Notes: generated from the sequence alone by a model not told the origin. DNA of 48,199 nt from an uncultured Lentisphaeria bacterium (GCA_949287225.1 CASEFP010000023.1:1-48199); one strand, 5' to 3'. Positions 1-48,199 are shown, counted from the stretch's first letter. Numbers and translations: made by a program.

Positions 1-1
1 C

Positions 2-166
2 TACTGCAGGAAGCACAGACTGCTCTCCAGCGGCGGAACGGACTGCCATGAGGATCCGCCGCACGCGTATCTGAAACTCTCCCCGGGCCGCGACATGGCG
101 TTCCATGCGGGAGCACCGGAGTGGCTCGACGAAATTCTGGAACGCGTCAGACTCTGGAACGTCTGA
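2..166 (+). CDS. C-terminal end of a PHP-domain-like protein (partial)
   Basis: An open frame enters from the left edge and ends at TGA 164-166, giving about 54 C-terminal residues. The segment contains LLSSGGTDCHED, which resembles the late PHP-domain motif (GGSDFHG-like) whose Asp and His bind metal, and it ends in an amphipathic helix. PHP proteins are metal-dependent phosphoesterases. The start and most of the protein lie outside the window, so the assignment rests on one motif. It lies upstream of thrS on the same strand, with a 122-base gap that holds a candidate promoter. Confidence 0.45.
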   Translation, partial: YCRKHRLLSSGGTDCHEDPPHAYLKLSPGRDMAFHAGAPEWLDEILERVRLWNV

Positions 167-219
167 CGGGAAAAATCTCCGAAACCCCTGATAAACCGTG
201 CAAAATTCCGCTTTTGCGC

Positions 220-247
220 TTGATACTTCGCGGAACGGATGTACATT
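220..247 (+). promoter_or_regulatory. Candidate thrS promoter
   Basis: TTGATA (220-225) and TACATT (242-247) are 16 bases apart, about 40 bases before the thrS start. The same TACATTAA -10 variant appears before the STAS gene at 42431-42436. Assigned by eye only. Confidence 0.4.
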
Positions 248-288
248 AAATGCCGAATTTCATCATTTTTAACAAGGAATAGGGTAAA

Positions 289-2019
289 ATGGCTAAGTTT
301 CCTCTTGAAACCATAAGGCACAGCGCGTCGCACCTGATGGCGGCGGCGGTGCTGGAACTGTATCCCGACGTCAAGTTCGACATCGGGCCGAGCACCGAAG
401 ACGGATTCTATTACGATTTTGATTTCGGAACACTCAAGCTGACGCCCGACGATCTTGTAAAAATCGAAGAAAAGATGGCGGAACTCGCGGCGAAGAAGCT
501 GCCGATCACCCGTTTTGAACGTTCCCGCGCGGAAGCCGTCGCGCTCCTGACGGAAAAGAAGCAGAACTTCAAGCTCGAACGCCTCGCGGACATCCCCGAA
601 GGCGACGCGATCTCCTTTTACCAGCTCGGCGACTTTGTTGATCTCTGCCGCGGCCCGCACGTGGACAATACCGGCGACATCGGCGCCTTCAAGCTGACCA
701 GCCTCGCGGGTTCCTACTACCGCGGCAAGGAGTCCAACCCGATGCTGACACGCATCTACGGAACCGCGTTCGCCGATCCGAAGGAACTCCGGGAATATCT
801 GCGGAAAATCGAGGAGGCGAAGAAGCGCGACCACCGGAAAATCGGAAAGGAACTGGATCTCTTCAGCGTCTCCGAAACGGTCGGCCCCGGCCTCGTCCTC
901 TGGCATCCGCGCGGCGCGCTGATCCGCAACATCATCGAAACCTTCTGGCGCGGCGAGCACATGACCAACGGCTATGATCTTCTGTATACGCCGCATATCG
1001 GGCGCGCCAACCTCTGGGAGACCAGCGGCCACCTCGGCTTCTACAAGGACAGCATGTATTCGCCGATGGACATCGACGACGTCGATTATTTCGTGAAGCC
1101 GATGAACTGCCCGTTCCACATTGAAATCTACAAGTCGCGCGTCCGCTCCTACCGCGAACTGCCCTGCCGCTGGGCGGAACTCGGAACCGTCTACCGCTAC
1201 GAAAAGAGCGGCGTGCTGCACGGTCTGATGCGCGTGCGCGGCTTCACGCAGGACGATGCGCACATCATCTGCACACCCGAACAGATCGAATCCGAAATCG
1301 AAGAGGTTCTCCGCTTCTGCCTCCACATCTGGAAGACCTTCCAGTTCAAGGAGATCAAGGCGTATCTCTCGACCCGTCCGGAAAAGGCGGTCGGCGATCC
1401 CGCCCGCTGGGAACAGGCGCAGAAGTCGCTGGTCAACGCCATCGAAAAGAGCGGACTCGCCTACGAGGTGGACGAGGGCGGCGGCGCATTCTACGGACCC
1501 AAGATCGACCTCAAGGTCAAGGACGCGATCGGACGCGAGTGGCAGACCTCCACCATCCAGTTCGACTTCAATCTTCCGGAGCGTTTCCAGATTCACTACA
1601 TCGGCGAGGACGGCCAGCGCCATCAGCCGTACATGGTTCACCGCGCACTGTTCGGTTCGCTCGAACGTTTCTTCGGAATTCTGATCGAACATTATGCGGG
1701 AGCCTTCCCGGCATGGCTCGCACCCGAGCAGGTGCGCCTGATTCCGATCACCGAGCGCCAGCACGACTACTGCCTGAACGCGGCGAAGGAACTCAAAAAG
1801 GCCGGATTCCGCGTCGAATGCGACACCCGCAAGGAGAGCATGGGCGCCAAGATCAAGGACGCCAGAAACATGCGCGTGCCGTTCATGGCGGTCGTCGGCG
1901 ACCGGGAGATGCAGGAGAACACCTTCTCGATCCGCTCGCGGCGCGAGGACCAGCTCGGCGCAATGGACCTCGCAACTTTTATGAAAAAATTACACAATGA
2001 CGTTGAAAACAAACTGTAA
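289..2019 (+). CDS. thrS: Threonyl-tRNA synthetase lacking the TGS domain
   Basis: Charges tRNA-Thr with threonine in the cytoplasm. The 576 residues contain the N2 editing domain (H11-x3-H15, later CRGPH) and then the class II catalytic core with the zinc ligands expected for this family, C274 (MNCPFH), H325 (DDAH) and H451 (VHRALFGS). A C-terminal anticodon-binding domain follows. Typical bacterial ThrRS is about 640 residues and begins with a TGS domain of about 60 residues. Here the protein starts directly in the editing domain. An in-frame TAG at 280-282 rules out an upstream extension, so the absence is real. A purine-rich ribosome-binding stretch lies at 274-285. First gene of the thrS-infC-rpmI-rplT-pheS-pheT cluster. 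Confidence 0.97.
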   Translation: MAKFPLETIRHSASHLMAAAVLELYPDVKFDIGPSTEDGFYYDFDFGTLKLTPDDLVKIEEKMAELAAKKLPITRFERSRAEAVALLTEKKQNFKLERLADIPEGDAISFYQLGDFVDLCRGPHVDNTGDIGAFKLTSLAGSYYRGKESNPMLTRIYGTAFADPKELREYLRKIEEAKKRDHRKIGKELDLFSVSETVGPGLVLWHPRGALIRNIIETFWRGEHMTNGYDLLYTPHIGRANLWETSGHLGFYKDSMYSPMDIDDVDYFVKPMNCPFHIEIYKSRVRSYRELPCRWAELGTVYRYEKSGVLHGLMRVRGFTQDDAHIICTPEQIESEIEEVLRFCLHIWKTFQFKEIKAYLSTRPEKAVGDPARWEQAQKSLVNAIEKSGLAYEVDEGGGAFYGPKIDLKVKDAIGREWQTSTIQFDFNLPERFQIHYIGEDGQRHQPYMVHRALFGSLERFFGILIEHYAGAFPAWLAPEQVRLIPITERQHDYCLNAAKELKKAGFRVECDTRKESMGAKIKDARNMRVPFMAVVGDREMQENTFSIRSRREDQLGAMDLATFMKKLHNDVENKL

Positions 2020-2031
2020 GCGTGCTATTTT
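2003..2031 (+). promoter_or_regulatory. Internal promoter for infC-rpmI-rplT inside the thrS 3' end
   Basis: TTGAAA (2003-2008), a 17-base spacer and TATTTT (2026-2031) straddle the thrS stop codon. The same TTGAAA-16/17-TATNTT pattern precedes purL, the cytidylate-kinase-like gene and greA. In Escherichia coli an internal promoter in thrS also serves infC, so the position makes sense. Confidence 0.5.
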
Positions 2032-2071
2032 AAAGGCTCGTGAGCGGTTTTTGGAAAAAAGAACTCTAACT

Positions 2072-2087
2072 GGAGGGTCATGCCATT
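2072..2087 (+). promoter_or_regulatory. infC ribosome-binding site and AUU start codon
   Basis: GGAGG (2072-2076) lies eight bases before ATT (2085-2087), the only start-like codon in the right frame that restores the full IF-3 N-terminal domain. The nearby ATG at 2080 is out of frame and stops after six codons. An AUU start is the known device by which IF-3 limits its own translation. Confidence 0.75.
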
Positions 2088-2600
2088 AGTAAGCTGCTGA
2101 AAACGGACAGTCGGGCGTATGCGGACAGAAATCTGCTTGTCATCGGCCCGAACGGGGAACAACTCGGTTTGATGAAACTCATTCCGGCCTGCCAGGCGGC
2201 GCGCGACGCCGGTCTGGATCTGGTTCTGGTCGCGGAGGCCAGCGATCCGCCCGTGTGCCGGATCATGAACTTCGGAAAACTCTGCTACGAGCAGAAAAAG
2301 AAGCTCAAGGACCAGAAGCGGAACCAGCAGGCGCAGAAGGTCAAGGAGATCAAATTCCGTCTGAACATCGCGGATCATGACTACGGCCATAAGATCGACC
2401 AGGGCGTGGAGTTCCTGGGAGGCGGCTGCAAGCTGAAAGTCACGATCACCTTCAAAGGCAGGGAGATGGCTCACCCCGAGATCGGATTCGATCTCGCAAA
2501 CAGAATTACGGAAGACCTGAAAGATGCAGGCGTCGTCGAAGGCGCGCCGAAACTTCTGGGTAAAAATATCAACATGTCCTTCAATCCGAAGGGCCACTGA
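2085..2600 (+). CDS. infC: Translation initiation factor IF-3 (AUU start)
   Basis: IF-3 binds the 30S subunit, prevents premature joining of 50S and checks the start codon. The frame from ATT 2085 gives 171 residues, close to the usual 170-180. The N-domain contains IGPNGEQLG and DPPVCRIMNFGK. A lysine-rich linker follows, and then the C-domain with IKFRLNIADHDY and KVTITFKGREMAH. The first ATG in frame (2169) would remove 28 residues of the conserved N-domain, so I take the AUU codon. IF-3 discriminates against AUU, which in known bacteria makes the gene self-limiting. It lies 65 bases after thrS and just before rpmI-rplT, the usual IF3-L35-L20 order. Confidence 0.95.
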   Translation: MSKLLKTDSRAYADRNLLVIGPNGEQLGLMKLIPACQAARDAGLDLVLVAEASDPPVCRIMNFGKLCYEQKKKLKDQKRNQQAQKVKEIKFRLNIADHDYGHKIDQGVEFLGGGCKLKVTITFKGREMAHPEIGFDLANRITEDLKDAGVVEGAPKLLGKNINMSFNPKGH

Positions 2601-2665
2601 GACAGGCTGACTGGCATCTGCCGTTTCAGAAGAGAAAACTCTATCAAGCAAGAAGGAGAAAAACG

Positions 2666-2863
2666 ATGCCTAAGATGAAAACGAGGAAGTGCATTTCCAA
2701 ACGCGTGAAACGCACGGGTACCGGCAAGTTCAAGTACTACAAGGCTGGACGCAGACACCTGATGACCGGCAAGGGCGGCAAGAGAAAACGTCATCTGAGA
2801 AGAGACGGCATTCTTCAGGCCAGCGAAATGAAACGCATCGCCAAGGCTCTGCCTTACGGCTGA
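2666..2863 (+). CDS. rpmI: 50S ribosomal protein L35
   Basis: A 65-residue basic protein beginning MPKMKTRKCISKRVK and containing GKGGKRKRHLRR and a final ALPYG, all typical of L35. It is part of the large ribosomal subunit. A purine-rich ribosome-binding site (AAGGAG) lies just before the start. It sits between infC and rplT, the conserved order in which L20 commonly represses the operon. I see no clear leader structure for that repression here. Confidence 0.97.
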   Translation: MPKMKTRKCISKRVKRTGTGKFKYYKAGRRHLMTGKGGKRKRHLRRDGILQASEMKRIAKALPYG

Positions 2864-2895
2864 CGCAAACCCCTTAACACCGGAGACAAGTTGAA

Positions 2896-3246
2896 ATGAG
2901 AGTTACAGCCGCAGTTCCTTCCAGAAAACGCCGCAAACGCGCTTTAGAGAGAGCCAAAGGTTTTTACGGTGCGAGCAGCAAGAGAATCCGTACCGTATAT
3001 GACGCGGTCGACAAGGCTGATGCGCATGCGTATGTCGGCAGAAAACAGAAGAAGCGCCAGTACAGAAGACTCTGGACCGTCCGCATCAACGCCGCCTGCA
3101 GAATGATGGATTTCACCTACAGCAAGCTGATGAACGGTCTCAAGAAAGCCAATATCAACATCAACAGAAAAGTGATCGCCGATCTCGCGGTCAATGATAT
3201 GGAAGCGTTTAAAGCCCTGGTCGAAAAAGCCAAGGCCGCCTGCTGA
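2896..3246 (+). CDS. rplT: 50S ribosomal protein L20
   Basis: A 116-residue basic protein with the L20 hallmarks: a very basic N-terminal tail ([16 protein letters not shown]), the helical core [15 protein letters not shown], and [19 protein letters not shown] near the end. It is an early assembly protein of the 50S subunit and in several bacteria a translational repressor of its own operon. Its start lies 32 bases after the rpmI stop, with GGAGA upstream. It is followed by a hairpin and U-run that separates it from pheS. Confidence 0.97.
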
Positions 3247-3269
3247 CCATATAAAAAAGTATTCTAATC

Positions 3270-3308
3270 AATGCGGGCTGCCGGCAGGCCGGTGGACCCG
3301 CATTTTTT
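3270..3308 (+). terminator. Rho-independent terminator or attenuator between rplT and pheS
   Basis: AATGCGGG (3270-3277) pairs with CCCGCATT (3297-3304). The 19-base loop can form an inner CCGGC/GCCGG pairing. Six T's follow at 3303-3308. It sits 26 bases before the pheS start, so it could end the ribosomal-protein transcript or attenuate read-through into pheST. No leader peptide rich in Phe was found. Confidence 0.7.
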
Positions 3309-3334
3309 ATTTTACACAGGAAAGAGACACGACA

Positions 3335-4354
3335 ATGCTCAAGGAACTGCTTGCAGAACTCGACGCCGTAACAGCCGAGGCGAAAGCGCTTCTCGCCGAC
3401 GCGAAAACAGCCGCGGATGTCGAAAACGCCAAAAACAAACTGACCGGCCGGAACGGCGCCCTCACCGCCCTCGCCCCGATGATGGGCAGGATCGCAAAAG
3501 AGGACAAGCCGGTTGCGGGAAAAGCCTTCAATGAAGCGAAGAATACCGTTCAGGCGATGATTGAGGAGGCGCGCGAACGCCTCGGCACATCCAAGGTCTC
3601 CGCGGAAGCCATCGACGTGACGCTCCCCGGACGCAGATGGCCGATCGGGCGCAAACACCCCGTCAGCCAGACCATCGACGAGTGCTGCGCGATCTTCCGC
3701 AGAATGGGTTTCGTCGTAGCGGAAGGCCCGGAAATCGAGACGGTGAAAAACTGCTTCGACGCGCTGAACGCCCCGATCGACCACCCGTCGCGCGACCCGA
3801 AGGACACCTTCTACTTCGACGACGGGAGACTGCTCCGGACCCAGACAAGCACCGTGCAGATCCGCACGATGCTTGCGCAGAAGCCGCCGATCCGGATCGT
3901 GTCGCCGGGACGGTGCTTCCGGCGCGACACGCCCGACGCCACGCACGGCGTGCACTTCCACCAGATCGAGGGACTTTATATCGACCATGACGTCTCCCTT
4001 GCCGACCTCAAAAGCACACTCGAAGCGTTCGCAAACGAGTTCTTCGGCGACTCGGTCGCCATCCGGATGCGTCCGCATTTCTTCCCGTTCACGGAACCCA
4101 GCGTCGAGTGCGACTTTTCCTGCGTCATGTGCGGCGGGAAAGGCTGCCGTGTCTGCAAGAACTCCGGATGGCTGGAGATTCTCGGCTGCGGCATGGTGAA
4201 TCCGAATGTGCTGCGCAATGTCGGGATCAATCCCGAAAAATGGCAGGGATTCGCGTTCGGCATGGGAATTGAACGCCTGACAATGCTCAAACACAGAATC
4301 GGCGATCTGAGACTCTTCTCCGAGAACGATCTGCGGTTCCTCAAACAGTTCTAA
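3335..4354 (+). CDS. pheS: Phenylalanyl-tRNA synthetase alpha subunit
   Basis: Catalytic subunit of the alpha2-beta2 PheRS, 339 residues. The N-terminal coiled coil (about 1-85) binds tRNA. The class II core carries HPVSQTID, the [11 protein letters not shown] motif, [29 protein letters not shown] and a motif-3-like [15 protein letters not shown] start at ATG 3335, which is preceded by AGGAAAGAG. The frame is open further upstream into rplT, but that stretch has no PheS similarity. It is followed after 16 bases by pheT. Confidence 0.96.
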
Positions 4355-4370
4355 GAAGGAGCGATTCCAG

Positions 4371-6779
4371 ATGAAAGTATCACTGAACTGGCTGAAAAAT
4401 TATATCGAACTGAAGTCCACGCCCGAGGAGCTGGCGAACACGCTGACGATGGCGGGACTGGAAGTCGAGGAAATCACAAAGCGCGGAGAGATTCCTTCCG
4501 GCGTCGTCGTCGCGAAAATCGTCAGCCGCGAGAAACACCCGAACTCCGACCATCTGTCCGTCTGCCAGGTGGACGCGGGCGGCGGTAATATCCTCCAGAT
4601 CGTCTGCGGCGCACCGAACTGCGACGCGGGCAATGTGGTGCCGCTGGCGACCATCGGCACGGTATTCCCCGATCCGGAGGGCGGAAAGGATTTCGTCATC
4701 GGAAAATGCAAACTGCGCGGAATCGAGTCCTTCGGCATGATGTGCAGCGAACGCGAGCTCGGAATCAGCGACAATCACGGGGGTCTGATGATCCTCCCTG
4801 CGGACTATGTGCCCGGAACCCCGCTCAACGATCTCATTGAAAAGGACACCGTCTATACGGTGGAAATCACGCCGAACCGCCCGGACTGGCTCTCCCACTG
4901 GGGCGTCGCGCGCGATATTGCGGCGCTCTGCGGCGGGCGGCGCTCCTTCCCGCACATGAGCCTGCCGTCGCCGGAGGGATTCGAGGACTGGAGCGGTCTT
5001 GTCACGGTAGAAGCGCAGGATCTCTGCCCGGAATACACCGCGCGCGTCGTCCGGGGCGTCACGGTCAAGGAGAGTCCGCAGTGGCTCAAGGACCGTCTGG
5101 AAGCCGTCGGAATCCGCGCGATCAACAACATCGTCGACATCACCAACTTCGTCATGATGGAGTTCGGTGAACCGCTCCATGCGTTCGACACCCGTTTTCT
5201 GGAAGGGAAGAAAATCATCGTCCGCCGCGCCGCGGACAACGAAAAGATCGTTGCGCTCGACGGCAAGGAGTATGCGCTCGACAACAGCATGCTTGTGATT
5301 GCCGACGCGAAAAAGCCTGTCGCGATCGCCGGCGTCATGGGCGGCGAATACAGCGGCGTGCTTCCGGACACGACCGAGGTCCTGATTGAGAGCGCCTACT
5401 TCAATCCGACAAGCATCCGCATGACCTCGCGCAAGCTCGGGCTTTCGAGCGACTCCTCCTACCGCTTCGAGCGCGGCGTGGACCGCGACATGCTGGAAAA
5501 TGCCAGCTCCCGGGCGGTCTCGCTGATCCTGGAACTGGCGGGAGGGAAACTGGTCAGCCCGCTGGTGAAGGTCGCGACGCTCAAGGAGGAGCATCCGCGC
5601 ATCCTCTGCCACTTCTCGAAGATCACAAGCCTCCTCGGGATGGAGGTGCCGAACATGCGCATGGTGGAGATTTTCCGTGCGCTCGGGCTCGGCGTCTCCG
5701 ACATCACGGACGACACCTGTCTCGTCACGGTTCCGTCGTTCCGCGCGGACATCCGCGAGACCGCCGACCTCGCCGAGGAGGTCGCCCGCATTCACGGCCT
5801 GGACAAACTGCCGTGCATTCCGGTCAACGCCAAGCGGACCGTTTCGTTCCGCACCGACGCCTACGCCGCGCTGGAGCAGCTCCGCAACCAGTTCGTCGCC
5901 GCGGGCCTTTACGAGTGCGTGAACACCAGTCTGATCGACGAAAAGGCGGCGCTCGGCGACCTGATCTTCGGGAAGGACGATCTGCTCGCCGTCAACAACC
6001 CGATCAGTCTGGATCTCGCGATCCTGCGCCCCTCCCTGCTTCCGGGAATGCTGGCGGCGGTCAAGCGGAACGTGTCGCGCAAGAACAGCGATCTGGCACT
6101 GTTTGAAATCGGACGCGTCTTCTGCAAGAATCCGGCAAAATACCCGGAGGAGCGCGACGAGCTCGTCATCCTCATGACCGGAAGGGCGCACCCCGAACGC
6201 TACTCGGCGGAACGCGCCGTGACATTTGACTTCTACGACATCAAAGGCGTGCTGGAATCCGTTCTCGAAACGCGCCGCGCCGCCGACTGCAAATTCGTCG
6301 CGGCAAAGGATCCGCGCTTCACCGACGGAGTCTGCGCACAGCTCGTGATCGACGGCAAGGTTGCCGGTGTGCTCGGCAAGCTGAATGACAAAATGACCAA
6401 AGGCATGCGTCTCCAGCATGATCTCTACGGCGCGGTGATCCAGCTGGATCAGATGCTGAACGCAAAGGAGAAATCCACTCTCTACGTTCCGATCTCCCAG
6501 TTCCCGCCCGTGACGCGCGACGTCGCCTTCCTCGCTCCCGCGGACATGGAGAACAGCACTGTGATCGACTTCATCCGGAACGCCGGAGTGCCGAATCTGG
6601 TCAATGTCGAAATCTTCGACCTCTTCAAGGGCGCGCCGCTCAAGGAGGGAACACGGAGCATGGCCTACACGCTCACGTTCCGTTCCGACGAACGGACGCT
6701 GACCGACCAGGAGGTCAACGAAGCGCACGAAAAACTGCGTGCAAAGCTCGTTTCGGGTCTCGGCGTCGAACTGCGCTGA
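4371..6779 (+). CDS. pheT: Phenylalanyl-tRNA synthetase beta subunit
   Basis: Full-length 802-residue beta subunit. Domains in order: an EMAP-like tRNA-binding fold at about 40-150 (HPNSDHLSVCQVD, IVCGAPN, LRGIESFGMMCSERELG); B3/B4 editing and B5 regions in the middle (NNIVDITNFVMMEFGEPLHAFD); a catalytic-like core; and a C-terminal ferredoxin-fold anticodon-binding domain from about 705 (FPPVTRDVAF to the end). It works with PheS and clears mischarged Tyr-tRNA-Phe. AAGGAG lies just before the start. Transcription then meets a strong terminator at 6911-6943. Confidence 0.97.
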   Translation: MKVSLNWLKNYIELKSTPEELANTLTMAGLEVEEITKRGEIPSGVVVAKIVSREKHPNSDHLSVCQVDAGGGNILQIVCGAPNCDAGNVVPLATIGTVFPDPEGGKDFVIGKCKLRGIESFGMMCSERELGISDNHGGLMILPADYVPGTPLNDLIEKDTVYTVEITPNRPDWLSHWGVARDIAALCGGRRSFPHMSLPSPEGFEDWSGLVTVEAQDLCPEYTARVVRGVTVKESPQWLKDRLEAVGIRAINNIVDITNFVMMEFGEPLHAFDTRFLEGKKIIVRRAADNEKIVALDGKEYALDNSMLVIADAKKPVAIAGVMGGEYSGVLPDTTEVLIESAYFNPTSIRMTSRKLGLSSDSSYRFERGVDRDMLENASSRAVSLILELAGGKLVSPLVKVATLKEEHPRILCHFSKITSLLGMEVPNMRMVEIFRALGLGVSDITDDTCLVTVPSFRADIRETADLAEEVARIHGLDKLPCIPVNAKRTVSFRTDAYAALEQLRNQFVAAGLYECVNTSLIDEKAALGDLIFGKDDLLAVNNPISLDLAILRPSLLPGMLAAVKRNVSRKNSDLALFEIGRVFCKNPAKYPEERDELVILMTGRAHPERYSAERAVTFDFYDIKGVLESVLETRRAADCKFVAAKDPRFTDGVCAQLVIDGKVAGVLGKLNDKMTKGMRLQHDLYGAVIQLDQMLNAKEKSTLYVPISQFPPVTRDVAFLAPADMENSTVIDFIRNAGVPNLVNVEIFDLFKGAPLKEGTRSMAYTLTFRSDERTLTDQEVNEAHEKLRAKLVSGLGVELR

Positions 6780-6866
6780 ACGACTTGATTCAAAAAAAAG
6801 CTTCGTGCAGGACTCTCAGTTCTGGTGCGCTTCGCCTGTGCAGGCCGGCCGCCGGAGGCGGAATCC

Positions 6867-6895
6867 CCCGATACGGACGCAAGCTCTGTATCGGG
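6867..6895. other. Perfect hairpin between pheT and the terminator
   Basis: CCCGATAC (6867-6874) pairs perfectly with GTATCGGG (6888-6895) around a 13-base loop. There is no U-run. It lies in the 188-base gap after pheT, preceded by GC-rich inverted sequence (GGCCGGCC) at 6843-6850. It could be part of the 3' UTR fold or a decayed repeat element. Confidence 0.5.
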
Positions 6896-6910
6896 ACAGT
6901 TCATTTCCTG

Positions 6911-6943
6911 CGGGCGCGGCAGTTTGCCCCGCCCGTATTTTTT
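6911..6943 (+). terminator. Rho-independent terminator after pheT
   Basis: CGGGCGCGGC (6911-6920) pairs with GCCCCGCCCG (6926-6935) with one C-C mismatch and an AGTTT loop, followed by TATTTTTT. This is the strongest plus-strand terminator in the left third and should end the thrS-pheT transcript. The next gene begins 25 bases later. Confidence 0.85.
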
Positions 6944-6967
6944 GTCATATGCAAAGGAGAAGATTGG

Positions 6968-7711
6968 ATGAGTGAGGAAAATCTCGCGCGGAAACTGGGC
7001 ATGATGCAGAAGACGTTTCACGCGCCGGACGGAGGAACGCTGAACTACTGTATGCGGAAAACCGGAAATCCCGGCGATCCATCCGGAGCCGCGCTTCTGA
7101 TGTTCCTGCACGGTGCGGGCGAGCGGGGCATGGAGAATCACCGTCAGCTCGTGCATTGCGCCGCCGATCTCGTGGAGTTCTGCGAAGCGGAGCAGATCAA
7201 AGCAGTTCTGCTTTTTCCGCAGTGTCCGCCGGAAAAGATGTGGATCCATGCATCGTGGTCGCTGCCGGAACACACGATAAGCACGGAACCGACTCCGGAA
7301 CTGAAACATGCGCTTGAACTTCTGGAATCGACGCTCACAGAGGAAAACTGCGATCCGGAGCGGGTCTACATCAGCGGCATCTCGATGGGATCGTTCGGCA
7401 CATGGGACGCGCTGTCGCGCCGCCCGGAGCTGTTCGCGGGCGCGATTGCGATCTGCGGCGGAGGCGACGTGCATCAGGCGCCGAAACTCACGGAGATTCC
7501 GATCCGGGTCTTTCACGGGGAAGTCGACAGTGCCGTAATGGTAAAGCGTTCCCGGGACATGGTGAAGGCAATTCAGGCCGCGGGCGGAACAAAGGTATTC
7601 TATACGGAGTATCCGGGAGTCAACCACAACTCATGGACGCAGACGTATGCGGATCATGAGAATCTGCGCTGGCTCTTCTCGCAGCGCAGAAAAAATTGCG
7701 GCAGAATTTGA
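6968..7711 (+). CDS. Alpha/beta hydrolase, esterase/PHB-depolymerase-like
   Basis: A 247-residue hydrolase with no evident signal peptide. The nucleophile elbow is G-I-S139-M-G. D187 (HGEVDSAV) and H220 (GVNHNSW) complete a plausible Ser-Asp-His triad, and LMFLHGAGERG supplies the oxyanion-side HG motif. This pattern fits the prolyl-oligopeptidase/feruloyl-esterase-like branch acting on small esters; the substrate is unknown. Start at ATG 6968, preceded by AAAGGAGAAG. The frame is open upstream to 6785, but that part covers the pheT terminator and is not coding. It faces the minus-strand TPR gene, and the 227-base gap between them holds only an 8-base-pair hairpin (7778-7809) without a clear U-run. 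Confidence 0.85.
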   Translation: MSEENLARKLGMMQKTFHAPDGGTLNYCMRKTGNPGDPSGAALLMFLHGAGERGMENHRQLVHCAADLVEFCEAEQIKAVLLFPQCPPEKMWIHASWSLPEHTISTEPTPELKHALELLESTLTEENCDPERVYISGISMGSFGTWDALSRRPELFAGAIAICGGGDVHQAPKLTEIPIRVFHGEVDSAVMVKRSRDMVKAIQAAGGTKVFYTEYPGVNHNSWTQTYADHENLRWLFSQRRKNCGRI

Positions 7712-7938
7712 CTGTTTTTTCAAATTCCGGTTACTACAATAAGACAGCAAACCGGAGATTCACCGCAGAGACAGGACAATCCGGAGCACCGGGTCCGGCG
7801 ATCCGGATTTACACAGGAGCGGTGCGGCTCTTCCGTCCCCGCTCGGCGCGCAGTTCGAGAATGCAGACCCGCAGCTCAGCGGCGGAAGCGGACAGCGTCA
7901 GAAAGAAAAGGTGAAGGAGTCCAAGTCGTCTCAACGCA

Positions 7939-10900
7939 TTATTTCCCGGCCTTTTCCCCGAGGGCGGGAAAGAGCTTGCGCAGCGCTTCGAGCGTATGTT
8001 CAGGGACGGCTTTCTCCTGTGCCAGCTTCCGGTAATCCTCCGGGGTCATCAGATCGTTGTATGCGCGGAGCTTCTCCAGTTTTGCACTGTCGCCGGTCCA
8101 TGTATAGAAGTCGACAAGCGCGGGGAAGAGCAGTTTTCTCCGGGAAATATCCAGGACCGCCAGATTCTCATAACAGAGGGCGAACACCCCCGAGAAGGCG
8201 GAGGTGAACTTCTCCTTTCCGATCGCCTCCCGGTTCCGGACAAGGCAGCGGAGCAGCCTTGCATACGCGTCCGAAGACCTGGCGGGATTGTTTCCCGTGT
8301 TCCGTGTCAGTTCGCCAACCATGTTCCGGAAGAGCTCGAAAGCGTGCGGCGATCCGGCAAACAGCTCCGGATGCGTGGAGAGCCACCGGCGCTCCGCCTG
8401 AGACGCGCTTCCCTTCAGAAGACGCTCTCCCAGACGATCCGCTTCCCGGCGCGATTCCGCCGAAAGTTTTCCTCCGGCGGCCTCGTCCATCATCCGGAAG
8501 AGTTTCCTTGCGGCTGCCACCGCGGGAGAATCGGATTTCGCTTCCGAAAATGTCCTGTTCAGAAAGGCAAGATCCGCCGGTGCGTCAAAACGGGATTCAG
8601 AAATCAGGCGGAGCGCAACCTGTTCCCCGAACCGGTCTCCGAAGATCTCCGCAAACTCCAGATAAAGTTCCGGAAAGCGCCGGAGCTGTTCAGAACGCGG
8701 CACACGCATGAAACTCTGCCGGAACTGATGGCAGAGCATATCCGTCGACATGTTCTGCAGAGCGGGATCAATCCCCGCCGCCTTCAGTTTCCGCCAGATC
8801 CGCAGATCCGGCAGAGGAGAGAAGAGCATCTGCGCATAAACCAGAGGCCGGGAGGTTTTCAGGGCAAGCGCAATGAAATGGTCCTCCAGCTTTTCCGCCT
8901 TCGCTGGCTCCCCTTTCCGGAACCATTCATAGAGGCGATGCAGTTCGTCCAAGGCGGAGTAATGCTCCGGCGGCGGCAGCTCCGAAAGCGCCATCGCCCG
9001 GCCGTACTGCGCCTCATGGCTTTTCCGGGTATCGTCGTCAATGAGTTTCCTCAGTTCCGGAACTTTCCTGAGTTCCGGCTCGGTCCGTAGCACGTGGCTG
9101 CCGAAAAGGGTGCGGAATGACATCCAGAGGGCAGCCCGTTTCTCTTCGGGCATTTTCCGGATTTTCGGCAGATATTCGGCAAGGATGCCGATCAGCGGTC
9201 CGGTGTTCCAGCTGCTGCAGAGCGCACGGACGATTTTCATCCCGAAGGTTTTCTCCCTGCATGCATCGAGCTGCGCAATGAGTTTCCGCTTCGTTCCCGC
9301 ATTGAGCTGCATGAAGTAATTGCCGAGAGAGAATTGGGGCAGGAAGAACTCTTCCGGGGAGGCGAATGCACCGGCCGTCTTCAGGATCGGGAAGAGATCC
9401 AGTTCCTGACCCGAGGTGTTGGAGAATATGCCGCATGAACCGGGAAGTGACCGGATGTTGCGCTCCGGCCGTTCCGGCAGCTTCGGCCTTTGCGGGGAGA
9501 ACATCGCGAGAAGATATCCTTCCAGTATATTGTTTTCTCCCCGATAGCGTTGTCCCAGGTTTAAGGGAATCTCCAGGAACATATTTTCCAGGCGCAGACG
9601 CAGGATCGGATCCTTCTTTGAAGCGTTGGCAAGGGCCTCGGCGCCGAGCGTGTAAAACTGGAGGAAGAATTCACTGATCGCCTCGGAGGTCTGACGGGAA
9701 GCGGCGAAATCCAGATACGAGTTCAGGGGATTCATGATATTATAGGGACTGCGGAGAGCCTCTTTCAGGAGATAAGGCATAACAGAAAAGGAGAGTTTTC
9801 TTGCCTCGCCCGCGAGCAGAACGCTCCGCAGAAGGACTTCAGTTGGAATCTGCTCTCCGGAAAACGCCTCGGAGAACACCTGTTCAAACTGTGTTTCCGG
9901 AACGGTCATCAGTGCGCGGGTGAAGGCGAGGCAGTTTGCGAACACATCCGCCGGAATCGGCGCACTTTTCCGCAGTTCCGCGATCAGAGCTTCCATTTCC
10001 GTAAAATTCCGCGTCCGGATCAGATATTCGCAGACGTTTTCCAAAAATACGTTCGGAACGTACTTCCCCGTCAGATGGACCTTCCGGAGATCACTGAGGA
10101 AATCCTTTCCCGGCGGACGTTTTTCCGCTCTGGCGAAATTCAGTTTCGTCCTGAACGCGGCGGAGCACAGACCCGGCTGCTGCATCCCGTAATCGCAAAG
10201 CGCCTGAATCAGGAGGCGGCGGCGTTTCACAAGCGCCTCATTTTCTTTTCCCGGAGAAGAGGTCTGAACGATTCCGGTTTCGGGAATCTGTTTCAGAAGG
10301 GTTCTGCCGTCACCTGCCGTATAATGCTTCTTGAGGAGATTCAGAAGGCAGTTGTAAAACCCGGGAGTCATCGGACGTGTTCCGTATTCCCGCAGGACCA
10401 GTTCCACAAAGGTCATGGCGGCGGCGGGATCTTTCCAGTCCCCCCTGATGGAGTCCAGGGCATTGAAAGTCTTTGCCCGGGTCAGGATGCGGTAAGACTC
10501 CTGCGCGGCGTCCACACCCTTCTTCGCCTGAATCTGGAAAAGGCGCCAGCGTGCATAAAGGTCGTCGGGAACGCGTTTCAGATACGTTTCATAGAGTGCG
10601 GCGGCCCTTGCGTCGTGCTTCAGAAATTTTTCCTCCATTTCAGCGGCATAGCAGAGATCGTCCGGCGTTTTTCCTTCGGACAGGATTGCACACATTTTCT
10701 CCGCAGACGGCTTTTGCGCGTTTCGCCCCGCAGTGGAGAACCCGCGCCGAAAAACCACGTTGCAGGACACGCCGGGCAGGTCGGAGAAATAAAAGCGCCA
10801 GCGGTCTTTCAGCTGTTCGGAATGGATCTTTGAACGCAAGGCATTGAGTCCCGCCTCGGGATTCGTGCGGAACAACGGAAGAATCTTCCCCAGTCCGGAG

Positions 10901-13335
10901 CCGGAAGAGGGATACTTGATCTGCAGCATAGGGGTGGCATCCCCTTTCCGGCGCAGACGCGCGACTTCATTTCCATATCCGTTCCTCTGCAGGAAAGAGG
11001 AGAGCGAGTTCCGTTCTTCGGGTGTCTGCACCATCCGGAAAAGCTGTTCCATTTGTTTCACCGACTTGTCACTCTTCTTTCCGGCACGGTATTTCAGCGA
11101 GACCATGGCGCCGATCAGACGGGCGGAGCGGTCTGCCTCCGGCAGCATGCACAACTGTTCCGCAAGTTCCGCGGCCTGCTCCTTCCGGTCGAACTGGAGG
11201 GAAAAGGCGATGGCGTTCAGCAGAAATCCGGGAGTCGGTTTCGGATTCTGTTCAATGGCTGTCCGGAGGAGTTCGCCTCCCTCTTTCCTCTGTTCGAGTC
11301 TGTTTGCGGCGGCGATCTTCAGCATGACCGGAAGGCGGGAGGAGCGGATCGCCTTCCAGCACGCCTCCCAGTCGGGTTCCGCTCTCGGGGTCTTCACGCA
11401 GGCCTGGCTGAAGAATGGCAGATACAGGCGATTGCGTTTTTCCTGCAGAAGCTTGTCCAGAATGCAGGCAAGGGGAAAAGCGGTGCCATCCAGCTGCTGC
11501 GGAAACAAGTTGAAATCCGTATGCCTGTTGAGTATTCCTGAAAAATGCCGAATCAGGTGAAGCGGGTCGACATAGGCGGGATTGAGGAAATGCGCAAGTT
11601 GTTCGGATCCGGCAGACGGCACTCCGGAGAAAAAGAAGCCGGCGATACGGTAGTCCTGCACGTTTTCCGCATTCGGCGGACGGCAGTTCGGCGCATAGCG
11701 CTCCAGTGCCGCAGTCAGTTCGGAAAAACGGTTCCAATCATACATCAGATAGACATACCGGCAGAGGGCGCCGTAATAGCGGGCCGGTTCGTTCCCGGCG
11801 AAGGCCTGATCGTTCAGGAGCGCGGTCAGTTTCTCCGTCATGATGTTCCGGTATTCCGGGATCCCGGCATATGGGATGAAGCGGTCCGGAACGTCCAGAA
11901 GCAGCACCTCCGCCGCTTCGCGGAAGAGTTCGCGCTTTTCCGCATCGGAGAAATCCGTGCTGCCGTAGATCCTTCTGAATACATCTCCCGTCGTCGGGGA
12001 ACGGTGTTTCCGAAGTGTTTTCAGGAGCCCGGAGAGCTCTTTTCCGGAAAAGTGCCGGCATGTTTTTGTCCCCTCCGTGAAAAAGAGTTCGGCGTAAAGG
12101 GGATCGTCGGGATTTTTCCGGAAGAGCGCTTCTGTTTCCGTGCCGGGGCTGCCGAGATAAAGCGCGGCATAACGGCATCCGACGCCTTCGAGTCCCTTCC
12201 GGACCGTTGCGCACAGATCCGGATTTTCCCGGCTCAGCGCCTGAAGGAGCAGAATTGATCTGCAGGTGATTTCGGTCTCGGGATCCTGTATCGGCAGATC
12301 CCGGAAAAGCCGGGAATTCCGCGAAAGAAACAGAATCGGACCGCTCCGCAGGACAGAGTCCTCTTCCGCGATACGGGACAATTCCAGATGGAGAAATTCC
12401 GGGTGAATTCCGAGTTTTCTGTACAGATCGGGATTCGTCACATTTATGTAGCGGATCTTTCTCATCACCGTTTCCCGGACGCGTGCGGGCGCCGCAAGCG
12501 GAACCAGATGCAAAACCGCCTCCTTTTCCTTTCCTTCCAGCAGAGAGACAATGCCGCGCAGATACTGTGCGTGTTCCCGGGGAAGGCGTTTTCCGTCACG
12601 GTTCAGAAGTTCCCGTGCCGCCGGAAGCTCATTGAAGCGGATCAGGAGGAGGATGTCCGCAAAAATCCGCTCCGGGGATTTCTGAGCCGGATTTTCCTTC
12701 CGGAGCAGCGACAGTGCCTTCTCCCTTTTACCGCTGATCAGTTGGAGTGCCGCAAGCATGTTCTGCCCCGTTGCATACGCGCCTGTTTCCGGATAACGCG
12801 CAAGCAGTGTTTCCGCCTGGCTGAAGTCGCCGGTCTGAATCAGGGCCCAGCCGAGTTCCTGGGCGATCAGCGGATTCCCGGGCGCAAGTTCCAGGGCTTT
12901 TCCGAGATGCCCGAGCCGGGTGTCGGACACCACGGTTTCGTTGTTGTTGAGCAGGAGCGCCAGAGAGAAGCGGAGCTCAGGCGAATCGGGATTCCGATCC
13001 AGAGCCTCCGCCGTTTTCAGGCACAGGAGCTGTCTGCCGATATAAAGCGGATCGGGAACGGAGAACCACTTTTTTGCCGTCTGGAATTCCTGGAGAAAAC
13101 GGGCTTTTTCCTCCAGTGTTTTCTGTGCAAGGAAAAGGGCATACAGCTTTTCCCCGTATGCCTCCTGTACGGGCTGTTTCCCCCAGAGCTCCGTCAGGAA
13201 GCGCTCCTTGTCCTCCGCCTTCCGGAATGCCTCGGCAAGAACAGTGCCGTCCCCGGAAAATTCCTGCGGAAACGCCCCCGGAGTCAGCGTAAAAAGAAAG
13301 ATAAACAAGAATACTGCCGTTCTGCGTCCCATCAT
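7939..13335 (-). CDS. Giant secreted TPR-containing protein, unknown function
   Basis: 1798 residues, beginning with a signal peptide (MMGRRTAVFLFIFLFTL, cleavage near AFPQ). A TPR-like helical hairpin region is seen around 110-240 (NPDSPELRFSLALLL, LGHLGKALELAPGNP, LGWALIQTGDF). The rest continues as mostly alpha-helical, Leu/Arg/Glu-rich sequence with scattered TPR-like pairs (for example DDLYARWRLFQIQAKKG). I see no enzyme motif and no transmembrane segment after the signal peptide, so it should be periplasmic or exported. GGGAG lies seven bases before the ATG, and a second ATG follows immediately. It has its own promoter candidate (13414-13442) and stands alone, back to back with purL. 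I do not recognise a named family. Confidence 0.8.
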   Translation of the reverse strand: MMGRRTAVFLFIFLFTLTPGAFPQEFSGDGTVLAEAFRKAEDKERFLTELWGKQPVQEAYGEKLYALFLAQKTLEEKARFLQEFQTAKKWFSVPDPLYIGRQLLCLKTAEALDRNPDSPELRFSLALLLNNNETVVSDTRLGHLGKALELAPGNPLIAQELGWALIQTGDFSQAETLLARYPETGAYATGQNMLAALQLISGKREKALSLLRKENPAQKSPERIFADILLLIRFNELPAARELLNRDGKRLPREHAQYLRGIVSLLEGKEKEAVLHLVPLAAPARVRETVMRKIRYINVTNPDLYRKLGIHPEFLHLELSRIAEEDSVLRSGPILFLSRNSRLFRDLPIQDPETEITCRSILLLQALSRENPDLCATVRKGLEGVGCRYAALYLGSPGTETEALFRKNPDDPLYAELFFTEGTKTCRHFSGKELSGLLKTLRKHRSPTTGDVFRRIYGSTDFSDAEKRELFREAAEVLLLDVPDRFIPYAGIPEYRNIMTEKLTALLNDQAFAGNEPARYYGALCRYVYLMYDWNRFSELTAALERYAPNCRPPNAENVQDYRIAGFFFSGVPSAGSEQLAHFLNPAYVDPLHLIRHFSGILNRHTDFNLFPQQLDGTAFPLACILDKLLQEKRNRLYLPFFSQACVKTPRAEPDWEACWKAIRSSRLPVMLKIAAANRLEQRKEGGELLRTAIEQNPKPTPGFLLNAIAFSLQFDRKEQAAELAEQLCMLPEADRSARLIGAMVSLKYRAGKKSDKSVKQMEQLFRMVQTPEERNSLSSFLQRNGYGNEVARLRRKGDATPMLQIKYPSSGSGLGKILPLFRTNPEAGLNALRSKIHSEQLKDRWRFYFSDLPGVSCNVVFRRGFSTAGRNAQKPSAEKMCAILSEGKTPDDLCYAAEMEEKFLKHDARAAALYETYLKRVPDDLYARWRLFQIQAKKGVDAAQESYRILTRAKTFNALDSIRGDWKDPAAAMTFVELVLREYGTRPMTPGFYNCLLNLLKKHYTAGDGRTLLKQIPETGIVQTSSPGKENEALVKRRRLLIQALCDYGMQQPGLCSAAFRTKLNFARAEKRPPGKDFLSDLRKVHLTGKYVPNVFLENVCEYLIRTRNFTEMEALIAELRKSAPIPADVFANCLAFTRALMTVPETQFEQVFSEAFSGEQIPTEVLLRSVLLAGEARKLSFSVMPYLLKEALRSPYNIMNPLNSYLDFAASRQTSEAISEFFLQFYTLGAEALANASKKDPILRLRLENMFLEIPLNLGQRYRGENNILEGYLLAMFSPQRPKLPERPERNIRSLPGSCGIFSNTSGQELDLFPILKTAGAFASPEEFFLPQFSLGNYFMQLNAGTKRKLIAQLDACREKTFGMKIVRALCSSWNTGPLIGILAEYLPKIRKMPEEKRAALWMSFRTLFGSHVLRTEPELRKVPELRKLIDDDTRKSHEAQYGRAMALSELPPPEHYSALDELHRLYEWFRKGEPAKAEKLEDHFIALALKTSRPLVYAQMLFSPLPDLRIWRKLKAAGIDPALQNMSTDMLCHQFRQSFMRVPRSEQLRRFPELYLEFAEIFGDRFGEQVALRLISESRFDAPADLAFLNRTFSEAKSDSPAVAAARKLFRMMDEAAGGKLSAESRREADRLGERLLKGSASQAERRWLSTHPELFAGSPHAFELFRNMVGELTRNTGNNPARSSDAYARLLRCLVRNREAIGKEKFTSAFSGVFALCYENLAVLDISRRKLLFPALVDFYTWTGDSAKLEKLRAYNDLMTPEDYRKLAQEKAVPEHTLEALRKLFPALGEKAGK

Positions 13336-13413
13336 GATCCCGCTCCCTTTTTTGAGTCACAAAGCTGTTTCAATCGTACGATCCCGGCAAAAAACCTCTC
13401 CGGATGACGCTGC

Positions 13414-13442
13414 AATATAAGCGCACGGAAAGCAAAATGCAA
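13414..13442 (-). promoter_or_regulatory. Candidate promoter of the TPR gene
   Basis: Read on the minus strand: TTGCAT (13442-13437), 17-base spacer, TATATT (13419-13414). It would give a leader of about 70 bases before the start at 13335. Confidence 0.45.
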
Positions 13443-13732
13443 AGATATACCGGCAAATCGCGCAAAAAAACATCGGATTGTGGAAGACAACAGGCCGCAG
13501 GACCGGGAAAGAGTGTAATTTCATTATGTAAAAAGGTCTTCTGCCGCCGGAATAATGAACGCGTTCTGAAAAAGTCTCCGGAACAGGAACGGGACGTGTG
13601 TTCCGGACTCGCAGCACAGGTGCCGGGAAATCCATCCGAAGTGAAAAACTGCAAATTCTTTCAACAAAGCCCGCCATGAAACCGGCAGACTTGCCTCCGG
13701 AAATTATTTCAGCGCTAAAAAAGGTTTGGCAT

Positions 13733-13761
13733 TTGAAAAAATACGCTTCCCGTGGTATCTT
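13733..13761 (+). promoter_or_regulatory. Candidate purL promoter
   Basis: TTGAAA (13733-13738), 17-base spacer, TATCTT (13756-13761), 40 bases before the purL start. It matches the TTGAAA...TATNTT pattern seen elsewhere in the window. Confidence 0.5.
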
Positions 13762-13801
13762 TCCATCTGAAATTTCAACCTATTTTACAGGAAGCTGGAT
13801 T

Positions 13802-16768
13802 ATGGACTTCAGAATAGAGATTGCAGTGAAAAACAAGTGGAGCGACGCCCGGGCACAGGCCGTCCTCCGGTCGATCAGAAGCTTCACATCCTCCGACGCG
13901 GTCAGGGATCTCCGGACGCGCGACGTGTTCACCATTTCCGCCGACATCGACGCGGAACAGGCCGAAGCCATCGCGCGCGAACTCTCCAATCCCGTCACCC
14001 AGGAGTGGCACATCGGCGAAACCACCGAGCCCGGATTTGCTTATGACTACATCGCCGCAATCGGATTCAAGCCCGGCGTGACCGACAACGTCGCACGCAC
14101 CGCGCACGAGGCGATCGGCGACATCATCGGAAGAAAACTCCGCAAGGACGAAATGGTGTTCAGCTCGATCGAATATCTGTTTCAGGCCCCTGCCCTCTCG
14201 AAGGAGGAAGTCGGAGCCATCGCGCGCGGCGTCCTCGCCAACGAACTCATCGAAACCGTCACAGTTCTCTCCGCTTCCGAGGTGAAGGCGAACGGAATTC
14301 CGCTCAACAAACCGCTCGTCAAGGGCACGGAATCGGGCGTCGTCCGCGAATTCAATCTCGAGGTCCCCGACGATGAACTCTATGAGATCAGCCGCAAAGG
14401 AATTCTCGCCCTCACGCTTCAGGAAATGAAGGTAATCCAGAATTACTTCCGCACCTGCGAAGACCGCGCGAAATACGGGCTCTCGAAGAATCCCACCGAC
14501 GTGGAGCTCGAAGTCATCGCGCAGACCTGGTCCGAACACTGCAAACACAAAATCTTCGACGCGGAAGTCGATTACGAGGATCTCGACGCGGGCACGAAGG
14601 AACACATTGTCTCGCTGTTCAAATCCTATATCAAAAAGAGCACATCGGAGATTGCGAAGAAGATTAACTGGCTCGTCTCGGTCTTTTCCGACAACGCCGG
14701 CGTCGTGGCCTTCAATGACAGGATCGACCTCGTCTACAAGGTCGAGACCCACAACAGTCCCTCCGCGCTCGATCCCTACGGCGGCGCGATGACCGGAATC
14801 GTCGGCGTCAACCGCGACCCGATGGGAACGGGTCTCGGCGCGAATCTTCTGGTCAACGTCTGGGGCTACTGCCTCGGTTCTCCGTTCACCGATCCGAAGG
14901 ATGTGCCCGAAGGACTCCTGCATCCGCGGCGGCTCCGCGACGGCGTCCACAAGGGCGTCATCGACGGCGGCAACCAGAGCGGCATCCCCTACGGCCTCGG
15001 CTGGGAGTGCTTCGACGACCGCTACATCGGGAAGCCCCTCGTCTACTGCGGCACGCTCGGCACGCTCCCGAAGAAGATCAACGGCCGCAACGGCTGGGAA
15101 AAACAGATCGAGCCCGGCGACCTGATCGTCATGACCGGCGGACGCATCGGAAAAGACGGCATCCACGGCGCGACCTTCTCCTCGGAGGAACTCCACAAGG
15201 ACAGTCCCGTGCAGGCGGTTCAGATCGGCGACCCGATCACCCAGAAGCGCATGGGCGACTTCATGTATGAGGCGCGGGAAAAGAATCTCTATCGTTTCGT
15301 CACCGACAACGGCGCGGGCGGATTGTCCTCCAGCGTCGGAGAAATGGCCTCCATCTGCGGCGGCTGCGTGATGGATCTCAAGAAGGCCCCGCTCAAATAT
15401 GCCGGGATGCAGCCCTGGGAGATTCTGATCTCCGAGGCGCAGGAGCGCATGAGCTTCGCCGTTCCGAAGGAGAAGATTGAGGAATTCCTGAAACTCGCGG
15501 CGGACCGCGACGTCGAGGCCACGGTGCTCGGTGAGTTCACGAACGACGGAAAGTTCCGCATCCTCTACGGCGACAAAACGGTTGCCTGTCTCGACATCAG
15601 ATTCATGCACGAGGGACTCCCGCGCCTGAAACTCCATGCGAAATGGAAGGCGCCGAAGTTCCCGGAACCCGATCTTGCGGGCCGCGACGCGGAAAAGGAT
15701 CTTCTTGCGCTTCTGGCAAAACTCAACATCTGCTCCTGCGAATACAAGGCGCGGCAGTATGACCACGAGGTCAAGGGGCTGAGCGTCGTGAAGCCGTTCT
15801 TCGGCAGGGTGCGCGACGTGCAGGGCGACGCCTCGGTCTTCATGGTCGAGCCGCTCGGGAAAGAGGGAGCGGTGCTCTCCTACGGCATTCTTCCGCGTTA
15901 CAGCGACATCGACTGCTATCATATGATGGCCTCCGTGATCGACCTTGCGATCCGCCGCGCCGTCGCGGTCGGGGCGCGCGTTGACATGATCTCCGGACTG
16001 GACAACTTCTGCTGGCCGGATCCCGTCCAGAGCGAAAAGACGCCCGACGGCGAATACAAGATGGCGCAGCTCGTCCGGGCGAACAAGGGACTCTACGACT
16101 ACACATGCGCGTTCGGCGTCCCGTGCATCTCGGGCAAGGACAGCATGAAGAACGACAGCACGAGAGGCGGAAAGAAAATCTCCATTCCGCCGACGGTTCT
16201 CTTCAGCACGATATCGAAGGTGGACGACATCTCCAAATGCGTCACGCCGGACTTCAAGGAAGCCGGCGACGACGTCTACATGGTCGGCATGACCCTGCCG
16301 GAACTCGGCGGAAGCGAATACTTCGATCTTCTCGGCGCGACCGGCAACAATGTCCCGAAAGTGAATGCGGAAAAGGCGCTCGCGCTCTACAAGGCGATGG
16401 AAAAGATGATTCAAGCGGAGATCCCGAGCTCGATCATCACGCCCTCGCTCGGCGGACTCGGCGTCGCTGCGGCGAAAGCGGCAATGGGCGGACGCGTCGG
16501 GCTCTCTCTCGACCTCTCGAAAGTCCCGCATGAAGAGGGGATGAGCGATCTTGAGATTCTCTTCTCGGAATCGAACAGCCGATTCCTGATCAGCTGCGGA
16601 AAAGAAAAATCCGCGGCGCTCGAACAGGCGCTTGCCGGTTTCCCGCTTGCAAAAGTCGGCACAACGATCGCCGAACCCGTTCTTGCGATCAAGGGCGCAA
16701 CAACGGACATCAAGGTGCGGATGGAAGCAATGCTCGACAGCTACAAGAGCACGCTTGCCGGCGTCTGA
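13802..16768 (+). CDS. purL: Phosphoribosylformylglycinamidine synthase, PurS-PurL fusion form
   Basis: Converts FGAR to FGAM in purine synthesis, using ammonia from a glutaminase. 988 residues: an N-terminal PurS-like segment of about 80 residues (MDFRIEIAVKNKW), then the PurL synthetase with TWSEHCKHK (H246), VETHNSPSALDPYGGA, MGTGLGANLL and a second half containing PCISGKDSMKND. It is longer than the small PurL (about 740) and shorter than the 1300-residue enzyme. It has no C-terminal class I glutaminase domain, so PurQ must be supplied elsewhere. Start at ATG 13802 with AGGAAG seven bases upstream; the open frame before it lacks similarity. Single-gene unit with its own promoter. Confidence 0.92.
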   Translation: MDFRIEIAVKNKWSDARAQAVLRSIRSFTSSDAVRDLRTRDVFTISADIDAEQAEAIARELSNPVTQEWHIGETTEPGFAYDYIAAIGFKPGVTDNVARTAHEAIGDIIGRKLRKDEMVFSSIEYLFQAPALSKEEVGAIARGVLANELIETVTVLSASEVKANGIPLNKPLVKGTESGVVREFNLEVPDDELYEISRKGILALTLQEMKVIQNYFRTCEDRAKYGLSKNPTDVELEVIAQTWSEHCKHKIFDAEVDYEDLDAGTKEHIVSLFKSYIKKSTSEIAKKINWLVSVFSDNAGVVAFNDRIDLVYKVETHNSPSALDPYGGAMTGIVGVNRDPMGTGLGANLLVNVWGYCLGSPFTDPKDVPEGLLHPRRLRDGVHKGVIDGGNQSGIPYGLGWECFDDRYIGKPLVYCGTLGTLPKKINGRNGWEKQIEPGDLIVMTGGRIGKDGIHGATFSSEELHKDSPVQAVQIGDPITQKRMGDFMYEAREKNLYRFVTDNGAGGLSSSVGEMASICGGCVMDLKKAPLKYAGMQPWEILISEAQERMSFAVPKEKIEEFLKLAADRDVEATVLGEFTNDGKFRILYGDKTVACLDIRFMHEGLPRLKLHAKWKAPKFPEPDLAGRDAEKDLLALLAKLNICSCEYKARQYDHEVKGLSVVKPFFGRVRDVQGDASVFMVEPLGKEGAVLSYGILPRYSDIDCYHMMASVIDLAIRRAVAVGARVDMISGLDNFCWPDPVQSEKTPDGEYKMAQLVRANKGLYDYTCAFGVPCISGKDSMKNDSTRGGKKISIPPTVLFSTISKVDDISKCVTPDFKEAGDDVYMVGMTLPELGGSEYFDLLGATGNNVPKVNAEKALALYKAMEKMIQAEIPSSIITPSLGGLGVAAAKAAMGGRVGLSLDLSKVPHEEGMSDLEILFSESNSRFLISCGKEKSAALEQALAGFPLAKVGTTIAEPVLAIKGATTDIKVRMEAMLDSYKSTLAGV

Positions 16769-16787
16769 TTCCGCTCGGGAAAGAACT

Positions 16788-16832
16788 CTTCCGCCGGAAG
16801 CCCTGCCCTGTGGCAGGGTCAATGGGCGGAAG
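16788..16832. terminator. Nested hairpins between convergent purL and regulator genes
   Basis: The inner stem GCCCTGCC-type pairing (CCCTGCC 16801-16807 with GGCAGGG 16812-16818, loop CTGT) is enclosed by CTTCCGCC (16788-16795) and GGCGGAAG (16825-16832). It lies between the purL stop and the regulator stop. There is no strong U-run on either side, so this is a possible bidirectional stop or an mRNA 3' end. Confidence 0.45.
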
Positions 16833-17862
16833 AACGGGGCGGAGCCGTAGTCGCGCCGTTGAGGAACTCCACGTCGAACACCTCGTGCAGAGGTTCGGAG
16901 AGACGTTTTTCGATGAGTCCTGCCAGAAGCTCCGCCGCGCAGAATCCGATCCGGTGCGGATGTTCGTCGACAGTCGTCAGCTTGATCAGGCGCTGCACCT
17001 CGGGAAATCCGCTGAATCCGGTCAGGGAGAGATCCTCGGGGACACGGAGTCCCAGCTCCCGGAGACTCCAGTAGAATTCAAATGCGACATTGTCGCCGTC
17101 GCAGGCGATTGCCGTGGCTTCCGGAAAGCGCTTGAGAAGACGGCGCAGAAACTCCAGGGGCGACAGCCCCGAGCGGAAATAGGCCTCCTTCGTCAGCAGT
17201 TCCACTCCATGCTTCGCAAGCGTCTCGCGGAATCCGTCGAAGCGCCGGGAGAGAATGTTGAAATATTGCGTGACATAGACGATTCTGCGGTGCCCGAGGT
17301 CATAAAGATGATCCGCGAGCATTGCGCCGCCGCGGTAGTCGTCGTGCATCAGATGATTGAACTCCCCGCGGACGATCGGAATCCGGTTCTTGTCAATCCA
17401 GAGAACGGGAATTTCAAGATCCGGCACATGGAAGAAGTTGGCGATGAGCGCGCCGGATACTCCCCCCATCCGCAGGAACTGCACGGTTTCGTCCGGATCG
17501 TTGTTCACGAGCGAATGGTAGAGGAGCGTATTGTAACCGTAGGACTGCGCCCCCTCCTGAATGCCGCAGAGGAGCGATGAGTAGTAGGAAACCGCAACGC
17601 CTCCCATGAAGACGGCGATTGTCCCCTTGAAGCGGGCGGCATGCGGACGAACAACGGTACCCCCGCCGCGTTCGCGCCGTTCCAGATACCCCCGGACGAC
17701 CAGCTCCTCGACCGCCGCGTTCGCGGTCATCTTATGAACCTGGAACTGTTCCGCCAGATCGTATTCCGAGGGGATGCGTTTTCCTTCGGGGAAGGCGCCG
17801 GAACGGATCTGTTCCAGAAGGCGCTCGACGATTTTCCGTTTTTTGTTTCCTGTTGTTTCCAT
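16819..17862 (-). CDS. GntR-type winged-helix regulator with LacI-like ligand-binding domain
   Basis: 347 residues. Residues about 1-72 form a GntR winged helix (IRSGAFPEGKRIPSEYDLAE, HKMTANAAVEELV, GYLERRERGGGTVV). Residues about 78-340 resemble a periplasmic-binding/LacI effector domain (GTIAVFMGG, DDYRGGAMLADHLYDLGHRRIVYVT, AIACDGDNVAFEF, LSLTGFSGFPE, LTTVDEH). This is the AraR-like architecture, in which a small ligand, usually a sugar, releases the repressor from DNA. It diverges from the secreted-enzyme operon, and the shared region has two matching palindromes, so it very probably controls that operon and possibly itself. Ligand unknown. Confidence 0.9.
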   Translation of the reverse strand: METTGNKKRKIVERLLEQIRSGAFPEGKRIPSEYDLAEQFQVHKMTANAAVEELVVRGYLERRERGGGTVVRPHAARFKGTIAVFMGGVAVSYYSSLLCGIQEGAQSYGYNTLLYHSLVNNDPDETVQFLRMGGVSGALIANFFHVPDLEIPVLWIDKNRIPIVRGEFNHLMHDDYRGGAMLADHLYDLGHRRIVYVTQYFNILSRRFDGFRETLAKHGVELLTKEAYFRSGLSPLEFLRRLLKRFPEATAIACDGDNVAFEFYWSLRELGLRVPEDLSLTGFSGFPEVQRLIKLTTVDEHPHRIGFCAAELLAGLIEKRLSEPLHEVFDVEFLNGATTAPPRSSAH

Positions 17863-17920
17863 TTTGTCATCTCTCCGCAGTCAGGCGGAACGCGGGAGCG
17901 CACTCCGTCTTTCAGGAGTT

Positions 17921-17948
17921 ACTATACAGCGGATTTTTCATTTTGCAA
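17921..17948 (-). promoter_or_regulatory. Candidate regulator promoter
   Basis: On the minus strand: TTGCAA (17948-17943), 16-base spacer, TATAGT (17926-17921). Operator O1 starts 16 bases upstream of this -35, so binding there could influence both directions. Confidence 0.5.
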
Positions 17949-17963
17949 GTGATTTTTTAAAAT

Positions 17964-17974
17964 TAACCCGGTCA
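17964..17974. promoter_or_regulatory. Operator O1 candidate (TAACC-C-GGTCA)
   Basis: Near-perfect palindrome with one mismatch. It shares TTAACCCGGT with the reverse complement of O2. Its centre is 89 bases from the O2 centre, on the other side of the enzyme-operon promoter. Assigned to the neighbouring regulator by position and symmetry only. Confidence 0.6.
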
Positions 17975-18004
17975 AGTTTTATTTTCTTTTCCCTTGATTC
18001 TGTA

Positions 18005-18033
18005 TTGACAAAGAAAAAAATTAGTGATATAAT
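18005..18033 (+). promoter_or_regulatory. Fully consensus sigma-70 promoter of the secreted-enzyme operon
   Basis: TTGACA (18005-18010), a 17-base A-rich spacer and TATAAT (18028-18033): a full match at all twelve positions with the ideal spacing, 75 bases before the GH gene. Such a strong promoter would be expected to need tight repression, in keeping with the operator pair around it. Confidence 0.85.
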
Positions 18034-18052
18034 TTAAAAAGAAAAAAAATGA

Positions 18053-18063
18053 TAACCGGGTTA
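18053..18063. promoter_or_regulatory. Operator O2 candidate (TAACC-G-GGTTA)
   Basis: Perfect 11-base palindrome with a central G. It starts about 20 bases after the -10 box, where a bound repressor would block escape of the polymerase. It matches O1 in inverted orientation. Confidence 0.65.
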
Positions 18064-18107
18064 AATAAAAAGCCGGAACCACTCCCCGAATCAGAAGAAA
18101 GGATCCC

Positions 18108-21100
18108 ATGAATACCGGATTGAAATGGCTTCTCCGCACGGCGCTGCTGTTCACGCTCGCCTGTCACGGAAACGAATCCCTGCAGGGGCCGCCCTGGATG
18201 AAAATCCAGCCGAACGGCACCTTTGAAATCGACGACGTGCGCGCGGCAGTCGGCGTCAACGACGGACGGCGCGGCGCAAGTGAAACGGCAGCCAACAGCA
18301 AATTCGAGAAATGCCCGGATACGATCGAACTGGACAGCCGGATCTGGCAGAGCGCATTCCGTCCGTTTTCATCGGGCCCGGCCAGCACGCTTCAGAAAAA
18401 AATGACCGTCTTTTCCGACGGCTCGGTCAACTGGCGCTACACGTTCCTGGGCGCGGACAAAAGCGGCATCCGCGGCGTCGGCGTCGATCTCACGTTCCCG
18501 GCGCGTGAACGCGAACTCGTGATCGACGGACAGAAAATCACCGTCGGTGCGAAATTCTCCAAAACGATCCTCTACCGCGGCAGATGCCGTGTCCTGAGCA
18601 TTCCCGTTTCGGGTTCGACGCTGGAGTTTTCCGGCGACTTCGATCTGACCGTAACCGACCTGCGCAAATGGGGCACGGGAAACATCATCATCACCTTCAC
18701 GATGAAGGAGCTTGTCAAGCCGTGGAAAAAAGCCTCTGCGGAATTCGACATCCGCTATCAGGGCGTGCGTGTCGCGCGCGAAGTGTTTGAAAAATCCGCA
18801 TTGCGCTTCACTCCCGTTCCGCTGACGGGCGCGCTCAACAGCACAACGTGGGACGACGTCGCCGACGACGGGAAATCCGGCTGGACCGACAAGGGCCCCG
18901 AGGACGATCTGCGCCTCTTCCGGTGCAAAGGAGAATCACTTTTCAACGGCATCCCCTTTGAGATCGCCGATCCCGCACACAACAACGGAAAGAACATCGT
19001 TGCGGTCGCGCATGGAAAACTGCGTCTGAACCTGCCCGCCTCCGTTACAATTCCCCTCGGGGGGATCAAGGGCGGAGGCCTTTACTTCCTGCACGCGGCG
19101 TCCTGGTCGAACGCATCGCCCGGAAGCTACACGATCCGCTACGCGGACGGCTCGGAAATCGAGATTCCGCTGCGCAACTTCGAGAACATATTCAACTGGT
19201 GGAGCGTCGGGACAAGCCCGGCCGCGGCGATCGGCTGGATTCCCGATCCGAAGGGCGACAGCCGCAAGGGACTTGTGCTCTATCCGTGGAGAAACCCGCA
19301 TCCGGACAAGGCAATGTCCGCTCTGACCATGAAGATGGCGGACAGCGCACAGAAAAGCATGCTGATGCTTGCCGGGATCACGGCGGTCGACCGCGCCCCG
19401 GTCATCCCCGCCGAAGATGAGAGCGCGCCGATCGACGACTCGCAGTGGATCCCCTATACCGGCGTCGATGAGAAGGCCGTGAAAAACACGGTTCTGGACG
19501 TCTCCGACTTCGTGCATGCCCCGGCCGGAAAATTCGGGTTTGTCCGCGCCGACGGCGACACCTTCCGCTTTGAAAACGGCAGGGAGGCGCGGTTCCTCGG
19601 CATGTGCGCGCTGGGATTCTTCCAGTGCGACAAACCATACCTTGCCGCGGCCGTCGCGAAACTGAGCCGCATGGGCGTCAACATTGTCCGCGTCGGCGTC
19701 GGCGGAGACGAGAAGGGCGGCATATTCCGGGACGACGGAAGCATGGAATTCGATCCGAAACGTCTGGATCACTTTTTCTTCTATCTGGCGGAGCTGAAGA
19801 AGAACGGCATCTACATCCAGTTCGACCTCCTCCCCTCCAGAGGCGTCAGGAAATCCGAGAATCCGGAACTCGAAGGGGTCCGCTGGTATCCCAACGTGTA
19901 TGTCATGCCGCAGATCCGTGCGCGCCAGAAGGAGCTGATCACGCTGCTCCTGAACACGGTCAATCCCTACACGAAACTGCCCCTTGCGAAAGATCCCATG
20001 CTGGCGATGCTGATGGTGCTCAATGAAACCTCGCTCCTGGACCAGCCTGTCCGGGACAAGCTCACGCATCCGCTCGTCAAGGCGGAACTCCGGAAGAAGT
20101 TCAACGCGTTTCTGCGCAAACGCCATCCGGACCGCTCTGCGCTGAAAGAAGCCTGGAAGGGATCGCTCGCCGATTCCGAGGACCCCGCGCAGGACACGGT
20201 TGCCATCCCCATGGACTACAAGAGCCGCCGCTATTCCAGGGAGCGGGAAACCGACTGCCGCAAGTTCATGGCTTCACTCCAGAGCGAATATTTCAAGGAG
20301 ATCCGCGATCATGTCCGCTCGCTCGGATGCGTCGCCCCGATCACCGGAAGCAACCACTGGACAACCGATCCGCTGGACTTCCTCTCCAACGCCGAAAGCA
20401 CGGACTTCATCGACCGGCACGCCTACTGGGCGCATCCGGCTGTGGACAAGGGCTGGGGCATCGAACAGATTCTCTTCAACCCCAACGCCTCGCTGAAGGG
20501 GGAAAACGGCGGGCTTATGGCCTACATCACGCCGCGCCGCGTCCTGGGAAAACCCTTCACGCTGACGGAATGGAACGTCGCCTCCACGAATGAATTCCGC
20601 GCCGACGCCCAGCTCTACATGCCGGCCTATGCGCTGATGCACGGATGGAATCTCTTCCAGTTCCTCTTCAATCTGAACCGCGCGTTCCAGGCGCCCACGC
20701 GGATCGGAAGCGCCTTCGATCTGGAACGTGACGCGCTTCAGCTCACGATGTGGCCCGCCACCGCGGTGATGTTCCATCGCAAAGACATCCGCAGAAGCGC
20801 AGGAAAATATGTGGAAACCCTCACTTCCGAAGAAGCCGCCGACCCGCGCGGAAAGCGCATCGACGGAGCACGGACCGCGCGCGCCGGACTGTGCGGACGC
20901 GCCGGAATCGCTTTTGACTCTGCGCCGGGAGGCGGAACGGCCCCCGCGCCCAGCGCAAAGTCTTATACCACCCCCGAACGGGAGCTGTTCTGGGAAGAGC
21001 GCGGGCTCTTCCGGATCGACACGCCCGGCACGCAGGCGTTTGCCGGATTCGCGCCGAAGGAAACGATCCGCTGCCGCGACATTGACTTCAACACGGAAAA

Positions 21101-21455
21101 TGATTTCGCTGTCGTGATCGTGACCAGCCGCGACAATTTTCCGATCCGGATGTCCGGACGGATGCTGATGACGGCGGTCGCGCGCAGCTGGAACAAAGGG
21201 ATGAAATACGCGCGTCTCCGGAACCGCATCGCCAAACAGGGGGTCGCGCCGCAGATTTTCCAGCCGGTGAAAGGTACCGTGAAGCTGCGGACCGACAGAA
21301 AACTGGATGTCTATGCGCTCGATTTCTCCGGGCGTAGAACGAACCGGATCGCCTGTGAATACAGCGGCGGCGTTCTGACCGTTCCGATCGGCTCCTCGGT
21401 TCACTATGAACTGGTGAAAAGTGCAAACGGAAGCGTCTCCGGAGCAAAGAAATGA
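18108..21455 (+). CDS. Secreted clan GH-A-like glycoside hydrolase, probable lipoprotein
   Basis: 1115 residues. The N-terminus MNTGLKWLLRTALLFTLAC gives a signal peptide with a plausible lipobox ending at C19. An N-terminal beta-rich part runs to about 470. A TIM-barrel-like region follows from about 480 (REARFLGMCALGFFQ, LSRMGVNIVRVGVGG, GIYIQFDLLP). N639-E640 (VLNETSLL) and E821 (TLTEWN) fit the acid/base Asn-Glu pair and the nucleophile of clan GH-A, about 180 residues apart. The C-terminal part is beta-rich. The polysaccharide target is unknown. It is driven by the consensus promoter and precedes the pseudopilin and SGNH genes. Confidence 0.8.
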   Translation: MNTGLKWLLRTALLFTLACHGNESLQGPPWMKIQPNGTFEIDDVRAAVGVNDGRRGASETAANSKFEKCPDTIELDSRIWQSAFRPFSSGPASTLQKKMTVFSDGSVNWRYTFLGADKSGIRGVGVDLTFPARERELVIDGQKITVGAKFSKTILYRGRCRVLSIPVSGSTLEFSGDFDLTVTDLRKWGTGNIIITFTMKELVKPWKKASAEFDIRYQGVRVAREVFEKSALRFTPVPLTGALNSTTWDDVADDGKSGWTDKGPEDDLRLFRCKGESLFNGIPFEIADPAHNNGKNIVAVAHGKLRLNLPASVTIPLGGIKGGGLYFLHAASWSNASPGSYTIRYADGSEIEIPLRNFENIFNWWSVGTSPAAAIGWIPDPKGDSRKGLVLYPWRNPHPDKAMSALTMKMADSAQKSMLMLAGITAVDRAPVIPAEDESAPIDDSQWIPYTGVDEKAVKNTVLDVSDFVHAPAGKFGFVRADGDTFRFENGREARFLGMCALGFFQCDKPYLAAAVAKLSRMGVNIVRVGVGGDEKGGIFRDDGSMEFDPKRLDHFFFYLAELKKNGIYIQFDLLPSRGVRKSENPELEGVRWYPNVYVMPQIRARQKELITLLLNTVNPYTKLPLAKDPMLAMLMVLNETSLLDQPVRDKLTHPLVKAELRKKFNAFLRKRHPDRSALKEAWKGSLADSEDPAQDTVAIPMDYKSRRYSRERETDCRKFMASLQSEYFKEIRDHVRSLGCVAPITGSNHWTTDPLDFLSNAESTDFIDRHAYWAHPAVDKGWGIEQILFNPNASLKGENGGLMAYITPRRVLGKPFTLTEWNVASTNEFRADAQLYMPAYALMHGWNLFQFLFNLNRAFQAPTRIGSAFDLERDALQLTMWPATAVMFHRKDIRRSAGKYVETLTSEEAADPRGKRIDGARTARAGLCGRAGIAFDSAPGGGTAPAPSAKSYTTPERELFWEERGLFRIDTPGTQAFAGFAPKETIRCRDIDFNTENDFAVVIVTSRDNFPIRMSGRMLMTAVARSWNKGMKYARLRNRIAKQGVAPQIFQPVKGTVKLRTDRKLDVYALDFSGRRTNRIACEYSGGVLTVPIGSSVHYELVKSANGSVSGAKK

Positions 21456-21493
21456 ATGAATCGGACAAAGAAACAATCAACAGGAGTTGTGTC

Positions 21494-22162
21494 ATGAAAC
21501 AATATTTCTCACTGATCGAGCTGCTGGTCGTGATCGCCATCATCGCGATTCTGGTCAGTCTGCTGCTTCCGGCTCTGAACAAGGTCAAGGCCCGCTCGCT
21601 GGACACAGTCTGCCTCGGCAACTTCAAGCAGGGCGGAGTCGCGATGGCCTCCTACGCGCAGGACTACAACGACTACGCGAATCCGTGGCCGCTGGTGACC
21701 CCGACCGGCGACGCGTGTGTCCGCTACACCACCTCCTGGCGCGGATTCGGGCTCTACTGGAGAGAAAAATATCTCGGCAATCCCAAACAACTCTACTGCT
21801 TCCAGTTCGGGAAAGTCAACAACACCGCGCGCGGCAAAACAGAATACAGCTTCATCGACTGGAACACGATGAAATACAAACAGGGCACCCCCTCCTCGCT
21901 GGGAAGCGCCGGCGCGGAAGCCGAGGTCATCTGGGGCTGCTACGTGATGCGGGGGATGCGCAGTTCAACCAACAGGCCGCCGCGCCTCTTCAAGGCCGCC
22001 GACACCGCAATGGCTTCCGAATACGGCTGCAACCGTATCGACGGGACGCTGAAATCCAGATGGCGCGCCGCGCACAACCGGAAATGGCCGACCCTGTTCG
22101 GAGACTGCCACGCTCTCTTCCTGGAGGAGCGCGAGATCCGCACAGTCTGGTGGTATGACTGA
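21494..22162 (+). CDS. Type II secretion pseudopilin-like protein (prepilin-type N-terminus)
   Basis: 222 residues. MKQYFSLIELLVVIAIIAIL is the prepilin-peptidase-type N-terminus: a very short leader, cleavage before the Phe, Glu at mature position 5, then a hydrophobic helix. A globular part follows (CLGNFKQGGVAMASYAQDYND), and the C-terminus HNRKWPTLFGDCHA resembles the His-x9-Asp-Gly end of the large PVC pseudopilin family. Start at ATG 21494, with AGGAG seven bases upstream; an earlier ATG at 21452 overlaps the GH stop but lacks this spacing. It lies between the GH and SGNH genes and overlaps the latter by 8 bases, so the three are surely co-expressed. Its role in surface display of the enzymes is inferred. 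Confidence 0.88.
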   Translation: MKQYFSLIELLVVIAIIAILVSLLLPALNKVKARSLDTVCLGNFKQGGVAMASYAQDYNDYANPWPLVTPTGDACVRYTTSWRGFGLYWREKYLGNPKQLYCFQFGKVNNTARGKTEYSFIDWNTMKYKQGTPSSLGSAGAEAEVIWGCYVMRGMRSSTNRPPRLFKAADTAMASEYGCNRIDGTLKSRWRAAHNRKWPTLFGDCHALFLEEREIRTVWWYD

Positions 22163-23591
22163 GATGATACGGAAAATCTTCCTGGTGCTTCTGCTGTCCG
22201 GCACTCTTTTCACGCTTCCCGCCGCTGAAAAGTCCGGAGATGAGCCCGCACGGATCTGCTCGGTGCGCGACGGGATGCCGAATCTCGCCGCGAAACTCGC
22301 CGCGGGGAAAAAAGTCACAATCGTCTTTCTCGGCGGCTCGATCACACAGATGGGCGGCACCACAGACGACGGATTTGTCCGCGCCGTCCCGAATCTTCTG
22401 AAAAAGCTGTATCCGGGCGCGGAAATCAGGGTGCACAACGCGGGTGTCGGCGGATCGGGTTCCCCGGAAGGTGCGCAGCGCTACGACCGGGATGTCCTCC
22501 GATGGAATCCCGACGCGGTTTTTGTCGAGTTCGCCGTCAACGACCGGAACTTCGACCGGACCGTCCCGATGGAGCGGATCGTTCACAAAACCTGGCGCAA
22601 GGATCCGCACATTGATCTTGTATTCTTTTATACTCTGGATCAATCCCAGCTGGAGAGCTACCGCGCGGGGAAACTGCCCTTCGCGGCGTCATGCCATGAA
22701 AAAGTCGCCGCGTTCTACGGCATTCCCACAGTCGGCACGGCCTGCCATGCGGCGCAGAAGATCAACTCCGGGAGCATCCGCTGGCAGGATTTCTCCGGCG
22801 ACACCTGTCACCCCCGCCCTGCCGGATACCGTCTGTTCAACGAGGCGTTCGCACGCGCGCTTCCCGCGTTTCTGGCAGAAGAAAAGAGGATGCCCCATAA
22901 GCTTGGAAAATCCACCACGAAAAATCTGGAAGTGTATCCCCCGCGCCTGACAGCGAGGAAACCAGCCATCCCCGCGTCGTTCCGCCTGCCCGACGGCACG
23001 AAACCCGCAGAGCTTTATCCGCTTCCCGTTCCGGCGGAACACTGGGTAGGGGACGCGCGCTATTGCCTTCCCTCCGGAAAAGAGCTCTGGCGCATTGACA
23101 GACTGGCGCGCAAAAACGCGCTCCGGTCCGGCGGCACAATGGAAATGGACAGCTCACTTCTGGAAAACCGTCCGGCGGAGTGGTTCGAGGAAGGGCGCGC
23201 CTTCACCGGCTCGGACGGAAACGCCGTTTTTTCCGGCGACGGTCCGGACGGCGCAACGCTCGGGTTGTCCGGTTCGGACATCGGCGTCATCCGCTTCATC
23301 GCGCCGGAAACGGGGCGCTATGTGTTTCAGGTCCGCTCGGGCGCATTCGACATGTGGGCGAATGACGGAAGCACGGTAGCGCTGGCGGTCCTGAAATTCT
23401 CCGCCGGAGAGACGCGCGGCAAACTTCTCGCGCTTCACAGCGAAAGGAAGAAGGACCGGAAAGGGGTTTCGCTTGATTTTGAGTGCAGTCTCGCTTCCGG
23501 CGACACGGTTGCGTTCGTTCCCGTCGCGAACGTGCCCGAATACATCCGCGGCGGATGGCGCAAGCTGCGCATCACTGCGGCAAAACGCTGA
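22155..23591 (+). CDS. Secreted SGNH/GDSL-family hydrolase
   Basis: 478 residues with a signal peptide (IRKIFLVLLLSGTLFTLPAA). The SGNH domain spans about 45-250: block I GGSIT with S62, the Gly region NAGVGGSGS, the AVND block and D216-x2-H219 (DTCHP) completing the triad. The C-terminal 200 residues look beta-rich and may bind carbohydrate. Such enzymes often remove acetyl groups from polysaccharides, which suits the GH partner upstream. The start overlaps the pseudopilin gene by 8 bases; ATG 22164 is an alternative. Confidence 0.85.
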   Translation: MTEMIRKIFLVLLLSGTLFTLPAAEKSGDEPARICSVRDGMPNLAAKLAAGKKVTIVFLGGSITQMGGTTDDGFVRAVPNLLKKLYPGAEIRVHNAGVGGSGSPEGAQRYDRDVLRWNPDAVFVEFAVNDRNFDRTVPMERIVHKTWRKDPHIDLVFFYTLDQSQLESYRAGKLPFAASCHEKVAAFYGIPTVGTACHAAQKINSGSIRWQDFSGDTCHPRPAGYRLFNEAFARALPAFLAEEKRMPHKLGKSTTKNLEVYPPRLTARKPAIPASFRLPDGTKPAELYPLPVPAEHWVGDARYCLPSGKELWRIDRLARKNALRSGGTMEMDSSLLENRPAEWFEEGRAFTGSDGNAVFSGDGPDGATLGLSGSDIGVIRFIAPETGRYVFQVRSGAFDMWANDGSTVALAVLKFSAGETRGKLLALHSERKKDRKGVSLDFECSLASGDTVAFVPVANVPEYIRGGWRKLRITAAKR

Positions 23592-23651
23592 AATGCCCCG
23601 TCAGAAGCTCTTTTCCCCGGCAGCCTTCCTCCGGAAGAAGAGAGCGGGGAG

Positions 23652-23679
23652 TTGAAATTTTCCTCTTTTATGCTATCTT
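23652..23679 (+). promoter_or_regulatory. Candidate promoter of the cytidylate-kinase-like gene
   Basis: TTGAAA (23652-23657), 16-base spacer, TATCTT (23674-23679), 54 bases before the start. The -10 is preceded by TGC, as at 2023-2025. Confidence 0.5.
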
Positions 23680-23733
23680 ACGGAAGGAATACGCCGGATC
23701 ATTTAAATTTGCGCCGGGGACAGGAGTTGCATC

Positions 23734-24342
23734 ATGAGAAGAATCATCACAATCGGACGGGAATTCGGCAGCGGCGGAAGAGACCTCGGCCTGATGCTGG
23801 CGGAAAAACTCGGTATCGCCTATTACGACAAGGAAATCATCACCGGAATCGCCGAAAAGACCTCCCTGACGGAACAGTATGTCCAGCAGGTGGTTGAACG
23901 GCGTCCCTCCCACTGGTTTCCGTTCGCGACCGGGCACAACTTCTATCCGAATCTCAATCTGAATCCGCTTCAGGAACAGACGCTCTCGATTTATCATGAG
24001 CAGTGCCGCTACATCAAGGAGGTTGCGGCAAAATCGGACTGCATTCTGGTCGGGCGCTGCGCGGATTATATTCTTCAGGAACAGAAACCGTTCCGCATCT
24101 TCGTCTACGCGGCCATCGAAGAGCGCATGGCGCGCTGCCGGAAGCGTCTCCCCGAACAGGAGGAGATCTCCGACAAGGAGCTGAAACAGCGCATTCTGAG
24201 CATCGACAAAAACCGTGCGGCCTATTACCGCTTCTACACCGGACAGGTCTGGGGCGACAAGGTGAACTACGATTTCTGCTTCAACACCGGGTGCTGCCCG
24301 ATGGAGAAACTGGTTCCCGCCGTGCTGGCGATGCTGCCTTGA
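23734..24342 (+). CDS. Cytidylate kinase-like family protein
   Basis: 202 residues. It begins RRIITIGREFGSGGRDLG, a P-loop variant typical of the cytidylate-kinase-like family (related to but distinct from Cmk), followed by LGIAYYDKEII, CILVGRCADYIL and FRIFVYAAIEERMARC. The last two resemble the NMP-kinase core and the start of its lid. The lid is R/K-rich (RKRLPEQEEISDKELKQRI), and YYRFYTGQVWGD follows. The substrate is not established for this family. AGGAG lies upstream of the ATG. Transcribed alone from its own promoter; faces ruvB. Confidence 0.85.
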   Translation: MRRIITIGREFGSGGRDLGLMLAEKLGIAYYDKEIITGIAEKTSLTEQYVQQVVERRPSHWFPFATGHNFYPNLNLNPLQEQTLSIYHEQCRYIKEVAAKSDCILVGRCADYILQEQKPFRIFVYAAIEERMARCRKRLPEQEEISDKELKQRILSIDKNRAAYYRFYTGQVWGDKVNYDFCFNTGCCPMEKLVPAVLAMLP

Positions 24343-24388
24343 ATCTTTCTCCGGAGCGAATCGTTTTCCCCCCCGGATCCCCCCATCC

Positions 24389-25429
24389 TTAAAAGAGAAA
24401 CGGCTGTTCGTCCTTCGGATTGCGCGACTTGCGCACCTGCGGCGTAAGGCCGAAGAGATGCCACGCCTTGTCGGTCACGAGACGGCCCTGCGCGGTGCGC
24501 ATCATGTAGCCTTCCTGAATCAGATAGGGCTCGTAGACATCCTCGATCGTGTCCGCCTCCTCGCCGATCGCGACGGAGAGCGAGTTCAAACCGACAGGAC
24601 CGCCCTTGAAATTCGCAATGATCGTCTCGAGAATGCGCTTGTCCATCTCGTCGAGTCCGTGGTCGTCGATGTCGAGCATGGTCAGCGCCTTGTGCGCGAT
24701 CTCCTCGGAAATGTTTCCCGCGGCCTTGACCTGCGCATAATCGCGTGTCCAGCGGAGGAGGTTGTTCGCGATACGCGGGGTGCCGCGGCTCCTGCGGGCG
24801 ATTTCAAGCGCTCCGGCGGGGTCGATGACAATATTTAGGATTTTCGCCGAACGCAGGACGATGTCGCGCAGATCCTCCGGCGCATAGTAGTCGAGGCGCA
24901 GAGAAAGCTGGAAGCGCGAACGAAGCGGCGCCGAAAGCATCCCCTGGCGCGTGGTCGCTCCGATCAGCGTGAAACGGGGAATGTTGAGGCGGACCGACCG
25001 CGCGCCCGGCCCCTGGTCGATCATGATGTCGATGAAGAAATCCTCCATCGCGCTGTAAAGGTATTCTTCAACGGTGGTGTTCAGGCGGTGGATCTCGTCG
25101 ATGAAAAGCACGTCGCCCTCATTCAGCGAGGTGAGGAGTCCGGCGAGATCACCCGGCTTTTCGATGACAGGTCCGCTGGAGGTTTTGATTCCGCACCCCT
25201 TTTCGTTGGCGACGATATAGGCGAGCGTCGTCTTGCCGAGTCCGGGGGGACCGCTGAGCAGAAGATGCCCGAGCGGCTCATTGCGCGAACGCGCGGCGTG
25301 CACGTAGACTTCCATGCGTTCCTTGACCTTCTCCTGACCGGGAAACGAGGAAAAGGACTGCGGGCGCAGCGTGGTTTCGGCCTCCTCGTCCTTCCGGTTC
25401 AGCGTGGATGTAATGAATCTTTCCGCCAT
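24389..25429 (-). CDS. ruvB: Holliday junction DNA helicase RuvB
   Basis: AAA+ motor of the RuvABC branch-migration complex, 346 residues, the usual length. Walker A is GPPGLGKT (60-67), Walker B VLFIDEIH (107-114), sensor 1 GATT (157-160), and the arginine finger region is PLRSRF (R170). The C-terminal winged helix contains [28 protein letters not shown]. RuvA and RuvC are not in the window. It diverges from tkt across 111 bases; GGTGAG lies before the ATG. Confidence 0.97.
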
Positions 25430-25469
25430 TGCTCACCTTTTTTACATGAAAAACATTTGCTTTTTCCGT

Positions 25470-25499
25470 TTGTGAAGGTATCGTATCACCTTGTATAAT
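25470..25499 (+). promoter_or_regulatory. Candidate tkt promoter
   Basis: TTGTGA (25470-25475), 18-base spacer, perfect TATAAT (25494-25499), 41 bases before the start. The spacer contains an inverted repeat AAGGT-N8-ACCTT (25475-25492), which might be an operator. Confidence 0.5.
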
Positions 25500-25540
25500 A
25501 TTTTCTTTCTAGTAATATAACACAAAAAAGGAAAAGTTAA

Positions 25541-27535
25541 ATGGCAAACGAAAAAATGATGCGTCTTGCGGCGGACACCGTGAGACTCCTGTCTGCGGAT
25601 GCGATCCAGAAGGCGAAATCCGGACACCCCGGCATGCCCATGGGCTGCGCCGACTTCGCGTTCGACCTCTGGTTCAATCACATGAAGCACAACCCGAAGA
25701 ACCCCGCGTGGCTCGGACGCGACCGGTTCGTGCTCTCCGCCGGACACGGCTCGATGCTTCTCTACAGCCTGCTTCATCTTTTCGGCTACGGACTCCCGAT
25801 GGACGAACTCAAACAGTTCCGTCAGTGGGACAGCAAAACCCCGGGACATCCTGAATTCGGACATACGACCGGCGTCGAAGTGACGACCGGCCCGCTCGGA
25901 ACGGGATTCGCCTCCGGCGTCGGCATGGCGGTCGCCTCCAAATACACCGCGGCGGTCTGCGGACTCGAAGGCACCGGACTGCTCGACAGCAAGATCTACA
26001 TCATCTCCGGCGACGGCTGCATGATGGAAGGCATCACCCACGAGGCCGCCTCCTTCGCCGGACACCAAAAGCTCGACAACATCGTCGTCTTCTACGACTC
26101 CAACATGATCAGCATCGAAGGCTCCACCGAAATCGCCTTCACCGAAGACGTCGCCAAACGTTTTGAAGCCTACAACTGGCGCGTCATCAAGTGCGCGAAC
26201 GCCAACGACTATGCACAGGTCGACGCCGCGCTCACGGAAGCACGGAAGAGCGACGGACGCCCGACCCTGATCATCGGCTCCACGACGATCGGATTCGGCG
26301 CGCCGAACAAGGCGGGCAAGGCCAGCAGCCACGGCGAGCCCCTCGGAATCGAGGAACTCGCGGCGGCGAAGAAGGCGCTCGGCTTCCCGGAACAGGATTT
26401 CTACGTCCCGCAGGAGGTCCGCGACATGATCGACGCGCGCGTCGCCGAGCTTGAAAAAGAGGCGGCGGCATGGGATGTAAAATTCCAGCAGTTCGTCGAG
26501 GCCAATCCCGACAAGGCGGCGCTGCTCTCGAAGATGATGAACCGCGAGACGCCCGCAAACCTCCTGGAAGAGCTCATTGCGGCGGCTCCGGTCGAAAAGC
26601 CGGTCGCGACGCGCGCATCCAGCGGAACCATTCTCCAGAAGGCGGCTTCTCTGGTTCCGGCGCTCTACGGCGGCGCGGCGGACCTTGCCCCCTCCACGAA
26701 AACCGATCTCAAAGGAGTGCCCTTCTTCTCGCCTGAAAACCGCGCGGGCCGCAACTTCCACTTCGGCGTCCGCGAGCTCGGCATGGGCTTCATCGCCAAC
26801 GGCATGGCGCTCTACGGCGCGGCAATCGCGTATTCCTCGACCTTCTTCGTGTTCTCCGACTTCATGAAACCGGCGATCCGTCTTGCCGCGCTCCAGAAAC
26901 TGCCGGTGATCTACGTGTTTACGCATGACTCCTTCTTCGTCGGCGAGGACGGCCCGACCCATGAACCGGTCGAACAGCTTGCGATGCTCCGCTCAATTCC
27001 GGGCATGACCGTGATCCGCCCCGCCGAGGCGATCGAATGCGCCCATGCGTGGAATCACGCGATCACGGCGAACGCGCCGGTCGCGCTGATCCTGACCCGT
27101 CAGGACCTGCGTCCGCTCTGCGAGTGCACGCGGAAAAAAGTGCAGCTTGACAAAGGCGCCTATGTCGTCTCCTGCGAGGAAGGGTTTGAATACCTCCTCA
27201 TCGGAACGGGTTCCGAGCTCAATCTCGCGCTCGACACCGCCGAGGAGCTCCGCAAAATGGGCAAGAAGGTCCGCGTGGTCTCGATGCCGTCATGGGAACT
27301 CTTCCTCAAGCAGGACAAGGCGTATCGCGACTCCGTGCTTCCGCCGGAATGCAGAAAGCGCGTCTCCATCGAGGCGGGCTCGACCTTCGGATGGGAGAAA
27401 TTCGTCGGTGACGAAGGACTCGCAATCGGGCTGGATCACTTCGGCGCATCCGCGCCCTACAAGGTCCTGACCGAGAAGTTCGGCTTCACCGTGCCCGCCG
27501 TCATCGAAAAGATGAAGGCGCACTTCAAGTTCTGA
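25541..27535 (+). CDS. tkt: Transketolase
   Basis: Thiamine-diphosphate enzyme of the non-oxidative pentose phosphate pathway, moving two-carbon units between sugars. 664 residues, the usual length. AKSGHPGMPMG and SAGHGSMLLYSLLHL lie near the start; GDGCMMEGITHEA is the ThDP-binding GDG motif, with YDSNMISIEG after it. FGVRELGMGFIANGMALYG carries the catalytic Glu, and HDSFFVGEDGPTHEPVEQL the conserved His and phosphate-site residues. It stands alone with its own promoter. AGGAAAAG lies before the ATG. Confidence 0.97.
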   Translation: MANEKMMRLAADTVRLLSADAIQKAKSGHPGMPMGCADFAFDLWFNHMKHNPKNPAWLGRDRFVLSAGHGSMLLYSLLHLFGYGLPMDELKQFRQWDSKTPGHPEFGHTTGVEVTTGPLGTGFASGVGMAVASKYTAAVCGLEGTGLLDSKIYIISGDGCMMEGITHEAASFAGHQKLDNIVVFYDSNMISIEGSTEIAFTEDVAKRFEAYNWRVIKCANANDYAQVDAALTEARKSDGRPTLIIGSTTIGFGAPNKAGKASSHGEPLGIEELAAAKKALGFPEQDFYVPQEVRDMIDARVAELEKEAAAWDVKFQQFVEANPDKAALLSKMMNRETPANLLEELIAAAPVEKPVATRASSGTILQKAASLVPALYGGAADLAPSTKTDLKGVPFFSPENRAGRNFHFGVRELGMGFIANGMALYGAAIAYSSTFFVFSDFMKPAIRLAALQKLPVIYVFTHDSFFVGEDGPTHEPVEQLAMLRSIPGMTVIRPAEAIECAHAWNHAITANAPVALILTRQDLRPLCECTRKKVQLDKGAYVVSCEEGFEYLLIGTGSELNLALDTAEELRKMGKKVRVVSMPSWELFLKQDKAYRDSVLPPECRKRVSIEAGSTFGWEKFVGDEGLAIGLDHFGASAPYKVLTEKFGFTVPAVIEKMKAHFKF

Positions 27536-27548
27536 GAAACGGCACTCC

Positions 27549-27583
27549 GGGAGGCGCGGCTTTTTTCAGAGGCGCGCCCTCCC
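27549..27583 (+). terminator. Weak terminator-like hairpin after tkt
   Basis: GGGAGGCGCG (27549-27558) can pair with CGCG-C-CCTCCC (27573-27583) with one bulge. The six T's lie in the loop rather than after the stem, so this is uncertain. Confidence 0.3.
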
Positions 27584-27628
27584 CTTTTCCGGCATCGGGA
27601 AAGCAAATACAGCAGGACGGACTGGAAC

Positions 27629-28137
27629 ATGAAGATCCGGCGGGCGGAAGCATCCGACAGTGAAACAATGGCGGAAATCCACCGCCGTTCGTGGCTTGCG
27701 GCCTATTCGGGACTTCTCCCGACGGAAATGATCGCGAAGGTCAATGCGGGGCGTTCCTCTTTATGGGAACGCCTTCTTCATGAAAGTCCACCTCGCGCTT
27801 CCTATTATCTCGCGGAACTTGACGGCGTGCCGGCAGGCATGATCGTATTCGGCAATCCGGGGAGGAAAGTCCGGAACATACAGCGGAAATTCACTCGCTC
27901 TATCTTCTCCCGGAATATCAGCACAGGGGCATCGGGAGCGAACTGATTGCATTTGCCATGCGGGAGTTGAAAAGAGAGGGGTTTTCTTCCATTTACCTGT
28001 GGGTTCTTGCGGAAAACCGTCCCGCAATCGCCTGTTATGAGAAGAACGGTTTTCATCCGGACGGAAGCAGAGAAGAAGTGATAGGAAAGGCTGTCGTCGT
28101 GCGGCGTTATTCCCGTCCTCTCGTAGAAACATTCTGA
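27629..28137 (+). pseudogene. GNAT acetyltransferase with a single-base frameshift
   Basis: The first frame (27629-27946) encodes the start of a GNAT protein (MKIRRAEASDSETMAEIH, then GVPAGMIVFGNPG) and then runs into unrelated sequence. The second half is intact in another frame, with the acetyl-CoA motif LYLLPEYQHRGIGSELI, WVLAENRPAIACYEKNGF and the stop TGA at 28135-28137. Adding one G to the GGGG run at 27859-27862 joins both parts into one 169-residue protein reading GNPGEESPEHTAEIHSLYLL. So either a recent loss of one base or a sequencing error. The family acetylates amines; the substrate is unknown. Followed 17 bases later by an acetyltransferase gene of a different fold. Confidence 0.85.
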
Positions 28138-28154
28138 AACGGAGCTGAAGTATC

Positions 28155-28751
28155 ATGAAAGAGAAACCCGTGGTTCCCGTAAACTGCCTTTTCCAAGGGT
28201 GTTACAATCCGGAATACGAGGCGGAGATCCGGAAGTGCAAGGACAAGTGCCACGCCTACAACCAGCTGAATCCCAACGACCGGGAAACCCAGAAAAAGAT
28301 TCTTGCGGAACTTCTGGGACACATGGGGCGCGAAGTCATCTTCACGCCGCCGTTCTGGTGCGACTACGGATACAACATCTCCGTCGGGGACTGTTTCTAC
28401 GCGAATCACAATCTGATCATCACCGACGGAGCCGAAGTGACGTTCGGCGACCATGTGTTCATCGGCCCGAACTGCTGTTTCACGACGGCGGAACACGCGA
28501 TCGACCCGGAACAGCGCAAGGCGGGACTCGAAATCGCCAAGCCGATCAAGGTCGGAAACAACGTCTGGTTCGGGGCGGGCTCGACGATCCTTGCCGGCGT
28601 GACGATCGGCGACAATTCGATCATCGGGGCGGGCAGTCTCGTTTCCCGTTCCATCCCCGCGAACGTGATTGCAGTGGGCGTCCCCTGCCGGGTGAAGCGT
28701 CCCATCACGGAAGAGGACAGACACCGCTATCCGTTTTATCAGAAAAAATAA
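28155..28751 (+). CDS. Maltose/galactoside-type O-acetyltransferase (hexapeptide repeat)
   Basis: 198 residues of the LacA/Maa type. An N-terminal helical cap (YNPEYEAEIRKCKDKCHAYNQLNP) is followed by a left-handed beta-helix with hexapeptide repeats (ISVGDCFYANHN, VTFGDHVFIGPN, IKVGNNVWFGAGSTILAGVTIGDN). The catalytic His is H114 in TAEHAID. It moves an acetyl group from acetyl-CoA to a sugar hydroxyl. Close behind the frameshifted GNAT gene and 21 bases before the GT39-like gene, so these may form one unit linked to surface glycans. Confidence 0.9.
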   Translation: MKEKPVVPVNCLFQGCYNPEYEAEIRKCKDKCHAYNQLNPNDRETQKKILAELLGHMGREVIFTPPFWCDYGYNISVGDCFYANHNLIITDGAEVTFGDHVFIGPNCCFTTAEHAIDPEQRKAGLEIAKPIKVGNNVWFGAGSTILAGVTIGDNSIIGAGSLVSRSIPANVIAVGVPCRVKRPITEEDRHRYPFYQKK

Positions 28752-28772
28752 ACCGCTTCAAAAAACAGCACC

Positions 28773-30158
28773 ATGGATGAATCGAAGAAAATCCGCATTG
28801 CACTGATTGCCGTGACGGCGGCGGCAGTCCTGATCCGTCTCTGTTATGCGATTCCGGGAATGCTGAATCCCGAGCTTGTCATGCGGATTGATTCGGCAAC
28901 CTATCTGGGACCGGCCCTGTCGCTCCTTCACGACGGGACCTACTCCACGGGACCGGGCAGCGGGATTCCGGCGCTGGTCCGCACCCCGCTTTATCCGGCG
29001 TTTCTGGCAATCCTGCTTGGAATTAGCGGGCACAGTCTCGGGTTCAGCGTCTTTGCCTCCGCTCTGCTCGGGGGACTTACCGTAATTCCGATTTTTCTCT
29101 CCGCCCGTCTTTATGCACCGTGGAAAGCGGCAGTGGCGGCAGCGGTACTGTTTACTCTGAATCCAACAGCAATCGCACTTTCTCCGATGCTGATTTCCGA
29201 TGCACTGTTTGTTTTCGTTCTCTCGTTTCAAGTTTATTTCTTTCTCCAATTTCTCCAGACGAAACATCCTGCCAGTCTGTATGGGTCAGTCGCTCTGGCC
29301 GGCGCAGCGACTCTGGTTCGTCCGCTGAATCTGCTCTGGATTCTGCCCTGCCTCATTGTGACATGCTGCATAAGGGTGATACCCTGGCGCAGAAAGCTTC
29401 TGTACTGTCCGATCTGTTTTCTGCTCTTTTTGCTGATTCTCTCGCCATGGATCATACGGAACCATATTCACGGCGCTGGCTGGCGGCTCGACGCAGTTTC
29501 CGCGGATACCGCACTTCACAACCGTTCCGCACTGGAGAGCCGCCTTTCCGGAATTCCCGGCGAGGAGCTTCGGAAACATTATCTGGCGGAAGCTGAGGCG
29601 GAATTCCGTGCACATCCGGAAAAATACCGGACGGACGCGGAAAAGTTCTCCTATTCCGAAGGAAAACTTCTCGAACTGATCCGGAAGCATCCCTTCCATT
29701 ATTTTTCACTGCATTTCCGCCCTGTCGTTCTGATCCCGGACGCGGCAAGTTTCTTTGAGAATCTCGGCCTTACGCAGACCGGGCGCGGCACATGGGATGT
29801 CATCAACCGCCACGGCCTTCCTGCTGGAATCCGTCATTACTTCAACGGCAATTATCTACTGCCGTGCATTCTCGCGCCGCTTCTGCTCGCAGCCGCCCTC
29901 ACCTACTTCCTGGCATTCTGCACACTGGTCCGCGCGTTTATAAAACACGACTGGATCATGATCCTCCTCTTTCTTCTGCTTGCGGAATACTATCTTTTCA
30001 TGACCGGCCCGGTTGCAATGCCGCGTTATCAGCTTCCCGCCCTCCCCTTCCTGACGGTCATGGCGGGATGCGCGCTTGCTCATCTTCGTTTCTTCGGGGC
30101 GGAAGAAGACGCAGCGATTCCTTCTTCCCCGGTTTCGGACAAGACATCCGATCCCTGA
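28773..30158 (+). CDS. GT39/ArnT-like membrane glycosyltransferase
   Basis: 461 residues with about ten hydrophobic segments. The first begins at residue 9 (IALIAVTAAAVLIRL). Just after it comes RIDSATYLGPALSLL, where an acidic residue in the first loop is the usual catalytic position of GT-C enzymes. RTPLYPAFLAILL is the P-x-YP signature of this family, and DALFVFVLSFQVYFF and LVRPLNLLWILP follow. A soluble part of about 100 residues lies at 235-335. Such enzymes use a lipid-linked sugar on the outer face of the membrane. Acceptor unknown. No clear ribosome-binding site precedes the ATG. Confidence 0.82.
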   Translation: MDESKKIRIALIAVTAAAVLIRLCYAIPGMLNPELVMRIDSATYLGPALSLLHDGTYSTGPGSGIPALVRTPLYPAFLAILLGISGHSLGFSVFASALLGGLTVIPIFLSARLYAPWKAAVAAAVLFTLNPTAIALSPMLISDALFVFVLSFQVYFFLQFLQTKHPASLYGSVALAGAATLVRPLNLLWILPCLIVTCCIRVIPWRRKLLYCPICFLLFLLILSPWIIRNHIHGAGWRLDAVSADTALHNRSALESRLSGIPGEELRKHYLAEAEAEFRAHPEKYRTDAEKFSYSEGKLLELIRKHPFHYFSLHFRPVVLIPDAASFFENLGLTQTGRGTWDVINRHGLPAGIRHYFNGNYLLPCILAPLLLAAALTYFLAFCTLVRAFIKHDWIMILLFLLLAEYYLFMTGPVAMPRYQLPALPFLTVMAGCALAHLRFFGAEEDAAIPSSPVSDKTSDP

Positions 30159-30173
30159 TTTTTTCGGATTTTT
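30146..30173 (+). terminator. Terminator-like hairpin after the GT39-like gene
   Basis: ATCCGA (30146-30151) pairs with TCGGAT (30164-30169), followed by TTTT. Short stem with a 12-base loop, overlapping the stop codon; moderate support. Confidence 0.45.
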
Positions 30174-30174
30174 C

Positions 30175-30187
30175 TGGCAAAGTGCCA
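30175..30187. promoter_or_regulatory. Inverted repeat TGGCA-AAG-TGCCA next to a promoter
   Basis: Perfect 5-base inverted repeat with a 3-base centre, directly abutting the -35 box at 30188. It may be a regulator site for the Gfo/Idh gene, or simply part of the terminator region. Confidence 0.4.
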
Positions 30188-30215
30188 TTGAAAAAGAGAT
30201 TCATTATGCTAATTT
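30188..30215 (+). promoter_or_regulatory. Candidate promoter of the Gfo/Idh gene
   Basis: TTGAAA (30188-30193), 16-base spacer, TAATTT (30210-30215). The start point would fall within about ten bases of the ATG at 30226, implying a very short or absent leader. Confidence 0.45.
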
Positions 30216-30225
30216 TAGCCCAATC

Positions 30226-31500
30226 ATGAGTATGCAAGGAAAAATATCGGTCATCATTCTCGGAGCCGGCGGGCGCGGAACGATTTACGCGAACCTGATC
30301 AAACTCATGCCGGAAAAGGCGGAGGTGGTCGCGGTCGCGGAACCGCGCGACTTTTTCCGCAACCGTATCGTCGAGGATCATCACATTCCCGAGGTAAACA
30401 GCTTTACCGACTGGCATGACGTGCTCAAGCGCCCGAAATTCGCGGACGCCGTCATCATAACGACACAGGATCGGATGCATGTTGAACCGGCAGTCGCCTT
30501 CGCGGAGAAGGGATACAACATCCTGATCGAAAAACCGCTGGCGCCCGACGCACACTCCTGCCGGATGATCGTCGACGCGGTCAAGCGGAACCATGTGCTT
30601 CTCTCCGCCTGTCATGTCATGCGCTATGCAAACTATACAAGCATGCTCCGGGAGCTGATCCGGAACGGGTCGATCGGACAGATCGTCTCCATTGAACATC
30701 TGGAACCCGTCGGGCACTGGCGCTACGCGCACTCCTATGTGCGCGGGAACTGGAACAGGGAAGAGACCTCCTCCTCGGTGCTTCTGGCAAAGTCGATCCA
30801 CGATCTTGACTGGATCAACTTCATCGTCGGGCGCAGGTGCACGAACATCTCCTCGTTCGGCTCACGGATGTTCTTCCGTCATGAAAACCGGCCGGAACTG
30901 GCGGCGGACCGCTGCCTCGACTGCCCGCTGGAACCCGACTGTCCCTATTCCGCGCCGCGTTTCTATCTGGATCGCTGGAAAAGCGGGCACATTGACAATT
31001 ACATTGAATCCGTGACCAGTCCGCTTACGGAAGAGAATATTCTCCGCGCCATGCGCGAAGGCCCCTACGGACGCTGCGTGTTCGCCTGCGACAACGACGT
31101 GGCCGACCATCAGGTCGTCAATATGGAGTTTGAAGGCGGGGCGACCGCCGTTTTCACGCTTGCGGGCTGCTCCAAATACGGTGACCGCAGAACAACCATC
31201 TTCGGTTCCGCCGGAGAGATTTTCTGTGACGGAAAAAAGATTCTCCTTTACTCCTACCTGCGCGACCGGACGACGGAAATCAACATCGAACCGGACAACG
31301 GGACCCCCGCAAAATACCATGGCGGCGGCGACAAGAACTGTCTGGAATGCTTCATCGACGCTCTCCGGGAAAACAATCCGGATCTGATTCTGAGCGGCGC
31401 TGACATTTCGCTGGAAACACACCTCATGGTGTTTGCGGCGGAACGTTCGCGCAAGGAGAAACGCACGATCCCGATGGATGAGCTGCGTTCGGAATCCTGA
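30226..31500 (+). CDS. Gfo/Idh/MocA-family oxidoreductase with a Cys cluster
   Basis: 424 residues. The N-terminal Rossmann fold has VIILGAGGRGTIYANLI, then VVAVAEPRDFFRNRI, and the family's conserved NILIEKPLAPD, whose Lys lies at the active site. The C-terminal substrate domain contains ADRCLDCPLEPDCPYSA, a four-Cys stretch seen in one branch of this family, possibly a metal site. These enzymes usually oxidise or reduce sugars and inositols with NAD(P). Start at ATG 30226 or 30232; neither has a ribosome-binding site, and the promoter lies immediately upstream, so the mRNA may be leaderless. The ABC-F gene follows after 11 bases. Confidence 0.87.
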   Translation: MSMQGKISVIILGAGGRGTIYANLIKLMPEKAEVVAVAEPRDFFRNRIVEDHHIPEVNSFTDWHDVLKRPKFADAVIITTQDRMHVEPAVAFAEKGYNILIEKPLAPDAHSCRMIVDAVKRNHVLLSACHVMRYANYTSMLRELIRNGSIGQIVSIEHLEPVGHWRYAHSYVRGNWNREETSSSVLLAKSIHDLDWINFIVGRRCTNISSFGSRMFFRHENRPELAADRCLDCPLEPDCPYSAPRFYLDRWKSGHIDNYIESVTSPLTEENILRAMREGPYGRCVFACDNDVADHQVVNMEFEGGATAVFTLAGCSKYGDRRTTIFGSAGEIFCDGKKILLYSYLRDRTTEINIEPDNGTPAKYHGGGDKNCLECFIDALRENNPDLILSGADISLETHLMVFAAERSRKEKRTIPMDELRSES

Positions 31501-31511
31501 CAGGTGCGCGC

Positions 31512-33407
31512 ATGGCGGACCGGGTTCTCTGGACAGGTGAACATCTCAAGCTCGAAATCGGGCGTCAGATTCTCTTTGACGACGCGTCGTTCTCGATTGC
31601 GGACAAGGAACGTGTCGCACTGGTCGGGCGCAACGGTAGCGGTAAATCAACCCTGATGAAGATCATCGCCGGGCTCGACTCGCCCTCGGAAGGGGAAATC
31701 GCGATTGCAAAAAACATCCGCATCGCCTATATGCCGCAGGACTTTTCCCTCCCGCCCGACACAACTGTCCGCTCCGTGGTCACGGAAGGCGTCGCCTACT
31801 TCACGGAAATCCTGAAACGCTGCCGGGAACTTCCCGCGACCTCGCCGGAACATGAGAAACTCGAACATATTCTGACGTATTACAACGCATGGGACACCAC
31901 CAACCGGATCGACACGATTCTGACAAAACTCCATCTGCATGATCCGGAGAAAAAGTGCTCGCTTCTTTCCGGCGGGGAGCGGCGGCGCGTCCTGCTCGCG
32001 CGCAGCATCATTGCCGATCCCGATCTTCTGCTGCTCGACGAACCGACAAACCACCTTGACGTGGAGATGATCGCCTGGATCGAAGAGTATCTGGCATCCT
32101 ACAAAGGCGCGTGCCTTTTTGTAACGCATGACCGGTATTTCCTCGACCGGCTCGCCACGCGGATCGTCGAACTTGACCATGGGAAATTCTTCTCCTCTCC
32201 GGGCTCGTATGCGGATTTCCTCGCGGCAAAAGAGGAACGCGAATACAATGAGGACGTGCTGGAACGCAAGCGCCGGAATTTCCTGCGTCTTGAAGTCGAA
32301 TGGGTGCGACGCTCTCCGAAAGCAAGACTGCGGCGCAATCTGGGGCGTCTCAAGCGCTATGACGAGATCGCCGCACAGAAGGGGCCTGTCCGCATCGGAG
32401 ACATTGACCTTGTCATTCCGCGCGCGTCGCGTCTCGGAAATCAGGTGGTGACGCTGCGCGATGTCTCCAAATCGCTCGGCGCGCGGACGCTGTTCCGGAA
32501 CTTCTCATACGAATTCCACGCCGGAGAAAAGACCGGGATCGTCGGCGCCAACGGCTGCGGAAAGACGACTCTGCTGAAAATCATCACACGCGAACTATCC
32601 CCGGATTCCGGCACGGTCGATGTCGCACAGACGGTGGAATTCAACTACATCGACCAGGGACGCATCGCGCTGAATCCGGAAAACAGTGTATTGGAGGAAA
32701 TCTCCGAGGGACATGAGTTCATCAATCTCGGGGAGGAAAAAATCTCCATCTGGGGATATCTCAAGCGCTTTCTCTTCGAGGACGAGCGGATCAATACGAA
32801 AATCAAGCATCTTTCCGGCGGAGAAAAGGCGCGTCTGATCCTTGCGAAAATCCTGCGCGGCGGAGGGAATTTCCTGATTCTCGACGAACCGACGAACGAT
32901 CTGGACCTCTCCTCTCTGCGGATTCTGGAGGAGGCGCTGATCCATTATGACGGCTGTCTGGTGGTGGTCAGCCACGACCGCTATTTCCTCAACCGGGTCT
33001 GCGGCAATATCATCGCCTTTGAACCGGACGCGGCGCTGACTGCAAGCGTCGGAGACTACGATTACTATCTGGAAAAGAAGCGTGAACGCCTCGCCGCCGC
33101 GGAACGTCATGCGGAAATGCGCGAAAGACAGGCCGCTCCCACTCCGCCGGCCAGGAAAAATCCGCCCAAAAAACTCTCCTTCAAAGAGACGCGGGAGCTG
33201 GAATCTCTTGAAAACGTCATTGCGGAGAAAGAACAGAGAATCGCCGAAATCGAGGCAATGTTCGCCGATCCGGACTTTTTCCGGAAACACGGCACGGAAT
33301 CCGTTTCCCTTCAGCAGGAACTGGACCGGCTGAAAAGCGGCCTGGAAGCTTATTATCAGCGCTGGGAAGAACTCGAAACCAAGCGCGCCTCATTTGAAAA
33401 AGGCTGA
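31512..33407 (+). CDS. uup: ABC-F family ATPase, Uup-like
   Basis: 631 residues with two ABC cassettes on one chain and no membrane part, the ABC-F plan. Cassette 1 has Walker A GRNGSGKST, signature LSGGERRR and Walker B LLLLDEPTNHLD. Cassette 2 has GANGCGKTT, LSGGEKAR and FLILDEPTNDLD. The linker between them is rich in Arg/Glu. The C-terminal about 90 residues (KKLSFKETRELESLENVI onward) form the coiled coil typical of Uup, which binds DNA or ribosomes. ABC-F proteins act on ribosomes. Placed directly after the Gfo/Idh gene, probably in the same transcript. Confidence 0.88.
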   Translation: MADRVLWTGEHLKLEIGRQILFDDASFSIADKERVALVGRNGSGKSTLMKIIAGLDSPSEGEIAIAKNIRIAYMPQDFSLPPDTTVRSVVTEGVAYFTEILKRCRELPATSPEHEKLEHILTYYNAWDTTNRIDTILTKLHLHDPEKKCSLLSGGERRRVLLARSIIADPDLLLLDEPTNHLDVEMIAWIEEYLASYKGACLFVTHDRYFLDRLATRIVELDHGKFFSSPGSYADFLAAKEEREYNEDVLERKRRNFLRLEVEWVRRSPKARLRRNLGRLKRYDEIAAQKGPVRIGDIDLVIPRASRLGNQVVTLRDVSKSLGARTLFRNFSYEFHAGEKTGIVGANGCGKTTLLKIITRELSPDSGTVDVAQTVEFNYIDQGRIALNPENSVLEEISEGHEFINLGEEKISIWGYLKRFLFEDERINTKIKHLSGGEKARLILAKILRGGGNFLILDEPTNDLDLSSLRILEEALIHYDGCLVVVSHDRYFLNRVCGNIIAFEPDAALTASVGDYDYYLEKKRERLAAAERHAEMRERQAAPTPPARKNPPKKLSFKETRELESLENVIAEKEQRIAEIEAMFADPDFFRKHGTESVSLQQELDRLKSGLEAYYQRWEELETKRASFEKG

Positions 33408-33489
33408 TCCTCCGGCAGGCCCGCGCGCAGACAATGCGCCTCCTGTGGAATAGGAACAGTCCGCCCGGAATGCAGATGACGCGTCCCGA

Positions 33490-34203
33490 TCAATGGAGGC
33501 ACTGGCCGCCGTCGATATAGAGAATCTCCCCCGTGACGGAATCGTTTTCAACGAGAAACAGACATGCGGAACAGAGATCGTCCAGCGCGACGGCCCTGCC
33601 GAGCGGCACCGTTTTCAGCGTCTTTTCCATCCGGGAGTGCGGCAGTTCCACCGGCGGCAGAACTGGTCCCGGCGCAATGCCGTTGACCCGGATCAGGGGC
33701 GCAAGCTGGAGCGCCGCCGCCTCGGTCGCCGCCGCAAGCGCTTTTTTCGATATGGCATAACTGAACGAAAATGCGTCCGGATGGCGGATCCCCTGATCCA
33801 GCAGATTGACGATTACGCCGGGACGCACACGCTCCCGCGCAAAGCGCTTCATCAGTTCGACCGGGGCGCTGTAATTGACTGCGAACTGGCGATCCGCCTC
33901 GGCGCGCGACTCCTCCGCAAGTGTATGCCTGACATAGGTCGAAGCATTGTTGATGAGTACATCCGCCTCGCGGAGCAGCGCGGAAAGCTGCTCCGGAGAA
34001 TCCGGATCCGCGAGATCGCAGGAAACAACGCGGTGCCCCGCCTCCGGGCCGCCGAATTCACCAATCAGTTGTGAAGCCTCCTGCTTTGAACGGTTGCAGT
34101 GAAGTGTCAGTTTCGCGCCGCGGCCCGCAAATGCGCGCGCAATCGCCGCTCCGACCCGGAGTGCGCCGCCGGTGATGAATACACGCAAACCCGGAATGAC
34201 CAT
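33490..34203 (-). CDS. Short-chain dehydrogenase/reductase, pteridine-reductase-like
   Basis: 237 residues from the chosen ATG at 34203. The Rossmann start VFITGGALRVGAAIA has Arg where most SDRs have another residue, as in pteridine/dihydromonapterin reductases. ADVLINNAS, the catalytic Y-x3-K in FSYAISKKAL, and the C-terminal VTGEILYIDGGQCL follow. It would reduce a pterin or a related carbonyl with NADPH. GGAG lies six bases before ATG 34203; upstream ATGs in frame (34242, 34215) add residues without family similarity. Faces the ABC-F gene and diverges from hydF. Confidence 0.82.
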   Translation of the reverse strand: MVIPGLRVFITGGALRVGAAIARAFAGRGAKLTLHCNRSKQEASQLIGEFGGPEAGHRVVSCDLADPDSPEQLSALLREADVLINNASTYVRHTLAEESRAEADRQFAVNYSAPVELMKRFARERVRPGVIVNLLDQGIRHPDAFSFSYAISKKALAAATEAAALQLAPLIRVNGIAPGPVLPPVELPHSRMEKTLKTVPLGRAVALDDLCSACLFLVENDSVTGEILYIDGGQCLH

Positions 34204-34421
34204 TTTCCTCTCCATCCTTTCCCGGAATATCACCTGGAACAAATTCCCGGTTCCCGGTGTCCGCCAGTAACAATGGTGCGTTTCCGGGGAAATTCAAACC
34301 CGAAACAGAGAATATTCCGCACTATCTTTCGTAAAAACAGGAAATATTGCTGGAAAATCGGATTTTGCGCTGTAAGTTATCCGTTACAGCAGGAGCGGCA
34401 TACAAGGAAAGCAGGCAGGTT

Positions 34422-35657
34422 ATGCAGAATACTCCAAAAGGACTCAGACTTCAGATCGGCATCTTCGGAAGAAGGAACGCCGGAAAGTCCTCCCTTCTCA
34501 ATGCGCTGGCGCGTCAGGACGCCGCGATCGTCTCGGATACTCCCGGCACCACGACCGACCCGGTCGAAAAGGCCATGGAAATGCTTCCGCTCGGACCGGT
34601 GCTGCTGATCGACACGGCGGGACTGGACGACGATGCGGCACGGATCGGAAATCTCCGGATTGAGCGGACAAGGAAAATTTTCGAACGCGCGGATCTGGCG
34701 CTGCTTGTCTCCGATGCGAACTGGGGAACGTTTGAGGAGGAGCTTCTCGCTTCGTTCGAAGCACGGAAAACCAGTCTAATTGTTGTTTTCAATAAAAGTG
34801 ATCTGGCTCCCGCGCCGGCACATGTTCTCGGCAAACTGGATGCGCGCGGCGTCTCCCATGTCTCTCTTTCCGCCCGGACCGGCGAAGGACTCGGCGCACT
34901 GCGCGAAATGATCCTCCGCAAGGCACCGGAAGATTTTCTCTCCTCCAGCCGTATGCTCGGCGACCTGGTGCCGAAGGGGTCTCCGGTCATGCTGATCACG
35001 CCGATTGACCTGGAGGCGCCGAAAGGGAGACTGATCCTGCCGCAGGTGCAGGCGATCCGCGACACGCTGGACCACGACTGCTACTGTCTGGTGGTCAAGG
35101 AGAATGCGCTGGCGGACGCTCTGGCGAATCTGAAAACGCCGCCCGCGCTGGCAGTGACTGACTCGCAGGCATTCGGCACTGTCTCGCCGATCGTTCCAGA
35201 AACGGTGCCTTTGACCTCGTTTTCCATTCTTCTTGCCCGTCAGAAGGGCGATCTTGCCGCGTGCGCCGCCGGAGCGGCGGCGATCGGAAAGCTGAAGAAA
35301 AATTCCCGCGTCCTGATCGCGGAGGCCTGTTCGCACCACCCGGTCGGGGAGGACATCGGCACGGTCAAGATTCCGAACTGGCTGCGTAAACGCTGTTCGC
35401 CGGATCTCGTGATCGAACACGCGCAGGGGCACGACTTCCCGAAGGATCTTTCCGGATACGACCTCGTGATCCACTGCGGGGCATGCACCTTCAACCGCCG
35501 CGAAGTGCTCTCTAGAATTCTGCAATGCTCCGAACAGGGGGTTCCGTTCACGAATTACGGCGTGGCGATCGCCTTCTGCTTCGGCATTCTGGAACGCGCG
35601 TTGCGCCCGTTCCCGGAAGCGCTTGCGGCTTATGAAAGGACGGTCCGCGCGGAATGA
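34422..35657 (+). CDS. hydF: [FeFe]-hydrogenase maturation GTPase HydF
   Basis: 411 residues. HydF is the scaffold on which the two-iron part of the H-cluster is assembled with the radical-SAM enzymes HydE and HydG before transfer to the hydrogenase. The N-terminal GTPase has P-loop GRRNAGKSS, SDTPGTTTDPV, DTAG and NKSD. The middle part carries LDHDCYCLVVKE and PPALAVTDSQAFG. The C-terminal cluster domain has LTSFSILLARQKGDL and the ligand set C303-x-H305 and H351-C352-x2-C355. HydE, HydG and the hydrogenase are not in the window. Its stop overlaps the start of the HypF-like gene (ATGA 35654-35657), so the two are translationally coupled. Confidence 0.95.
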   Translation: MQNTPKGLRLQIGIFGRRNAGKSSLLNALARQDAAIVSDTPGTTTDPVEKAMEMLPLGPVLLIDTAGLDDDAARIGNLRIERTRKIFERADLALLVSDANWGTFEEELLASFEARKTSLIVVFNKSDLAPAPAHVLGKLDARGVSHVSLSARTGEGLGALREMILRKAPEDFLSSSRMLGDLVPKGSPVMLITPIDLEAPKGRLILPQVQAIRDTLDHDCYCLVVKENALADALANLKTPPALAVTDSQAFGTVSPIVPETVPLTSFSILLARQKGDLAACAAGAAAIGKLKKNSRVLIAEACSHHPVGEDIGTVKIPNWLRKRCSPDLVIEHAQGHDFPKDLSGYDLVIHCGACTFNRREVLSRILQCSEQGVPFTNYGVAIAFCFGILERALRPFPEALAAYERTVRAE

Positions 35658-38008
35658 GAAGCATCATCCTCTTTGAACTCAAGGGCAACCTGCATGTCGG
35701 GGGATTCCGCCCCTTCCTCTGGAAGATCGCCTCGGAAGCGGGGCTTTCCGGATGGGTCGCGAACTCCGAACAGGGGGTTCTGATGCGCCTTGAGGGAGAG
35801 GAGGAACGGATCGGGGAGTTCATCAAGTCCATCCCCTCCAAAGTCCCGAACGCGTTTTACATGAAGGAGATCCGCCTGGTCCGGCGCGAGCCCAGCGGTC
35901 CGCTCGACCTGCGCCACGTCGGTTTCCGCATCACCGGGGAGGACAATAAAGTTCCCCTGATCAATCCGGACCGGGCCCCGTGTCCGAAATGCATCGCCGA
36001 GGCGGAAGATCCCGCATCGCGCCGCTATATCTATCCCTTTTCAAGCTGTTTCATCTGCGGACCGAGCTACTCCTTTGCGCTGCGCACGCCGTTCATCCGC
36101 AAGAATACGAGCATGACCGCTTTCCCGATGTGCACCGATTGCCGGAACGAAAAAAACGATACGCATGATACGCATCACTATGCCTCTGAAACGCTCGCCT
36201 GCCCGAAGTGCGGCCCGCAGATTTTCCTCCTCGACATGTACGGGGAGCTGATCGACGACGCAGTGCCGATCTGCCGGGCGCAGGAGGGGCTGCGCGGCGG
36301 GGATATTCTCGCGATTCAGTCCGTCTACGGCGGATTCCTGCTCTGCGCGGACGCGTTCAACACGGATACGATTCTGCGCCTCCGGCGGAAAAAGAAACTG
36401 CCGGACCGCCCGCTCAGCCTGCTGGCAAAAAACGTGGAATGCGTCAGACGATATTTTGAATGCTCGCCGGAAGAGGAGAAACTCCTCGCCTCTCCGATTG
36501 CGCCCGTGGTCATACTGAAGCGGAAAAAAGAGAGCGGCGGACTGCGTCCCCTGCCTGATCTGATCTCTCCGGACACCGACACGGTGGGAGTCGGACTGCC
36601 GCCGTCGCTGATCGAAAAACTGCTGTTCGACCACCATGCGGGAAACGCGCCGGACTCCGGGTTCGAGTTTCTCGTGACCTGCGGCGACAACCGCCCCGGC
36701 AAGGCGGAGTGTCTGGACATCGACGAAATCTTCAACCGCCTGATGCCGTTCACCGATAAATTCCTCTGTCACGATCTGAAAACGGGACACCCCTGTCCCG
36801 CCTCGATCTGCACGGTCCGTGACGGACGCGTCCGGATCTGGCGGCGGTCGCGCGGCTATGTGCCGCAGGGCATCGCCTTCAACGGACGCCTCACGCGCAA
36901 TGTCGCGGCATACGGCACGGACGCGCCGGCGGCCGTGGCATTCGGCGTCGGCAAGGAGATTCTGCCCTCCCAGTGCATCGGGATGGTGGATTCCCGGGAG
37001 TCGGCAACCATCCTTTCCGATGTTCTGGAACGCTTCACCTATCTCACGGATCATGTCCCGGGCCTGGTGGTCTGCGACATGGACAAGGAATCCTTCAGCG
37101 CGCGGGAGGCCGCCGCCTTCGCGGACAGGCACGCGCTCCCGCTGGTGACCGTCCAGTCGCATCACGCCCACGCGCTCGCCTGCATGGCGGAACACGGGCT
37201 GCGCCATGCCCTTGCGCTGGTCTACAACGGCGGCGGATACGGTCCCGACGGAACCGAGTGGGGCGGAGAGTGCCTCGAAGCGAATACGGACGGATTCTGC
37301 CGCTTCGCCTCGTTCAACGGCCGCTACCGCCTCGAGGCAAGGGACGCGCAGATCCGTTCGGCGAAACTTTTTCTGGAGCGTCTTGTCGAAATCGGGCACG
37401 AACCGGAACAGCCGCTGCTGGATCGTCTGCGGGTCGACCGGAGCGAATATGAACTCTGGAAGAAAAACTATCTGGACGGACGCGGAAACGCCGTCTTCTC
37501 CCATGCCGCGATCCGTCTGTTCGACGCGGTCTGCGCGGGCATCGGCGCGGCGCCGGATTTCTGCACATACGACAACCGCTGTCTGCTGATCCTGAACAAA
37601 TACGCGTCGCGCTGCACTCTTCCCCTCGCGGAAATTCCCGGAACAATCCGGAATCTCTTCCGGTTCGACATGCGCGAAGAGGAGCGCTATTCCGTGCTTG
37701 ACTGGAGCCGGACGTTCGTAAATCTTGCCGCTCTCGCCCAGTTGCCGGAAGAGGAGCTTCCGCTCTATGCGAAGGCCTTTTACGGCGCGATGGCAGAGGC
37801 GGGGCTCGCAATGATCGACTATGCCGCGCGCTTCTCGCGGGAGCGCGCCGTGGTGCTTTCCGGGCGCCTGTTCCAGGACGGACTGCTCAGCGACATGACC
37901 GCCGAACTCCTGACTGCGCGCGGCTATACCGTTTACCAGCATGAGAAAACGCCGGCGGACGAATCAGGGGTATGCATCGGACAGGCATACGCCGCGGGAA
38001 TGTCCTGA
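35654..38008 (+). CDS. HypF-like carbamoyltransferase with altered active-site motifs
   Basis: 784 residues with the whole HypF domain order. An acylphosphatase-like N-terminus (R19 kept in HVGGFRPF, where HypF has VQGVGFRP). Two Cys4 zinc fingers (C110/C113/C132/C135, with YIYPFSSCFICGPSYSF; and C160/C163/C183/C186). A YrdC-like domain at about 205-400. A Kae1-like domain to the end (SHHAHA with H503/H504/H506, YNGGGYGPDGTEWGGE, SGRLFQDGLL). True HypF makes the thiocarbamate on HypE for the cyanide ligands of [NiFe]-hydrogenases. By my eye alignment the YrdC motifs are changed: Lys to Q222, and R-x-D-D-S-V to P380-C-P-A-S-I385. Coupled to hydF, not to hyp genes. Confidence 0.85.
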   Translation: MRSIILFELKGNLHVGGFRPFLWKIASEAGLSGWVANSEQGVLMRLEGEEERIGEFIKSIPSKVPNAFYMKEIRLVRREPSGPLDLRHVGFRITGEDNKVPLINPDRAPCPKCIAEAEDPASRRYIYPFSSCFICGPSYSFALRTPFIRKNTSMTAFPMCTDCRNEKNDTHDTHHYASETLACPKCGPQIFLLDMYGELIDDAVPICRAQEGLRGGDILAIQSVYGGFLLCADAFNTDTILRLRRKKKLPDRPLSLLAKNVECVRRYFECSPEEEKLLASPIAPVVILKRKKESGGLRPLPDLISPDTDTVGVGLPPSLIEKLLFDHHAGNAPDSGFEFLVTCGDNRPGKAECLDIDEIFNRLMPFTDKFLCHDLKTGHPCPASICTVRDGRVRIWRRSRGYVPQGIAFNGRLTRNVAAYGTDAPAAVAFGVGKEILPSQCIGMVDSRESATILSDVLERFTYLTDHVPGLVVCDMDKESFSAREAAAFADRHALPLVTVQSHHAHALACMAEHGLRHALALVYNGGGYGPDGTEWGGECLEANTDGFCRFASFNGRYRLEARDAQIRSAKLFLERLVEIGHEPEQPLLDRLRVDRSEYELWKKNYLDGRGNAVFSHAAIRLFDAVCAGIGAAPDFCTYDNRCLLILNKYASRCTLPLAEIPGTIRNLFRFDMREEERYSVLDWSRTFVNLAALAQLPEEELPLYAKAFYGAMAEAGLAMIDYAARFSRERAVVLSGRLFQDGLLSDMTAELLTARGYTVYQHEKTPADESGVCIGQAYAAGMS

Positions 38009-38216
38009 GCGCATCCCGCTCCGATAAAGAAAAATCCCGCCGTGAGGAAAAGAAAGACTTCCTCCACATCCGGATGAAATCATTGAGATTCCCTTCTTCC
38101 ATGATCTGCGACGGCAAACAGTTATTACCATGCCGCAAATACAAGAAAAAGGAGTCCGGCAGCGATGTTTTTCCCCGAAAAGCAGAAAGAAAAAAGGGAT
38201 TTATCCAAAGGAATTC

Positions 38217-38245
38217 TTGAAAAATGAGCAGGGAAATCGTATATT
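38217..38245 (+). promoter_or_regulatory. Candidate greA promoter
   Basis: TTGAAA (38217-38222), 17-base spacer, TATATT (38240-38245), 59 bases before the start. The rest of the 295-base gap after the HypF-like gene holds two small hairpins (38008-38022 region and 38041-38071) but no recognisable gene. Confidence 0.5.
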
Positions 38246-38303
38246 ATCAGGTTATGGGAAATTACAAACGGCTAATTGACATAAAAACAAGGAGCGTGAT
38301 CCG

Positions 38304-40424
38304 ATGATTACGGAACAGCAGGCGTTGGACGACCTGATCGTTGCCGCCGCGCAGGAAAACAATGACGCGGCAGTGATCAAACTTCTCTCGGAAATCAAAA
38401 CATGCGATGTGAAGCTGCTGAAGGATGCGGCGGCAAATTTCGATTTCCTTTTCGAGGCGTGGGACGACACCGTCGCAAAATTCGACGACAAAGCGGCCGT
38501 CTGCCTCTATCTTGCTGAAAATTCCGTGCTCGACACCCAGAACTTCCGCACCGCGCTGCACAATGCGGTCCGGAAATTCCTCCCACCCTACATCTCCAGC
38601 CCCGGCATTGCGAAAACCGTCGGCGCCAGAGACCAGTCCGTTCCCGTTCACGATGTCGCGGCGCGCATCCGGAAACTCCGGAAGCTCAAAACCAACGCGT
38701 TCGTCTATCAGATCGAATCGCAGAGCTGGGGCCGCGTCGTCAATGTGGACAAGGTCGTCGCCACCATCGCGGTCAACACCTTCGCAACAGGAGCCCAGCT
38801 TTCGATTCCGATCGCCAACGCGCTCGCGGGCTGCCTCTTTTTCGAGCCCAGCGTCGAAATGACCTCGATCATCGCCACGGAAAAACGCAATCTCAAACCC
38901 GCCGCCTTCTACCACCAGAAACTGGAGAAATACTCTCTCGGCGACCTCTCCGAAACCAAGATCAAAGACCTCCTTTTCCGGATGTTCGTGCCGCAGATTC
39001 TCTCCCAGGAGGAATTTGCCAAATGGTGGGCCTCCGCCGACGCACCCGCTGCGACCGCGCCCAGACAGCGCGCCTTCCAGGATGCCCGGAGTATTCTTGA
39101 ACTTTCCACCCTGCTTGCGCCGCTGGATCCCGCAGCAGTCAAGGTGGATATGGCTGCGGCACAGAAGCTCTCGAAGCTCTTTCTGCACCTGAAACCGGTG
39201 ATGTCGCCGAAGGATCTGGAGATGCTGGCCGAGTGCATCGCGATGCTTGCAGATTCCGCCGACGCCGAAACGCTGAAAGTCATGTATCAGCCGCTGCGGG
39301 GGAAAGTCGCCTTCTGGCCTCGCGAAATCAACGAGTCCATCCCGCTGAAACAGCTGGAAATCTGGGGACGGCTTTCGGTCAGGCACTTCACCGGATTTCT
39401 GAAAGCGGCAAGCCTTGTCTACGACCGCCTTGAAATCGCGAAACTCGCCACAATCCTCCCGCTCCGCTGCATCTCGATCATGTTCGAATCCCTGACCGTG
39501 GACGACATCAGTGATGCGGTCTTTGCCGCAAACAGCCTCAATTCCGATATTCTGCTCGCAATCTGGAAAAACCGCGCAAAATTCCCTCACGAACTGACCA
39601 GTTTCCTTACAATGGCCAACATCTCGGCAGCCCTGTCGGTCGAAGGCCTTCCCAAGGAGTGGGCGGCGGCACAGCGTGAACTCAAGAAATCGCTGTTCGA
39701 CAAAGCCGATTTCCAGAAGTTCGTGCTCGCCAATGCAGGTTCGAACATTCCATCGGTCATCACCGCAATCCAGCGGATGCGCAACATGGCGCCGGGCGAA
39801 TGCCAGAGTCTGCTGGTCAAGCTTTCGCGCCACTCCGAAGCGCTCAAGGAGCAGATTGAAAGCGGCGAAGGCCGCAAACTCCTTGCCGCCCAGGATGCGG
39901 AAGCAGGCAAGAAACCCAAGGAAGGTCCGCCGATGACATCGATCCGATCCTACAAGGGACTGGTCGCCGAACTGGACAACATCGTCAAGGTTCAGGTTCC
40001 GGAAAACAACAAGGCGATCGAACATGCGCGCGGGTTCGGCGATTTCCGCGAAAATGCCGAATACGACGCGGCCAAGGAGCGCAGACGTTTCCTCCAGCGC
40101 CGCCGTTCCGAACTGGAAATGCTCATTGCAACGGTCCAGCCCATTGATTTCCGCGCCATCAGGATTGATCCGGAAAAGGTCTCTTTCGGCACCATGGTGA
40201 CCGCGGAATCCCCGGACGGGAAGACCACGGATTACTGCATTGTCGGAGCCTGGGACGGCGATCCGGACCGGAATCTGGTTTCCTACAAGACAAAATTCGG
40301 AGAAACACTTCTGGGAGCCAAAGTTGGAGAAACGGTCAAGCTCCCCGACGGTGAAACTATTACAATCAAGAAGATTTCTCCGCTTCCGGACGCTCTTGCA
40401 AAAGAGCTCTCCCCTGAAGAGTGA
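38304..40424 (+). CDS. greA: Transcription elongation factor GreA, long PVC-type form
   Basis: 706 residues; normal GreA is about 158. The GreA part is at the C-terminus: a coiled coil around 550-620 carrying the catalytic tip GD580-F-R-E583-NAEYDAAKE, and then the FKBP-like domain (VSFGTMVTAESPDG, LLGAKVGETVKLPDGETITI). It inserts into the secondary channel of RNA polymerase and triggers cleavage of backtracked RNA. The first about 540 residues are helical, with no motif I know. A GreA of similar length occurs in chlamydiae, so this supports PVC ancestry. AAGGAG lies before the ATG. The metallophosphoesterase gene overlaps its stop. Confidence 0.9.
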   Translation: MITEQQALDDLIVAAAQENNDAAVIKLLSEIKTCDVKLLKDAAANFDFLFEAWDDTVAKFDDKAAVCLYLAENSVLDTQNFRTALHNAVRKFLPPYISSPGIAKTVGARDQSVPVHDVAARIRKLRKLKTNAFVYQIESQSWGRVVNVDKVVATIAVNTFATGAQLSIPIANALAGCLFFEPSVEMTSIIATEKRNLKPAAFYHQKLEKYSLGDLSETKIKDLLFRMFVPQILSQEEFAKWWASADAPAATAPRQRAFQDARSILELSTLLAPLDPAAVKVDMAAAQKLSKLFLHLKPVMSPKDLEMLAECIAMLADSADAETLKVMYQPLRGKVAFWPREINESIPLKQLEIWGRLSVRHFTGFLKAASLVYDRLEIAKLATILPLRCISIMFESLTVDDISDAVFAANSLNSDILLAIWKNRAKFPHELTSFLTMANISAALSVEGLPKEWAAAQRELKKSLFDKADFQKFVLANAGSNIPSVITAIQRMRNMAPGECQSLLVKLSRHSEALKEQIESGEGRKLLAAQDAEAGKKPKEGPPMTSIRSYKGLVAELDNIVKVQVPENNKAIEHARGFGDFRENAEYDAAKERRRFLQRRRSELEMLIATVQPIDFRAIRIDPEKVSFGTMVTAESPDGKTTDYCIVGAWDGDPDRNLVSYKTKFGETLLGAKVGETVKLPDGETITIKKISPLPDALAKELSPEE

Positions 40425-41308
40425 ATTTGAAAAGAGAAACAAAAAGCGCTCCGGGACTCTGGAAACGGAGCCGTAATCCCCTCATCAGCGAATCACATGG
40501 AGGCATCCTCCGTGTGGTTCAACTGCGGATTCCGTTGCCCCGGCATCTTTCCTTTCTGAACGGACGCAGATTCTTCTTCTTTTCCGACACGCATCTGCGT
40601 CCAACCGGAAAATATCCTTCGGAACCGGGACTCTCCGCATGGAGCAACGCCGGGTTCCCGGGAGATGAAGTTCTCCGGGAAGCACTCTCTTTTCGTCCGG
40701 ACTTTACGCTGTTCGGCGGAGATCTCCTCCGTCATATCTGCTGTTTCGACGCGGGAATCGCCTTTTTAAAAGCCATGCCGGGCAAATGGAAGCTGGCTGT
40801 CTATGGAAATTGGGACCGGCGCCGGGCCGCATGGTTTCCGTTTCATGTGTTTGAGCGCGAACTGCAGAAGGCACGTGTTCTTCCGCTGGTCAATGAATCG
40901 TTCACCAGAGAGGGAATCCGATTTTTCGGCATGGATGACTTCAAAAGCGCTGTACCCCGCTATGAGCCTCCGGATTCGGAAGCTGTTTTCAACTGTATTC
41001 TTTCCCACAATCCGGATGCGGTTCCCTATGCAATGACGCAGCGGGATTTGGATTCCGCCGATCTGATTCTCTGCGGTCATACCCACGGCGGCCAGGTGCG
41101 CATTCCCGGATACGGGGCGGTATTGACCTCCTCCATCCATGGAAAGCATTTTGAATACGGGCTTTATGAAATCCGGAATTCCGCCGTGAAGCTGTATGTC
41201 ACGGCAGGACTTGGCATTACATTCCTCCCGATCCGTTTCCGCTGTCCCCCGGAAGTCGTGAAGATTGAGCTCTTTGACCCTTATGCGGAAAAATCCATCC
41301 CCCGCTGA
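40421..41308 (+). CDS. Metallophosphoesterase (calcineurin-like, YkuE/YaeI type)
   Basis: 295 residues if started at GTG 40421, which overlaps the greA stop (GTGA); 264 if started at GTG 40514. Metal-binding motifs in order: SDTHL, GGDLL, GNWD (usually GNHD, so one ligand-adjacent His is Trp), LSHNPD and CGHTHGGQ. The family hydrolyses phosphodiesters, in some members on lipid A precursors. Similarity to relatives begins only at about residue 32 (VVQLRIPLP), favouring the second start, which has GGAGG ten bases upstream within a small hairpin. No ATG is available near either site. Confidence 0.82.
   Translation: MNLKRETKSAPGLWKRSRNPLISESHGGILRVVQLRIPLPRHLSFLNGRRFFFFSDTHLRPTGKYPSEPGLSAWSNAGFPGDEVLREALSFRPDFTLFGGDLLRHICCFDAGIAFLKAMPGKWKLAVYGNWDRRRAAWFPFHVFERELQKARVLPLVNESFTREGIRFFGMDDFKSAVPRYEPPDSEAVFNCILSHNPDAVPYAMTQRDLDSADLILCGHTHGGQVRIPGYGAVLTSSIHGKHFEYGLYEIRNSAVKLYVTAGLGITFLPIRFRCPPEVVKIELFDPYAEKSIPR
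40499..40511 (+). promoter_or_regulatory. Hairpin holding a candidate ribosome-binding site (GGAGG-CAT-CCTCC)
   Basis: A perfect 5-base inverted repeat whose 5' arm is a full Shine-Dalgarno sequence, 10 bases before GTG 40514. Folding would hide the site; a ribosome arriving from greA would open it. Confidence 0.45.
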
Positions 41309-41502
41309 AACAGGAATTCCTTTCCGCGCTTCCGCACACATCAGCTGCGGCATTCCATACGGCAAGGCATCCTATTCCGCCCCGAAGAGAGCATGAAATA
41401 TTCCATCTGCAAACCGGAGTTTCAGAAGCCGGAAATGCGCCCGCCCTTGCCCGGCAATAAGTCCGGCAGCGGAAACGTCCCATGGCGTATTCAACATGAA
41501 AA

Positions 41503-41586
41503 TGGTGCACGAGACAGGACTTGAACCTGCACTTCTTGCGAAACCGGAACCTAAATCCGGCGCGTCTGCCGTTCCGCCACTCGTGC
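41503..41586 (-). tRNA. tRNA-Leu, anticodon UAG
   Basis: On the minus strand the acceptor stem GCACGAG/CTCGTGC closes a class II tRNA, followed by A and an encoded CCA (41505-41503). The D-loop, the anticodon stem CCGGA/TCCGG with loop TTTAGGT (anticodon TAG at 41553-41551), a long variable arm and GTTCAAGTC in the T-arm are all seen. It reads CUA and, by wobble, other CUN leucine codons. It starts seven bases after the stop of the HATPase gene on the same strand, so it is probably processed from that transcript or has a promoter inside the gene. Confidence 0.95.
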
Positions 41587-41593
41587 AATTCAC

Positions 41594-42001
41594 CTAAATT
41601 TGAACCCGGACAACGTTCCAGGCGTTTTCCCGGACATAACGCATCGAACGCACCATCTCCCGGATCATACGAAGCCCCATGCCGCCCGAAGCACATTCCG
41701 CAAGATCCCCGTCCGGCTCGGGAAGCACCGCCGTCACCGGGTCAAAGGGGCGTCCGTCATCCATCAGGGTCAGAAACACGCCCCGGCCATTATGCTCCGC
41801 CAGAACTTTGATCCGATGCCCGGATTCCCCGTCAAATGCATATTTCACAATATTGGTCGCAAGCTCCTCATACGTGAGAAACAGCAGGTATCCCTGCCGT
41901 TCGGAAAGCCCCGACTCCTCTGAAAAACGGCGGAGAAACTCTCCCGAAGCGGCAACATCCTCCATCGTATTGCGAAAATTGAATTCCAGCTTGCCGGACA
42001 T
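41594..42001 (-). CDS. HATPase-type anti-sigma factor kinase (RsbW/SpoIIAB-like)
   Basis: 135 residues of the HATPase_c_2 type. The N-box is TYEELATNIVKYAF, the G1 box DDGRPFDP, and G2 SGGMGLRMIREMV. RsbW-like proteins bind and hold a sigma factor or another target and phosphorylate a STAS partner on Ser. The STAS gene lies 29 bases upstream on the same strand, making a complete kinase-antagonist pair. No sigma factor or PP2C phosphatase is in the window, so the target is elsewhere and may not be a sigma factor. Confidence 0.9.
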   Translation of the reverse strand: MSGKLEFNFRNTMEDVAASGEFLRRFSEESGLSERQGYLLFLTYEELATNIVKYAFDGESGHRIKVLAEHNGRGVFLTLMDDGRPFDPVTAVLPEPDGDLAECASGGMGLRMIREMVRSMRYVRENAWNVVRVQI

Positions 42002-42030
42002 ACTTCTCCCAGGAGACGCGCCCTTCTATC

Positions 42031-42375
42031 TCAGGCGTTTTTCAGAAGTTCCAGCGCTTTGGAAAAATCATTCTCAATGGGCATCACGGCGGCGAATCCC
42101 GCCGTCTGGAGCGCCTCCAGCACGACCGGCTGCGGATTGTAGACCACCAGTTTCGCTCCGTTCGCACGCAGCGCCTTGGCCGCATTCAGCAGCATCCGCA
42201 TCCCCAGCGAGGCAATAAACCCGACCTCGGTCATGTCCACAATCGCGGGCTTGCCCTTTTCGCTGACAACATGCGTAAATTTTTCCTCCAGAGAGGTCAC
42301 ACCGTCAATATCAAGCCGCCCCGAAAGAGCCACATGCGTGTAATCGCCGTCCGCTTTAATTACTTTCAGTTCCAT
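42031..42375 (-). CDS. STAS-domain anti-sigma factor antagonist
   Basis: 114 residues, a single STAS domain. LSGRLDIDGVTSLEEKF and IVDMTEVGFIASLGMRMLL are diagnostic, and S56 (A-S-L-G-M-R) is at the site phosphorylated by RsbW-type kinases. In its unphosphorylated form it would capture the kinase encoded next to it and free the kinase's target. GGGAG lies eight bases before the ATG, directly after a terminator hairpin and U-run, so its leader may be attenuated. Confidence 0.92.
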   Translation of the reverse strand: MELKVIKADGDYTHVALSGRLDIDGVTSLEEKFTHVVSEKGKPAIVDMTEVGFIASLGMRMLLNAAKALRANGAKLVVYNPQPVVLEALQTAGFAAVMPIENDFSKALELLKNA

Positions 42376-42388
42376 ACGTCATTCTCCC

Positions 42389-42416
42389 AAAAAATTCCGG
42401 ATTGCGGGAATCCGGA
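42389..42416 (-). terminator. Rho-independent terminator upstream of the STAS gene
   Basis: On the minus strand TCCGGATT (42416-42409) pairs perfectly with AATCCGGA (42403-42396), loop CCCGC, followed by A and TTTTTT (42394-42389). It ends gcvPB transcripts. A promoter candidate lies just upstream of it, so it may also act as an attenuator for the STAS gene. Confidence 0.8.
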
Positions 42417-42430
42417 CCGTCTTTCCGATT

Positions 42431-42458
42431 AATGTACCCTCTCCCGGAAAAAAAGCAA
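42431..42458 (-). promoter_or_regulatory. Candidate STAS-HATPase-tRNA promoter
   Basis: Minus strand: TTGCTT (42458-42453), 16-base spacer, TACATT (42436-42431), the same -10 as before thrS. It overlaps an A/T-rich imperfect hairpin (42442-42479) after gcvPB. Confidence 0.4.
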
Positions 42459-42483
42459 ATCAGAGTTTTTTCCGCGGGAAAAG

Positions 42484-43935
42484 TCAGCAGCAGGCGAGAT
42501 CGGGTTTGCGCGCGGCGGTCGTCTCGTCCAGACGCTTCACCGGCATCGTCAGCGGACACGCCTTCAGCGATTCCGGCGACTCCTGCGCCAGCTTCGCGAT
42601 TTCGATCATCGCCGCGATGAATACATCCATATCCTCGCGCGACTCGGTCTCCGTCGGCTCGATCATCAGCGCCTCGGGCACGATCAGCGGGAAGTAGATC
42701 GTCGGCGGGTGAATGCCGCGGTCGATCAGCCCCTTCGCCACATCCAGCGCGTGGACACCCCCTTCCCGCACCTGTTTCGACGCGGAAAAGACACACTCGT
42801 GCATGCAGACGCGGTCGTATTTGCGCTCATAGTAGGGTTTCAGCGCCGCCATGATGTAGTTGGCGTTCAGGACCGCGTTTTCGCTGACGCGCACCAGCCC
42901 TTTGCGCCCGAGCGTCAGAAGATAGGCGTAGGCGCGCAGGATCACGCCGAAGTTGCCGTAGAACGGCGCGATGTAGCCGATCGACTCGGGATGTTCGTAT
43001 TCCAGCACGCACATGCCGTCGGAACGGCGCACCACGCGGGACACAGGCAGGAACGGAACAAGTTTTTCCACAACGCCGACCGGGCCGGCGCCGGGACCGC
43101 CTCCGCCGTGGGGCGTCGAGAAGGTCTTGTGGATGTTGACGTGCATCACATCGAAGCCGACGTCGCCGGGACGCAGCCGTCCGATGATCGCATTGAAATT
43201 GGCTCCGTCGCAATAGCAGAGCCCGCCCGCCTCATGGATCAGCGAACAGATCTCCTTCACGTTCGGATCGAACAACCCGAGCGTGTTCGGACAGGTCAGC
43301 ATGATACCGGCGATCTCAGGCGAAAGCATCGCTTTCAGGGCTTCCAGATCGACATTGCCGTTTTCGTCGCTCGGGACGACCTTCGTCGTGAATCCCGCCA
43401 CCGTCGCGCTCGCCGGATTCGTGCCGTGCGCGGCGTCGGGGATCAGCATGATCTTCCGCGCAAAATCCTTCCGGGACTTGTGATAGGCGGCGATCAGCAT
43501 GACGCCGGTAAGTTCGCCGTGCGCGCCCGCCATCGGCTGCATCGTGGTCTGGGAAAATCCGAGAATTTCGCTGAGCATCCGTTCGGTCTCGTAGATCACG
43601 GTCAGCGCGCCCTGCGTCAGGACGCCGCCGTGCCGGAGCTGCGGCAGAAGCGGATGCAGTTCGGCGAATCCGGGCAGCCGGACGATTTTTTCATGGGATT
43701 TCGGATTGTATTTCATCGTGCAGGAGCCGAGCGGATAGAAATTCGTGTCCACGCTCATGTTCATCCTGCTGAGGTTCGTGAAGTGGCGCACGGTCTCCAG
43801 TTCGGAGACCTCGGGCAGCGCGGCGGTTTCGGAACGCCTGAGGGACGGCGGAACGGCGCACCCCTGCGGCACGTCGAGAACGGGAAGAACGGCGCCTGTG
43901 CGCCCCGGGCGGCCGGATTCGAATATCAGTTTCAC
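42484..43935 (-). CDS. gcvPB: Glycine dehydrogenase (decarboxylating) subunit 2
   Basis: 483 residues. This is the pyridoxal-phosphate half of the split P-protein of the glycine cleavage system. The cofactor Lys is K270 in HVNIHKTFSTPHGGGGPG. SRMNMSVDTNFYPLGSCTMKYNP, PMAGAHGELTGV, PDAAHGTNPASA and YCDGANFNAIIG are typical. With GcvPA it decarboxylates glycine and passes the aminomethyl group to lipoylated GcvH. GcvH and GcvT are not in the window. Its start overlaps the gcvPA stop by four bases (ATGA), showing translational coupling. Confidence 0.97.
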   Translation of the reverse strand: MKLIFESGRPGRTGAVLPVLDVPQGCAVPPSLRRSETAALPEVSELETVRHFTNLSRMNMSVDTNFYPLGSCTMKYNPKSHEKIVRLPGFAELHPLLPQLRHGGVLTQGALTVIYETERMLSEILGFSQTTMQPMAGAHGELTGVMLIAAYHKSRKDFARKIMLIPDAAHGTNPASATVAGFTTKVVPSDENGNVDLEALKAMLSPEIAGIMLTCPNTLGLFDPNVKEICSLIHEAGGLCYCDGANFNAIIGRLRPGDVGFDVMHVNIHKTFSTPHGGGGPGAGPVGVVEKLVPFLPVSRVVRRSDGMCVLEYEHPESIGYIAPFYGNFGVILRAYAYLLTLGRKGLVRVSENAVLNANYIMAALKPYYERKYDRVCMHECVFSASKQVREGGVHALDVAKGLIDRGIHPPTIYFPLIVPEALMIEPTETESREDMDVFIAAMIEIAKLAQESPESLKACPLTMPVKRLDETTAARKPDLACC

Positions 43936-45269
43936 AGTAATGCCTCCATTGCGTTTGCAAGCGCTTTGATCTCTTCCTTCGTGCGTTTTTCCGTGACGGC
44001 GATCAGAAGCTGGTCGCGCCGGTCCGCGTAGTATCTGCCGAGCGGGAATCCGGCGGCGAACCCCTTGTCGATCAGTTTGCCGGCCAGTTCCGAAGCGTCG
44101 CAGGGCACCTTGATGACGAACTCGTTGAAAAAGACGCCGTTCCCGACCGGCTCGACGCCCTTGATCGCGAGGAGTTCGTTTCTGGCGAAGACCGCCTTGG
44201 ACATGCAGAGATTTCCGATGTCGACGAAGCCCTGCTTGCCGACAGCGGTAAGATAAATAAGCGCGGAGAGCGCACAGAGGCTCTCGTTCGAACAGATGTT
44301 GCTGGTCGCGTGCTCGCGGCGGATATGCTGTTCGCGGGTCTGGATCGTCAGGACATAACCATCCTTTCCGTCGAGATCCTTTGTGCGCCCGACGATGCGT
44401 CCCGGCATCTTGCGCATGTATTTACCGCGGACGGTCATGAATCCGAGATAAGGTCCGCCGAAGCTCAGCGGAATGCCGAGGCTCTGCCCCTCCCCCGTCA
44501 CGATGTCGAATCCCATTTCGCCGGGGGTCTTGAGAACGCTCAGGGCGATCGGATAGGTCGAGCAGACGGCGAGCGCTCCGTTGGCATGAGCGGCGGCAAC
44601 GACGCTGCTGAGGTCTTCGATCTCGCCGAAGAAGTTCGGGTACTGGACGATCACGCACGCGGTGTTTTCGTTGACGGCGCGCTTGAGATTTTCCAGATTG
44701 GAATCCGTTCCGTTTCCCGCGGGGACTTCGCGCCGTTCCACATCCAGATTGATGCAGTAGCATTCGATCATGCGCCGGAAGATCGGGGAGACTGCTCCGG
44801 AGATCACCACCTGCCGCCGTCCGGTGATCTTGACGGACATCATCATCGCCTCAAAGAGAGCGGTTCCGCCGTCATAGAGGCTGGCGTTGGAGACCTCCAT
44901 GCCGGTGAGGCGGCACATGGCGGTCTGATACTCGTAAATCGCCTGAAGCGTTCCCTGGGAGGCCTCGGGCTGGTAGGGGGTGTAGGCGGTGTAGAATTCG
45001 CCGCGCGAGACGATGCTGTCAACGACGGAGGGGATGACGTGGTCGTAGTAGCCGCCTCCGACGAAGTTGATCAGGTTTGTGGCGTTCATCGCGGCGAGAT
45101 GTTCGAGATGCTTCACCACCTCGTATTCGGATTTTCCCTCGGGGATGCCGGAGAGCGCGGGATACGGAAAGCGGACGCCCGCTTTTTCCCACATGTCCTC
45201 CAGACTGGAGAAACCGGCGGCTTTGAGCATTTCCGCGCGGTCGCTTTCGGTGTTGGCAATATACGGCAC
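43932..45269 (-). CDS. gcvPA: Glycine dehydrogenase (decarboxylating) subunit 1
   Basis: 445 residues, the usual length, from GTG 45269. It begins PYIANTESDRAEML, then GGGYYDHVIPSVVDSIVSRGEFYTAYTPYQPE in the order expected of the family, and contains SLYDGGTALFEA and SNICSNESLCAL. It forms the P-protein together with GcvPB. The frame is open a further 29 codons upstream, but that part covers the palindrome at 45301-45318 and lacks family similarity; GGGAGAAG lies before the GTG. An 18-base palindrome 32-49 bases upstream is a likely operator. Confidence 0.95.
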   Translation of the reverse strand: MPYIANTESDRAEMLKAAGFSSLEDMWEKAGVRFPYPALSGIPEGKSEYEVVKHLEHLAAMNATNLINFVGGGYYDHVIPSVVDSIVSRGEFYTAYTPYQPEASQGTLQAIYEYQTAMCRLTGMEVSNASLYDGGTALFEAMMMSVKITGRRQVVISGAVSPIFRRMIECYCINLDVERREVPAGNGTDSNLENLKRAVNENTACVIVQYPNFFGEIEDLSSVVAAAHANGALAVCSTYPIALSVLKTPGEMGFDIVTGEGQSLGIPLSFGGPYLGFMTVRGKYMRKMPGRIVGRTKDLDGKDGYVLTIQTREQHIRREHATSNICSNESLCALSALIYLTAVGKQGFVDIGNLCMSKAVFARNELLAIKGVEPVGNGVFFNEFVIKVPCDASELAGKLIDKGFAAGFPLGRYYADRRDQLLIAVTEKRTKEEIKALANAMEALL

Positions 45270-45300
45270 GGTAGTCTTCTCCCTTCTCAAAAAATGAATT

Positions 45301-45318
45301 TGACATTTAAAAATGTCA
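45301..45318. promoter_or_regulatory. 18-base palindrome upstream of gcvPA (operator candidate)
   Basis: TGACATTT-AA-AAATGTCA, perfect on both arms, in the gcvPA leader/promoter region. A TTGAAA box lies at 45337-45332 (minus strand), placing the palindrome at the expected -10/start region. No regulator gene is adjacent. Confidence 0.6.
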
Positions 45319-45343
45319 CGGAATTGATTTTTTTCAAGAGCGG

Positions 45344-45407
45344 AAAAAAAAATCATCCGGAAATCCCGTCTTCCCGCATGACTGCGGGGCTTAAGGGATT
45401 TCCGGAT
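45344..45407 (-). terminator. Strong terminator after the 588-residue secreted protein gene
   Basis: On the minus strand ATCCGGAAATCCC (45407-45395) pairs perfectly over 13 bases with GGGATTTCCGGAT (45367-45355). An inner stem CCCGCA/TGCGGG forms within the loop, and nine T's follow (45352-45344). The U-run is on the minus side only, so it ends the upstream minus-strand gene and isolates gcvPA from it. Confidence 0.9.
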
Positions 45408-45428
45408 TCCGGCAGGGCTCGGAAGAAT

Positions 45429-47195
45429 TTATTTCAGGATCGTCACGGGCAGCTGTGTTGCGGCACGGTTCCAGCCTGAATCAATCGCATGGAGCGTCAG
45501 GATGTACCTTCCCGGCTTTTCGGGCCGGACGTCCCAGATCCATTCGGGTGTTTCGGTTTCCGCCATGAGGCGGTTGTCCACAAACCAGCGGTACTGGATG
45601 ATTTTCCGCCCGCCCTTCGGTATCGCCTCCCCTTTGAGATGCACCTTCGGGGTGGAGATTTTCGCCTCATAGGCGGGAGAAGAGAGCGTAACCTGAGGCG
45701 CGGGCTCGACGAAATATCGATGCAGCGCCTTATCATATGCAAGAAGCGTGGGAAGGGTTGATTTCAAAGCCTGTTCCAGAGTCTGTTTTTTGTTTTTTCC
45801 AATGTATTCGCAGTAAATTCCGGAACCGGGCAGTTCGGGATATTTTTCCCGGATGACACGCACCTCCTCCGTAATGTTTTCCGGTGTGAAATGGCGTTTG
45901 TAATCAGGAAAGATTTCTCTCGGGGTAAGCGCGCCGTGCATGATGATCGTCCGGTTATAGTATCCGTCCTCTTTTGCCCAGTCTGCATGTTTGATTACCT
46001 CAGCCTTACCGATTTCCCAATGAGGAAACCGCGGAAGTCTTGTGTATCCCTCGGAAATCACCAGATCTGGCAGCCCATCGGCTGCAAGCGGACGCATGGA
46101 ATCCTCTCCGCGCCAGTAAACCGCCAGAAACTTCTCCGGGGAAGCTTTTTTCGTCTGCCGCAACGCCTCCAAGGCACAGAGGATTCTGGCTCCCATTTTG
46201 TTTTTCGGATCCATCAATCCGGCACGTTTTTTCGTATCGTCCACGGACTGCCATTCGTCAATTGCAATTCCGTAATCACTTTCTTTGTAATAATTGAGCG
46301 TTCCTTCCACAGTGCGAAGCCATTCCGCCTGCGGGCCGCTCAGGGCGCGCAGCGACAAAATTCCCTTCTGCATAAATTCCGACCTGTCAAAGACTCCGTC
46401 CGTATTCATGACTTTAAAATATTTGTTCCACAAAATCCGGTTCGCCTCAATACTCCAGTTGTAAAAGAGAAAGATATAGGGATCGCGCACCGGAGGAAGA
46501 TGCGCTGAAGGAAAATATTTCAACGCCGCAATTGTTTTCGGCGGGACACCGCTTGTTTTCACATGCAGTTTCACGGTTGAGGCGGGAATCACCCATTTCC
46601 AGGGAGCGTTTCTGTTCCGGTTCCATCCGATCAGACTGGGTCCAGCGCGCAGCAGAAATCCATTCCAGGGTCTGCCGAACATGACATGCTCGCGTATCAG
46701 ATTTGTCACGTCGAATTCCACGATTCCTTTTTTCCGGGCCTCCGCCTTCACTCCGAAAGATTCCCAACCATATTCCAGACAGCCTTCCTTGCAGCGGTAG
46801 GAACCGGGTTTACGCGGTGTCGGATACTGCGGCCACGGAGCACCGTAATATTTCAGATTTTCAGTTTTTCTCCACTCCACAAGCGGAGAAACAACTTCCA
46901 TCGGGACATTTTTCGGATTCTCTGCGGAAGCCACTTCAAGAATCAGTGTAGCCGATTCGATTTTCTCTGCCTTTTGCAGATGCGGGATATCCAATTTAAA
47001 ATCCAGAAGCACACGCGTCCACATCCATTCATTGGAAAAAAGCAGAAAACGATCCGGATTGTACTGTGTTTTCTCTCCTCGATCCGCAACCGGAATCTGT
47101 ACGGTTTTCGACGGCAACAGAACTATTTCCTCTCCGGGAATCTTGCCTGCAAGAAGGAAAGTTATCGCAAGCAGCAGGATTTTTCTTTTTTTCAT
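45429..47195 (-). CDS. Secreted protein with DNRLRE-like domain and possible TIM barrel
   Basis: 588 residues with signal peptide MKKRKILLLAITFLLAGKIPG. Residues about 25-215 resemble the DNRLRE/CBM96 carbohydrate-binding type (LPSKTVQIPVADRG, RVLLDFKLDIPHLQKAEKIESATLILEV, GIVEFDVTNLIREHV, WNGFLLRAG). Residues about 220-490 may be a barrel-type enzyme (NTDGVFDRSEFMQKG, DYGIAIDEWQSVDD, LPDLVISEGY), but I cannot name a catalytic pair. The last about 90 residues look like an Ig/PKD-type domain (YRWFVDNRLMAETETPEWIWDV). Base use is visibly AT-richer than in neighbours, hinting at transfer. It follows a decayed pseudopilin gene by 44 bases. Confidence 0.72.
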   Translation of the reverse strand: MKKRKILLLAITFLLAGKIPGEEIVLLPSKTVQIPVADRGEKTQYNPDRFLLFSNEWMWTRVLLDFKLDIPHLQKAEKIESATLILEVASAENPKNVPMEVVSPLVEWRKTENLKYYGAPWPQYPTPRKPGSYRCKEGCLEYGWESFGVKAEARKKGIVEFDVTNLIREHVMFGRPWNGFLLRAGPSLIGWNRNRNAPWKWVIPASTVKLHVKTSGVPPKTIAALKYFPSAHLPPVRDPYIFLFYNWSIEANRILWNKYFKVMNTDGVFDRSEFMQKGILSLRALSGPQAEWLRTVEGTLNYYKESDYGIAIDEWQSVDDTKKRAGLMDPKNKMGARILCALEALRQTKKASPEKFLAVYWRGEDSMRPLAADGLPDLVISEGYTRLPRFPHWEIGKAEVIKHADWAKEDGYYNRTIIMHGALTPREIFPDYKRHFTPENITEEVRVIREKYPELPGSGIYCEYIGKNKKQTLEQALKSTLPTLLAYDKALHRYFVEPAPQVTLSSPAYEAKISTPKVHLKGEAIPKGGRKIIQYRWFVDNRLMAETETPEWIWDVRPEKPGRYILTLHAIDSGWNRAATQLPVTILK

Positions 47196-47239
47196 AATCA
47201 GTCCTTTCTGTTGTTCACGGCAAATATTGTAATGATCTG

Positions 47240-47672
47240 TTATTTCGCTGTAATCTTGAATCTTCCTCCGACAAAGTCCGCCTGAGAAGCTTTTTCAACA
47301 TGCCCGTCTACGAAAAGAAGATTTCCAAGGCGGAGATACGAAGGATGATAGTATCCAAGTCCCAGTTCATGGGTATAATTGTAATAGCAGAAAACGGGCT
47401 GTCCCATAGTCCCGGTTGGAGTCTTTGCTCGCTCTGCAATCATGATACTTTTTGATGGCTGAGTCAGTCGTGTCCGTTTTGCAAGGGAGGTATCTTTCGG
47501 CATCCCGGCACTGTCAACAAACTTGAAACTGCCCAGAAAATCACTGAACGCATAACAGACCTGATTAATGATCCGTTTCTCGCCGGTCCAGCTCTCTACT
47601 GCTCCACCATCACCCGGTCCAAGTTTTCTGGCACCTTCCGGACAAATCAAAAGACTGGGGCGCGTAGTAAAA
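47240..47672 (-). pseudogene. Pseudopilin gene missing its 5' end
   Basis: The frame ends in a family-typical C-terminus (YYHPSYLRLGNLLFVDGHVEK, a His-x9-Asp-Gly-like motif). Similarity begins abruptly at TTRPSLLICPEG near 47672. The prepilin leader, the hydrophobic helix and the first part of the globular domain are absent. The frame stays open to 47782 only by reading through the hairpin repeat region. Without the N-terminal helix the product could not enter the pilin pathway. The likely cause is a deletion or insertion at the repeat border. Compare the intact copy at 21494-22162. Confidence 0.75.
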
Positions 47673-47929
47673 AAATAATTTGCTTTGCAAATTATGATTC
47701 GTGCTCTCCTTTCAGTCCTGCTGCGGTCCAGCTGCGCAAGCTGGTCGCCGCAGGCGAAATCACCCTCCGGCGGCGGTTTCACCCGCTAAAGGACGAGAAG
47801 CGCTTCTTCGAGAGCCGCCGGCACAGTGTATAACCTCAGGAAAAGGCCCGGAGCTCTCGCGGATACGCATGTGGAAAACATGTAACCTGGGGGAATTGTC
47901 CGGGGCTCTCATGATTTTTGATTATTAAG

Positions 47930-47963
47930 GAGACGAAAAAATGCTCACGCATTCTTTCGTCTC
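47930..47963. repeat. Long hairpin in the repeat region
   Basis: GAGACGAAAAAATGC (47930-47944) pairs with GCATTCTTTCGTCTC (47949-47963) over 15 bases with one mismatch and a TCAC loop. Confidence 0.8.
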
Positions 47964-48040
47964 AATGGATACGCCCGGAGCTCTCGAACTTTTTCGAAGA
48001 AAAAGTTCTCGTCACTGAGCGGTCTGAACCGCTCCGGGCG

Positions 48041-48083
48041 GGGATTTCGTGCTCCGCACGACCAGCGTTTCGCCGCTGGATCA
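48041..48083 (+). repeat. 43-base direct repeat, copy 1
   Basis: Identical to 48157-48199, 116 bases apart. Each copy carries two adjacent hairpins: TCGTGC-TCC-GCACGA and CCAGCG-N6-CGCTGG. Confidence 0.95.
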
Positions 48084-48156
48084 CGACAAGGGTCACCGAC
48101 CCTGGACCCCGCGAAGAATGCGCGGGCATTCTTCCGTCCTCTCCCCGAGTCGGGGT

Positions 48157-48199
48157 GGGATTTCGTGCTCCGCACGACCAGCGTTTCGCCGCTGGATCA
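48157..48199 (+). repeat. 43-base direct repeat, copy 2 (cut by the window end)
   Basis: Second copy of the 48041-48083 repeat. The window ends inside or at the end of it, so the true repeat may be longer. Confidence 0.95.

Follow-up and report, generated by a model that had tools for sequence, protein, structure and literature searches.

The hydF/hypF-like gene pair

The window (the whole 48,199-nucleotide stretch of DNA analyzed here, from an uncultured Lentisphaeria bacterium) contains a gene for HydF, a maturation protein of [FeFe] hydrogenases, directly followed on the same strand by a gene encoding a homolog of HypF, which is known from the maturation of [NiFe] hydrogenases (Table 1). 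The assembly routes of these two hydrogenase classes are taught as unrelated. The upstream gene encodes a genuine HydF, scoring 532 bits against TIGR03918 (cut-off 326), with both its GTPase motif (GRRNAGKS) and its cluster ligands (CxH-x45-HCxxC) intact. The downstream gene is an intact open reading frame, the product of which matches the HypF profile TIGR00143 from end to end (E 7e-126). Its score of 421 bits lies under the equivalog cut-off of 466 bits, as do those of the remaining complete members of its clade (316-456 bits).

The ATG start codon of the hypF-like gene shares the bases ATGA with the TGA stop codon of hydF, bearing out the four-base overlap described in an initial, sequence-only reading of the window. 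Such an overlap is by itself commonplace in operons; it is the conservation of the hydF/hypF-like junction, rather than the ATGA alone, that amounts to more than chance. The same reading had noted that the window holds no hypA-E, and no such gene was found among the called genes, part of which were scanned against family libraries. Scans for promoters and terminators gave signals no higher than those of shuffled sequence.

Table 1. Features of the hydF/hypF-like gene pair, in window coordinates
Feature	Position	Strand	Basis and remarks
hydF, [FeFe]-hydrogenase maturation GTPase/scaffold, 411 aa	34422..35657	+	TIGR03918; HydF dimer and tetramer domains (Pfam)
ATGA stop/start overlap of hydF and hypF-like	35654..35657	+	Sequence; junctions compared in 17 genomes
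hypF-like gene, 784 aa, apparently catalytically degenerate HypF paralog	35654..38008	+	TIGR00143; own clade; AlphaFold2 model
Acylphosphatase-like (ACP) domain, residues ~1-95	35654..35938	+	Pfam; VQGVGFRP here reduced to LHVGGFRP
Paired HypF zinc fingers, residues 106-190	35969..36223	+	PF07503; four CxxC pairs intact
YrdC-like domain, residues 213-399	36290..36850	+	PF01300; KxR Arg, SxN Ser, and RxDD residues lost
HDL tripeptide, H373 D374 L375	36770..36778	+	Invariant in HypF-like clade
Kae1-like domain, residues 415-781	36896..37996	+	PF17788, PF22521; HHHAH to SHHAH, DGTG to NGGG, NDGG to DESG

Two other loci in the window were annotated. A gene on the + strand (38304-40424) encodes a transcript cleavage factor of the GreA type with a greatly extended N terminus, the family match being confined to residues 547-683 of 706. 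A two-gene glycine cleavage P-protein (42484-45269, PF02347) is encoded on the opposite strand, some 4 kb away from the hydF pair. Intermediates of glycine cleavage are a proposed source for the bridging ligand of the H-cluster; an operon link between these genes and the hydF pair was not seen.

Domain architecture and active-site residues

A survey of 36 genomes of one Victivallales family, all of uncultured gut-type bacteria, provided the relatives for comparison. A profile built from the HypF-like clade scored its members at 842-1269 bits and canonical HypF proteins at 484 bits or less, and by this profile the HypF-like protein is present in 21 of the 36 genomes, spread over 8 genera. The window protein contains all four domains of HypF in the HypF order (ACP, zinc finger, YrdC, and Kae1), as judged from Pfam and from AlphaFold2/Foldseek. 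The eight zinc cysteines are kept across the clade, with a single substitution in one genome as the sole exception.

HypF makes use of three linked sites in turn (PMC6022934). The motif KxR...SxN is the signature of YrdC/TsaC and a His/Asp metal motif that of Kae1, and both are kept in HypF and TobZ (PMC9654439). In the window protein, the YrdC tetrad is broken by replacement of its Arg with Leu249 and of its Ser with Gly344, and the metal site of Kae1 by replacement of its first His with Ser502, of the DGTG Asp with Asn525, and of the NDGG Asp with Glu770. These changes extend through the clade: the KxR Arg, the SxN Ser, the Arg and first Asp of RxDDS, and the first His of the Kae1 HxxxH are kept in 0 of the 21 HypF-like proteins, while the same residues are lost in 0 of 16 aligned canonical HypF proteins of the same order. 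The second Asp of RxDDS is left in only one member, the second His of HxxxH in 8/21, and the DGTG Asp in 10/21. Several of the replacing residues differ between genera. Within the invariant HDL tripeptide, the Leu stands where canonical HypF has an Arg. The window protein has the Arg19 and Asn37 of the ACP domain, which are not kept throughout the clade. Judged by its residues, the HypF-like protein looks like a maintained fold from which the original chemistry has gone.

Predicted fold and selection

An AlphaFold2 model of the window protein, built from the clade alignment, had a pLDDT of 88.7 and a pTM of 0.89, and the first nine of its best PDB matches in Foldseek were all HypF structures. 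dN/dS was 0.05-0.12 in close pairs (0.07-0.10 between the window protein and those of species in the same genus) and reached 0.23 in the most divergent pair compared, with the zinc region lowest or near lowest within the window genus. Reading frames are intact in nearly all carriers. The HypF-like protein is thus under purifying selection despite its lost active-site signatures. One carrier, G006, has a single in-frame TAG in its hypF-like gene (C77:57826-60174), and likewise one in an [FeFe]-hydrogenase gene (C16:9686-10546), which may stem from sequencing error, from decay, or from reading of TAG as a sense codon.

Distribution and conservation of the junction

In a maximum-likelihood tree, the HypF-like proteins form one clade with 100/100 support, which holds when HypF proteins of other phyla are added. 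One genome (G023) begins inside the hypF-like gene, leaving 20 of the 21 carriers testable for the junction. In 17 of these, from 7 genera, hydF is directly followed by the hypF-like gene on the same strand, with the start codon of the latter placed between -1 and +17 bases relative to where the stop codon of hydF begins; the exact ATGA overlap occurs in 8 of the 17. Other genes flanking the pair vary between genera. The hydF neighborhood that the sequence-only reading proposed to look for in relatives is therefore widely kept.

The three exceptions differ in kind. No HydF was found in the assembly of G006. In G012 and G020, a HydF of a foreign (xenologous) type is encoded elsewhere from the HypF-like protein, with some branches in the tree so long that its exact affinity is unsure. 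G020 additionally has a 27-codon remnant of hydF between an SDR gene and the intact hypF-like gene, which argues that the pair is ancestral and that the HypF-like protein outlived the native HydF in this genome. Conversely, genus g5 and G015 have a related HydF and no HypF-like protein, so that the latter is dispensable there; its absence is most simply explained by loss.

In addition, 84,980 species genomes were scanned with selected peptide patterns. Among the sequences that these patterns reach, the HypF-like protein came only from Lentisphaeria-type MAGs; most canonical HypF proteins found in the same scan adjoin HypD/HypE. A HypF seemingly lacking the His motif on a deltaproteobacterial contig (L142) proved to be encoded by a canonical gene with a frameshift, next to hypD/hypE. 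An origin of the HypF-like protein from the HypF of a nitrogenase-like operon described below was also considered and is unsupported. That HypF forms a separate clade (the root of the tree is not fixed) and reaches only about 300 bits against the HypF-like protein in blastp, versus 432 bits for the other HypF proteins of the order.

Hyp and Hyd genes in the carriers

The genome to which the window belongs was searched for the remaining parts of both maturation routes, as the sequence-only reading had proposed, and all were present. One contig (C130) carries a hypF-C-D-E-A-B operon headed by a canonical HypF (589 bits), followed by genes for complex-I-like subunits and a short group-4-like [NiFe] large subunit. 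HydG and HydE are encoded on contigs C50 and C96, respectively, and six [FeFe]-hydrogenase domain matches were found. Since the hyp operon and the [NiFe] hydrogenase have their own canonical HypF, their presence does not tell against a separate role for the window protein. Rather, both routes look complete without it, and its existence needs a separate explanation.

Among the 21 carriers, 12 have no HypD, HypE, or canonical HypF, so that the HypF-like protein cannot serve HypE there, and in no carrier was its gene found next to hypD/hypE. An [FeFe] hydrogenase was found in 18; the other three genomes are 80, 72, and 56% complete. Most carriers hold HydE, and the P-loop and cluster-ligand motifs of HydF are intact in all HypF-like partners. 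HydG is present in some carriers (e.g., G000, G001, G003, G008, G011, G012, G019, G020, and G026) and not detectable in others (G009, G010, G016, G017, and G022, among others). The HypF-like protein is therefore not tied to the source of CO and CN, and the HydF step is the shared denominator. For the same reason, we rejected the possibility that it substitutes for HydG.

Apart from this clade, four genomes encode HypF homologs matching only the C-terminal (Kae1) half of the profile (G051:C4:49826-50923, G059:C71:14860-15954, G056:C40:37799-38911, and G047:C187:894-1964). All four have HypD, and three have HypE.

A nitrogenase-like/HypFCDE operon in relatives without HydG

Some Lentisphaerota carry a further operon, which is a matter separate from the window protein. 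It encodes, in order, a TM1266-type regulator (TIGR03959), HydE (in some), two successive sets of NifH-like, NifD-like, and NifK-like proteins, and HypF, HypC, HypD, and HypE. An example is found at L061 (G031:C69, 730-14054), with others at L062, L063, L064, L065, L066, L148, L150, L151, L154, L156, L158, L159, L161, and L162, and one that includes HydF at L149. HydF belongs to the operon only this once, and in G204, from another order, it is the first gene. At L066, the canonical HypF of the operon lies in two frames, through either an error or a true split of the gene, with the break in the YrdC region (G010:C79:16899-19150, L066 6888-9166; profile 309/313).

None of the 36 family genomes combines a hyp set of this type with HydG: the set without HydG is found in 19, HydG without the set in 14 (in two of them as fragments), and neither in 3. 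Nitrogenase-like genes were seen in the set-bearing genomes, except in G016 and G023, where the contig ends before them. The family members without HydG have for the most part kept HydE, HydF, and [FeFe] hydrogenase. In g5, g8, and G015, HypD, HypE, and HypF are present and a [NiFe] large subunit was not detected. The predicted exclusion was tested outside the family, where 6 of 6 genomes with a NifD-like protein lacked HydG and 5 of 5 without one had it (Fisher p 0.002, ignoring relatedness); three of each type belong to one genus. In G002, G013, and G024 (listed completeness 96, 78, and 89%), HydE, HydF, and [FeFe] hydrogenase are present, and neither HydG nor the operon was found.

Activation of HydA by HydE and HydF without HydG, at about 1%, has been discussed in the literature, as have clostridia in which hydG has not been identified (PMC9431212). 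The pattern found here suggests that these relatives likely assemble the H-cluster without HydG, with the nitrogenase-like sets and HypFCDE taking its place. We speculate that the Hyp enzymes would give cyanide, and that the nitrogenase-like enzymes would carry out a reductive step, perhaps one yielding CO. A literature search, in which subscription journals and preprints were thinly covered, did not find such a system. Mixing of Hyp and Hyd components does seem to occur in this phylum, as had been guessed from the window sequence. The relatives without HydG also raise a larger question: whether Hyp enzymes and nitrogenase-like reductases can act as suppliers of CO and CN to [FeFe] hydrogenase.

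A proposed role at the HydF step

The sequence-only reading had suggested a possible role for the HypF-like protein in H-cluster assembly, in ligand supply, or in a side modification. The conserved gene pair and the 12 carriers without HypD, HypE, and canonical HypF do support a connection with the maturation of [FeFe] hydrogenase, with the qualification that the protein occurs irrespective of HydG and survives in two genomes with a replaced HydF. Ligand supply, such as that of carbamoyl or cyanide, or a carbamoyl-type modification is unsupported, because the clade as a whole has lost signature residues of both YrdC and Kae1. We therefore consider it somewhat more probable than not (roughly 0.55) that the protein is a HypF-derived pseudoenzyme, recruited beside HydF early in this Victivallales family for the maturation of [FeFe] hydrogenase. 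At the HydF step, we favor a non-catalytic role as a structural or regulatory partner, because HydF is the constant companion and its motifs are intact in all partners. The protein would retain the four-domain fold and zinc sites, having lost the residues for carbamoyl-adenylate formation and carbamoyl transfer, and we infer that it binds HydF, or acts in the handover from HydF to HydA. There, it may keep the [2Fe] carrier competent for delivery or, as another example, time its GTP-driven release, while coupled translation would match the amounts of the two proteins.

Several observations count against parts of this proposal. The hypF-like gene is intact in G020 despite the loss of the native hydF, and G012 likewise has a xenologous HydF, so that the tie to HydF may be looser than gene order suggests. 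Genus g5 and G015 also do without the HypF-like protein despite having the related HydF. These two genomes, along with G006, where no HydF was found, favor the view that the protein functions in an unlinked process and that the gene order reflects an operon inherited for convenience of expression. This is unlikely, though by no means negligible: the tight junction persists in 17 genomes and 7 genera while other neighbors vary, most carriers have an [FeFe] hydrogenase, and G012 and G020 still have another HydF. Against a pseudoenzyme speak the Arg and Asn still aligned in the ACP domain of the window protein. A re-shaped site could make another acyl- or carbamoyl-adenylate, with which the protein would modify HydF or supply a ligand of the H-cluster. 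The retained HypF fold and domain order are compatible with this, and the residues conserved only in the clade (HDL, DES) could mark such a site. However, both catalytic signatures described for the family (PMC9654439), KxR...SxN and the metal motif of Kae1, are broken in 21/21 proteins, several replacing residues vary between genera, and carriers with HydG already possess the usual source of CO and CN, making continued catalysis improbable.

Two further readings were rejected. Full-length homology would suit an ordinary HypF for [NiFe] hydrogenase that came to lie behind hydF by chance, but the canonical HypF in the hypFCDEAB operon, on another contig of the same genome and beside the group-4-like [NiFe] hydrogenase, together with the carriers without HypD or HypE and the lost active-site signatures, leaves this very improbable. 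The chance that the gene is a decaying pseudogene is slighter still, as the low dN/dS in close pairs and the intact frames in nearly all carriers outweigh the lost signatures and the single TAG in G006.

In its fullest form, the proposed HydF partner would be a fourth, lineage-specific maturation factor of [FeFe] hydrogenase, with a HypF fold freed of carbamoyl chemistry and dedicated to HydF, in a lineage that has come to mix Hyp proteins with H-cluster assembly; we advance this tentatively, at somewhat less than even odds. If true, H-cluster assembly would include a component of a new kind, derived from HypF, tied to HydF, and still selected after the loss of its active-site signatures, and the poorly understood delivery step of HydF would become testable from a new side.

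Comparison with known systems

With the carbamoyltransferase HypF (TIGR00143; structures 3VTH, 3VTI, 3TSP, and 4G9I), the protein shares full-length homology, the order of the four domains, the zinc-finger cysteines, and the predicted fold. It differs in scoring below the equivalog cut-off, in the loss of the YrdC and Kae1 signatures, and in its genomic context, as it was not found beside HypD/HypE and adjoins hydF. A literature search with thin coverage of subscription journals and preprints did not find a HydF-HypF pair, so that its novelty is unproven.

The O-carbamoyltransferases TobZ and GdmN and the t6A enzymes TsaC and TsaD have YrdC and Kae1 domains in common with the HypF-like protein, but retain both the KxR...SxN signature and the metal motif of Kae1 (PMC9654439), whereas the HypF-like protein does not. 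The order or presence of their other domains is also unlike that of the HypF-like protein. Compared with the HydE/HydF/HydG maturation system, the HypF-like protein is paired with HydF, and its carriers have HydF, in most cases together with HydE and [FeFe] hydrogenase. To our knowledge, the known HydEFG set includes no HypF homolog.
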